Under the pieces are notes generated by a model, which made no database searches, had not been told where the DNA came from, and saw only the letters and a program-made list of their open reading frames with translations. Below are positions 1 through 43,722 of a DNA stretch of 43,722 nt, in pieces. The stretch is from Candidatus Gracilibacteria bacterium CG17_big_fil_post_rev_8_21_14_2_50_48_13 (GTDB lineage: Bacteria; Patescibacteriota; Gracilibacteria; 1-14-2-50-48-13): contig PFFG01000007.1 in NCBI GenBank assembly GCA_002783265.1, positions 17,598 through 61,319 of the forward strand. Direction: 5' to 3'. Position numbers and translations under genes: made by a program. Position 1 is the first letter of the stretch, and the number at the start of each line of letters is the position of its first letter.

Positions 1-832
1 AAAAGATGTTTTTTCGGAACTGGTTGCATCACTTATGGGAGGCAATGCTGCCCATATTCTTGCTGCTGTAGATCAAGCACGGAGCTCAGGCATTGCACCT
101 CATGCATTTCTCCATGGTGTGAAGCAGGCACTGCGGACAGCACTCCTCTCGGATATTCATTCCGACGGCATGACCGATCGTGCGAAGGAATTGCTTCGTG
201 CGGCGGACACATTAGAAAACAGTGTGCCCTTGCTGCGCTATGCAGAAATCCCCTGGCTTCATATTGAACTTGCATTGCTCAAGGTGGCATTTCCACAAGC
301 ACACCCTGCGGCCGCGCAAAGGGCTACCCTTCCCCCCGTCACGTCCAACCCTCTTCCTCCAAAGCAAGCAAAGGCACCAAGTGCACCGGCAGCGCCTGTT
401 CCCAAACCGGCGAAGCAAACTCCTCCGAAGGATTCTGACGATTCTTCCGCTGTAACGCGTTTACAAAAAGAGTGGCAGTCCTTCATTTTTAAAGTACCGA
501 ATGTGCAGCTGCGCACCGCCTTGAAGAGTACAAAAATTCAGGGTCTGGAAGATGGAACGCTTGTGCTGCTTTGTCAAAACCCTCTCCAGTATGCGTATTT
601 TGGAGAAGAGGAGCATAGAGTAACCATGCAGACTGCCTTGAAAACCCATTATCAGATCGACTCTGAGATTCGCGTCGATTTGATTGAACCACAAGCAAAA
701 ACAGACCAAGATACGCCTCCTGCTGTACATTCTGAAGTCGCTCAGGCGGCACCTTCTGTGTCGGAAAAACCACTCACGGAGGAAGATGCCATTTTGAAAG
801 TTGCCGATTTATTTGGGGGAACCCTACTCTAG
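1..832 (+). CDS. dnaX: DNA polymerase III subunit gamma/tau, C-terminal part (5' end outside window)
   Basis: The reading frame is open from base 2 and ends with TAG, so the N-terminal ATPase lies before the window. What remains starts in the helical oligomerisation domain (about residues 1-90, with the typical LLRYAEIPWLHIELALLK pattern that ends domain III of DnaX). A linker rich in Pro, Ala and Lys follows (about 95-140), then a folded C-terminal domain of about 80 residues and a short acidic tail ending in ILKVADLFGGTLL. In bacteria this protein organises the clamp loader and, in the tau form, contacts the polymerase. The linker plus extra C-terminal domain fits the tau form. fmt begins 4 bases after the stop, so the two genes are probably co-transcribed. 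The domain III call is by resemblance; the missing Walker motifs prevent a definite assignment. Confidence 0.8.
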   Translation, partial: KDVFSELVASLMGGNAAHILAAVDQARSSGIAPHAFLHGVKQALRTALLSDIHSDGMTDRAKELLRAADTLENSVPLLRYAEIPWLHIELALLKVAFPQAHPAAAQRATLPPVTSNPLPPKQAKAPSAPAAPVPKPAKQTPPKDSDDSSAVTRLQKEWQSFIFKVPNVQLRTALKSTKIQGLEDGTLVLLCQNPLQYAYFGEEEHRVTMQTALKTHYQIDSEIRVDLIEPQAKTDQDTPPAVHSEVAQAAPSVSEKPLTEEDAILKVADLFGGTLL

Positions 833-836
833 CACC

Positions 837-1769
837 ATGCCCTATCGCATTGTATTTTTCGGAACACCGGATATTGGGGTGCCTACCCTAGAAGCCCTTG
901 CGGCGGACCCACGCTTTCACGTCACGCTTTGCGTCACGCAACCGGATAGACCCCAGGGGCGCAAGCATGAGCTACTACCCACGCCGGTTAAGGCTGCTGC
1001 ATTAAAACTTGGCATACCCGTTTTGCAGCCAGAAAAACTCGCAACAGAGGAAGTATATGCAAGACTTCGACAGGAAGAGGCAGATTTTTTTGTGGTCATC
1101 GCCTACGGAAAAATTATGCGCCAGGAAGTGCTCGATATGCCAAAAATTGCACCCATCAATATCCATGGCTCACTTCTCCCCAGACACCGCGGTGCTTCAC
1201 CTATTCAGTCGACGCTCCTTGCTGGTGATACGGAAGCAGGCATTACGATAATGCGCATGACGGCCGGTATGGATGAAGGCCCCATGATTGCCCTGTTTCC
1301 ACAAGCCATTACTTCGAGAACGACGTCTGGCCAGTTGTTTCGCGATATTTCCACCTTGGCCGCTAAGGTGTTTCCGGACACCCTGGTCGCCTACGCTGAA
1401 GGAAAACTTACCGAAGTGCCGCAAGAGAATTCTCTCGCTACAACCTGTACAAAACTGACAAAGGAGATGGGGCATCTTCATTTTGCAGAACAGTCTGCTG
1501 CAGAGATTCATCGTTTATGGCAAGCCCTGACTCCCTGGCCAGGTATTTTCTGTTTTCTTCAGGGTAAACGTGTCAAACTGCTTCGTGTAGAAGCGTTGGA
1601 GCATTCTAGTCTTGCGCCTGGTGCCATGTCCATACAGAGTTCAGATATGCTTATTGTCGGAACAAAAACAACGGATCTCGCCGTATATGAGCTGCAACCA
1701 GAAGGAAAAAAGTCTATGTCAGGCTCTGCCTTTTATCAAGGAGTGCGAGTACATCAGTTTGATCTGTAA
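837..1769 (+). CDS. fmt: methionyl-tRNA formyltransferase
   Basis: This 310-residue protein formylates the amino group of methionyl-initiator tRNA using 10-formyl-tetrahydrofolate, in the cytoplasm. The N-terminus MPYRIVFFGTPDIGVPTL is the classic Rossmann-like start. The catalytic set is present: Asn108 and His110 in INIHGSLLPRHRGASPIQ and Asp146 in MTAGMDEGPM, two residues offset from the E. coli enzyme (N106, H108, D144). The C-terminal OB-like tRNA-binding domain follows from about residue 205. I chose ATG 837 because the family N-terminus begins there; an in-frame start 36 bases upstream lies inside dnaX and adds no conserved residues. The last 56 bases overlap the convergent miaA gene. 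Confidence 0.96.
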   Translation: MPYRIVFFGTPDIGVPTLEALAADPRFHVTLCVTQPDRPQGRKHELLPTPVKAAALKLGIPVLQPEKLATEEVYARLRQEEADFFVVIAYGKIMRQEVLDMPKIAPINIHGSLLPRHRGASPIQSTLLAGDTEAGITIMRMTAGMDEGPMIALFPQAITSRTTSGQLFRDISTLAAKVFPDTLVAYAEGKLTEVPQENSLATTCTKLTKEMGHLHFAEQSAAEIHRLWQALTPWPGIFCFLQGKRVKLLRVEALEHSSLAPGAMSIQSSDMLIVGTKTTDLAVYELQPEGKKSMSGSAFYQGVRVHQFDL

Positions 1770-2637
1770 GCGGCTCCCCTTCGACGATCTGGATATGCAT
1801 TCGCTGCTGCATGCGTCGTAACCATGTGCGCTGTCTTTTCGCATAGGCAAAGGCTGCAAAGATAGTTTTTTCCAGAGCCTCCTCTCGCGTTATATTCCCC
1901 AGAATGTGGTCACGCATTTGAAGGTACCCAATGGTCTTCCAGACTTCTTCAGAAATTGAACGATCCATCAGTGCGCGTACTTCTTCGTCAAAACGTGTAC
2001 CGCTAAAAATTTCCCCATGTCTCTTGGTGATTCTCTCCCGAAGACGCGTGGGATCCCAGGAAATACCCAGAACGCGGTAATGTGACGATGGCTCCTGAGT
2101 ATCGATTTCGTATTCTTGTTTCTCCTGCGATTGCATGGAAAGTTCCAGAGCACGCAGAACATAGCGACTATTATTTTCATGAATTTGCTCCGCCGCGTCG
2201 GGATCCCTTTTTTGCAGTTCAATCCACATGGCATGATTTCCTTCTGTCTGAAGACGTTTTTCGAGCATTGTGCGAAGTGTAAGATCCGCAGGATGCTGCA
2301 CGGAAAGACCTTCTACTAAGGATTGCACATAGAGCCCCGTTCCTCCCACATAAATTGGAAGGATACCTCGCCCCTTAAGGTCCGCCTCTATTCTTTTCGC
2401 GTCCTCCAGAAAGACACCTGCATTGTAGGGATTTTCCGGTGGTCTGGTTCCGAGAAGGTGATGCGGTATTCCCTGCATCTCTTCTTTGGTCACGGCGCCC
2501 GTTCCCACTTGCATCCCTGCGTACACTTGCCGTGCATCTGCGTTAATAACTTCACCATGCATGGCTTTAGCAAGGTGGATACCCAGGGCAGATTTTCCCG
2601 ATGCGGTCGGACCGAATATAATGATGCTCTCGGCCAT
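1714..2637 (-). CDS. miaA: tRNA dimethylallyltransferase (MiaA)
   Basis: MiaA transfers an isopentenyl group to N6 of adenosine 37 in tRNAs that read codons starting with U. The 307-residue protein has the P-loop GPTASGKSALG near residues 9-19, then DARQVYAGMQVGTGAV (substrate-binding region), then VGGTGLYVQSL near residue 100, all diagnostic. Length is normal for the family (about 300). Its ATG overlaps the TAA of the upstream rlmD-like gene by one base, so the two are probably translationally coupled and read from the rlmD promoter. The 3' end overlaps convergent fmt by 56 bases. The adjacent tRNA-Ser(GGA) reads UCC and UCU codons, which makes it a potential substrate. Confidence 0.96.
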   Translation of the reverse strand: MAESIIIFGPTASGKSALGIHLAKAMHGEVINADARQVYAGMQVGTGAVTKEEMQGIPHHLLGTRPPENPYNAGVFLEDAKRIEADLKGRGILPIYVGGTGLYVQSLVEGLSVQHPADLTLRTMLEKRLQTEGNHAMWIELQKRDPDAAEQIHENNSRYVLRALELSMQSQEKQEYEIDTQEPSSHYRVLGISWDPTRLRERITKRHGEIFSGTRFDEEVRALMDRSISEEVWKTIGYLQMRDHILGNITREEALEKTIFAAFAYAKRQRTWLRRMQQRMHIQIVEGEPLTDQTDVLALLDKRQSLT

Positions 2638-4088
2638 TACTTTCGGCGAATCAGTTCAGCAACGGTTTCGACGTGGTAGGTTTGCGGAAACATATCCACG
2701 CCACGAACGCGCTTTACTTCGTAGTCTTTTGAAAGTACTTGCAGGTCGCGTGCGAGGGTCGTGGGATTACAGGAAACATACACAATTTTCTGCGCTTTGA
2801 ATTTCGGCAGCATCGCAAGTGCACCAGGGTGCATTCCCGCCCGTGGCGGATCAAGGACAATCACATCAGGGCTTTCAAAGAGCAGCCTCGCCGCTTCGTT
2901 TTCCACTTTTCCTGAAATGAAATCGATATTCATAATACCATTGAGCGTCGCATTGGTGCGCGCATCTGCAACGGCGTTCTCGTCGATTTCCACGCTGTAC
3001 ACTTTTTTCGCCTTGGAGGCTAAGTACATTCCTATGGTTCCCGTACCGGAATAGAGATCGACGACGGTCTCACCACCATGGAGATCCGCAAATTCAGCAA
3101 CAAGGTCGTAGAGGACTTCCGCACCCTTTGTATTCGTTTGAAAAAACGAAAATGGGGAAATTTTAAACATGTACTTCCCTACTTTTTCAAAAATATACTC
3201 TCGTCCGTGCAGAACAGTCACATCAGTAGAACGTGCAACATCGCTAACGCCGCTATGTTTTGACCACAGGATGCTTTCAAATTTCGCCGTGTCTGACTCG
3301 AGAAGGAGCAGCTCCTCGACGAGGGGTTCCCAGAATTCCGCTGTGTAGTCTTCCGTTTCGTTGGTCATAATATTGACCATAACTTCTCCACTGTTTTTGC
3401 CCTCACGAATAATGAGATGACGCAAAAAGCCCTCGTGGGAACGCTGACTGTAGGCGGGAAGTTTCTTCTTTTTAAAGAACGCCCGCAGAACGGTCAAAAT
3501 AGAATTTGCAAGGGGGCTTTCCAGATGACAGCTTTCGATGTCGACGATTTTGAAAAAACTTCCCTGACCGTGGAAACCAAGATACATCCCTTCTTCTGAC
3601 GCAAGCTTTTCACCCTTCTCCTGCGCTGCCTGACGGTCAATGTGATAGGACTCCTGCGCACGATACGGCACAACGCCAAAGGAAAGTTCGATTTTATTCC
3701 GGTAGTAATATTCCTCGGGACTCGGCAAAATTGGAAGCAATTCTCCCGGAGTAATTTTGCCGATATGATGCAGGCTTTCCTCGATAAACTGGTGCTTATA
3801 GGTCAGTTGATCCGCGTAGCTCATGTGTTGCCATTTGCAGCCTCCACAAACACCGAAGTAGGGGCATGGCGCAGAAATTTCCTTCGGTGACGCTTTGAGC
3901 TTTTTGACACGAACACCTTCAGCAAAATTTTTCTTCTTTTTGGTCACGAGGACACTGCATTCCTCTCCAGGTATGGCGTTTGGCACCATAAGGACAGTCT
4001 GACCATCGTCATCTGACACGCGCGAAATACCAACACCTTTATAACCCATCTTTTCAATGGTGACGTCGACGACGCTGCCTTTTTTCAT
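2637..4088 (-). CDS. rlmD: 23S rRNA (uracil-5-)-methyltransferase, RlmD/RumA family
   Basis: This is an S-adenosylmethionine-dependent enzyme of 483 residues that methylates C5 of a uracil in RNA. An N-terminal TRAM domain (about 3-60) is followed by iron-sulfur cluster cysteines C75, C81 and C84 (CPYFGVCGGCKWQHM), with a probable fourth Cys in the ESCHLES segment. The methyltransferase core has DLYSGTGTIGMYLASKAKKV, VLDPPRAGM and the nucleophile loop VSCNPTTLARDL. I chose ATG 4088 because it begins the TRAM domain and a promoter (4137-4164, minus strand) lies just upstream. A start at 4190 would add 34 residues without family resemblance and would lie upstream of that promoter. The family cannot be split by eye into RlmC, RlmD or TrmA specificity. 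miaA is coupled downstream. Confidence 0.9.
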   Translation of the reverse strand: MKKGSVVDVTIEKMGYKGVGISRVSDDDGQTVLMVPNAIPGEECSVLVTKKKKNFAEGVRVKKLKASPKEISAPCPYFGVCGGCKWQHMSYADQLTYKHQFIEESLHHIGKITPGELLPILPSPEEYYYRNKIELSFGVVPYRAQESYHIDRQAAQEKGEKLASEEGMYLGFHGQGSFFKIVDIESCHLESPLANSILTVLRAFFKKKKLPAYSQRSHEGFLRHLIIREGKNSGEVMVNIMTNETEDYTAEFWEPLVEELLLLESDTAKFESILWSKHSGVSDVARSTDVTVLHGREYIFEKVGKYMFKISPFSFFQTNTKGAEVLYDLVAEFADLHGGETVVDLYSGTGTIGMYLASKAKKVYSVEIDENAVADARTNATLNGIMNIDFISGKVENEAARLLFESPDVIVLDPPRAGMHPGALAMLPKFKAQKIVYVSCNPTTLARDLQVLSKDYEVKRVRGVDMFPQTYHVETVAELIRRK

Positions 4089-4136
4089 AATCGTTTTGCT
4101 GAAATAGTCAAATACCTGCTTGAATGGTATGTCTGG

Positions 4137-4164
4137 AATATATCGCAACTTTCCTGCTTTGCAA
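4137..4164 (-). promoter_or_regulatory. promoter for rlmD-miaA
   Basis: On the minus strand, TTGCAA (4159-4164) and TATATT (4137-4142) are separated by 16 bp. The predicted start of transcription is near 4130, about 40 bases before the chosen ATG at 4088. It lies inside the longer alternative reading frame, which supports the shorter start. Confidence 0.5.
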
Positions 4165-4219
4165 TACTTTGCCTCTTTGTGTCGGGACAACGCCTTTCGT
4201 GCTTTTTCTTTTTAAAAAC

Positions 4220-4248
4220 TTGACGACCATATTTAAAAGTTATATAAA
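4220..4248 (+). promoter_or_regulatory. sigma70-type promoter for the 4309 gene cluster
   Basis: TTGACG (4220-4225), exactly 17 bp, then TATAAA (4243-4248), in an AT-rich intergenic stretch. It faces away from the rlmD promoter. A transcript would start near 4255 and give a leader of about 54 bases before ATG 4309. Confidence 0.7.
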
Positions 4249-4308
4249 GCTTCACCAAAATACAGAAAATATTGTACAATATGATGAAATTTCTAATTTT
4301 CAACTACT

Positions 4309-4623
4309 ATGTCAGAACATACATCTCCAGAACTCCTTAGCTACGTTCACTCACTTCTTGAGAAACGTGGCATTATGGAACTTGGTTTAGATCCTATCGA
4401 TATCGAGGATATGGCAACGGATCTCTACCGTGATGTGGAAACGTATATCAAGGAATACCTTCTTTCGCAACTCACGACGGAGGAATCTTTGGTGTATGGT
4501 GAGAAACTCAAAACGGAGTCACTCGAAGATGCGCAAGGATATCTTGAGGCACAGTTACCAGACTACCCAACCATACTTGCTTCAGCCCTAATGGATTTTG
4601 AAGAACATTATCTTCGCATGTAG
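4309..4623 (+). CDS. small acidic hypothetical protein (DUF5663-like)
   Basis: A 104-residue, acidic, fully helical protein without signal peptide or membrane segment. The pattern LGLDPIDIEDMATDLYRDVETYIKEYL, split here as LGLDPIDIEDMA and DLYRDVETYIKEYL, resembles short CPR proteins annotated DUF5663, whose function is unknown. That resemblance is from memory of the pattern, not a search. It is the first gene behind the 4220-4248 promoter and is followed 38 bases later by the amber-split large gene. The upstream sequence (tttcaactact) has no Shine-Dalgarno element. Confidence 0.7.
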   Translation: MSEHTSPELLSYVHSLLEKRGIMELGLDPIDIEDMATDLYRDVETYIKEYLLSQLTTEESLVYGEKLKTESLEDAQGYLEAQLPDYPTILASALMDFEEHYLRM

Positions 4624-4661
4624 AGCAAAACTTTTCACTCTATTTTCATTTTATACTGCAT

Positions 4662-4847
4662 ATGACGACAAAAGCACCTCAGCAAAATACAGAACGACTC
4701 CTTTCAGGAGATGAGCAGATGACTCCAACGCAATTGAAAAAAACTTCGTTTTTTCACGGACTGACGCAAAATCTTAAGGGGCGTATTGATCAGCTGATGT
4801 CTCGTGTACACGCGAGAAAAACTGAGGACTCCTCACAAAATATTTAG
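4662..4847 (+). CDS. short hydrophilic protein, or amber-truncated N-terminus of the next gene
   Basis: A 61-residue hydrophilic, Gln/Lys/Thr-rich peptide starting MTTKAPQQNTERLLSGDEQ and ending SSQNI before TAG. The following 1079-residue reading frame continues in the same frame with only this TAG between them, and both sides are the same kind of disordered polar sequence. It may therefore be the true N-terminus of the large protein, interrupted by a nonsense change, sequencing error or suppressed amber codon. Alternatively it is a separate small leader gene coupled to the next. No known domain is recognised. Confidence 0.5.
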   Translation: MTTKAPQQNTERLLSGDEQMTPTQLKKTSFFHGLTQNLKGRIDQLMSRVHARKTEDSSQNI

Positions 4848-4856
4848 CCGGAAGAT

Positions 4857-7800
4857 GTGCACACTTCTCCACGCGAAACTACTGATGCACGTGTTGGGAG
4901 GTCTGCAGATGCTGTGAGTGATCGTCCTTCTGCGGAACTCCCAAGTGAAAACCTCGAGAGAGAGGAAAAAGTGCATCAAGAACCAAGACTCGATGCGGTA
5001 CCTGAATCTTCTTATGACATACCAGAACTCTCTGTCGTTATCGTCCGCACTGAAGGTATTGAAACAATGGCGCAACATCGAGGCGATAATGCCCTGGAGG
5101 TGCCCGAGGATCACTATCGTGGATTTCGAGGGGCTCTTCGTAGTATGTGGCATGCGGTTTCAAGGCCAGTACGTCGTGCAAATGCCGTCAATGATGCACG
5201 TGAACGCATTCTTCAAACGCAAAATATCTTTGGTGATCCTGCTCGCCAGGTGGAACATGAAGTCGAAATGTCTGCTATTCGTGAACGCTTCATGTTTACA
5301 GGCGATGAACTTATTCATAGAGATGCTGGTGAAGAGAAACTCGTACTGACGCAATCGCAGCAAAATTATGCTACACGTCAGGCTATTATTGGACTCTTAT
5401 CGGAGGCGATACAATTTAATGTGACGGAGGAACAATTTAGAGAGCAACAACGCACTATTTTTCGTGACTACGAGCTTGCAGACGATCGTTCTCTCACAAC
5501 GGACAACCTGTGGTGTGTCGTCGTATCTTTACGCAATGACCCAAACTACAGAGCACGCCTTGCCAAAATGAACATTGTTCTTGGTACTGCTCAGCTAGGC
5601 GTACGAACGCAAACAAAGTACGGAGTTGTTGATCGAATTCTTCATCGTCTTGAAGGCGTACCCGTCTTGAATATGGTATCTCCTGCAGCAGTAGCAACTG
5701 CTGCTGCCGTGGTAACAGGCCTGGGAATTTCCAGCGCTAAAGCTGCATCAAAGGTTTTAACACCTGTTTTGGGAAGCGCTGCTGTATCTGGTCTTGCTGG
5801 TTATATTCAAGCAAACGAAGCGTTCCAGCGCGATCTGTTCAATGACCGCCGTGACGCAGCTATGGGACAAGAATTTGGCCCGAATGCACGACGACGCCAA
5901 CAATTAATGGCCCGAAGAGATGAAAATGTGCGATTTCAAGGGAATGACTATATCAGCAATGTATCTACCCGATTTTGTATGATGGACGCGACGGTCTTAC
6001 GAGACGCGCTGGTCCAACAATTTCCAGACCCAAGTACTCTTCGCACTCCAACAGGACTTGGTGTAGCGACACGCATGTATGAGCAGGCAATGAATGCCCT
6101 GGCAGAAGCTGATGCTCGAGTTTCCCTGTCCAACACACAGCAGATCGACCTCATTCGCTACAGTTCCGAGGAAAACATTGAGCAGGAGCGGCTCCAGTTA
6201 CAACTCGCTATTGTTCGTTCACGTCGTGCTATTCGCGCATATCATGCAGCATTGTTAGCCGCGTCAGGTGGTACGATAAGTGTCTTTAACCCTGATGGGG
6301 ACGCCTACAACTACAACCCAGACATAACGGTCGAACTGAACGCGCGTTTAACACAAACTCGGGAGTATCTCACAGCAACCAATATTGAGCCCACTACTCG
6401 TCACACAAACCGTGTTCGCCGGGGACATGCAAGAAGGGCAGCAGCTATTGCTGCAGGATCAGCAGTCGCCTTTGCTGGCGTGAGTTATGGTATCTCGCAA
6501 ATATGGAACCACTTCATGCATGTGCCAAATTTGGGTATCTCAGGTACAAAATCTGACCAAGTTCTTCTGCCTGGTAGTCGCGCACACGTTTCTCTCCTCA
6601 ATGGACAAACCCTCGAACCGAAATCACCTGGCTTCTACAATATTGTCGATCATGGCGAGGTGAAGGTTGACGGTATAAGCTTTAACCCAGATGGTACGCT
6701 GACCGCTGATGCAGAAGCAAAACTGTCAAAAGCAGGATACTTTTTCCACGATAAAGCACCATGGACGGAAACTGTTGGGTCACAGGTGTCCAAGTTTGTG
6801 AGTGCACATGATTATCCAAAACTGCATGCAAATGAGATGGTCACCCTTCAACATCTTGACTGGGCAAATAACAATACGGCTAAGTTTGACCTCAATGAAC
6901 TTCGGTTAGACTGGGGTGGAGCAAACAACACAGGAATTGTCCCTGAAGGCTATGCCTTCTCCGTTGGACGGATGCAGCCTGGGGACTCCTTCCTAGGGGC
7001 GGAGCACTTCAACCCGAAACTGCATGAGAAGATGTATGTCGCTCTCTCCATTACACAGGATTCTCAGAATCAGGTGTTCACCTTCCCTGTGGATGCCAAC
7101 GGCCAAGCAATTATTCCTCACGACAGTGACGCCGCTCGCATGCTCTTTGAAGACCGTAACGGACATGCTGTCTTTAAAGGTAATTTCGCTCATGCCATGT
7201 ACTTTGAAGAACCACCCGTTGCCGGCTCATCTGTCGCACGTGGAGTCTCTTTGGCAACACATGTGGGTTCCAATACGAGTTCAGGTTTTGAGAAGATCGT
7301 GGATACAACGGAGCAAATTCGCCACGCCGCGCGTGTCTCCATTGTACCTCCTCTCACTGCTAATGAGGGAGGAACACCTTTTGTTATGCCATTCCCCCTC
7401 TTTATGAGGAAAGAGTTGGAGCGCCAGCTTGAGAAAGAGAAAAAACAACCAAAAGAGTTCCCTCTGCTCTCCGGGAAAGATGAGTTCCCACTCCTGCCGG
7501 AAAAGAAAGAGCCCAAATTACTCTCTCCTAAGCCTGAGAGAAAGTTATTGGATGAAAAGCCTGATGTGATACATCTTCCTGGAGCAAAACCAACTCCTGC
7601 TCCCATGAAAGCACTTTCCTATGGTACTGCACAAATGCCAGACTTTGTACCCAATATTCAGAATGCCCGGCCTGTATCTTTTGCATCACTGCAACATCTT
7701 GGCACGAAACCTATGCTCCCCCCTGATATGGGTATGCACTTTGATGATGATGACCAAGATTCTGATACGCCGAGTGATTCTGGAGCTATTGACGCAGACC

Positions 7801-8096
7801 AGAAGGCAGCTGTGGAAAAGAAAGAAGAAAAAGACAGTGAAAAAGATTCTGCAGCAGTAGAAAAGGCAGATCTAGAAAAAGAGCTCGCAATGCTTAAGGG
7901 AAAGATTACTAACCTCGAGAAACAATTTCAGAAGATGAAAGACTCTGATAAAGCAGCAAAAAAGTTTAATCGCAAAAACTACGAAAAACGTGTGGGGGAA
8001 TACAATGCCATAGCAAAACAACTCGGTGTCCCGCTCATAACGATTACGAAGCCGACAACAAAACAAAAGAAACTGAAAAACAAGAAGGAATCGTAA
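4857..8096 (+). CDS. very large hypothetical protein with two hydrophobic segments and a Pro/Lys-rich, coiled-coil C-terminus
   Basis: I do not recognise this 1079-residue protein. Visible parts in order: a disordered acidic N-terminus (1-75); a mainly helical region to about 270; an Ala/Gly-rich hydrophobic stretch near 275-320 (SPAAVATAAAVVTGLGI); a helical, Arg- and Gln-rich middle; a second hydrophobic segment near 525-550 (AAAIAAGSAVAFAGVSYGI); a beta-rich region (about 560-830) with repeated Asn/Asp/Gly; a Lys/Pro/Leu linker with repeats of the type EFPLLSGKDEFPLLPEKKEPKL; an Asp-rich patch; and a Lys/Glu coiled coil at the end. The apparent start is GTG 4857, nine bases after the TAG of the preceding frame. 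The first in-frame ATG is about 70 codons in, so the start is uncertain. It could be a membrane-anchored structural or surface protein, but that is inference. Confidence 0.7.
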   Translation: MHTSPRETTDARVGRSADAVSDRPSAELPSENLEREEKVHQEPRLDAVPESSYDIPELSVVIVRTEGIETMAQHRGDNALEVPEDHYRGFRGALRSMWHAVSRPVRRANAVNDARERILQTQNIFGDPARQVEHEVEMSAIRERFMFTGDELIHRDAGEEKLVLTQSQQNYATRQAIIGLLSEAIQFNVTEEQFREQQRTIFRDYELADDRSLTTDNLWCVVVSLRNDPNYRARLAKMNIVLGTAQLGVRTQTKYGVVDRILHRLEGVPVLNMVSPAAVATAAAVVTGLGISSAKAASKVLTPVLGSAAVSGLAGYIQANEAFQRDLFNDRRDAAMGQEFGPNARRRQQLMARRDENVRFQGNDYISNVSTRFCMMDATVLRDALVQQFPDPSTLRTPTGLGVATRMYEQAMNALAEADARVSLSNTQQIDLIRYSSEENIEQERLQLQLAIVRSRRAIRAYHAALLAASGGTISVFNPDGDAYNYNPDITVELNARLTQTREYLTATNIEPTTRHTNRVRRGHARRAAAIAAGSAVAFAGVSYGISQIWNHFMHVPNLGISGTKSDQVLLPGSRAHVSLLNGQTLEPKSPGFYNIVDHGEVKVDGISFNPDGTLTADAEAKLSKAGYFFHDKAPWTETVGSQVSKFVSAHDYPKLHANEMVTLQHLDWANNNTAKFDLNELRLDWGGANNTGIVPEGYAFSVGRMQPGDSFLGAEHFNPKLHEKMYVALSITQDSQNQVFTFPVDANGQAIIPHDSDAARMLFEDRNGHAVFKGNFAHAMYFEEPPVAGSSVARGVSLATHVGSNTSSGFEKIVDTTEQIRHAARVSIVPPLTANEGGTPFVMPFPLFMRKELERQLEKEKKQPKEFPLLSGKDEFPLLPEKKEPKLLSPKPERKLLDEKPDVIHLPGAKPTPAPMKALSYGTAQMPDFVPNIQNARPVSFASLQHLGTKPMLPPDMGMHFDDDDQDSDTPSDSGAIDADQKAAVEKKEEKDSEKDSAAVEKADLEKELAMLKGKITNLEKQFQKMKDSDKAAKKFNRKNYEKRVGEYNAIAKQLGVPLITITKPTTKQKKLKNKKES

Positions 8097-8106
8097 TAGA
8101 TAAGGA

Positions 8107-8147
8107 AAAGCCTCCAATTGCACGTCATTGACGCTTTTGGGGGCTTT
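8107..8147 (+). terminator. hairpin terminator overlapping the next promoter
   Basis: AAAGCCTCC (8107-8115) pairs with GGGGGCTTT (8139-8147), nine base pairs with one G-U, around a 23-base loop. It starts 10 bases after the stop of the large gene. The T tract is short (ctttctgt). The 3' arm lies inside the spacer of the next promoter. Confidence 0.5.
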
Positions 8148-8156
8148 CTGTATAAT
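8128..8156 (+). promoter_or_regulatory. consensus sigma70-type promoter
   Basis: TTGACG (8128-8133), 17 bp, TATAAT (8151-8156). This is the best promoter in the window. Transcription would start near 8163, so the next gene must start at ATG 8184 rather than at the in-frame ATG 8118. The leader is about 20 bases without a Shine-Dalgarno sequence. Confidence 0.85.
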
Positions 8157-8183
8157 GAAACGAAGTATTTTTTACGCAAAGCC

Positions 8184-10622
8184 ATGGTACTGTTTCGACG
8201 ATCGATTGAAGACGAGCAAGGGAGAATTTTAGAGCAAAAAGGCCTCGTGGATGCTGAGAAAAAGAAAGCGCTGGTGAATGCCATGCAAAACAACGCGGGT
8301 ATTCTTTCTCAGATCGACAGATCTGTTGCCAATATCCAGGATTACGACGATGAACTTGAGTTAACACGTCAGCGCATTGGGATGAATCCCTTTGGTAGCA
8401 AAAAGCAAAAGGAACATAATGCTCTTCTTGACCGTATTCTCGAACGAGACACGCTTCGGAAAGATTTAAAAGATGTAGAAAGTGAACTCGTCAAGGTGCG
8501 GCATCAAAAGGGGGCTGTGGATGCTCGCCTGGCACGTATTCAAGAACGATTGGAACGAGCCCGCTTTACAAAAAAGTGGCACTCCATGTGGAGTAAGCAT
8601 GTGGAGAAAAAAGTACAGGACCTTGATAATCGCATTAGCGATCTGGAAGAACAATCGTCAACCGCGCGTGAAGGTCTTGTGACTGCCGATCGTTCTGCAG
8701 AAACTATCAAAACGCGATTTCACGCGGCAAAAGTGGAAATGGATAGCGCGTGGGAAGCAATTTTCCCCTACTTAGATGAGTTGGGATATTCACCAGCATT
8801 GAATGCAGCAATTGATGCACGTGATATGGGGGCAGTCCTTGAGGAAATGGGTCTTTTGTCCCCTATCGGGAATGGGAGACTGTTTTCCACAATTACAGGA
8901 CGTCTACCAGCGTTTCTTGGGGGGCAGACGCCACCCTGGCTCGATGCAGGGGCGGTGCAAACTTGGGAGGAACGTCGTATTCTCGCTGAAAATTTGCGAC
9001 GCCTGGTGAGCGCCTATGAAGAGAGTGAAGTATACCGAAACAGTTCAACGGTACTTGAAATGATAGATAACTCGCGACAGCTAACGCGAGATAAAATCGA
9101 TGCGCTCCTGTCGCTCACGCCGCAAAATCAAGCTGCAACCCAGCAAAAGATTGCTAGCATCCGTGAGCAGGAAGCCTATATCGATGTGGGTGGTGACTGG
9201 GATACAGGAAGCATGCAGATTTCCCCGGAAACGGAAGAAGTCATTATTGTGCACCGTAACACCGGCGCGAATGTTCGATTTGGCTATGAGCAAAACGGAC
9301 CCTCCTTCTCGTATATCTTACCAGGTGGAGGTCGGACGTCATCTCTCGGTGAGGCCGCAAATGCGCAGCTGGCTGTTGAGCGCACGAGATTTATTCAAGA
9401 GCAAATATTTATTGGATTTGGTCCGACGGTTCTCATCCCCCATCTGAACTTAGTGCTCACTCCAGGTGCACCTGCAACGGCTGCTGATATCACTGCAATC
9501 AATTATACGTGGACGACGGATTCTGGTGATACGGGTTCTGTTTCTCTAGCACTTGCGGATATTCCCATGAATCCACAACCTAGTGGAAATATTGCAGGAA
9601 GACCGCAATTTACCATTCAGGGCCCTCAAGTACTTGCCACTCTTGAATCACGGCTGCTTGCGGCAGCAGATCAAGGACTACGTGCCTCTGCCTTGCTTGG
9701 CCCAGCCGGTGCTGCGGCAACTCCCCTTCAAGGTGCACTCACGACAGCATTCGCAACTCCTGGGTTAGCAGGAACGATGATATCAATCACCGTACAGCAA
9801 ACTACATCAGCTCCACGCCGCGTAGAGGCTGTCAACATAGACGTTACGCACCCAGGAACAGGCCACACACATAGTGTTCAGCTCACAGATGCGTCGCTCT
9901 TCCCTGTATCGATTACCCCTGCGGCACCAGGTGTGCCCGCAACCGTATCTATTGATATGGCAGCCCTTTCAGCGAACATGGCACCACATATTCAGGCAGC
10001 AGAAGCGCGCATGGCAGAGCTCACCTATCTGCAAGCAAATGGCGGGGCAATCGCATTGAATATGGCAACAGCTGCTCAAACATATCCGTATCTGCGCAAT
10101 CCAGGAGCCGCCATGACGTATGTTGCGGCAACGCCAACTGCTCCAGCGCATTTCACTTGGGGAGCACCACTTATGCATGGTCTCACCTTAACCAATTGGA
10201 CAGGCCAGACCGTTGATGCCGATACTCTGGATTACACGCGTGATGCTACGGGCGCTGTCAATGGGACGACCTTTGCACGAACGCTGCAAACAATGGAAGA
10301 TAGTCTAACCGGGTTCAAAACCCTCGAGTCAACCCTTGCGACGGAAATTCGTACGGCGATGAAGGCGAACCCAACATACGCACCAAAAGAGAAAAAGATT
10401 CATCGCATTTCTGCCCCGGCGTATAACGCTACCGCATCTGAGTGGCAGATGACGATCCACTTGATGAATGGAACGGAGGTTACCATTCCAGAGGCTGACC
10501 TTGCTGGATTAACTGCCACCTATACCGCACCAACGGTTGCTCCAGCGACTCCAGCACCTGCCGCTTGGAATCTCACGATAAACCCAGCATTTTTATCCGC
10601 AGTTGATGCACTCATTCCATAG
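8184..10622 (+). CDS. hypothetical 812-residue protein: N-terminal coiled coil, Ala/Thr-rich C-terminal half
   Basis: I do not recognise this protein. Residues 1-190 are a long charged coiled coil (many Lys/Glu/Arg heptads, for example RLARIQERLERARF). A helical region follows to about 330. From about 345 the sequence turns beta-rich and poor in Lys, with stretches such as DVGGDWDTGSMQISPETEEV and a long Ala/Pro/Thr-rich C-terminal half. No signal peptide or membrane segment is visible. The start at 8184 is set by the promoter at 8128-8156; the longer frame from 8118 would begin upstream of the transcription start. The next gene starts three bases after the stop, so the two are likely one operon. 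Confidence 0.75.
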   Translation: MVLFRRSIEDEQGRILEQKGLVDAEKKKALVNAMQNNAGILSQIDRSVANIQDYDDELELTRQRIGMNPFGSKKQKEHNALLDRILERDTLRKDLKDVESELVKVRHQKGAVDARLARIQERLERARFTKKWHSMWSKHVEKKVQDLDNRISDLEEQSSTAREGLVTADRSAETIKTRFHAAKVEMDSAWEAIFPYLDELGYSPALNAAIDARDMGAVLEEMGLLSPIGNGRLFSTITGRLPAFLGGQTPPWLDAGAVQTWEERRILAENLRRLVSAYEESEVYRNSSTVLEMIDNSRQLTRDKIDALLSLTPQNQAATQQKIASIREQEAYIDVGGDWDTGSMQISPETEEVIIVHRNTGANVRFGYEQNGPSFSYILPGGGRTSSLGEAANAQLAVERTRFIQEQIFIGFGPTVLIPHLNLVLTPGAPATAADITAINYTWTTDSGDTGSVSLALADIPMNPQPSGNIAGRPQFTIQGPQVLATLESRLLAAADQGLRASALLGPAGAAATPLQGALTTAFATPGLAGTMISITVQQTTSAPRRVEAVNIDVTHPGTGHTHSVQLTDASLFPVSITPAAPGVPATVSIDMAALSANMAPHIQAAEARMAELTYLQANGGAIALNMATAAQTYPYLRNPGAAMTYVAATPTAPAHFTWGAPLMHGLTLTNWTGQTVDADTLDYTRDATGAVNGTTFARTLQTMEDSLTGFKTLESTLATEIRTAMKANPTYAPKEKKIHRISAPAYNATASEWQMTIHLMNGTEVTIPEADLAGLTATYTAPTVAPATPAPAAWNLTINPAFLSAVDALIP

Positions 10623-10624
10623 CC

Positions 10625-11041
10625 ATGCACAAGGATCCACAAGAACTCCAGGAAATGCACATTGACCTTGAGCTTCTCTCCCTTTCTGAAAAGTGTGTGC
10701 GAAGCACAAAAAAGGTTGCACAGAACATCCGCCATATTGTTGAGAAGATTCGTCGTGGGCTTGAAAAGGAGCTCTCTGGGGAACTGATAGATTTAGAGCT
10801 GACGGAATCGGAGGCGAAACAAGTGGCTAAAATGTATGAAGGGCTATCTCATTCTCTTGAAGAGGATATTCATGTGAAGGAGGCTGAACGTCAGGAAATT
10901 CTCCAAAAGCTAGAACACCTTCGCAATCGACTTGCCGACATGGAGCGAGCAAAAAAAGAGGAACTTCGGCGTATGCAGGAAGAGGTAACCAAGGTGGTCG
11001 CTTCAAAGGGCATTAACTCGCTGAGGCGGCGGATTGGGTAG
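10625..11041 (+). CDS. small coiled-coil hypothetical protein
   Basis: A 138-residue, highly charged, all-helical protein. Nearly the whole length from residue 20 to 125 reads as coiled coil (KEAERQEILQKLEHLRNRL). It sits in an operon with the 812-residue coiled-coil gene, with a two-base gap after its TAG, so the two products may interact; that is inference. Its 3' end overlaps the convergent 11013-13352 gene by 29 bases. No family is recognised. Confidence 0.7.
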   Translation: MHKDPQELQEMHIDLELLSLSEKCVRSTKKVAQNIRHIVEKIRRGLEKELSGELIDLELTESEAKQVAKMYEGLSHSLEEDIHVKEAERQEILQKLEHLRNRLADMERAKKEELRRMQEEVTKVVASKGINSLRRRIG

Positions 11042-13352
11042 TTGCCTTTGCCTGTAAGACATAAAAACGGTCCATAAGCCCGCCATAGATTGGCGAATGC
11101 CGAAGAGCGGTAATATAATCGCGCAAAACCACCTGAGAACAGCTGAACGCTTCTGTATCAATTTCCACAAGGTAGAGGTATAGGTCCAGGAGTGCATGAA
11201 GGACGACGGGCTCTCGCTGGTGGACCAGCATTTGAGAAAGTAACGCATTGAGGACTTCGCGAAAGTCGTATTTCTTGTGAATATGCCCAATGGCTCGAAG
11301 AAGTTTATCGCGATTGAAGTGCACATTCATGCCAGCGCGAACTCGTGCCTCCTCCGCTGGAACATGCGCAAGGAAATAGGCATACTTTTTCAGATGTTGG
11401 AACCATTGGTGCATCACGGAATCAACATGGGGCATGATGGTCGGATCATGCATGTCGAGATAGGGTTCACCCACATGCCAGGTGCGTAGTTGCATACTGG
11501 GAAGAAACGTATCTTTCTGACCATGCAGCTCCTCTTTCTTCTGACGGAGAATACTCTTCATTTCCATCATGGATTGTTGCATGCTGAGCATATTCGCGCG
11601 AATGGTTTGCGTCATGTCAAGAATAGTGCCATCGAGATCATGCTGCGGCGAAGGTGCTTTGTGGAATAACCAGCGCGTGTCATTCGTCATGGACTCCAGA
11701 GCGTATACCCAGCAGCTCTTACTCACGACAGGACCTATTGACCGAAGGAGTTGATGCAGCTTCTTTCGTTCCTGCTGTATGTTCTGCTGATACCGAATCA
11801 TTTGCTGGAGTGGAGAATAATCTTCAAACTCTAGCGTCAGAAAGTCTGCATGCTTGTCGTGGAATTCATCAACAATGCCCACAACTTCCAGATACTGGGG
11901 ATTTTTTTCAAGGGTGTTCATGCCGCCATTATTGAGTGCATGCGAAATGGTACTTCGGATATACGGCATATATTGCTGTGTATGATTTGCCAGCATCTGG
12001 CGGAGATCACCAAGGTGGGCATGGCCAAAGGTTTCGTGTGCGAGTTTGAGAAGTCCTGTTTTCTTGGTACTTTCCTGATAGGCCGTTTCCAATATTCTTG
12101 TCCTCTCGTGGTTGTCCTCTATGAGCCGTCCTGTAAGGATTCCCGGTGTATTTGATTTGCGGAGTTCTGCATCGAGCTCGCAGATAGCCTCCAGCTCCGT
12201 TGGAGAAAAATGGCGCATATACTCAAGAATCCATCTTCTTGTTGCATCAACGCAGTAGGTTCGCTCGCTTGCTAGCTTCGACCAGAGAAGCTCAAGAAAA
12301 ATTGGTCGCACACCTGGGGAGGTTTGTGCGAGAGACACAGCATCGTGGGTTGTATGATCGACAAAGAGGTGATGGTATTTTGTTTTCCAAAGACTTAAGG
12401 CCGTTAGTCGACGTACGAAGGAAGAGCGGTCGGCCTGATCGATTGACTGCTCCGCATTTGTTTGCAGTTTCTGCATAGTGTTCTTACGCACCATTGAGTA
12501 CTGTGCATGCTCTTTTGGGTACAAGTGACGTGAAAAGTCAGCAAGAACCATCAGAAATGTATGATAGCAGTGCTCCTGTTCTTCATGAAGTCGCACACCG
12601 AGTGAGGGGCGTAAGGTTGGCCACCCACTCATTTGTTTGGTCAAAAGATACTCGATCTGGGCAATGATAACGGCAACATGTTCAAGAACCTGCGACCGAA
12701 AATTTGTTAACATAGGATCACCTTCTCCAACACGGTCGAGAAGTGCCTTTGCTTGGATCAAACGCTGGTGCACGTGCGTCATATCCTTGAGCTTTGGCGC
12801 CTCTGGAACCACATCTCCATACATTTCTGCGCGAAGATGCGCCGTTCCGGAAAACCGCTCCGGAAAGTTTTTTTCCTGTAGACATATCTCTGTAGGAATC
12901 ACTGCTTCCTTCGAGATTTCTGCAAGATGGGCAGAGAACTTTTTTCCATTGTCATAGAGACGTTCTTTTTCGGGTATGCGCAACAGTCTCTTTACTGAAG
13001 AGCGTAAGTGCTCAAGTACCGACACAACAGGAACCGCTTCGTCTGCATAGTGTTGCAGTAAGCTCTGTGCATCTTCCATGTTTTGATGCGGTGTATCATA
13101 AAGGAAGCCCGTAGTGTGATCATCGAGGTAGGTAGTCACCTCTTGCTCTACATCCAAACGTTTTGCTTTTGTCTCACCAAGCACATCTCCGAGCAAGTTG
13201 GCGATGTTGGTTTTGGCCCAGTTGCTCACTTTGCCAAGTAATCCAGGCTCCGTTGGCGTATCACGAAGTCGCGACGCTAATACAGCGTCCTTGGCACGAT
13301 CCTGAACGTACTTTTCTGCTCGACTATAGGTGTAATGTAAGCGCGATAGCAC
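11013..13352 (-). CDS. large hypothetical helical protein (779 residues)
   Basis: I do not recognise this protein. It is long, soluble-looking and almost entirely helical, rich in His, Leu, Gln and Arg, with no signal peptide or clear membrane segment. The start is GTG 13350-13352; the promoter TTGACA-16-AATAAT upstream gives a leader of about 27 bases and fits this start. It runs convergently into the small coiled-coil gene with a 29-base tail overlap and no terminator between. The position next to two other unassigned long helical proteins suggests a lineage-specific set, but no function can be named. Confidence 0.72.
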   Translation of the reverse strand: MLSRLHYTYSRAEKYVQDRAKDAVLASRLRDTPTEPGLLGKVSNWAKTNIANLLGDVLGETKAKRLDVEQEVTTYLDDHTTGFLYDTPHQNMEDAQSLLQHYADEAVPVVSVLEHLRSSVKRLLRIPEKERLYDNGKKFSAHLAEISKEAVIPTEICLQEKNFPERFSGTAHLRAEMYGDVVPEAPKLKDMTHVHQRLIQAKALLDRVGEGDPMLTNFRSQVLEHVAVIIAQIEYLLTKQMSGWPTLRPSLGVRLHEEQEHCYHTFLMVLADFSRHLYPKEHAQYSMVRKNTMQKLQTNAEQSIDQADRSSFVRRLTALSLWKTKYHHLFVDHTTHDAVSLAQTSPGVRPIFLELLWSKLASERTYCVDATRRWILEYMRHFSPTELEAICELDAELRKSNTPGILTGRLIEDNHERTRILETAYQESTKKTGLLKLAHETFGHAHLGDLRQMLANHTQQYMPYIRSTISHALNNGGMNTLEKNPQYLEVVGIVDEFHDKHADFLTLEFEDYSPLQQMIRYQQNIQQERKKLHQLLRSIGPVVSKSCWVYALESMTNDTRWLFHKAPSPQHDLDGTILDMTQTIRANMLSMQQSMMEMKSILRQKKEELHGQKDTFLPSMQLRTWHVGEPYLDMHDPTIMPHVDSVMHQWFQHLKKYAYFLAHVPAEEARVRAGMNVHFNRDKLLRAIGHIHKKYDFREVLNALLSQMLVHQREPVVLHALLDLYLYLVEIDTEAFSCSQVVLRDYITALRHSPIYGGLMDRFYVLQAKATTQSAASAS

Positions 13353-13385
13353 AGTATAAACAAAAGACTTGAACTCTAGATTTCA

Positions 13386-13413
13386 ATTATTACTATTTAT
13401 GCGATTATGTCAA
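13386..13413 (-). promoter_or_regulatory. promoter for the 779-residue hypothetical gene
   Basis: On the minus strand, TTGACA (13408-13413), 16 bp, then AATAAT (13386-13391). Predicted transcription start is near 13379. A TATACT directly next to the GTG start (13353-13358) is too close to serve as its -10. Confidence 0.5.
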
Positions 13414-13484
13414 TTCAGAGGATGCTTGCAATAAAACAGGCGGCGACGTAGTCTCATGCTGCTTATTCACCTTTTCTCTATCTC

Positions 13485-15212
13485 ATGCAGGAGAGTGCCG
13501 TCGATCTTGTACGGGCAAAAATCGACATTGTCGAGCTTGTCCAGGAATATACTGAGTTGAAGAAGGCAGGTCGAAACTGGAAAGGTTTGTGCCCTTTTCA
13601 TAAAGAACGCTCTCCCTCTTTTATGGTGAGCCCGGATAAGCAAATTGCCTATTGTTTTGGATGCCATAAAGGTGGCGATATTTTTGCCTTTATCATGGAA
13701 GTGGAGCGCACTGATTTTCCAGGTGCTCTCCGTGCACTTGCAGAAAAAGCAGGAGTGGACCTTCCGGAAAAGCATACCCATGGGCCAAGTAAAACAGAGC
13801 GGGAAGTTCTCGTGCAGATTCTGGCAGAATCGACACACTTCTATCAGGAAGCACTCACTCAGGATACAGCAGCTAGCGAGTATTTTGCATCGCGCGGACT
13901 GACTTCAGAGACCATTTCGACCTTTGCACTGGGCTATGCTCCAGATTCCTATGATGATCTCTGGAAATATCTTCGAGAGAAACAGTGTCTAACGGAGGAC
14001 ATTATGAAGTCTGGAATGCTGAGTTCATCAGGCAATAAGTACTTCAATCGATTTCGCGGGCGTGTGATGTTCCCCATCGAAAATAGTGTCGGGCAAACCA
14101 TCGCGTTTGCAGGCCGCATTTTGAAGGAAGGAGAGCCGAAGTATCTCAATTCCCCTGAATCGCCCATCTACAGCAAAAGTCACACGCTCTATAATCTTCA
14201 TCGTGCAAAACAGGCCATGCGCGAGGAAAAATCTGCAATCGTTGTTGAAGGCTACATGGATGTTATCAGTAGCTGGCAGGTTGGTATTCGTCATATGGTA
14301 GCACCTTGTGGTACGGCACTGACAAAGGAACAAATAACAGTACTTGCCCGCAAGGTGGAGACGCTCTACCTGCTCTACGATGCGGATACGGCAGGTCAAG
14401 AGGCTATCGTTCGTAACTCCCTTGTATGCCTTGAGGATGATGTTCACCCGCGCATCATCACGCTAGGTGATGACTCGTGTAAAGATGTGGATGACTACTG
14501 GAAAACCCACAGTCTTGAGGAGTTTCGCGAGCGGCTTGCTCTTGCGAAGCCGTTTATCGAGCATTACATGGATATGCTGAAAGAAACCTACAATTTCGAA
14601 CAGGTGCAGTTAAAACGAAAAGCCGTAGATCTGTTTCTCGAGGCCCTGCTCAAGGTGCAGAATCAGGTTGAGGTGCAGGAATACCTCCGTATGGCATCGC
14701 ATGCATTTGCAGTCGATGGGAGTGTGCTCCTTTCCGAATTTCATAAGAAAAAACAACCGGGTAAAGTGATCAAAAAAGTCACCAAAGAAGACTCATCACA
14801 TCCCTTTTCTTCCCCCTCTCACGTGTTGATGGCAGCCTTGCTGGCCTTTCCGACGCTACTAGCTGAATTTCCTGTTTTACAGCATTTTGAGACGCTTCCT
14901 GAAGAGTTCCCTACTGTTTTACTGCAGTTTGTGCGCAAGGAAGCGGATTTTGATGAGGGTATCGATCTTGTCACCCTCCTGCCAGAGAGTATCCGTGACA
15001 AGGGGCACATGCTTCTCCTGTACGCGCAGGAGCATGGAGTTCTTGATTCAGCGGAGCAGGCGAAACAAGTCATGACCGAAAAACTTCGTACGCTTGTGGA
15101 AGCAAAAAAGAAGGAACTCCTTAGTCAAATGCAGACGGCGCAGACGTCAAAGGATGCCAAGGGGTGGTTCACTGCTTACACGCTTCTGGCAGAGTTGCAA
15201 AAAACCGCGTAG
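13485..15212 (+). CDS. dnaG: DNA primase
   Basis: DnaG makes the RNA primers for chromosome replication. The 575-residue protein has the CHC2 zinc finger in full (C36, H39, C57, C60 in LCPFHKERSPSF and AYCFGCHKGGD). A core catalytic region follows, then a TOPRIM fold with Glu255 in VVEGYMDVI and Asp299/Asp301 in YDADTAGQEA. A helical C-terminal region of about 180 residues should bind the replicative helicase. The length is normal. It is followed 129 bases later by rpoD, the common dnaG-rpoD order of the macromolecular synthesis operon, although rpsU is absent. The start ATG is preceded by a pyrimidine-rich stretch rather than a Shine-Dalgarno sequence. Confidence 0.97.
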   Translation: MQESAVDLVRAKIDIVELVQEYTELKKAGRNWKGLCPFHKERSPSFMVSPDKQIAYCFGCHKGGDIFAFIMEVERTDFPGALRALAEKAGVDLPEKHTHGPSKTEREVLVQILAESTHFYQEALTQDTAASEYFASRGLTSETISTFALGYAPDSYDDLWKYLREKQCLTEDIMKSGMLSSSGNKYFNRFRGRVMFPIENSVGQTIAFAGRILKEGEPKYLNSPESPIYSKSHTLYNLHRAKQAMREEKSAIVVEGYMDVISSWQVGIRHMVAPCGTALTKEQITVLARKVETLYLLYDADTAGQEAIVRNSLVCLEDDVHPRIITLGDDSCKDVDDYWKTHSLEEFRERLALAKPFIEHYMDMLKETYNFEQVQLKRKAVDLFLEALLKVQNQVEVQEYLRMASHAFAVDGSVLLSEFHKKKQPGKVIKKVTKEDSSHPFSSPSHVLMAALLAFPTLLAEFPVLQHFETLPEEFPTVLLQFVRKEADFDEGIDLVTLLPESIRDKGHMLLLYAQEHGVLDSAEQAKQVMTEKLRTLVEAKKKELLSQMQTAQTSKDAKGWFTAYTLLAELQKTA

Positions 15213-15239
15213 AGAAAGGAAATTCTCATACAAAATCTC

Positions 15240-15268
15240 TTTACAGTCTTCCCTTCGGAACGTAGTAT
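15240..15268 (+). promoter_or_regulatory. probable promoter for rpoD
   Basis: TTTACA (15240-15245), 17 bp, TAGTAT (15263-15268). A perfect TTGACA overlaps at 15269 but has no good -10 at the right distance. A near-palindrome follows at 15277-15294, around or just after the predicted start of transcription. Confidence 0.4.
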
Positions 15269-15341
15269 TGACATGAAAGGTATACGTATGCCTTCTTTTC
15301 GCGTATTGCGCGTTTAGTCTCTCACCTCCGTTCCATTCCCT

Positions 15342-16505
15342 ATGGCTGACCAAGTTACGAATAAAAGCGTAGGTAATTTTCACAATGAAAAATTAGCAAA
15401 GCTCCCTCCAGAAATTAAAGAACTTCTCGAAAAGGGCTTATCGCAAGGATTTATTACACAACAGGAACTTTCAAAGGTTCTCCCCGACGCAGAGGAAAAT
15501 GTCACCCTGCTCGATGAAGTCTATTCCTTGCTCATTGAGCTCGCGATTGATGTTCATGAATATAAGGATACGCTTTCCGCAAGCGATGCGGATCAAGTAT
15601 CAGCAGAAGCAGCCGCCGTTGATGCGGAAGCACCACCAGAACCGACGACACCAACAAAACAACACCAGGAAGTCGACCTGCAGATTATTGCAGACGACTC
15701 TGTCCGTATGTATTTGAGCGAAATCGGTAAGGTAAAGTTGCTGACTGCCGATGAGGAGGTGACCCTTGCTCGTCGCGTACGAAAGGGGGAAATTCCAGCG
15801 AAGCAGGCACTCATGACGGCCAATCTCCGTCTCGTGGTTTCCATTGCTAAAAAGTATATTGGGCGCGGCCTCTCCTTTCTGGATCTTATTCAGGAGGGCA
15901 ATCTCGGCCTCGTACGTGCCGTAGATAAGTTTGACCCAGAGCGGGGATTTAAGTTTTCCACCTATGCAACATGGTGGATTCGCCAGGCAATTACGCGTGC
16001 CATTGCCGATCAGGCAAGAACTATTCGTATTCCGGTCCACATGGTGGAAACGATCAATAAGTTTACCCATACGCAGCGACGTCTTGTACAGGAACTGGGT
16101 CGTGAACCCCTACCAGAGGAAATTGCAGCAGAAGTCGGTATGGACCTCAAGAAAGTGAAGCATATCATGAAAATTTCTCAGGATATTGTTTCTCTTGATG
16201 CACCGGTGGGGTCCGAAGAGGATTCGAATCTAGGTGATTTTATCGAAGATCAAAACAGTGTATCCCCTGATGAGGCGACAAATCGCCAGATTTTGAAGGA
16301 GAATATTCATGAAATGTTGCAATATCTCTCGCCACGTGAAAAAAAGATTATTAAAATGCGTTATGGTTTAGGAGATGGCGTTGGTCATACCCTAGAGCAG
16401 GTTGGTCGTGAGTTTGGCGTTACGCGAGAACGTATTCGTCAAATTGAAGCGAAAGTTCTCCAGAAGCTTCGTGAACACCCAACCAGCGTAAAAATTAAGT
16501 ACTAA
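15342..16505 (+). CDS. rpoD: primary RNA polymerase sigma factor RpoD (sigma70/SigA)
   Basis: The housekeeping sigma factor that directs RNA polymerase to promoters. The 387-residue protein contains a region 1.1-like N-terminus (15-75) and an Ala/Pro linker. Region 1.2 follows ([20 protein letters not shown]). Region 2 is highly conserved ([37 protein letters not shown]). Region 3, then region 4.2 with the helix-turn-helix ending [17 protein letters not shown]. The large non-conserved insert of proteobacterial RpoD is absent, as in most small bacterial SigA proteins. The many TTGACA/TATAAT-like promoters in this window fit recognition by this factor. Confidence 0.98.
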
Positions 16506-16538
16506 TTTCCTCTCTGTCCCTTATTCCCACTTCATACT

Positions 16539-17024
16539 ATGCCTAAAAAAGTACAACACTTTATTACCAAGGAAGGTCTTGAGAAACTCCGCAAAGAACT
16601 TGAGTATCTCAAAACTGATAAAGCACGTGAAATTGCTGAACGTCTTAAGGAAGCAATTTCCTTTGGTGACTTAAAAGAAAACTCCGAATATCAATCTGCA
16701 CGTGATGAGGAACTCCTCATGAATGCCCGTATTTCTGAAATTGAAGATGAAATTAAGCGTTCTGAAGTTATTACAACCAAACACAAGAAAGGAAGTAGTA
16801 CAATTGTTGAAATCGGGTCCCAGGTTACCGTGAAAGATGTTGAGGGTGAAGAGGAGCCCCTGACCTTTACCTTGGTCGGATCTACGGAAAATGACCCAAC
16901 CACGAATCGTTTTTCTAACGAATCTCCTTTGGGTGAGGCAGTAAATGGCCGCACGATTGGTGATGAAATTTCCTACAAAGCGCCAAAGGGCATCGTACGT
17001 TACACCATTACTGCTGTAGAATAA
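16539..17024 (+). CDS. greA: transcription elongation factor GreA
   Basis: GreA rescues backtracked RNA polymerase by stimulating transcript cleavage. The 161-residue length is standard. An N-terminal antiparallel coiled coil carries the conserved LKEAISFGDLKENSEYQSAR with the acidic tip residues (D and E). The C-terminal FKBP-like domain has the family pattern ESPLGEAVNGRTIGDEISY. It lies 33 bases behind rpoD, and the next gene begins immediately after its TAA. rpoD, greA and the following membrane genes may therefore share a transcript. Confidence 0.97.
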   Translation: MPKKVQHFITKEGLEKLRKELEYLKTDKAREIAERLKEAISFGDLKENSEYQSARDEELLMNARISEIEDEIKRSEVITTKHKKGSSTIVEIGSQVTVKDVEGEEEPLTFTLVGSTENDPTTNRFSNESPLGEAVNGRTIGDEISYKAPKGIVRYTITAVE

Positions 17025-17477
17025 ATGCTTACAGGAGGATTTTTCAGCAATTACATTATTGCCATTCCTGTGCTGACCTGGGTTTTGAATCAGGCAGTGA
17101 AAATTCTTCTTTATGGCCGGTTTAAGCAGTTCCGTTCCTGGAAAGACTTGTTCAAGTCAGGAGGTATGCCAAGCGCGCATACCTCTTTTATGTGTTCCCT
17201 CTCAACCGCCGTACTCCTTCGTGATGGTTACACCTCCACGAGCTTTGCTATTGTGCTTTGTCTCACGGGTATTGTACTTTATGACGCCATGCATGTGCGC
17301 CTTGAATCGGGGAAACATGCGAGTGTTCTCAATGAAATTTTTCATTCCCGTCAGATCGTCTCTCCCACACTGGAAAAAGAATATCCGCTGGAAACCAGTG
17401 TCGGGCATACCTTTCCAGAGGTTTGTGGTGGTGTCCTCTTTGGTGCCCTAATGGGCCTTCTCCTCATGCAACTATGA
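17025..17477 (+). CDS. divergent PAP2 family membrane protein (DUF212)
   Basis: A 150-residue membrane protein of the divergent PAP2 / DUF212 family, related to acid phosphatases that act on lipid phosphates. Family hallmarks are SGGMPSAHTSFMCSLSTA near residues 46-63, YDAMHVRLESGKHASVLN, and a conserved GHTFPEVCGGVLFG near the end. About four membrane helices are visible. The ATG follows the greA TAA without any spacer, and its own TGA overlaps the next ATG (ATGA), so translation is coupled at both ends. The substrate is unknown; a role in recycling polyprenyl phosphate would fit the neighbouring O-antigen-ligase-like gene but is inference. Confidence 0.9.
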   Translation: MLTGGFFSNYIIAIPVLTWVLNQAVKILLYGRFKQFRSWKDLFKSGGMPSAHTSFMCSLSTAVLLRDGYTSTSFAIVLCLTGIVLYDAMHVRLESGKHASVLNEIFHSRQIVSPTLEKEYPLETSVGHTFPEVCGGVLFGALMGLLLMQL

Positions 17478-18766
17478 AATTTTCCGTTCTTGAGCGCGTG
17501 CTGTTCATAACGCTATTTCTTTGTATTGCTGCTCTTTGCCTTGCTTTACTTTTTGGGTATCGCTATTCCTTTGGTGAACAGAAGGTGGAGCAGCGTGGTG
17601 TTCTTGTGCTACATGGTGTTCAGAAGAATCTCGATATGACCTTACTGGGAAACACGCGAAAAATTTCCCTTCCTTTTGTGGATACGAACATTCCTTTTGG
17701 TAGTCATATGGTAACTCTGGAGAAAAAAGGATATGTGTCTACGTCTCTCGTGGTGAACGTGCGTGGATCAGAAGCAACTATTGTGAGTGTCGATTTGCCA
17801 CCAGTTCTACTCACAGGACAATCCCTCGTGATTCCACGGGAAAAGAAAGATGTTGTCACGCCAACCGCTTCTCATGGTGTTCTTTGGATTCAAAGCGGTT
17901 CAGGAAGGTTACTCACCCATGCGGGGCGGCCAGAAGAAACGAAGACGTACCTCCCGAGTTTTCTCCGCACGCGTCTCTTCGACAAAATGGCGGTTTCGGA
18001 ACTGAGTTCTACAGAGATTCTACTTCGCGCCGATGATGTTATTGCTTTGTTTACAGTACCAGAGAATTCCTGGGTACAGATTCGTCTTCAAGAAGGTATG
18101 GAACTTCTCGAAGATAAGGGGCTTCTCTTTGGGTATACACCAAATACTGGTGAACTGTGGAAAATCAATAAAAGCACGGGGGTGCCGGATAAAACACCAC
18201 TCCTGCAGAATATTCTGGGCGTAGAAACCTCTCTCGTGACCAATGTGCGGAATCCGCAGCCCCATCTCTTGTTTCACATGAATACCGGAATAACACGGCA
18301 AATTGAGACCTCATGGTTTGGTGATCTGGAAGTTCGACAGATTCCTTCGAAGGATGCCATCATCTGGAAAGACTCCTATGCGCCCATCACGGAGACTGGC
18401 GTATTAATGAGTACGGGGAAAGTCTTACCGAGGGCCCTCCACGTCTTTGTCGATGGTGAAATGGCCTATATGCAGACAGAAGACCTGAATATGTATGTTA
18501 TCTCTGAAGATAAGTCGGTGTCCTTTGCAACGAAACTCTCTTCACCTGTGCTTTCCATTACACCAACACGGCGCGGACAGTCTGTGTATGTGCAAACAGA
18601 GACGTCCCTGCTCTACTGTGATGCACTCACCTTACGGCGTTGTGATACCCTTGCACAAAGTGTCACTGCAAGTAAAGCGCGAGGCATAGATGCGAATGGC
18701 TCATATCTCTGGTTTGAAAAAGAGGGTGAAGTAACCCTCATACCGTTCTATTCAGAAAGTATATGA
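17474..18766 (+). CDS. membrane-anchored PEGA-domain protein
   Basis: A 430-residue protein with one N-terminal membrane helix (about residues 9-29) and a large extracytoplasmic part. Residues about 40-115 match a PEGA domain: VLVLHGVQKNLDMTLLG, then IPFGSHMVTLEKKGYVSTSL with the typical Gly-Tyr turn. The rest is beta-rich with repeated segments that may form a propeller-like fold. PEGA domains are common in surface proteins but have no fixed enzymatic role. ATG 17474 overlaps the preceding TGA, and the last bases overlap the next ATG, so this is the middle gene of a coupled trio. A longer in-frame start at 17423 lies inside the upstream gene and adds no sensible sequence. Confidence 0.8.
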   Translation: MKFSVLERVLFITLFLCIAALCLALLFGYRYSFGEQKVEQRGVLVLHGVQKNLDMTLLGNTRKISLPFVDTNIPFGSHMVTLEKKGYVSTSLVVNVRGSEATIVSVDLPPVLLTGQSLVIPREKKDVVTPTASHGVLWIQSGSGRLLTHAGRPEETKTYLPSFLRTRLFDKMAVSELSSTEILLRADDVIALFTVPENSWVQIRLQEGMELLEDKGLLFGYTPNTGELWKINKSTGVPDKTPLLQNILGVETSLVTNVRNPQPHLLFHMNTGITRQIETSWFGDLEVRQIPSKDAIIWKDSYAPITETGVLMSTGKVLPRALHVFVDGEMAYMQTEDLNMYVISEDKSVSFATKLSSPVLSITPTRRGQSVYVQTETSLLYCDALTLRRCDTLAQSVTASKARGIDANGSYLWFEKEGEVTLIPFYSESI

Positions 18767-19983
18767 AACTCGTCGAAAAGTTGCATCTCGGTGGAGTTCT
18801 GCTTTTGACGACCGGACTGGATCAAACTCTCTATCAAAGCGCCCTTCGTCCAATGTTCGGCGATGTGGGATTCTTTTCCGTCCATGTACCCCTTGGTACT
18901 CTATTGTTACTTCCACTTCTCTTTTCTCTTCTGCGAAGGCCTACCAAACGACAGAAACTCTCGTCGCAGTTTATCTGGACGCTCCTCATGTTCGCCGTCG
19001 CACTTCTCCCGGGCATGTTTCTTGCTCAGGATAGAGTACTTCATGTCCTTGCGATGCTGCAGCTTGTGTTCGCGGTGCTTTATCTGTGGGTCTTGATTTC
19101 TTCGGAGGTCTCGCGCACCACGGCAAAATGGGGAATTCTGCTTGGAGCTTGTGCTACTGCTTTTCTCACTTTCCTTCAAGTGATATTTCAGCATGGAATC
19201 GGCCTTGGCGTGCTTGGAGAATCGACTTTGGTTGATGGAGGTTTAGGACTGGCAAAGGGTCTTTTTGGCGTCGGGTCCATGCTCCGAGGCTACGCCCTGT
19301 TTCCTCACCCAAATATAGCCTTTGCATGGATCGCAGTTGCTTTCCTGCTTGTCGTTTCACCCCAAAAGCTGCGCAATTTTTGGCACCATCCACAACATGC
19401 TCTCCTTCTTGCTGCACTCCTTCTGGGGATTGTGGCGACAGGATCCAAAAGTATCCTTTTTCTGATGCTTGCTCTTTTGGCAGGTTTTTTGGTCACTCGT
19501 TTCACTCCCAAACAAACCCTCAGTATGCTCATCGTTCCTGTGGCAAGCCTGCTGCTTTGGACGTACTTTTCACTGCAGGAATCCTCGAGTATTGCTGACC
19601 GTGTTGTATTTCTCGAGGAAGCGTGGAATATTATGAGAAGCCACCCTTTTGGCGTTGGATTAGCAAATATGCCTGCCTACCTTGCTCAAACAACAGGGAC
19701 GCCCCCCTGGATGGCACAGCCTGTACACAATGTTTTTGCACTGCTTTTTGTGGAACTGGGTGTGTTCGGTGGTCTTGTTGGTCTCTACGCATTTTGCGGA
19801 AGTCTCAAAAATGCCTTCTTGCGAAGCAGTAGACAGCATGCTCGCACGACCGCTTTGGTCACCTTTGTTCTTCTCACCATGATGGTTGACCACTATTGGA
19901 TCACGAATCCTTCCATGCAACTGCTTTTGGTCATGGTCGTTGCCATTGTTCTCCGCCCTGTTCTTGCACGAAAAACAGCATGA
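18763..19983 (+). CDS. O-antigen ligase / Wzy-like polytopic membrane protein
   Basis: A 406-residue protein with about ten or eleven membrane helices. The central and late loops match the O-antigen ligase (Wzy_C, PF04932) pattern: GYALFPHPNIAFAW, ATGSKSILFLMLALLAGFLV, and then IMRSHPFGVGLANM and MAQPVHNVFALLFVELGVFG with the conserved His in VHN. Such proteins polymerise or transfer lipid-linked glycans on the outer face of the membrane. Its ATG overlaps the PEGA gene stop by four bases. WecA-like and WecG/TagA-like genes elsewhere in the window would supply substrates for such a pathway. Polymerase versus ligase cannot be told apart by eye. Confidence 0.85.
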   Translation: MKLVEKLHLGGVLLLTTGLDQTLYQSALRPMFGDVGFFSVHVPLGTLLLLPLLFSLLRRPTKRQKLSSQFIWTLLMFAVALLPGMFLAQDRVLHVLAMLQLVFAVLYLWVLISSEVSRTTAKWGILLGACATAFLTFLQVIFQHGIGLGVLGESTLVDGGLGLAKGLFGVGSMLRGYALFPHPNIAFAWIAVAFLLVVSPQKLRNFWHHPQHALLLAALLLGIVATGSKSILFLMLALLAGFLVTRFTPKQTLSMLIVPVASLLLWTYFSLQESSSIADRVVFLEEAWNIMRSHPFGVGLANMPAYLAQTTGTPPWMAQPVHNVFALLFVELGVFGGLVGLYAFCGSLKNAFLRSSRQHARTTALVTFVLLTMMVDHYWITNPSMQLLLVMVVAIVLRPVLARKTA

Positions 19984-19992
19984 GACTATACT
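19964..19992 (+). promoter_or_regulatory. promoter for clpB
   Basis: TTGCAC (19964-19969), 17 bp, TATACT (19987-19992). The -35 lies in the end of the O-antigen-ligase-like gene and the -10 starts four bases after its stop. The leader would be about 38 bases. No CIRCE-type inverted repeat or HAIR element is visible, so heat regulation is not evident. Confidence 0.5.
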
Positions 19993-20036
19993 TTGGAGTG
20001 ACGTAAAGAAATCATATTTTCTTACCCAAAGCGCCT

Positions 20037-22652
20037 ATGAACTTTTCGAACTATACGATTAAGGCCTCTGAGGCCATAGCAACAGCGCAGGAGTTAGCAA
20101 ATCGCATGAAGCATAGTGAGCTGACCTCGTTACATCTTCTGGATGGTCTTCTTCATCAGGAAGGAGGACTTACGGAGCCCATACTTCGCGCACTTCAGGT
20201 AGAGACTACTGCCCTCGAGGCGAAATTAGCCAAGGCACTGCAAGACCGACCGACACTTTCGGGTGACTTTCAACTCTTTGTGGGTGCGGACTTGAAGGCA
20301 GTATTCGATGCTGCGGAAAAGCACGCAAAAACTATGCAGGATGCGTACATCAGTACAGAACATCTTCTTCTGGGAATTCTCACAACGGAGAGCCTTGCAA
20401 AAAAAGAGGTTCTTGCACACGTTGGTGTGGATGCGAAGAAGGTAGAAGCGGCCATCAAGGAGCTTCGTGGTGGTGAGCGTATTGAGGATCAAGATCCGGA
20501 GTCAAAGATGCAGGCGCTCTCCAAGTACTCCATTGACCTGACAGCAGAAGCAAGGGCTGGAAAAATTGACCCGATTATTGGTCGTGATGAGGAAATTCGG
20601 CGAACGATGCAAATTTTGTCACGACGCACAAAAAACAACCCTGTCTTGGTGGGTGATCCAGGAGTGGGGAAAACTGCCATTGCAGAGGGCTTAGCGCGGC
20701 GGATTGTCGCTGGCGATGTGCCGGACAACTTGCGGGGGAAAACCATCGCTGTCCTTGATCTCGGTGCGCTGATTGCGGGTGCGAAATACCGCGGTGAGTT
20801 TGAAGAGCGCCTCAAGGCTGTTTTAAAGGAAGTAGAAAAGTCTGAGGGGAAAATTATTCTCTTTATTGATGAAATCCACACCATAGTGGGGGCAGGAGCG
20901 ACGGAGGGATCTACGGATGCGGGAAATCTCTTAAAACCTTCCCTCGCAAGAGGAAAAATTCGCGTTATTGGTGCAACCACAACAAAGGAATATCGACAGT
21001 ACATTGAAAAGGATGCTGCCTTGGAGCGTCGTTTTCAGCCGGTAATGGTGCTGGAACCAACATTAGAGGATACCATTTCCATTCTTCGAGGGATCAAAGA
21101 CAAGTATGAACTGCATCATGGTATTCGTATTTCTGACCCCGCCATTGTGGCGACAGCGGAGCTTTCCATGCGGTATTTGCCCGATCGTAAACTTCCAGAT
21201 AAGGCCATCGACCTCATGGATGAAGCGGCGAGTTCTCTCAAGATGGAAGTGAGTTCCATGCCAACGGAACTGGAAAAGAAGAAGCGCAAGATTATGCAGC
21301 TTGAAATTGAGCAGGAAGCACTCAAAAAAGAAAAAGATGATGCGTCGAAAACTCGCCTTGCGAAACTTGGAAAGGAACTGGCGGATTTGAAGGAATCCAT
21401 GAGTAGTATCGACGCAAAATGGAAAGAAGAGAAAGACCTAATTGATAAACTCCAGGGCCTTCGAAAAGAACTCGATGAACTGAAGGAAGAGGCGGATCAA
21501 AGGGAACGCCAAGGCGATCTTGGTAAAGTCGCAGAAATTCGCTATGGGAAAATTCCAGAGCGTGAGCAGAAGGTCCATGCGCTCGATACCGAACTGAAAA
21601 AACGCCAGGAACGAGGTGATTCATTGCTTCGTGAAGAAGTGACTGAGGATGATGTAGCAAGAGTTGTAGCAAAATGGACGGGTATTCCTGTTTCGAAGCT
21701 GGTTGAGGGAGAAAAGTCGAAGCTCACTCACATGGAAGAGGGGCTCGCTGCGCGGGTTATTGGGCAGCGCCGAGCCATTGAAGCAGTCAGTAATGCAGTG
21801 CGCCGATCACGAAGTGGCCTTGCGGATCCATCAAAACCTCAGGGCTCATTTCTGTTCCTTGGCCCAACGGGTGTTGGAAAAACGGAGCTCGCAAAATCTC
21901 TCGCAGATTTTCTCTTTAACGACGAAAATCTCATGCTGCGCTTTGATATGAGTGAGTACATGGAGCAGCACGCGGTTGCGCGTCTCATCGGCTCACCTCC
22001 GGGCTATGTCGGTTATGAAGAGGGTGGTCAACTCACGGAAGCGGTGCGCAAAAAGCCTTACTCGGTGATTTTGTTTGATGAAATCGAGAAGGCACATCCC
22101 GATATTTTTCACATTTTACTGCAGGTATTGGACGACGGGCGTCTCACTGATGGTAAAGGCCGTACCGTGAATTTCCGCAATACCGTCATTATTCTCACGT
22201 CGAACCTTGGTAGTAGTATTATTCAGACCTATGCAGAAAAGCTGCACACGCTGGATGCTGGCGTCGAGAAGGAAGCACTGCTTGCAACGCAGCAAGGCGA
22301 AATCATGCAGGTGTTAGGGCAGCATTTCCGCCCTGAGTTTCTCAACCGCATTGATGACATTATTATTTTTGACCAGCTCAGTAAGGAGGAAATCAAGCAA
22401 ATTGTAGAATTGCAACTGGGAGAGCTCCGCGCGCGTCTCATGGAACGCAAAATAACTCTCGAGGTTACGGAAAATGCACTCAGTTACCTTGCGAAGAAAG
22501 GCTTTGACCCGCATTTTGGCGCACGACCGCTCAAGCGCGTGATACAAAATGAGCTGACAAACGTGCTTTCCATGCGGCTTTTAGAGGGGAAACTTGTTCC
22601 TGGAGACACGTTGAACGTTGATGCAACCAGTGAGGCATTGATTCTCACGTAG
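20037..22652 (+). CDS. clpB: ATP-dependent chaperone ClpB
   Basis: ClpB is a hexameric AAA+ disaggregase that works with DnaK to resolubilise aggregated protein. The 871-residue protein has the N-terminal Clp repeat domain (1-145), AAA-1 with Walker A GDPGVGKT at 206-213, the long M-domain coiled coil (about 410-540, Lys/Glu-rich, which separates ClpB from ClpA and ClpX), and AAA-2 with Walker A GPTGVGKT at 609-616. The loop [13 protein letters not shown] and the D2 small domain ending [14 protein letters not shown] are also present. No IGF/L loop for ClpP binding is apparent. It is monocistronic between its own promoter and a weak hairpin. Confidence 0.97.
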
Positions 22653-22664
22653 CATAAGAGCTAC
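22649..22664 (+). terminator. weak hairpin at the end of clpB
   Basis: GTAGC (22649-22653) and GCTAC (22660-22664) form a five-bp stem around a six-base loop, followed by attgtttt. It includes the clpB stop codon. The stem is short, so this is only a possible terminator. Confidence 0.3.
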
Positions 22665-22701
22665 ATTGTTTTCTCTGTCAACTCTCTTTCGCCTGGAACA
22701 A

Positions 22702-22729
22702 TTCTGGTTTATTGTATTTCCGCTATGAT
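22702..22729 (+). promoter_or_regulatory. possible promoter for gatB
   Basis: TATGAT (22724-22729) is a good -10 box. TTCTGG (22702-22707) at 16 bp is a poor -35. The predicted transcription start is near 22736, about 26 bases before ATG 22762. Confidence 0.35.
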
Positions 22730-22761
22730 GTTTGCGTTTTCGTTTTTCCTGAATGTTCCTT

Positions 22762-24189
22762 ATGTCGTACGTCCCTGTCATCGGTCTAGAAATACACGCC
22801 AGAATTAAAACCCGCACAAAACTATTTTGCCGTTGTGCGAATGAAGCCGTCCCCGTGGAGGCGAACCGTCATGTCTGCCCTATTTGTATGGGGTTTCCCG
22901 GCATGCTTCCTCTTCTGAACGAAGAAGCAGTTCGACTGGCAACACGCGCCTGTCTTGCACTTGGTATGACCATTTGCCCGGAGACAAAGTTTGACCGGAA
23001 AAACTATTTTTACCCGGATCTGCCCATGGGGTATCAAATATCTCAATTTGATAAACCTATTGGAGCGGATGGTCATTTGTTTATAGAGCAGGCGGGAAGT
23101 GCTCCACGTCGTATTGGTATTGAACGACTCCATATGGAAAACGATGCGGGGAAACTTTCCCATTTTGATGATGGTTCCCACGTCGATTACAACCGAGCTG
23201 GCGCGCCCCTCATGGAAATTGTCTCCATGCCGGAAATTTTTAGTGTGGACGATGCAAAAAGCTATGCCGAGGAAATGCAGCTTATATTGCGCGCCGTGGG
23301 CAGCTCGGACGCGGATATGGAAAAGGGTATGATGCGTTTTGATGCGAACATTTCGCTTCGAGCGGACAGTAATGCACCCTTTGGGACAAAGGTAGAAATC
23401 AAGAATCTCAACTCCTTCAAGGCGCTGGAAAAGGCCCTGGCCTATGAAATTGATCGTCAGACCCGCCTTCTTGAAAAGGGTGAGACCATTGTACAGGAAA
23501 CGCGTGGATGGGATGAAGGTAGCGGGAAAACTATTTCACAGCGTTCCAAGGAGATCGCGGCAGATTACCGGTATTTTCCGGAGCCCGACTTGCCGCCGCT
23601 TTCCATTACGCAGGAACATATAGATGCAGAGCGATCAAAACTTCCTGAACTGCCCTTTGCCAAGCGGGAGCGCTATAAAACCATCTTCAAACTTGATGGC
23701 GAAGTGGCACGACTCCTGGTACAGCAAGAAGACCTCGCCCAGTATTTTGAACAGGTTGCAGAGCGCACGGGAAACCCCAAGGCTGCTGCCACCTGGGTGA
23801 CGTCTATTTTGCTTGCTGAACTCTCCAACGCTAAGGAGCGTCTCGAAGACCTTCGCTTTCCTGTGGAAGACCTTGCAAGGCTTATTACCCTGGTGAGCGA
23901 AGACGCCGTTTCCCTCTTGAGTGCAAAGGAAACCTTCTCTATCATGTATGCAACAGGGCAAAAGCCAGATGCTATTATTGCGGAAAAAGGCTTTTTGCAG
24001 GTCTCAGACGATTCGGCTCTGCTTGCGCTCATTGATGAGGTTCTGGCCGCTTTTCCTCTGCAACGTGCTGAATATGCAGGGGGGAAAACTGCACTATTGG
24101 GTTTCTTTGTAGGTCAGGTCATGCAACGATCGAAAGGTTCTGCAAACCCCAAAAAAGTCGGACAACTTCTTCTCGAAAAACTTTCTTAA
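22762..24189 (+). CDS. gatB: Asp-tRNA(Asn)/Glu-tRNA(Gln) amidotransferase subunit B
   Basis: GatB is the kinase/tRNA-binding subunit of GatCAB, which converts Glu-tRNA(Gln) and/or Asp-tRNA(Asn) to the amidated form when the matching synthetase is missing. The 475-residue protein starts MSYVPVIGLEIHARIKTRTK and has the zinc cysteines near residue 24 and 40 (FCRC, HVCPICMGFPG). It then carries the family strings FDRKNYFYPDLPMGYQISQ, DYNRAGAPLMEIV, RFDANISLR and DYRYFPEPDLPPL. The C-terminal YqeY-like tail domain ends GQVMQRSKGSANPKKVGQLL. I prefer ATG 22762 over 22753, since the family begins with Ser/Tyr-x-Pro-Val-Ile-Gly. gatA and gatC are not in the window. Confidence 0.97.
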   Translation: MSYVPVIGLEIHARIKTRTKLFCRCANEAVPVEANRHVCPICMGFPGMLPLLNEEAVRLATRACLALGMTICPETKFDRKNYFYPDLPMGYQISQFDKPIGADGHLFIEQAGSAPRRIGIERLHMENDAGKLSHFDDGSHVDYNRAGAPLMEIVSMPEIFSVDDAKSYAEEMQLILRAVGSSDADMEKGMMRFDANISLRADSNAPFGTKVEIKNLNSFKALEKALAYEIDRQTRLLEKGETIVQETRGWDEGSGKTISQRSKEIAADYRYFPEPDLPPLSITQEHIDAERSKLPELPFAKRERYKTIFKLDGEVARLLVQQEDLAQYFEQVAERTGNPKAAATWVTSILLAELSNAKERLEDLRFPVEDLARLITLVSEDAVSLLSAKETFSIMYATGQKPDAIIAEKGFLQVSDDSALLALIDEVLAAFPLQRAEYAGGKTALLGFFVGQVMQRSKGSANPKKVGQLLLEKLS

Positions 24190-24198
24190 CTTTCTCCT

Positions 24199-24450
24199 AT
24201 GCTTTCTACCACGCTCGACATTTTGTACCTCGTGCTTTCCATCGGTCTTGGGATTTTACTCCTGAGTCTTACGGTACTCACGTGGTATGTCGTAGGAACC
24301 TTTCGTCGAATTAACCGCATCACGGATCTCGTTGAAGATTCTGTTGATACGATGAATACCTACGTGAAGCTCCCCGCTGGCTTCTTGTTTAATGCCATGG
24401 ACTGGGTCAAGGACAACGATATTTTTCCAGGCAAAAAGAAGAAAAACTAG
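24199..24450 (+). CDS. small single-span membrane protein
   Basis: An 83-residue protein with one long N-terminal membrane helix (about 8-32: VLSIGLGILLLSLTVLTWYV) followed by a short amphipathic region and a Lys-rich end (FPGKKKKN). It follows gatB by nine bases, so it is probably co-transcribed. It resembles short DUF948-like membrane proteins in layout, but no family can be named with confidence. Its stop overlaps the convergent wecG-like gene by four bases, the two stops sharing a CTAG. Confidence 0.7.
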   Translation: MLSTTLDILYLVLSIGLGILLLSLTVLTWYVVGTFRRINRITDLVEDSVDTMNTYVKLPAGFLFNAMDWVKDNDIFPGKKKKN

Positions 24451-25331
24451 GCCATTGTAAGGTCGTTTTTTCCAGCGAGTTTTCGCTTGAGGGTTATACA
24501 GGGAAACACCACAACGGCACGTGCGATTCTCCCAAGTCGTTGTGGTTCCTGAAGCAGGCGAAATAGCCATTCAATGCCGAAGCGCTGCATCCATTTGGGT
24601 GCGCGCTTTCTTTTACCGACGGCAAAATCGAAGGTACCACCAAAACCACAGACCAGCCGAACACCTGCAGCTTCAAGGCGCTGTTTCGTGTCTACAAGCC
24701 ATCGTTCCTGTTTTGGGTTGGGCATCGCAACGAACACTACCTCTGGTTTAGCGGCAATGATGGTGCGAAGCACACGATCAAACTCTTCCGCACTTCTGTA
24801 GGGGTATCCACCACAGCTCCCCACAATGTCGACCTTGGGGTAGGTCGCCTGCATAACCCCTGTTATTTGAGCCGGTACATTTCCTTCTCCACCAAAGTAG
24901 AAAATTCTCGGGGAATGCCCGCGTCTGTTCCAGAAGTCGTGCAGACCAAAGAATGTGTCGGAACCTTTATGGAGAGTCGGTAGCACCGATCGAAGACGCT
25001 TTGGTTGCAGCACAAGGGCAGCGTAAGTGGAAAAAAAAGTGCAGAGTACGCCCAAAGTGCCCTTCCCCTTCGCTGCATCTAGGAAGGATGTCGCCCAAAA
25101 AAGCCCTGTGCCGTCGGGCAAGGAGACATCAATGTGCGATAAAACCACTTTATAGTCTTTGTCGCTGAGAGAACGCAGAAGAATTTCCGGATTCGGAGTC
25201 GCAAGCAGTGCAAGCTGGTCGCCGTTTGCAATGGCCGTGAGATCAGACAGCAAATGCTCGGAGGTATCCAGAGGGATACCGAATAAACAACAGATACGCT
25301 GAAAACCTGGTACGGAGCTTCTGTTATTCAT
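24447..25331 (-). CDS. WecG/TagA/CpsF family glycosyltransferase
   Basis: A 294-residue GT26 enzyme that adds a second sugar, often ManNAc or ManNAcA, to a lipid-linked GlcNAc. Family strings are complete: LATPNPEILLRSL near residue 42, SLPDGTGLFWA (usual catalytic Asp region), VFVAMPNPKQERWL, and the C-terminal GGTFDFAVGKRKRAPKWMQ followed by RFGIEWLFRLLQEPQRL. I chose ATG 25331, which overlaps the end of the upstream DoxX-like gene by eight bases; a longer frame begins inside that gene. The presumed lipid-linked GlcNAc could come from the WecA-like enzyme at 34787-35893. The acceptor and donor sugars cannot be read from the sequence. Confidence 0.92.
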   Translation of the reverse strand: MNNRSSVPGFQRICCLFGIPLDTSEHLLSDLTAIANGDQLALLATPNPEILLRSLSDKDYKVVLSHIDVSLPDGTGLFWATSFLDAAKGKGTLGVLCTFFSTYAALVLQPKRLRSVLPTLHKGSDTFFGLHDFWNRRGHSPRIFYFGGEGNVPAQITGVMQATYPKVDIVGSCGGYPYRSAEEFDRVLRTIIAAKPEVVFVAMPNPKQERWLVDTKQRLEAAGVRLVCGFGGTFDFAVGKRKRAPKWMQRFGIEWLFRLLQEPQRLGRIARAVVVFPCITLKRKLAGKNDLTMA

Positions 25332-25698
25332 CGAAGGACAATTTATATTCCTTCGGCCACGAAATAAGTGTGAGACCCAGCAAAAGAAGACACAGGGCAA
25401 TATCTTTCACGCCTACGTAGCTAATACCACCAAATACTGCCCACGGAATGTAGTAGAAAAAGGCAATGAGTGCGGCAAAATGTGGTTTAAGAGGAAGCAC
25501 AATCCAAACACCAAGGACGATTTCTACCCAAGCGACATAATACATCAACGTATCAATACCAATGGGAAAGCCAGATTTAAACCATGTAGGCACCATGGCG
25601 ATCCACACCGCAGGTTCCATAATTTTTCCAACACCAAAGGTCAGAAACAGTAGGCCAAAGGCGACCTGGAGAAACAATAATTTGGTGCGGAAATTCAT
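25324..25698 (-). CDS. DoxX-like membrane protein
   Basis: A 124-residue protein with four predicted membrane helices, matching the DoxX / DoxX-like layout: an N-terminal helix ending FGVGKIMEPAVW, a second helix around YYVAWVEIVLGVWIVL, and two more. DoxX-family proteins are linked to thiosulfate:quinone oxidoreductase subunits and to membrane redox complexes in some bacteria, but many are uncharacterised. It precedes, and overlaps by eight bases, the WecG/TagA gene. That pairing says little about its role. Confidence 0.75.
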   Translation of the reverse strand: MNFRTKLLFLQVAFGLLFLTFGVGKIMEPAVWIAMVPTWFKSGFPIGIDTLMYYVAWVEIVLGVWIVLPLKPHFAALIAFFYYIPWAVFGGISYVGVKDIALCLLLLGLTLISWPKEYKLSFDE

Positions 25699-25738
25699 AC
25701 AACGAAGAGTAAGTGCTGCGAAAGGCAGATATACCTAA

Positions 25739-25766
25739 ATTCTATGTTCTTTCCTGCGTGCATCAA
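25739..25766 (-). promoter_or_regulatory. promoter for doxX-like/wecG-like pair
   Basis: On the minus strand TTGATG (25761-25766), 16 bp, TAGAAT (25739-25744). Predicted start near 25732, about 34 bases before ATG 25698. Confidence 0.5.
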
Positions 25767-25824
25767 TGTTTTTTCTGGGAAAATTTATGCTACACTCCAT
25801 GCGTTCTATTTTTTCGATTAACGT

Positions 25825-26493
25825 ATGCATACTCAACTACTCGCTCTGCTCCTCTGTTCTTCCTGTATATTGGCTGGTTGTGGAACGGCGTCCACCACAC
25901 CTCCCCTAACGTCTCTGCCAGAACGCCCCCTTATGAGTTCTGTCCCTTTTGCAGCTGTGTATGAAAGTCGCGAGGGAAATCGCGTGAGTACGGTAGAAGT
26001 TCTGCATTCCGGCAGTGGTTTCCTTCTACGTAAAACGTCGGATGGTGGAACAACGCGATGTTCTAACCTGAGTAGTAGCCCAGCATGTCTCACAGGAACA
26101 GGCGTACGCCTTTCGGAAGAGGCGACGCAGCAGATCATGAATATGGAGAATACCTCTCTTGAGCGTCTTCTAAGCGGCAAACGTGTTTTGGGAGCAGAGG
26201 TGGAGCAAAAGCAAATGCAGATTCCCCAAGGACTTCGTTCCTTTACCCTTGATGCATTTTCTGAGGAAATTCGCCCCTATCTTACCGCCATAAACATTCC
26301 TCTCGAGTCGTGTTTTGAAGCTTCAAAAGAAGAACTCACGGAATTTTACTGCACAAGTGGCGCCATGATGCCTTTCTGGTCCATCACGACACGAACAGAT
26401 TTTGGCAATATTCGTATCTCGAGAATTCTCAAAGCACGAGCGGACGTCAGCATTTCAGAGGATGATCTGAAAAAGTTATCCGCCAGCTTCTAA
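25825..26493 (+). CDS. hypothetical lipoprotein
   Basis: A 222-residue secreted lipoprotein. The N-terminus MHTQLLALLLCSSCILAGCG is a lipoprotein signal peptide with lipobox LAGC, so Cys19 should be lipidated and anchor the protein outside the membrane. The mature part is Ser/Thr-rich for about 20 residues and then folds into an alpha/beta domain with four further cysteines (CSNLSSSPACLTG, ESCFEAS, FYCTSG), which may form disulfides. No family is recognised. It is followed directly by a strong terminator. Confidence 0.75.
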   Translation: MHTQLLALLLCSSCILAGCGTASTTPPLTSLPERPLMSSVPFAAVYESREGNRVSTVEVLHSGSGFLLRKTSDGGTTRCSNLSSSPACLTGTGVRLSEEATQQIMNMENTSLERLLSGKRVLGAEVEQKQMQIPQGLRSFTLDAFSEEIRPYLTAINIPLESCFEASKEELTEFYCTSGAMMPFWSITTRTDFGNIRISRILKARADVSISEDDLKKLSASF

Positions 26494-26494
26494 C

Positions 26495-26529
26495 AAAAAA
26501 AGCCCTCACGTCATTGTGAGGGCTTTTTT
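26495..26529. terminator. strong bidirectional rho-independent terminator
   Basis: AGCCCTCAC (26501-26509) and GTGAGGGCT (26516-26524) form a perfect nine-bp stem with a six-base loop. It is flanked by an A tract and a T tract, so it can stop both the lipoprotein gene and the convergent TMEM43-like gene. Confidence 0.92.
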
Positions 26530-26538
26530 CTTTATGGT

Positions 26539-27768
26539 CTACTTTGCCATGGCATTCTTTCCTTTGACACGAAGCCAGAGGAAGGCACCGATGAGACCCG
26601 CAACAGCAAGAATGATGATGAGCACAATATTATGCAGCAGCATCGACAGAATAATCGTCAAAATGGAGAGAAGGAGGGTTATCCAGAAGGCAATGAAACT
26701 GATTGCACCACGAGAGACGTGCCCCAGGAATGGCAGCACATCAAGGAGAACAGTCAGAGGAGCAAAGATACCGGACAGACCTCCCCACATCATGAGAAAT
26801 CCAAGAACACGGAGCGCCCAGGTCATCATGACATAGGAGTCATGCATAGCCTGGATGGCCTCTTCTCGTCCACCTTCATACAGCGCATAGAGGCGACCAT
26901 CGTTACTCGCATAGGCTTCAATAATGCCACCACTGGCTTGGTTTCCAAAAACGGTTCCACGGAACCCTGGTGCAAGCACCTTATAAGAAATGCGAATATC
27001 GCCAATTTGTGGGTTGCTTGGCGAACCAGCACCCATGTAGAGAACGTTGTCGATGCGGCGAATCGCTCCTGGTGAACTCGGCATTGCCGTACCCGTTGCG
27101 GTTTCAGCAAGCGTCGAACCTGAGCCAAGCGTTGTACCAGAACCGGCCACAGGTGCTACCGGCGTCTCGGGGCTACCAAGACCAATAATCTGATCATCTG
27201 TTAAGGTGAGGGTTTTGTAGCCTGGAAGATCCATTTTATTCGGATAGATGGTGTAGCTTCCAATAGAGGCTTCCGTAGCCTGAACTGTAGCACCCTCCAT
27301 CGTTAGAACAGGGTTTGTATGTCCTTCCGGTACTTTAAAACTCCCGGAGTCAGCAGGACTGCTCGTCCATTTCTTTTCATAGCTATAGGTGGTTTTTGTC
27401 TCTTCACTACCTCCAAGCTTGGTTTCCGAGGTAGAGGAGCTTTTCTGATTCCATGCATACATTTCTACGGTACGCATCACGCCCAGGTAATTACCAGGCT
27501 TCAGATACATGCCATCACCAATCATTTCTGGCGTCGTCACCTGACCAGTGACCGAGATCAGTTTTCCATCAAGGGCAGCATCAACAGAATTTGCCTGCGC
27601 TTCTATGGCTGTTTTTGCCACGTTGGAGATATCGACGCGGCCCTCATTCCAATAGAGCAGCACAAAGGCTCCAATAAAAAGAAGGAAACTTCCGATGACT
27701 GCACCAAAGGAGCTTCCAAGGCGACTACCCCAGCTTTTGGTGGTTACTTCAGTGTACTGATCAGACAT
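26539..27768 (-). CDS. TMEM43 family membrane protein
   Basis: A 409-residue protein of the TMEM43 (LUMA) family. The N-terminal helix (about 22-42) is followed by the signature WNEGR. A long extracytoplasmic domain of about 250 residues contains the family strings IGDIRISYKVLAPGFRGTVFGNQASG, written here as IGDIRISYKV and APGFRGTVFG. Three or four membrane helices lie at the C-terminus. Bacterial members are common but uncharacterised; in humans the protein sits in the inner nuclear membrane. I chose ATG 27768 (MSDQYTEV), since the in-frame start at 27804 adds only hydrophobic, atypical residues. An internal Gly/Ser/Thr-rich stretch (SGTTLGSGSTLAETATGT) looks like an insertion relative to the core family. 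Confidence 0.88.
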   Translation of the reverse strand: MSDQYTEVTTKSWGSRLGSSFGAVIGSFLLFIGAFVLLYWNEGRVDISNVAKTAIEAQANSVDAALDGKLISVTGQVTTPEMIGDGMYLKPGNYLGVMRTVEMYAWNQKSSSTSETKLGGSEETKTTYSYEKKWTSSPADSGSFKVPEGHTNPVLTMEGATVQATEASIGSYTIYPNKMDLPGYKTLTLTDDQIIGLGSPETPVAPVAGSGTTLGSGSTLAETATGTAMPSSPGAIRRIDNVLYMGAGSPSNPQIGDIRISYKVLAPGFRGTVFGNQASGGIIEAYASNDGRLYALYEGGREEAIQAMHDSYVMMTWALRVLGFLMMWGGLSGIFAPLTVLLDVLPFLGHVSRGAISFIAFWITLLLSILTIILSMLLHNIVLIIILAVAGLIGAFLWLRVKGKNAMAK

Positions 27769-27865
27769 GGATACATGAAAATCAAAGTGTAAATACACCT
27801 GCAATCTAGCCTATGCATGGCAAAATGACAAATAAAAGCACTTTGGCAGGAAAATGTATTTTGTT

Positions 27866-27894
27866 TTGACTTATGCTCGCAGGTGGCACAGAAT
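27866..27894 (+). promoter_or_regulatory. promoter for the RRM protein gene
   Basis: TTGACT (27866-27871), 17 bp, CAGAAT (27889-27894). Predicted start near 27901 and leader about 38 bases, again without a Shine-Dalgarno element. Confidence 0.5.
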
Positions 27895-27938
27895 ATGGAG
27901 GCTAAATACGTTTAGCGTTTACAAATTTTTCGGTTGTT

Positions 27939-28274
27939 ATGGAAATGCAGAGAAAAAAGCTGTTCGTAGGTGGAATTAACTTTCGCGCTACGCTTGAGGA
28001 GTTTCGTGAGCACTTCGCTCCCGCTGGTGAGATTGTAGACATCGTTATCATGAAAGATCGTGAAACCGGTCGTTCTCGTGGATTCGGTTTCGTAGAATAT
28101 GCAACGCCTGAAGAGGCAGCTAAGGCTATCGAAGAGTTTGATGGTAAGGAGTTCCTTGGACGCATGCTCAAGGTGAATGAAGCACAGCCTCGCGAGCGCG
28201 ATGGTTTTGCTCCTCGCCGCGACTTTGCTCCTCGCAACGACAATGGTTTCTCTGGAATGGGAGACCTCGAGTAA
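27939..28274 (+). CDS. RRM-type RNA-binding protein
   Basis: A 111-residue protein built of one RNA recognition motif plus a short tail. RNP2 is KLFVGGI (residues 7-13) and RNP1 is RSRGFGFVEY (about 46-55), both with the aromatic residues needed for base stacking. The tail after residue 84 is rich in Arg, Asp and Phe (PRERDGFAPRRDFAPRND). Small RRM proteins of this kind occur in cyanobacteria and several other bacteria, often as cold-inducible RNA chaperones; that role here is inference. It is monocistronic, with its own promoter and a strong terminator 15 bases downstream. Codon use is strongly biased, which suggests high expression. Confidence 0.93.
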   Translation: MEMQRKKLFVGGINFRATLEEFREHFAPAGEIVDIVIMKDRETGRSRGFGFVEYATPEEAAKAIEEFDGKEFLGRMLKVNEAQPRERDGFAPRRDFAPRNDNGFSGMGDLE

Positions 28275-28289
28275 TTCACTCAACACGAA

Positions 28290-28328
28290 AAAGACCGGCT
28301 TCACCTCAAGGGAGCCGGTCTTTTTTTT
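28290..28328 (+). terminator. strong rho-independent terminator of the RRM gene
   Basis: AAAGACCGGCT (28290-28300) pairs perfectly with AGCCGGTCTTT (28313-28323), followed by eight T from 28321. Confidence 0.92.
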
Positions 28329-28334
28329 GCATAG

Positions 28335-28367
28335 AAAAAGGACCTCTCACGAAGAGAAGCCCTTTTT
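28335..28367 (-). terminator. hairpin terminator for the minus-strand doxX gene
   Basis: AAAAAGG (28335-28341) pairs with CCTTTTT (28361-28367), with an imperfect inner stem of CTCTC/GAGAG type. Read from the minus strand it ends in a T tract 12 bases after the doxX stop. Confidence 0.6.
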
Positions 28368-28378
28368 CCTCTAAAGGT

Positions 28379-28921
28379 TTACGCCTTCACTTTCGTAATT
28401 TTTTCTTCTTTCTTCGGTGCTTCTGCGACGACCTCGCATGCACCCCCCGTGCAGCACTCTCCATGGTGGCAGGAGCAGTCTTCATGAGAGCACATCTTTT
28501 TTCCAATCAGAGCATCAATACTGTACTTGCCTGGTCCCATGAGAAGACCCGCGAGAGACAGAATGAGAAGCATGAGGCTAGCGCGAATAGCAAGGAACAC
28601 TTCGAAATAGGTAGAATCAGGAGTGACTCCCTTCAGATCTGTACTCATCGCCACAAGCATCGTGAACGCTGTGAGAGCTAAGGCTGGAATGTAGAGGAAA
28701 CCCGTCAGGATCATCGCACCACCAACAAGCTCAGCAAACATTGCCATGAACCCAAAAAACGATGGGGCGAAGTGAATACCAAAGTTGCCAAGCTGTGATC
28801 CGAGCCATTCCCACTTTGTCGGGTCGAGTTTTTGATACCCGTGCATCACGAAGACGCCGCCGACAATGAGACGAAATAAAAGAAGTCCCCAGTGTTTTGT
28901 GCGATACGTCGCTGCAAACAT
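28379..28921 (-). CDS. DoxX family membrane protein with Cys/His-rich C-terminal tail
   Basis: A 180-residue protein with the DoxX signature at the start (GLLLFRLIVGGVFVMHGYQK), four membrane helices, and FAELVGGAMILTGF in the second helix. After the last helix comes an unusual tail: MCSHEDCSCHHGECCTGGAC (about residues 143-162), with seven Cys and three His, then a Lys/Glu/Ala-rich end. That tail looks like a metal- or thiol-binding module and is not part of the usual DoxX family. The gene is monocistronic and has its own promoter and terminator. The real substrate is unknown. Confidence 0.88.
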   Translation of the reverse strand: MFAATYRTKHWGLLLFRLIVGGVFVMHGYQKLDPTKWEWLGSQLGNFGIHFAPSFFGFMAMFAELVGGAMILTGFLYIPALALTAFTMLVAMSTDLKGVTPDSTYFEVFLAIRASLMLLILSLAGLLMGPGKYSIDALIGKKMCSHEDCSCHHGECCTGGACEVVAEAPKKEEKITKVKA

Positions 28922-28950
28922 AAGTACATATAAATGAATAAAGTGTGCGA

Positions 28951-28979
28951 ATTATAAAATATCCATTCGGTTTTGTCGC
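28951..28979 (-). promoter_or_regulatory. promoter for the Cys-tailed doxX gene
   Basis: On the minus strand GCGACA (28974-28979), 17 bp, TATAAT (28951-28956). The -10 is perfect and the -35 matches four of six. The leader is about 24 bases. Confidence 0.6.
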
Positions 28980-28999
28980 TCCTGATGGCATACTTCACG

Positions 29000-29028
29000 T
29001 TGCCGGTACGATGTAATTGTGCCATAAA
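29000..29028 (+). promoter_or_regulatory. promoter for the C39-like protease gene
   Basis: TTGCCG (29000-29005), 17 bp, CATAAA (29023-29028). The predicted transcription start near 29035 favours ATG 29050 over the in-frame ATG at 29017. Confidence 0.45.
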
Positions 29029-29049
29029 CCTCTCCATTCCCCATATTTC

Positions 29050-30201
29050 ATGCTTCGTCGTATTCTTTCTGTTCTTTGTTTGCTCATATCGTTTCTCTCG
29101 ATCAGTGTTGTTCACGCGAGTACTCTTTCACTCTCCGTCTCTGCATCAACCATGCAGTTGATGTTTCCCGAGATCCGCTCAACGGATAACCTGGCTTTAG
29201 ATCCAGGCAATACGCTGGAAACCTTTCTCATAGCATATTTTGCGCGGCTCGAAGGAAAAATATATTCCAGCAACGATGCAAGACGTTATGCCATTTCCCT
29301 TGGCATTATTGCACCAAAGGACGACATGTCGGCAACTCTTACCACCGATCAGCTTCGTCAGATCAGCTACCGTCACAGACTTCTTTTTACCGATGATCCT
29401 GTTGTTCGTAGTTTGGGTGCAAGCCCTTACCTGCTGGAACACATAACGCCAAAAGCCTACACAAATGCGGCAATTATTGCAGATCACGTGCGCTACTATT
29501 CGCAGAAACTTGAGGATTCGACGCTACCAGATCGCCTTCGGGAAACACTTTCTTTTCGCCGCCTGCGATTTGTGGCGTTACAAAAAGCGATGCCAATAAC
29601 GCTGCAAGGTACAGGGAAACTGGACGTCCCCTATTTCAAACAAGAGCGCTCTTTGTCATGTGAAATGGCTTCCCTGCGTTCGCTTCTTGCCTATTACGGC
29701 ACGGAGGTAGAGGAGTCGATGCTCATCTCCATGCTTGGGGTAACGGAGCCGCTGGAGTATCTGGATGGCATATGGGGGGATCCGCAAATTGCCTTTGTGG
29801 GGAACATCAACGGGACACAAAGTGGCAAAACAGGCTATGGTGTGTACTGGAAGCCGACAGCTCGCGTAGCGCAGGCCTTTTATCCTGCCATTGATTGGTT
29901 TGAAAACGGTTCGCTCAGAACACTGACGGAAAGTATTGATGCTGGTCACCCCGTGCTCATTTGGTCTGTGGTCGCAGCAAAAGGTGGTTTTCAAGAGATT
30001 TCCTGGACCACGCCTACAGGCGTAAAAATTGTCGGGTTTAATGGCGAGCACTCGTGGGTCGTGGTTGGTTATGCAGGGCCAACCGATGCCCCAACGTCCT
30101 TTTCCATTCTTGACCCGTATTTTGGGCCGAAAACTGTAACGGCTCAAGAGCTGGAAAAAGGGTGGTCGCGGTTCGACCGTAGTGGTATTCGCTGGAAATA
30201 A
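29050..30201 (+). CDS. secreted C39-like cysteine peptidase
   Basis: A 383-residue protein with a signal peptide (MLRRILSVLCLLISFLSISV, cleavage probably after HAS). A helical N-terminal domain (about 25-180) is followed by a Peptidase_C39_2 domain. The catalytic set is readable: Gln and Cys204 in QERSLSCEMASL, His334 in GEHSWVVVGY, and Asp355 in ILDPYFG. Such domains cleave peptides or peptidoglycan cross-links outside the cell, or simply bind them. ATG 29050 starts exactly at the signal peptide. The 2H phosphoesterase gene begins three bases downstream, so the two are probably one operon although their compartments differ. Confidence 0.85.
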   Translation: MLRRILSVLCLLISFLSISVVHASTLSLSVSASTMQLMFPEIRSTDNLALDPGNTLETFLIAYFARLEGKIYSSNDARRYAISLGIIAPKDDMSATLTTDQLRQISYRHRLLFTDDPVVRSLGASPYLLEHITPKAYTNAAIIADHVRYYSQKLEDSTLPDRLRETLSFRRLRFVALQKAMPITLQGTGKLDVPYFKQERSLSCEMASLRSLLAYYGTEVEESMLISMLGVTEPLEYLDGIWGDPQIAFVGNINGTQSGKTGYGVYWKPTARVAQAFYPAIDWFENGSLRTLTESIDAGHPVLIWSVVAAKGGFQEISWTTPTGVKIVGFNGEHSWVVVGYAGPTDAPTSFSILDPYFGPKTVTAQELEKGWSRFDRSGIRWK

Positions 30202-30204
30202 CGT

Positions 30205-30747
30205 ATGAAGTTGTATTATCTTGCCATATTGGTTCCGGAGCCTGTGCGCACAGCAATTTTGACTATGCAGCAGGATATTGCGCGCATGCTTGGCGATGAA
30301 GGGGTGCTACGATCGCCGCCACATATTACGCTCTTGGCACCTTTTCCCTTTGAAGAGGAGCTGCTGCCGCAACTCTCGCAGGAACTGGAAAAAATCTGCA
30401 CTTCCTTTCGCCCCTTTTCCATCGTGCTTTCGGGATATGATGCTTTTCCTTCCCACACGGTTTTTGTGCGCGTTTTGCAAAATCGCTCGCTAAGAGTGCT
30501 GGAGCATATGCTCTGGTCAGGTCTCACCACGCACTATCCCATGGTTGCCTGGAAGACACGCGTGCGCTTTCACCCGCATGTGACCATTGCGACAAAAATT
30601 GCACAGGAGCAAACGTATTTTTCCCTCATGAAAGCCTTTGGGGAGAAACCCTACCATGCGAGTTTCGCTGTGCCCGAGCTGAGTTTGATGAGATGGGATG
30701 GGGAGAGTTGGGAGGTGGTGAGGGGGTTTGGATTTAAGAGTGCGTGA
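30205..30747 (+). CDS. 2H phosphoesterase (2'-5' RNA ligase / LigT-like)
   Basis: A 180-residue protein with the two HxT motifs that define the 2H phosphoesterases: PPHITLLAPF (about residues 33-42) and FHPHVTIAT (about 123-131). The family includes RNA 2',3'-cyclic phosphodiesterases (ThpR) and YjcG-like proteins. Whether it acts on RNA ends or on a cyclic nucleotide cannot be told by eye. It is coupled to the upstream C39-like gene with three bases between. The sequence after its TGA changes sharply to AT-rich DNA, the start of the 30.8-32.8 kb island. Confidence 0.88.
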   Translation: MKLYYLAILVPEPVRTAILTMQQDIARMLGDEGVLRSPPHITLLAPFPFEEELLPQLSQELEKICTSFRPFSIVLSGYDAFPSHTVFVRVLQNRSLRVLEHMLWSGLTTHYPMVAWKTRVRFHPHVTIATKIAQEQTYFSLMKAFGEKPYHASFAVPELSLMRWDGESWEVVRGFGFKSA

Positions 30748-30811
30748 GCAGCAAAAAATATGCAATTTTTGCAAAAAAATGTATATACTACAAATGTACT
30801 GTTACTAGCTA

Positions 30812-31165
30812 ATGCATATGGAAAAGTTAACCCAGCTAAGAAACCAAATATTAGATTTTCGTAAGAAAAGAGATTGGGAACAGTTTCATAATCCAAAAGA
30901 TCTAGCACTTTCACTGGTTCTGGAAGCAACTGAAGTTCTTGAACACTTTCAATGGAAAAATGGTGATCAAATAGATGAGTACGTTAATACGCATACGCAA
31001 GAAATTGCAGAAGAACTCGCTGATGTTCTCTACTGGGTCATACTTATGAGCAGTGATTTAAATATAGATATTCTTGATGCACTAGAGCAGAAGATTGAAA
31101 AAAACAATCGCAAGTATCCTGTTGAAAAATCTAAAGGCGTAAGTACTAAATATACAAAACTCTAG
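30812..31165 (+). CDS. MazG-like nucleotide pyrophosphohydrolase
   Basis: A 117-residue all-alpha NTP pyrophosphatase. Residues E38, E41 and E44 (LVLEATEVLEHFQW) and E68 plus D71 (AEELADVLYWV) form the magnesium-binding pattern ExxE...ExxD. The size matches short single-domain MazG-like enzymes that hydrolyse dNTPs (dCTP or dUTP) or damaged nucleotides to the monophosphate. A second in-frame ATG at 30818 is also possible. Its TAG is followed one base later by the ATG of the GIY-YIG/DUF2075 gene, so the pair is co-translated. Base composition is AT-rich compared with the neighbours, suggesting transfer. A role in nucleotide control or phage defence is inference. Confidence 0.88.
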   Translation: MHMEKLTQLRNQILDFRKKRDWEQFHNPKDLALSLVLEATEVLEHFQWKNGDQIDEYVNTHTQEIAEELADVLYWVILMSSDLNIDILDALEQKIEKNNRKYPVEKSKGVSTKYTKL

Positions 31166-31166
31166 C

Positions 31167-32759
31167 ATGTCCCGACTAAAACTTTTCCCCTTTGATAAAC
31201 GTGGACTAGATTTGCTTGAAAAGGATCACTTTGGTCATAACTGGCCTGTGGTTTACCTACTCGCAGGTAAGAAAGAAATGTATGTGGGTGAAACAATTGA
31301 TGCTGTACAACGTAGCAAAAGTCATCTAGCAAATCTAGAACGACAACGCTTAAATAAGCTTTACCTAGTTTGTGATGAAGAATTTCATAAATCAGCTGCT
31401 CTTGATGTTGAATCAAGTCTGATTGAGTACATCTCTGCAGATGGTAAATATGTCCTGCAAAATGGAAACAAGGGTTTACGGAATCATGACTACTTTGATC
31501 GACAAAGATACAAAGCAAAATTCGAGCTTCTGTGGGATGAATTGCGTGCAGAAGGGCTAGCAATTCAAACTTTACCGACACTCAGAAACAGTGATCTATT
31601 TAAATACTCTCCATATAAAGCACTAACCATAGAGCAATACGAAGTTGCAGAAGCAGTAGTCAAAAAACTTCAGAATCAGGCTCAATACAAAAGTATTATC
31701 TTAGGCAAACCCGGAACAGGCAAAACAATTTTAGCGGTCTATTTGGCAAAATATCTGCTCAGCGAATTACCAGATAGTCAAAACTTACAGGTTGGATTAG
31801 TCGTACCTATGGTTTCACTCAGAAAAACACTCAAAAAAGTCTTCAAATTTGCTGCAGGTTTGCATCCAAAGATGGTGATTGGGCCAGCAGATGTCGTCAA
31901 ATCTAAGTATGATATTTTAATCGTCGATGAAGCTCATAGACTAAAGCAACGACGAAATATTACTAATTTCGCTTCCTTCGATAACACAAACAAAAAACTT
32001 GGATTAAAGTCTCATAATGACGAACTAGATTGGATTCTTCATTCAGCTAGGAAAGTGGTATTAATGTATGATCCCCAGCAAAGTGTTCGTCCGTCAGATA
32101 TTGCCCCAACTAGATTAGAATCTATTAATGCTGAAACCTACACTTTGCAAACACAAATGAGAGTTGAAGGTGGTGATGAGTATATTGAGTCTGTTCGAAA
32201 CTTTTTTGAAGGTTCTAACAAGATGAAGTTCTCAATTAGCGGTCAGTATGATCTGAGAATTTACAAGCACATTAAAGCCTTTATCAACGACATTAAAATC
32301 CGAGATCGTGAAATAGGTTTATCTCGTATGGTTGCTGGGTATGCATGGGATTGGGTAACCCGAAAGTATCCTGACTTGTTTGATATCCATATAGAAGACA
32401 GCAAACTACGTTGGAATAGCGTAGCCCATGATTGGGTGAATTCAAAAAATGCGATAAATGAAGTTGGGTGCATTCATACAGTTCAAGGCTACGATCTTAA
32501 TTATGTTGGCGTCATAATTGGACCTGAATTGAAATACAATTCTGAAACTAGGCAACTATTTATTGATCCTAAGGCCTACAAGGATGCAAATGGATACAGA
32601 GGTGTTAGCGATTTGAATGAGCTCAAACAGTACATTCTTAATATCTACAAAACCTTACTCACTCGAGGGATTAAAGGTACGTACTTATACGTTGTTGATG
32701 AGGAATTGAGGAAGCACCTTGCACAGTTCTTTGCATTGAAGTTTTTCGATGAAGCCTAG
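31167..32759 (+). CDS. GIY-YIG nuclease domain fused to DUF2075 superfamily 1-like ATPase
   Basis: A 530-residue fusion. Residues about 26-105 form a GIY-YIG nuclease domain (VVYLLAGKKEMYVGET, Tyr30 and Tyr39-Val-Gly41; catalytic Glu probably in DVESSLIEYI). After a linker comes a DUF2075 / superfamily 1-type P-loop ATPase. Walker A is GKPGTGKT at residues 180-187, Walker B is ILIVDEAHR with Asp254-Glu255, followed by MYDPQQSVRP, LQTQMRVEGG and IHTVQGYDLNYVGVIIG, which resembles the late helicase motifs. The combination suggests an enzyme that translocates on and cuts nucleic acid. It is paired one base downstream of the MazG-like gene. Compositional AT-richness and no housekeeping role point to an acquired module. 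Confidence 0.88.
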   Translation: MSRLKLFPFDKRGLDLLEKDHFGHNWPVVYLLAGKKEMYVGETIDAVQRSKSHLANLERQRLNKLYLVCDEEFHKSAALDVESSLIEYISADGKYVLQNGNKGLRNHDYFDRQRYKAKFELLWDELRAEGLAIQTLPTLRNSDLFKYSPYKALTIEQYEVAEAVVKKLQNQAQYKSIILGKPGTGKTILAVYLAKYLLSELPDSQNLQVGLVVPMVSLRKTLKKVFKFAAGLHPKMVIGPADVVKSKYDILIVDEAHRLKQRRNITNFASFDNTNKKLGLKSHNDELDWILHSARKVVLMYDPQQSVRPSDIAPTRLESINAETYTLQTQMRVEGGDEYIESVRNFFEGSNKMKFSISGQYDLRIYKHIKAFINDIKIRDREIGLSRMVAGYAWDWVTRKYPDLFDIHIEDSKLRWNSVAHDWVNSKNAINEVGCIHTVQGYDLNYVGVIIGPELKYNSETRQLFIDPKAYKDANGYRGVSDLNELKQYILNIYKTLLTRGIKGTYLYVVDEELRKHLAQFFALKFFDEA

Positions 32760-32784
32760 GTTAACAATAAAGCAAATTTGTAAT

Positions 32785-33135
32785 CTACTCCACTTCTTCC
32801 CCATCTTCTGAGAGGTCCCTGAGTAGATCCGATGTCAAACCTGAATACTTTCCTTGCATGCGCTCACGAGTGAGGCGCAGCTTCATTTCCTCAATGTCAT
32901 CTTCTGTGCTTTGATGATTTCTCATTTCAAAGTACGTGATAAATTCACGAATGCCCCTTTCATTATGCACGAGAAAGTTTTCCAAGGCCTCAGATTCATC
33001 TGGTGGGAGCTCTTGTCTCAACACATCATAGGAGGCAAAACGTCGGCAAAGTGTCAGAAGGGAGTCGAAGTGCCCCTGGAGCTGCTCTTCTAGTGTAACT
33101 ACAGGATTGTCCGTTGTCTCATTCAGGTTTTTCAT
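32785..33135 (-). CDS. acidic hypothetical protein
   Basis: A 116-residue, strongly acidic, all-helical protein (for example ELPPDESEALENFLVHNERG and the tail LSEDGEEVE). No signal peptide, membrane segment or known domain is visible. It is convergent with the GIY-YIG/DUF2075 gene, 25 bases away. It has its own extended -10 promoter. It may be host DNA flanking the island rather than part of it, since its base composition is closer to the rest of the window. Confidence 0.65.
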   Translation of the reverse strand: MKNLNETTDNPVVTLEEQLQGHFDSLLTLCRRFASYDVLRQELPPDESEALENFLVHNERGIREFITYFEMRNHQSTEDDIEEMKLRLTRERMQGKYSGLTSDLLRDLSEDGEEVE

Positions 33136-33164
33136 ATGAAGCCATGGTGATGAATTACTCTAGT

Positions 33165-33173
33165 ATTATAGCA
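33165..33173 (-). promoter_or_regulatory. extended -10 promoter for the acidic hypothetical gene
   Basis: On the minus strand TGC followed by TATAAT (33165-33170) forms an extended -10 element. No good -35 is present, which is typical of extended -10 promoters. The leader is about 23 bases. Confidence 0.55.
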
Positions 33174-33203
33174 GAGATATCGAAAATTTTGATTTAGAGA
33201 AAT

Positions 33204-33370
33204 ATGGAGACGTATGTAATAACCATTGGAGTTTCACCCACTTCACGATGGCTTCGCTGCGTCGCTGACCGCTCCGCACTCAGCTCATCTGCGGCGGAGC
33301 CCCGAAGGTTCATTCCGGAAGGCATTACAGCCTTCCTCCATTCACTGGTTTCGAATCCTCACCTCTTACG
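33204..33370. other. structured non-coding stretch with two hairpins and an inverted partial copy of the tRNA-Ser 3' end
   Basis: No gene is supported in 33171-33425. The stretch is GC-rich and holds a perfect seven-bp stem GCTCCGC/GCGGAGC (33271-33277 and 33294-33300) and another, GGAAGGC/GCCTTCC (33317-33323 and 33330-33336). At 33347-33366, ggtttcgaatcctcacctct closely matches the T-arm and acceptor 3' strand of the tRNA-Ser 60 bases away, in the opposite orientation, with one inserted base and one mismatch. It could be a tRNA fragment, an old recombination scar or part of a small RNA. Confidence 0.45.
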
Positions 33371-33425
33371 ATGGCTAACGTTGAAATACACCAGCGAGAG
33401 ATGGACAGTTACTTCTACTATATAC

Positions 33426-33515
33426 TGGCGGAGAGGAGAGGATTCGAACCTCCGAGAGCCTTTCGGCCCTACTCGCTTTCCAAGCGAGCGCACTAGGCCA
33501 CTATGCGACCTCTCC
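33426..33515 (-). tRNA. tRNA-Ser (anticodon GGA)
   Basis: Read on the minus strand, acceptor GGAGAGG (33509-33515) pairs with CCTCTCC (33430-33436). The anticodon stem ctcgc/gcgag holds the loop ttGGAaa, giving anticodon GGA for serine codons UCC/UCU. A long variable arm (gggccgaaaggctc) and T-arm ggaggttcgaatcctcc confirm a class II serine tRNA. The discriminator is G and CCA is encoded in the DNA (33426-33428). Length is 90 bases. Confidence 0.96.
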
Positions 33516-33579
33516 AAGTGTCTTTCGACCTGGAGAGTATACGCATAGAAAAATGGTGTATCAACCCTTTTTTGTGAGA

Positions 33580-33906
33580 TTACATCTCCATCACTGGCAT
33601 AATCTCCACGTAGGTGCCAGGTGTCGCAAGATGCGGGTTGGAAGCGAGAATCTTGGTAACATCCTCGGCGGTGTCCGCACGCATGACACAGTATCCACAA
33701 ATCTCATTCGCCGTCTGCGACGCACCGGAGGCAGTAAGACGGAGATTTTTACCCACTGGCGCACCAGGCTGCACCAAAGCTGCAGCATTGTTCTTCTGCC
33801 ATTCCATCCAGTCATTCATACCCGCCTTTGCATCTGCCTCACTCATGGATGACCAATGCGCGAAGGTTTCCTCTGTTGCCGCATAGAGAACAAGAAAGTT
33901 TTTCAT
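33580..33906 (-). CDS. YCII-related (DGPF-type) domain protein
   Basis: A 108-residue protein with the ferredoxin-like fold of YCII/DGPF proteins: N-terminus MKNFLVLYAATEETFAHWSS, a central helix with WMEWQKNNAAALVQPGAPVG, and C-terminal strands GYCVMRADTAEDVTKIL and GTYVEIMPVMEM. Members are small and mostly uncharacterised, some acting on chlorinated or oxidised small molecules. A perfect nine-bp inverted repeat sits three bases before its ATG. It is followed at 60 bases by the methyltransferase gene in divergent spacing, but on the same strand, so the two are separate units. Confidence 0.82.
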   Translation of the reverse strand: MKNFLVLYAATEETFAHWSSMSEADAKAGMNDWMEWQKNNAAALVQPGAPVGKNLRLTASGASQTANEICGYCVMRADTAEDVTKILASNPHLATPGTYVEIMPVMEM

Positions 33907-33908
33907 AG

Positions 33909-33931
33909 AAGTGCATAAGAAATATGCACTT
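33909..33931 (-). promoter_or_regulatory. perfect inverted repeat directly before the YCII-like start codon
   Basis: AAGTGCATA (33909-33917) and TATGCACTT (33923-33931) form a nine-bp perfect stem with a five-base loop, ending three bases before the ATG. It could be an operator for a dimeric repressor or an RNA hairpin that controls translation. No T tract follows, so it is not a terminator. Confidence 0.6.
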
Positions 33932-33966
33932 ACTCTATCAGTCCTCGCATTTTCATTGCAAGACCT

Positions 33967-34716
33967 TTAGGCGTCGTGTGGTTTTTTTGCCGTCGTCACC
34001 AGATTACCTGTCGAAAGAGCATGGTGCTGAATATCTTCGAAGCCTGCATAGAGCAAAAGCTCCGTGAGCTCCTCTGCAGAGAGTTGATAATAGTACCGGT
34101 CTCCGCCGGATTTACCGCCAAAATGGACTTTCCAGATACCCTCACCTAGGTCGGTCTTCGTACGTAATGCATCGGAAACCTGCCAGTTACTCATGTAGAG
34201 AACCCCACCGGGAGCCAGCATCCACGAAACAAGCTCAAGTACCGTTTCGCGGTCTTCGCGCGATAGAAGATGGTGAAAGGAAGCAGCCATCGTCACCACA
34301 TCGTAGGCTTCCTCCTGCGGATCGATCTCTTGCATGGGGGCTTCAACAAGCTCTATACGAGAAGAGGATACCTTCAAGCGTTGTAGCCAGCGGGCAAGCC
34401 AGGAAAGTCGTGGAAGAATTGGCCCACTTTGCAACGATATGCCTTGAGAGGGGAAGAATTTCTCCATCCACCCTTGCACTTCACGCAGCATGGCCTGACT
34501 ATAATCAACCCCAACATAGTGCACAAAGTGCACCTTTTCTTCAACCAAAAACTGCAGCACACGCCCCGTGCCGCACCCTAAATCACAAAGACGCAGCCCG
34601 CGTTTCTCCGGAAGAACCTTCAGCAGATACTGTAACTCCTCGCGCCATGCTCCTTTCCCGCATCGCGTATGCCCGTAGGTGTGGGCCACCGCGTTGTAGG
34701 TTTGCTTTGTCACCAT
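33967..34716 (-). CDS. class I SAM-dependent methyltransferase, Trm9/ALKBH8-like
   Basis: A 249-residue enzyme. The start TYNAVAHTYGHTR followed by LCDLGCGTGRVLQFL (SAM-binding motif I, about residues 53-67) closely resembles the Trm9/ALKBH8 methyltransferases that act on the tRNA wobble uridine, and the related CPR methyltransferases of unknown target. Further motifs are VGVDYSQAML, YDVVTMAASFHHLLSREDRE and PGGVLYMSNW. I chose ATG 34716 by family fit. Starts at 34758 and 34788 are in frame but lie over the promoter of the divergent WecA-like gene. tRNA modification is a plausible role but not shown by context. Confidence 0.8.
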   Translation of the reverse strand: MVTKQTYNAVAHTYGHTRCGKGAWREELQYLLKVLPEKRGLRLCDLGCGTGRVLQFLVEEKVHFVHYVGVDYSQAMLREVQGWMEKFFPSQGISLQSGPILPRLSWLARWLQRLKVSSSRIELVEAPMQEIDPQEEAYDVVTMAASFHHLLSREDRETVLELVSWMLAPGGVLYMSNWQVSDALRTKTDLGEGIWKVHFGGKSGGDRYYYQLSAEELTELLLYAGFEDIQHHALSTGNLVTTAKKPHDA

Positions 34717-34735
34717 GCTGTATGCATCTTGTCCA

Positions 34736-34763
34736 TTGCACTTGGCGTTTTTGCCCATATAAT
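34736..34763 (+). promoter_or_regulatory. promoter for the WecA/MraY-like gene
   Basis: TTGCAC (34736-34741), 16 bp, TATAAT (34758-34763). Predicted start near 34770 and leader about 17 bases to ATG 34787. It overlaps the possible longer 5' end of the divergent methyltransferase gene. Confidence 0.65.
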
Positions 34764-34786
34764 CGTCGTAGATTGTCAAAACCCCC

Positions 34787-35893
34787 ATGTTGTACGCCCT
34801 CTTATTTAGTGCAGGCGCTGCCCTCAGCCTACTGTTCCTGAGTATAATTCTCAAGGTTTTTCCGCGTTTTGGCCTCATGGATCGCCCGGAAAAATATGGA
34901 CTCACGCGTGCGGCCGTTCCCTACCCGGCTGGTGTTGCTATCTGGCTGGCCTTCGCCCTCCTTGCACTCCCCTGGGTACTCTGGTCTGAACCCCTCTACC
35001 TGAAGGAAATTCTTGGTGTGATTCTGGGCGGCACCATCCTCTGCGGTGTTTCCGCCTACGACGACCGTTTTCACGTCTCTCCATGGATTCGACTCTCCAT
35101 TCAAATTCTCGTCGGCGTTCTTGTTGTTGCCAGCGGCATTGGCATTGAAACCATCACGAGCCCCTTTGGCGGCGTCCTTGATCTGCAGCTGTGGCAGATT
35201 CCTCTCACAATCCAGGGAGTGACGTATCATCTCACACCCCTTGCGGATCTCTTCACCATTCTCTGGCTCTGTTTCGTCATCAACGCCATTAATTTTCACG
35301 ACGGTATTCCGGGCCTGGTCACCGGTGTCGGGTCCATTGCCGCCCTCACTCTCTTTCTCCTTTCCTTGTTTCTTATTGACTCACCGCTCACAACAGCCCT
35401 GGAAAAAGCCGATGCGCAAACCATCGCCGGTCTGGCCGCCGGACTTTTCGGTATTCTGCTCGTAGCAAACCGTTTTGATTTTCTCCCCTCTAAAGTCATT
35501 ATCGGTGATGCAGGTGCAATGAGTATCGGGTATATCATCGCTATACTCGCTATTTTTGCGGGTGGTAAGGTCGCGACCTCCATTATTGTTCTTGCTCTTC
35601 CCCTTCTCGACATGGTGTGGGTTGCACTCCGCCGCATCTCGCAAGGGCGCTCGCCCATCAGTGCAGACCACAATCATTACCATCACAAGCTTCTTCGCCT
35701 TGGTCTCTCAGAGAAACAAACCTGCCTCCTCATCTACAGTGTCACGGCGATCTTGGGAGCCACGTCGCTCTTTTTGCTCTTTTCCTTCCGGTCAACGGGC
35801 AAATACATTGCGCTCGGGCTTGTACTCCTCCTTATCTTTGGCACCAGTATGGCACTGATTCGTAAGGAAACGAAGGAAGCACGAGGATTCTAA
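34787..35893 (+). CDS. WecA/MraY-like polyprenyl-phosphate sugar-1-phosphate transferase
   Basis: A 368-residue membrane protein with about ten helices, of the family that links a sugar-1-phosphate from a UDP-sugar to undecaprenyl phosphate. Motifs: Asp92-Asp93 in AYDDRFH (magnesium binding), NAINFHDGIPGL at about 166-177, GDAGAMSIGY, and the His-rich cytoplasmic loop ADHNHYHHKLLRLGLS, which favours the WecA/TagO side over MraY. The usual second Asp of the NxxNxxDGxDGL motif is Pro175 here, while Asp172 is kept. It probably starts the lipid-linked glycan that the WecG/TagA-like and O-antigen-ligase-like proteins extend. The sugar cannot be read from sequence. Confidence 0.88.
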   Translation: MLYALLFSAGAALSLLFLSIILKVFPRFGLMDRPEKYGLTRAAVPYPAGVAIWLAFALLALPWVLWSEPLYLKEILGVILGGTILCGVSAYDDRFHVSPWIRLSIQILVGVLVVASGIGIETITSPFGGVLDLQLWQIPLTIQGVTYHLTPLADLFTILWLCFVINAINFHDGIPGLVTGVGSIAALTLFLLSLFLIDSPLTTALEKADAQTIAGLAAGLFGILLVANRFDFLPSKVIIGDAGAMSIGYIIAILAIFAGGKVATSIIVLALPLLDMVWVALRRISQGRSPISADHNHYHHKLLRLGLSEKQTCLLIYSVTAILGATSLFLLFSFRSTGKYIALGLVLLLIFGTSMALIRKETKEARGF

Positions 35894-35896
35894 GCA

Positions 35897-35921
35897 CAAA
35901 AAAAACCGCCGAAGCGGTTTT
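35897..35921 (-). terminator. terminator, mainly for the minus-strand pilin operon
   Basis: AAAACCGC (35902-35909) and GCGGTTTT (35914-35921) form an eight-bp stem with a four-base loop cgaa. On the minus strand it is followed by a run of eight to nine T. It may also slow plus-strand transcripts from the WecA-like gene, where the T run is only four. Confidence 0.85.
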
Positions 35922-35938
35922 CCTTATGGCAAGGACCA

Positions 35939-36379
35939 TTAGAAGTCTCTCGCGTAATTATAGTCGAGAGATGTATTTGAGCTGCTACCCTGCAGTGGAT
36001 CACCGCCGCTTTGCAGAAGATTATTTGTTTGGGTCCCGGAAAGGCGCTCAATGGCCCCACGAATATTGGCGATGATCTCATTGGAATTAAGAAGCGTTCC
36101 AATAATGTCGAGTCCGAAGAAACGACCAACAATACTAATGGCCGTCACTGCTAAAATGGTAACAATGAGCCCAAGAATTGCGTGACGAATGGTTCCAGTT
36201 GCCGCCTTTACCTTTGCCTCATCACCTCCAGAGAAGATAAATCGGAAGCCTCCATAGAAAACAAACACCACAGAGAGCAAAAACGCAGCCAAAATTGCGT
36301 AGGCAATGACTTTGTAGATGAGTTCGAGGGGAGATGCCTGAGAGACAAGTCCTAGCTGTGCAATGATTGGGTGGAACAT
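35939..36379 (-). CDS. VirB2/TrbC-like pilin-type membrane protein
   Basis: A 146-residue protein with two membrane helices: VIAYAILAAFLLSVVFVFYG (about 23-42) and, after a short loop GGDEAKVKAATG, HAILGLIVTILAVTAISIVG (about 69-88). The loop with GGDE-K and the second helix match the short pilin-like proteins related to VirB2/TrbC that are frequent in CPR genomes. The C-terminal 45 residues are polar, Asn/Ser-rich. It lies downstream of khpA on the same strand, 38 bases away. Pilus or secretion function is by family resemblance only; no secretion ATPase is in the window. Confidence 0.75.
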   Translation of the reverse strand: MFHPIIAQLGLVSQASPLELIYKVIAYAILAAFLLSVVFVFYGGFRFIFSGGDEAKVKAATGTIRHAILGLIVTILAVTAISIVGRFFGLDIIGTLLNSNEIIANIRGAIERLSGTQTNNLLQSGGDPLQGSSSNTSLDYNYARDF

Positions 36380-36417
36380 AAGACGTGGTTTGGAAAATTC
36401 TAAACAGTATACAGGGT

Positions 36418-36675
36418 TTACTCCTCTTTTTCAATAACCTTAATACTACAGCGCTCCCCGTGCTTCGCTGCAACAACTTTGAGAAGGGTTTTTATTGCCT
36501 CCACATGACGGCCATTTTTTCCAATAATTTTCCCCATATCCGGTCGAGGAACATGCACCTTCAGGAGCACACCAAGGTCATCCGTCACACGTTCTATCGT
36601 AAAGCCCTCAGCGTCATCGACAAGCTGCTCTAGGATATACCGTATAAATGCCTCTTCATGCGTGTGCTCCTCCAT
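36418..36675 (-). CDS. khpA: KH-domain RNA-binding protein KhpA
   Basis: An 85-residue single KH-domain protein. The GxxG loop is GKIIGKNGRHVEAI (about residues 47-60) and the last strand is SIKVIEKEE. KhpA pairs with KhpB in other bacteria to bind RNA and affect cell division and envelope growth. It sits directly downstream of rpsP on the same strand, the classic rpsP-khpA order (formerly ylqC), which supports the call. Its start is ATG 36675. Confidence 0.92.
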   Translation of the reverse strand: MEEHTHEEAFIRYILEQLVDDAEGFTIERVTDDLGVLLKVHVPRPDMGKIIGKNGRHVEAIKTLLKVVAAKHGERCSIKVIEKEE

Positions 36676-36716
36676 ACATATGGTGTTTAAGGAATTGGTG
36701 CAGCATTACCAGCTAC

Positions 36717-37010
36717 TTACGCAGCAGCTTCTTCAGTCTTTTTTGTGAAGGTCACATGCTTGATGAATTTCTCCATGCCCTCCATCCCATTATTTTTGAG
36801 AAGACGAGCAACAGTCTGCGAAGGTGCAGCACCGTTGGAAATCCAGTGAGCGATGCGCTCCTTATTCAAAACGATATCTTTCTTGATAGGATTGTACGTT
36901 CCAAGAAGCTCAAGAAACTTGCCTTTAACAGGACGGCTATGTTCAGCAACAACGACACGGAAATGAGAGTTATTGCGCTTTCCTACGCGGGTGAGACGAA
37001 TACGTAACAC
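36717..37010 (-). CDS. rpsP: 30S ribosomal protein S16 (bS16)
   Basis: A 97-residue protein with the canonical N-terminus MLRIRLTRVGKRNNSHFRVV, the segment PVKGKFLELLGTYNP and the C-terminal region IAHWISNGAAPSQTVARLL. bS16 binds 16S rRNA early in 30S assembly. The start is GTG at 37008-37010. It is between rplY (25 bases upstream) and khpA (41 bases downstream) and is probably transcribed from the rplY promoter. Confidence 0.97.
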   Translation of the reverse strand: MLRIRLTRVGKRNNSHFRVVVAEHSRPVKGKFLELLGTYNPIKKDIVLNKERIAHWISNGAAPSQTVARLLKNNGMEGMEKFIKHVTFTKKTEEAAA

Positions 37011-37035
37011 GGTGTTGGTAAATTATGAAATGAAA

Positions 37036-37671
37036 TTATTCTGCAGCTGCTTCAGGAGCCTTCTGTGCACTTGCCTCAGGCATAGCAACTTCAGCTGGCG
37101 CTTCCTCTTCCTTCTCTTCCGTCGCAGCCTGTACAGTGACGATCATGGACGCCATGTCGCTTTGTACTTCGAGCCCCTTAGGAATCGTTATATCCTCAAG
37201 GTGAATAGAATCACCAATGTTTTCCAGCTTCGAAAGGTCGATAATAATGGAGTGCACGAGATCTCCAGGGAGACAGCGTACTTCCACCTCGTCCATGTTG
37301 GTCACCAAAATACCACCAAAGTTCTTCACTGCGTTAGACTCGCCCGTAAATTCAAATGGAATTTCTGTTATGAGCTTCTCCGTCATCTGGACAGCGAGAA
37401 AATCAACGTGCTGAAAGGTGTCATATACGGGATCCTTTTGAATATCCTGCACAAGCACTTTGTGCTTCTTACCACCAGGAACCTCTAAATCAATAATCGT
37501 GTTACTTCCCGCATCCTTAAATACCTTACGGAAGGCTTCGTGGTCGAGGGTGAGAGAAATATTCTCAATACCGTGACCATACATAATGGAAGGGATTTTC
37601 TTTTGTTTGCGAAGATCTTTAGGATGCACTGCGATATCGCGTGCTTCGCTCGACAGGGTAATGTTAGCCAT
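37036..37671 (-). CDS. rplY: 50S ribosomal protein L25 (bL25, general stress protein Ctc type)
   Basis: A 211-residue protein of the long Ctc/TL5 type of bL25, with an N-terminal 5S-rRNA-binding domain (1-90: the motif KQKKIPSIMYGHG and LVQDIQKDPVYDTFQHVDFL) and a C-terminal beta domain (about 95-185, VRCLPGDLVHSIIIDLSKL). An acidic, Ala-rich tail (EEKEEEAPAEVAMPEASAQ) follows. It is the first gene of the rplY-rpsP-khpA set. The 15-base palindrome at 37725-37739 upstream may regulate it. The start is ATG 37671 (MANITLSSE). Confidence 0.95.
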   Translation of the reverse strand: MANITLSSEARDIAVHPKDLRKQKKIPSIMYGHGIENISLTLDHEAFRKVFKDAGSNTIIDLEVPGGKKHKVLVQDIQKDPVYDTFQHVDFLAVQMTEKLITEIPFEFTGESNAVKNFGGILVTNMDEVEVRCLPGDLVHSIIIDLSKLENIGDSIHLEDITIPKGLEVQSDMASMIVTVQAATEEKEEEAPAEVAMPEASAQKAPEAAAE

Positions 37672-37724
37672 ACGTCAAAAACGACAAGTGAAGAATAAGA
37701 GTTGAGAGGTGGTCTGAAATATCA

Positions 37725-37739
37725 GCGTAAACATTACGC
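37725..37739. promoter_or_regulatory. palindrome in the rplY/ybaB divergent intergenic region
   Basis: GCGTAA (37725-37730), spacer ACA, TTACGC (37734-37739): a perfect six-bp inverted repeat, 54 bases before the rplY start. It looks like a repressor-type operator, but nothing identifies its protein. Confidence 0.35.
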
Positions 37740-37799
37740 GAAGTTGGAACAAATGCAATAGATTTTCCTACCTGGCGAGCCACTCCACACCCATCTGAC

Positions 37800-37827
37800 T
37801 TGCACCTTCACACAATTTCCCTAGAAT
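37800..37827 (+). promoter_or_regulatory. promoter for the ybaB-mltG cluster
   Basis: TTGCAC (37800-37805), 16 bp, TAGAAT (37822-37827). The leader is about 63 bases to ATG 37897 and contains an inverted repeat CGACAC/GTGTCG (about 37840-37868). Confidence 0.5.
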
Positions 37828-37896
37828 GATGCGGCAATCGACACCGCTTCTTCTCAGGACGTGTCGTCCATCTTACTTCACAACACAAGGAATGCT

Positions 37897-38196
37897 ATGT
37901 TTAATCAGATGAAAGACCTCCTCAAAATGCAGCAGGAAGCAAAAAAAATGCAGAAAAAGCTGAAAAGTATCCATATAGAAGCAGAAGAAGGTGGGGTGAC
38001 CATAACTATGGATGCATCCATGGAGCTTGTGGATATCCAGTTTTCCGATGAGGCCTGGGCAAAAGGGAAAGGGCACGTGCGCACCTCAATTATGGAAGGG
38101 ATGAAAAAAGCAACGAAAAAAGCCCAGGAGGTAGCGGCAACAAACATGAAGGACATTATGGGTTCCATGGGACTTCCTGACATGCCAGGCGCATAA
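37897..38196 (+). CDS. ybaB: YbaB/EbfC family nucleoid-associated protein
   Basis: A 99-residue protein with the YbaB pattern: MFNQMKDLLKMQQEAKKMQK at the start, a middle ITMDASMELVDIQFS, and a C-terminal helix ending MGLPDMPGA. Members bind DNA as dimers and often lie next to recR and dnaX; here dnaX is at the other end of the window. The ATG 37897 gives the family N-terminus; an in-frame GTG at 37861 would add 12 unrelated residues. mltG starts 17 bases after the stop, on the same strand. Confidence 0.9.
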   Translation: MFNQMKDLLKMQQEAKKMQKKLKSIHIEAEEGGVTITMDASMELVDIQFSDEAWAKGKGHVRTSIMEGMKKATKKAQEVAATNMKDIMGSMGLPDMPGA

Positions 38197-38212
38197 TCAC
38201 TTTTTTGCCGAC

Positions 38213-39283
38213 ATGCGACATTCTCGATCTCGATCGTTCAAGACCCTCATTCCGTTACTCTTGCTGGTTCTCGTTGTCAGTACCCTGGCAGGATTTTTCT
38301 GGTATCAGGAAATGCGGTATGGAAGTCTCATTCAGGAAAAAATGCCCGGGGGGTCCACCCCCTTTATTATTGATGTTGAAAAAGGCTCTTCTATCGGTCA
38401 GGTTGCCAAACAGCTGGAGGAAAAAAAACTTATACCTGCCATCGATGCCTTTCTTCGCTATGCGCGGGAGCATGGTGACGACCAAAAAATCCAGGCAGGA
38501 ACCTTTTCCGTCACGGGTGGCCTCACCATTCCAGAAGTACTGGATATTATGACCGGGCGAACAAAACCCACACGGTCCCGGGTGGTGATTCGTGAAGGGC
38601 TCACGATCCGCGAGATTGCCGCCCAACTCACGAAGGAGGGCTTAATTTCTGCACCGGAGGACATGTACACCTGTATTGAAAGCAGTTGTGACTTTTCGGC
38701 CTTCACCTTTCTGCCTCCGAAAAAAAATGCTCAGTACGCATTCCCCTATAGTTATATGGAAGGGTATCTTTTCCCGGATACCTATTTTATCGAAATAGAT
38801 ACCTTTACTATAGAAGGTTTTCTCACGCAGATGCTCAAGAATTTTGACACGAAGGTGGTGAAGGGCATGAAAAAAGAGATTGCAGCTTCGTCCTACACCC
38901 TGGAGGATCTGGTCATCATGGGATCCATTGTCGAAAAGGAATCCCGCCCGCGAGACGACCAAAGTATTGTTGCCGGCATTTTATGGAAGCGTTATGAAAA
39001 CGGCGTGCAACTTGCGGCAGATGCAACCAATCGCTATATCAAGGAAAATCCTCTGGATCCTATCTATCAGGTGGAGCTCGTGAGTTCGAACCCCTATAAC
39101 GGACGAAAAGTGAAGGGCCTGCCACCAAGCGCCATCAGTAACCCCGGATTAGCAAGCATGAAGGCGGCCATACAGCCAACTGCGTCTGACTGGTGGTACT
39201 ACCTACATGATAACAATGGTGTGATACGCTTTGCTCGTACGGAAAATGAGCATGAGCGAAATAAATCTCTCTATCTGCGATAA
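38213..39283 (+). CDS. mltG: endolytic murein transglycosylase MltG
   Basis: MltG cleaves nascent peptidoglycan glycan strands and is thought to set their length. The 356-residue protein has an N-terminal membrane anchor (about 11-32), a LysM-like domain, and the catalytic YceG-type domain. Typical strings are VVIREGLTIREIA, YMEGYLFPDTYFIEI, the active-site segment GSIVEKESRPRDDQSIVAGI with the conserved Glu, and SNPYNGRKVKGLPPSAISNPG. The start is ATG 38213 and the next gene (DUF4012) starts three bases after its stop. Confidence 0.95.
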   Translation: MRHSRSRSFKTLIPLLLLVLVVSTLAGFFWYQEMRYGSLIQEKMPGGSTPFIIDVEKGSSIGQVAKQLEEKKLIPAIDAFLRYAREHGDDQKIQAGTFSVTGGLTIPEVLDIMTGRTKPTRSRVVIREGLTIREIAAQLTKEGLISAPEDMYTCIESSCDFSAFTFLPPKKNAQYAFPYSYMEGYLFPDTYFIEIDTFTIEGFLTQMLKNFDTKVVKGMKKEIAASSYTLEDLVIMGSIVEKESRPRDDQSIVAGILWKRYENGVQLAADATNRYIKENPLDPIYQVELVSSNPYNGRKVKGLPPSAISNPGLASMKAAIQPTASDWWYYLHDNNGVIRFARTENEHERNKSLYLR

Positions 39284-39285
39284 TT

Positions 39286-41046
39286 ATGGCAAAGCCCACC
39301 TGGACTCTTTCACGCTCCTTTGTACTGAAGGGCGTCCTCGCACTGCTCCTTGCTCTGGTCACCGGAGGAATACTCTACGGCTTCGTCGCCCTGGGTGAAC
39401 TGCGCGTTGTGCTGCCAAAGGTAGCCGAGATGACCGGCCTCTTCCGTGGTGAAAAACGTTACCTGCTGCTTCTGCAGAACAATGCAGAACTGCGTCCAAC
39501 GGGCGGCTTTATTACAGCCTATGGTGAGCTCACCTTTACCTGGGGCGTTCCAACGGGACTCTCCATTGCAGACGTCTACAGCCTCAAAGGGCACGATGAT
39601 GAAAAAATGGAAGAAGCCCCTTACCCTATGGGAGATATGCTGAAGGGCCCTAACTACAAAGGGTACAGTTTTCATGATGCAAACTGGCATGCAGATGTGC
39701 CAACTTCCGCAGCGGACATTCTCCGATTTTATGATGCGGAATTTCCAGGACGGCGCATCGACGGCGTTGTCTTTGTGAATTATGCCGTTGTTGAGCACCT
39801 GGTCAAACTGGTTGGAGCGCTGCCGTATCAGGGAAAAATCCTCTCGTCTGAAGAACTCTTTCACACCATTGAATTTGAGCAGAATAACATTGATCGACAT
39901 AATGTCGCGGACCTGGAGAATCGAAAAAGCATTCTTGCCACGTTGATGCCGGAACTTTCCCGTGCACTGCTGCGCGACCCCGGCAAGTTTCCCGCTATCT
40001 CAGCACTTCTGACCCAGGAACTCCAGAACAAAAATATTGCTCTTTGGATGGCCGACAAAGATCTTCAGCAGTATTTTTCTGATTTAGGGTGGACCAACCT
40101 TTTCCCTTCTCCTGCCCTGGGACAGGATCTGGTTGCCGTAGTCTTTGCCAATCTCGGCGGGATGAAATCTGACCGGTACATCGAAAAAGAGATCGCGCAT
40201 GATGTGGAACTTCAGCGCACAAACGACAGCACTAATGCTCTTCGCCTTGTGGTCACGGATACAGTAACCTTGCGACACCTGGGTGATTATAATGCCCCCT
40301 TAAGTCATGTCTACCGTGGGTTTGCTCGTTCCTATATTCCCAAGGAAGCAAAACTCATCGATGTGGATCCCGCCGCCTTTGATATCTATGAGGAAATGGG
40401 CTATATGGTGGTCGGTAAAAAGCTCACGGTGGAGCCGAAGAAAGCAACGAGCTATAGCTATGCCTACGAGTTACCAGCTTCATTCCTCATGAACGACACC
40501 TGGAGAACCTACCTCTACAAACAAAGCGGTGAAGAGCACCTGACCACGCGAACGTCGCTCCGTGTTCCTCAAGATCAATTGATCACGAGTAGCATGATGG
40601 ATGTGCGCGAAAATGTTGCCACCTTTGTCGGCCGTAATCTACCGGGTGACCTGACCTTCACGGCACATATCGGAAAAGATACAACACCACCGCGTGTTTC
40701 TTTTCAGGAATTTGTGGATTACAACCGTATCACGGTGCAGTTTAATGAACCTGTGCTGAAGGTCGATTGCGAAGATATGGAAAACTACAGTGTATTGGAT
40801 ACGAATACAAAGGTGCCGGATATCACTAATGTGCCCACCATTCTCAAGGTGACTTGTAAAGACCGTGAGGCAACTATACAAACCCGTAATATCCGCTCTC
40901 AGTATGGTGAGCATTTTGAACTACGCCTCCGCAATATTCGTGACTGGTCCAATAACATCATATCTCCAAATCCACGAACCATTACCATCGTTCAGCGCTT
41001 TGATCAGGATAAACCTGCCGAAGCGACTCCTCCTTCCAATAACTAA
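39286..41046 (+). CDS. DUF4012 domain-containing membrane protein
   Basis: A 586-residue protein with an N-terminal membrane helix (about 12-36) and a large extracytoplasmic part. The diagnostic DUF4012 string YLLLLQNNAELRPTGGFI spans about residues 59-76, followed by a long domain of mixed helix and strand and a C-terminal beta-rich Ig/Big-like domain (about 470-580). DUF4012 proteins are abundant in CPR and in Gram-positive bacteria with capsular or envelope polysaccharide genes; function is unproven. Coupled to mltG by a two-base gap. The M23 peptidase follows 60 bases on. Confidence 0.9.
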   Translation: MAKPTWTLSRSFVLKGVLALLLALVTGGILYGFVALGELRVVLPKVAEMTGLFRGEKRYLLLLQNNAELRPTGGFITAYGELTFTWGVPTGLSIADVYSLKGHDDEKMEEAPYPMGDMLKGPNYKGYSFHDANWHADVPTSAADILRFYDAEFPGRRIDGVVFVNYAVVEHLVKLVGALPYQGKILSSEELFHTIEFEQNNIDRHNVADLENRKSILATLMPELSRALLRDPGKFPAISALLTQELQNKNIALWMADKDLQQYFSDLGWTNLFPSPALGQDLVAVVFANLGGMKSDRYIEKEIAHDVELQRTNDSTNALRLVVTDTVTLRHLGDYNAPLSHVYRGFARSYIPKEAKLIDVDPAAFDIYEEMGYMVVGKKLTVEPKKATSYSYAYELPASFLMNDTWRTYLYKQSGEEHLTTRTSLRVPQDQLITSSMMDVRENVATFVGRNLPGDLTFTAHIGKDTTPPRVSFQEFVDYNRITVQFNEPVLKVDCEDMENYSVLDTNTKVPDITNVPTILKVTCKDREATIQTRNIRSQYGEHFELRLRNIRDWSNNIISPNPRTITIVQRFDQDKPAEATPPSNN

Positions 41047-41106
41047 AACATGCTTTGCCGTCGTGGGCCCGCATGATACAATCCACGTGGTTTTTCTCTC
41101 ACCACT

Positions 41107-42525
41107 ATGCACATTAAACATACACTTCTCGCTGGCTTCGTCCTCTGTGCCTACCTCGTCACCTCTACCGCTGTTTTTGCGCAAAGCACAACGGATTCTT
41201 TGGTCGATGAAATTAAAAAGAAACAGGAAGCCATTACCAAAAGCTTAAACGCAAAAACCTCTGAGTCGGAGGCCGCCCTTGGCGCACAAAAACAGCAACT
41301 TTCGGCACGCCAGCAGGAGCTGAAACAAGTGGAAGAACAAATTTCGAGTTATGAAAAAGAACTCGAGGGGCTGCACGATCAAATCAGTACCCTCACGAAT
41401 CAGCTCGCCCTCATTGAAAACGCCATCGTCATCACCCAGCTCAAAATTCGTGCTGTACTCATTCAAATTGCCGAAAAGGAACAGGACATTGTGGAGAACA
41501 CAGAAAATGTTGATGTAGCGCAGGTAGCGGTCGAGAACCAAAAAGATATTTTGCGCACCTTCATGAGCCTGCTCTTTAAACAGGATATGTTGTATTTCTC
41601 CAAGGATGAGGCACTCAGTGGAGATGCATCCTTGTATTTAGGTTCTTCCTCCATAACGACGGTGCTCACGCGAAAGCGCTATCTGGAAACACTGCAGCGC
41701 GCTGGAACCCACATGCTGGAAGACTTTAAAGATATCGGTACCCTTCTTTCTGTGCAGCGTACGCAACTGGCAAATGACCAGAAGAAACTGGTCAGTCTCA
41801 AAGATCAGCTCGCCTACGAAGAACGGCATCTCGATGAACAGAAGCAAACCAAGTCGTATTTGCTCACAGAGACGCAGGGTAAGGAGGAAAACTACCAGAA
41901 CCTTCTGGAGGAAAGTCGACGTGAACAGGATAATATCACCCTCGAGGTGGAGCAAATGCAGACCAATATTAAAGATATTGAGGCGAGAATCCGTGCATAT
42001 CAGGTCACAAGTCTTGGTAGTTCCTCTTTGAGCGCGGCGGAAATTGAGCAGCGCAAGAAGGTGCTTGAAAGCTTGGGTACAACAGCAGATGGAAAGCTCG
42101 GTCTTTCTTGGCCTGTGGAACCCAAACGAGGTCTTTCCGCCTATTTTCAAGACCCAACGTACCAAAGCGTCTTCGGTGTTGCCCACAGCGCCATCGATAT
42201 ACCAACCCCTCAGGGGACGGAAATTAAAGCGCCCGCAGATGGTTACGTCACGAAGGTAAAAGATGCAGGCATGGGCTATAGCTATATCATTGTTGCCCAT
42301 ACGGGTGGCGTTATGACTCTCTATGGCCACGTCTCTGAGATCTGGGTGAAAGCAGGTGATTACGTTGCGCGAGGTCAGGGTATCGGGAAATCCGGTGCTC
42401 AACCTGGTACGAAGGGGGCAGGTTGGATGACCACAGGAGCCCACTTGCACTTTGAAGTCTTCCAGGATGGTAAGCATGTCAATCCCCTGCTCTACCTCGA
42501 CAATTCTGTTCTTCCCAAAAAATAA
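41107..42525 (+). CDS. M23 family (LytM) peptidase with long N-terminal coiled coil
   Basis: A 472-residue secreted protein: signal peptide (1-26, cleavage after VFAQ), a coiled coil of about 220 residues (QQLSARQQELKQVEEQISSY and onward), and a C-terminal LytM domain. Zinc ligands are His360 and Asp364 (VAHSAIDIP) and His448 of HLHFEV, with His446 as the catalytic partner. The coiled-coil plus LytM layout resembles EnvC/NlpD activators and PcsB-like peptidases. Since both zinc ligands and the catalytic His are intact it should be active. ftsW follows after 12 bases, which suggests a role at the division site. Confidence 0.93.
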   Translation: MHIKHTLLAGFVLCAYLVTSTAVFAQSTTDSLVDEIKKKQEAITKSLNAKTSESEAALGAQKQQLSARQQELKQVEEQISSYEKELEGLHDQISTLTNQLALIENAIVITQLKIRAVLIQIAEKEQDIVENTENVDVAQVAVENQKDILRTFMSLLFKQDMLYFSKDEALSGDASLYLGSSSITTVLTRKRYLETLQRAGTHMLEDFKDIGTLLSVQRTQLANDQKKLVSLKDQLAYEERHLDEQKQTKSYLLTETQGKEENYQNLLEESRREQDNITLEVEQMQTNIKDIEARIRAYQVTSLGSSSLSAAEIEQRKKVLESLGTTADGKLGLSWPVEPKRGLSAYFQDPTYQSVFGVAHSAIDIPTPQGTEIKAPADGYVTKVKDAGMGYSYIIVAHTGGVMTLYGHVSEIWVKAGDYVARGQGIGKSGAQPGTKGAGWMTTGAHLHFEVFQDGKHVNPLLYLDNSVLPKK

Positions 42526-42537
42526 CCACTTCCCGCC

Positions 42538-43722
42538 GTGTTCTCAAAAAAACATAGTATCGACTGGTTTCTTGTCATCAGCATTGCGCTCGTGCTCGTG
42601 TTTGGGCTGATTATGATCAATAGTGTGAGTGTCTACGATTACCTGCTCACTCTGAGCGATCCACGCGATTACGACATCAACTATTTTGCACTCAAGCAAA
42701 TGATCCTGGTGGGCATTTCTGTCCTCCTGTTTATCGGCGTTGCCAATATTCACTATCGTTTCTGGCGCAGTATATCTCTCCCTATGTACATTTTGGGGCT
42801 CACCCTACTGCTTCTCTTGTTTCACCCCATGTTTGGCCGCACGCTTAACGGTGCAACGGGTTGGCTCTACTTAGGAAGCCTGCCGTCTATTCAGCCCATC
42901 GAGTTTGCGAAACTTGCTATGATTTTGTATCTCGCACGATGGCTGGAACCCAAGGTGGATGAACTGAAAGAATTTGATACGGGATTTTTTCCCTTCATGG
43001 TCATCGTCAGTGCCATGGGGCTCCCGATTCTTCTGCAGCCGGACTTTGGCGGCCTTCTGGTGCTCATCCCGGTCTGTATCCTCATGTTTTACGTCGCAGG
43101 AGGAAAAATGAAGCACCTGATGTATCTGGTTGCGGCAGGCCTTGTCGTCTTTATTATTGCCTTTACGTCGTTTAATCACGTCCGGAGTCGTGTTTATGAT
43201 TTCTTCGACTCCAGTATCGACCCCTCCAAAAAAAATGTGGGGTGGCAAATTCAACAAAGTCTCATTGCCGTTGGCTCGGGTGGGTTCATGGGGAAGGGCA
43301 TCAACAAATCGATTCAAAAGTGGGGGTATCTCCCGGAAGTGCAAAATGATATGATTTTCGCAGCCATTGGCGAAGAAACGGGCTTTCGAGGTTCCGTGGC
43401 CCTGGTGTTACTGTACTTGTTCATGGCATGGCGTGGGTTTACCATTTCCATGCATGCTCCGGATAAATTTGCGAAATACGCTGCCTTCGGCATTTCCTTT
43501 TGGATTGTCTGGCAGGCCTTTGTGAACATTGGTGTGGTGATTAAAATTATTCCTCTCACCGGTATCACGCTCCCCTTTATCTCCGCAGGAGGCTCTTCCC
43601 TGGTGACGCTGCTCACAGCCATGGGGATTCTTGTAAATATATCAGCTTATACGACGGTTTCTCATGACTATTTTATTAGCCGGCGGCGGGTCGGGCGGTC
43701 ACATCCTGCCAAACATAGCGCT
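42538..43722 (+). CDS. ftsW: FtsW/RodA family peptidoglycan polymerase (no stop in window)
   Basis: A SEDS-family membrane protein that polymerises lipid II into glycan strands, working with a class B penicillin-binding protein. The frame opens at GTG 42538 (VFSKKHSIDWFLV) and runs to the window edge without a stop, 395 codons. Typical segments are RTLNGATGWLYLGSLPSIQP, LLQPDFGGLLVLI (catalytic Asp), VGWQIQQSLIAVGSGG, EVQNDMIFAAIGEETGFRG, and LTGITLPFISAGGSSL. The murG ATG at 43664 lies inside it in another frame. FtsW rather than RodA is favoured by the neighbouring murG. Confidence 0.93.
   Translation, partial: MFSKKHSIDWFLVISIALVLVFGLIMINSVSVYDYLLTLSDPRDYDINYFALKQMILVGISVLLFIGVANIHYRFWRSISLPMYILGLTLLLLLFHPMFGRTLNGATGWLYLGSLPSIQPIEFAKLAMILYLARWLEPKVDELKEFDTGFFPFMVIVSAMGLPILLQPDFGGLLVLIPVCILMFYVAGGKMKHLMYLVAAGLVVFIIAFTSFNHVRSRVYDFFDSSIDPSKKNVGWQIQQSLIAVGSGGFMGKGINKSIQKWGYLPEVQNDMIFAAIGEETGFRGSVALVLLYLFMAWRGFTISMHAPDKFAKYAAFGISFWIVWQAFVNIGVVIKIIPLTGITLPFISAGGSSLVTLLTAMGILVNISAYTTVSHDYFISRRRVGRSHPAKHSA
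43664..43722 (+). CDS. murG: MurG, first codons only (N-acetylglucosaminyltransferase)
   Basis: ATG 43664 opens MTILLAGGGSGGHILPNIA, the diagnostic N-terminal Gly-rich loop (GGGTGGHI in the family, here GGGSGGHI) that binds lipid I in the MurG reaction. Only 19 complete codons are in the window. The frame differs from ftsW, whose own frame is still open here, so the two overlap by at least 59 bases. Confidence 0.9.
   Translation, partial: MTILLAGGGSGGHILPNIA

Follow-up and report, generated by a model that had tools for sequence, protein, structure and literature searches.

A mobile gene pair of a MazG-type pyrophosphohydrolase and a GIY-YIG nuclease-helicase in Gracilibacteria, a candidate module for defence against invading DNA

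The gene pair and its surroundings

The window, by which we mean the entire 43,722-nucleotide stretch of DNA analysed, contains two co-directional genes that are separated by 1 bp and encode a MazG-type pyrophosphohydrolase and a helicase with an N-terminal GIY-YIG nuclease domain (table 1). The pair lies on a 176.8-kb contig of a 1.28-Mb genome that is 97% complete. The original prediction, made from the letters of the window, described two genes one base apart forming an island richer in A/T than its neighbours, and both features were confirmed: the G+C content of the pair is 37% compared with 48% around it, and the MazG gene (34.5%) and the helicase gene (38.0%) contrast with the 31 other open reading frames of the window (48.8% ± 2.0%). 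Only 0.5% of 1.95-kb segments are lower in G+C than the pair, and the lowest one overlaps it. In two relatives from the same class, G031 and G021, TGA is a sense codon, which makes a host of the Gracilibacteria type probable.

Table 1. Features of the gene pair and of its surroundings in the window
Feature	Position	Strand	Remarks
Upstream intergenic region, likely promoter	30748-30811	+	64 bp; by sequence
MazG-type gene	30812-31165	+	117 aa
MazG metal/catalytic motif E38xxE41...E68xxD71	30923-31024	+	100% conserved in 86 homologues
GIY-YIG/SLFN-g3 helicase gene	31167-32759	+	530 aa
GIY-YIG nuclease domain	31245-31496	+	about residues 27-110; conserved catalytic set
SF1B-type helicase core	31629-32732	+	about residues 155-522; motifs 98-100% conserved in 86 homologues
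tRNA-Ser	33426-33515		about 670 bp downstream of the pair, one gene between
30S ribosomal protein S16 (bS16)	36717-37010		by sequence
bL25	37036-37671		by sequence

The surroundings are ordinary (2H phosphoesterase, C39-like peptidase, DoxX, methyltransferase), and no homologues of the genes flanking the pair were found among 60 relatives from the class. The claim that the region holds few housekeeping genes was inaccurate, as genes for bS16, a KH RNA-binding protein, bL25 and a YbaB-like protein, all assigned by sequence, are found approximately 4-5 kb downstream. The tRNA gene reported nearby does exist, though a gene intervenes, and it was the only structured RNA found near the pair. Integration of the pair linked to this tRNA was considered and rejected: no attachment-type repeats flank the pair, and a 14-bp direct repeat (30952/33545) is within chance expectation. 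A separate observation is that part of tRNA-Ser recurs, inverted, as a 17-nt copy (94%; 33350-33366 versus 33432-33448) 65 nt from the gene, which is possibly a remnant of an integration event or of a tRNA duplication. The sequence TGTATATACTACA, located upstream of the pair, is unique in the genome. The 64-bp upstream region shows neither a LexA-type site nor the operator-like repeat that precedes the lexA-like gene of this genome. Control of the window pair by LexA was rejected on these grounds.

Domain architecture and predicted activities

The 117-aa protein matches PF12643 (2.6e-17) and PF03819 (1.6e-7), and its nearest solved relatives are the bacterial pyrophosphatase 4qgp (1.1e-19 by phmmer) and the dCTP pyrophosphatase DCTPP1/RS21-C6 (6sqw; 2.3e-19 by phmmer, and 8.5e-29 for the DCTPP1 comparison in a profile search). 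It is closer to DCTPP1 than to dUTPases (7e-4) or to housekeeping MazG (NCBIfam PRK09562, only 18 bits). The RDWEQFH and FQWK segments align with those of DCTPP1 and are nearly identical to them, and the EExxE...ExxD metal-binding motif is intact. The protein is predicted to be an all-alpha NTP pyrophosphohydrolase with dCTP or 5-substituted dCTP as the best candidate substrate, since DCTPP1 acts preferentially on dCTP and on methylated or halogenated dCTP (PMC4491611). What separates it from DCTPP1 is its genetic link to a nuclease-helicase, its own dCTPase activity being a prediction. A MazG of the same subtype in another genome (G167, L156:2228-3726) adjoins a 371-aa protein of EVE-like appearance on visual inspection; that protein has no Pfam match at 1e-5, the locus contains no SLFN-g3 helicase, and the neighbour is possibly another partner of this MazG subtype that is linked to modified bases.

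The 530-aa protein matches PF09848 (Pfam SLFN-g3, formerly DUF2075) at 9.9e-63. All SF1 helicase motifs are intact, with G180, G183, G185 and K186 in Walker A, D254-E255-x-H257, D302/Q305, Q330/R332, Q440 and R500. The AF2 model (pLDDT 89.8, pTM 0.81) retrieved RecD2, SLFN11, Upf1 and SLFN14 in Foldseek, in keeping with the fold of the DUF2075/COG3410 (SLFN-g3) helicases, for which no published function was found in the open literature searched. In its N-terminal part, Tyr30, Tyr39, Gly41, Arg49, His53, Glu82 and Asn99 are conserved in 96-98% of the 86 homologues. PF01541 (GIY-YIG) does not match the window protein at 1e-3, and a relative (L061) matches it at 1.2e-6. The top solved structures for the N-terminal profile include I-TevI, T4 endonuclease II (2wsh) and UvrC, all as weak matches (E 0.02-0.4). 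Judged by the conserved residues and the match of the relative, the GIY-YIG domain appears to be real, though in the window copy it lies under Pfam's threshold. The MazG-like, GIY-YIG and DUF2075 assignments of the original prediction were right, and the catalytic residues are all intact in both proteins.

Not every MazG-linked helicase carries this nuclease. In four genomes (G034, G092, G201 and G021) the helicase has a different N-terminus, which is not GIY-YIG, and MazG is located directly upstream; helicases on plasmids of the archaeon Halalkalicoccus and of Priestia share this alternative N-terminus and are likewise directly preceded by MazG. Its invariant E62, D73 and E91-L-K93-Q94 form, by inspection, a PD-(D/E)XK-like signature, and no solved structure was matched by sequence. 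To judge from these signatures, the nuclease is swappable between GIY-YIG and PD-(D/E)XK-like types, and the window protein, with GIY-YIG, differs in this respect from DUF2075/COG3410 helicases of the PD-(D/E)XK-like kind.

A third domain is present in relatives. Of the 86 GIY-YIG homologues, 46 carry an S24 domain at the C-terminus (PF00717, up to 2.8e-24), which the window helicase lacks. The cleavage site is either Cys-Gly, as in UmuD, or Ala-Gly, as in LexA, and none of 29 aligned sequences departs from the cleavage Gly, the serine of the GxSM motif or the lysine. The S24 part of a predicted model matches LexA crystal structures at 2.3-2.9 Å. What sets it apart from LexA and UmuD is its fusion partner, a nuclease-helicase in place of a DNA-binding domain. 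At least six gains or losses of S24 are required on the tree, and no separate S24 gene was found among the open reading frames near the copies that have none. When the fused S24 domains of Patescibacteria are compared with a LexA-like protein encoded in the window genome, identity reaches 51%. That genome also has a UmuD-like S24 gene (G000:C5:126197, L124) adjoining one for a UmuC/DinB-type polymerase, as well as two LexA-like repressors (L123 and L125), so that, small as it is, it does possess SOS components. The original prediction contained neither the dCTPase identity nor the exchange of nucleases nor the S24 domain of relatives.

Recurrence and mobility of the pair

Counting how often the two genes are adjacent had been proposed as a check, and the outcome was clear. 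The helicase alignment, run against 85,000 genomes, detected at least 567 relatives, and among the best 80 of these the same MazG lies beside the helicase in 78, the paired relatives coming from Patescibacteria, Bacillota, Bacteroidota, Spirochaetota and Pseudomonadota. One of the two unpaired loci is cut by a contig end. In most of them MazG directly precedes the helicase (it follows in four, is divergent in two and is separated by a gene in one), and no other neighbour family is common to more than nine of these best 80 loci. When 145 species of the phylum were sampled evenly, six helicases were found at E<=1e-30, and every one of them directly adjoins MazG; in the class relatives G021, G031 and G034 it is directly beside the helicase as well. 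The 24 module-bearing genomes have their strong MazG match at the module, and one of them (G070) carries a second, degraded copy. Pairwise distances of MazG and helicase are correlated (r=0.64 versus a permutation maximum of 0.22 in 2000 permutations), to which shared taxonomy contributes. The link is looser in distant GIY-YIG-SLFN-g3 copies on Bacillota plasmids, several of which are without MazG. That a housekeeping MazG merely happens to stand beside an unrelated helicase would fit with three of the nine closest MazG homologues in the 145 genomes, which have no such helicase beside them (the other six do); nevertheless, chance pairing is hardly credible and was rejected, owing to the 78 of 80 adjacencies among the best relatives, spread across phyla with otherwise unrelated neighbours, and the six of six in the phylum sample.

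The distribution is patchy. The full protein occurs in four of the 145 phylum species, in different families, and in about 3% of a Bacteroidota sample. Phyla are interleaved on the tree, where two Patescibacteria fall within a Bacteroidota clade and one Bacillota bin within Patescibacteria, and the full-length class members (the window and G031) are not grouped. Binning errors can contribute to the interleaving, but not to the low G+C on the 177-kb contig of the window. Plasmid copies exist, including archaeal and Priestia plasmids. Vertical conservation in all relatives, which would have spoken against a defence unit, is not what the four species and the interleaved tree show, and a vertically inherited housekeeping gene was rejected for the same reasons. 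The pair is a recurrent two-gene module that moves horizontally.

Some loci are larger. A large helicase recurs beside the pair in seven of them (L008, L010, L042, L048, L065, L089 and L094); on an L. plantarum plasmid (L008) it combines a PLD-like nuclease, a ResIII helicase and DUF3427, and there and in L048 a NUDIX pyrophosphohydrolase accompanies it, possibly an extended form of the system that includes a second hydrolase for nucleotides. L010 is GenBank MT836409, labelled 'Bacteriophage sp.'; besides the MazG pair it encodes a PLD-helicase and a glycogen-debranching-like enzyme, and it looks like a fragment of a bacterial chromosome.

Defence, repair and comparison with known systems

What, then, does the module do? 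We consider it an autonomous, horizontally transferred unit whose most likely role is protection of the host against phages or other foreign DNA, with a probability of roughly 0.55. This role is favoured by the patchy and mobile distribution, the architecture of a nuclease joined to an SF1 helicase, the swapped nucleases, the proximity of plasmid copies to defence genes, and the fact that Nhi and AbiO are the nearest defence models. The helicase-nuclease would load on ssDNA or forked DNA of the invader's replication intermediates, where the SF1B motor would translocate and the GIY-YIG domain would cut DNA. MazG would convert dCTP or 5-substituted dCTP to dCMP and pyrophosphate, which would limit resynthesis or remove the modified cytosine nucleotides that would make invader DNA resistant to this nuclease. 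In many relatives, although not in the window copy, S24 may cleave itself on RecA-ssDNA filaments in the manner of LexA and UmuD and thereby gate the helicase-nuclease. Each of these enzymatic steps is a prediction from conserved active sites.

A PADLOC scan, also suggested with the original prediction, returned only partial matches. In PADLOC-DB 2023 MazG has no match and the helicase no full-length model; its nearest defence models are AbiO (3.7e-12) and Nhi (1.2e-11, and 3.5e-16 for the relative L018), which cover the helicase core only, approximately residues 173-347 of models of 468-470 residues. Membership in a PADLOC system was rejected on this basis. Nhi stands for nuclease-helicase immunity, with a nuclease and an SF1 helicase in one protein. 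Like Nhi of Staphylococcus and AbiO of Lactococcus, the window helicase is a single-protein nuclease and SF1 helicase whose core matches their models, but its N-terminal nuclease is GIY-YIG, and the module adds a dCTPase-like MazG partner and, in relatives, the S24 domain. The original prediction knew of no named system with exactly this pair, and none was found in PADLOC-DB 2023 or in the open literature searched, which takes in few subscription journals; older defence-island surveys may mention COG3410. In the same literature DUF2075 is mentioned only incidentally, and no paper ties it to MazG, GIY-YIG or defence.

The genomic context is divided. On the one hand, most of the first ten annotated bacterial plasmid homologues (several without MazG) have defence-type genes within 6 kb, among them restriction-modification, CRISPR, PLD-helicase/DUF2357, DUF3578 and nucleotidyltransferase-E2-Mov34 (CBASS-like) genes. 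PADLOC matches at 1e-10 comprise 125 families in 129 neighbours versus 73 in 118 control proteins, the tally counting families instead of proteins and the control being a small one from distant regions of the same genomes; the neighbour matches are spread over several proteins (Mrr, AbiEii, AbiLi, PtuA, AriA), and many control matches look like one methyltransferase. Taken together, these profile matches are suggestive of an enrichment of defence genes. On the other hand, many chromosomal copies lie among ordinary genes (glycosyltransferase, TonB receptor, GH127, TPR), as does the copy in the window, where the pair is not in a defence island. Of the idea of an anti-phage or plasmid-defence unit, the recurrent, horizontally moving unit is borne out, the picture for residence in defence islands is mixed, and defence itself is a prediction.

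The main rival to defence is an SOS-type role in DNA repair and nucleotide sanitation, unlikely in our estimate yet to be taken seriously, in which MazG would clear damaged dCTP such as 5-hydroxy-dCTP, the helicase-nuclease would process damaged or branched DNA, and S24 would couple the fused forms to RecA. UvrC also has a GIY-YIG domain, the helicase model resembles RecD2, the fused S24 is close to the genome's own LexA-like protein, and the location of many copies among ordinary genes is as expected. Mycobacterial MazG is reported to clean 5-OH-dCTP (PMC3855555), which also counts for repair. S24 and MazG housecleaning, which fit repair too, and the lack of a methyltransferase or other self-marking gene in the module to discriminate self from non-self, count against defence, as do the distant Bacillota plasmid copies without MazG and the upstream region of the window pair, in which no LexA-type site was found. 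However, the module is very patchy, is mobile across phyla and plasmids and has its nuclease domain swapped. Repair systems are usually conserved more widely and more vertically. An improbable alternative is a selfish addiction unit, in which MazG would temper a toxic nuclease-helicase through the nucleotide pool and so stabilize the pair or its plasmid; the two-gene size, mobility and plasmid presence would suit it, but the small partner, as an enzyme whose active site is wholly intact, is no typical antitoxin, and gene order and orientation vary among the best 80 relatives.

Within the defence reading, nucleotide-depletion defences, which include dCTP deaminase and dGTPase, resemble the module in its predicted attack on the dCTP pool, whereas here the enzyme is a MazG-fold pyrophosphohydrolase coupled to a nuclease-helicase. 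Phage T4 has a dCTPase (gp56) and endonuclease II, a GIY-YIG nuclease. The two chemistries recur in the module, with 2wsh among the weak structural matches, but the module is bacterial, fused to a helicase and genetically linked, and a homologous strategy is not supported. A more specific version, which we regard as rather doubtful, is that the module enforces cytosine status: MazG would destroy modified (hydroxymethyl- or methyl-) dCTP and thereby keep a phage from masking its DNA, the GIY-YIG helicase would destroy the unmasked DNA, and in many lineages RecA-triggered self-cleavage of S24 would be the on-switch. Were it true, an SOS-gated immune nuclease would be combined with policing of the nucleotide pool, the reverse of the T4 strategy.

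What appears to be new is that a nuclease-helicase of presumed defence type has a partner acting on the nucleotide pool and, in relatives, a putative switch in the form of an autoprotease. Existing annotation of this widespread pair goes no further than 'nucleotide pyrophosphohydrolase' and 'DUF2075'; it can now be described as a module of three predicted activities, with a swappable nuclease and an optional LexA/UmuD-type protease. Ultra-small Patescibacteria, about whose defences against phages little is known, are among its carriers, and if defence is its function, it would unite an attack on the dNTP pool and a nucleolytic attack in one operon and place a RecA-responsive trigger on an immune nuclease.
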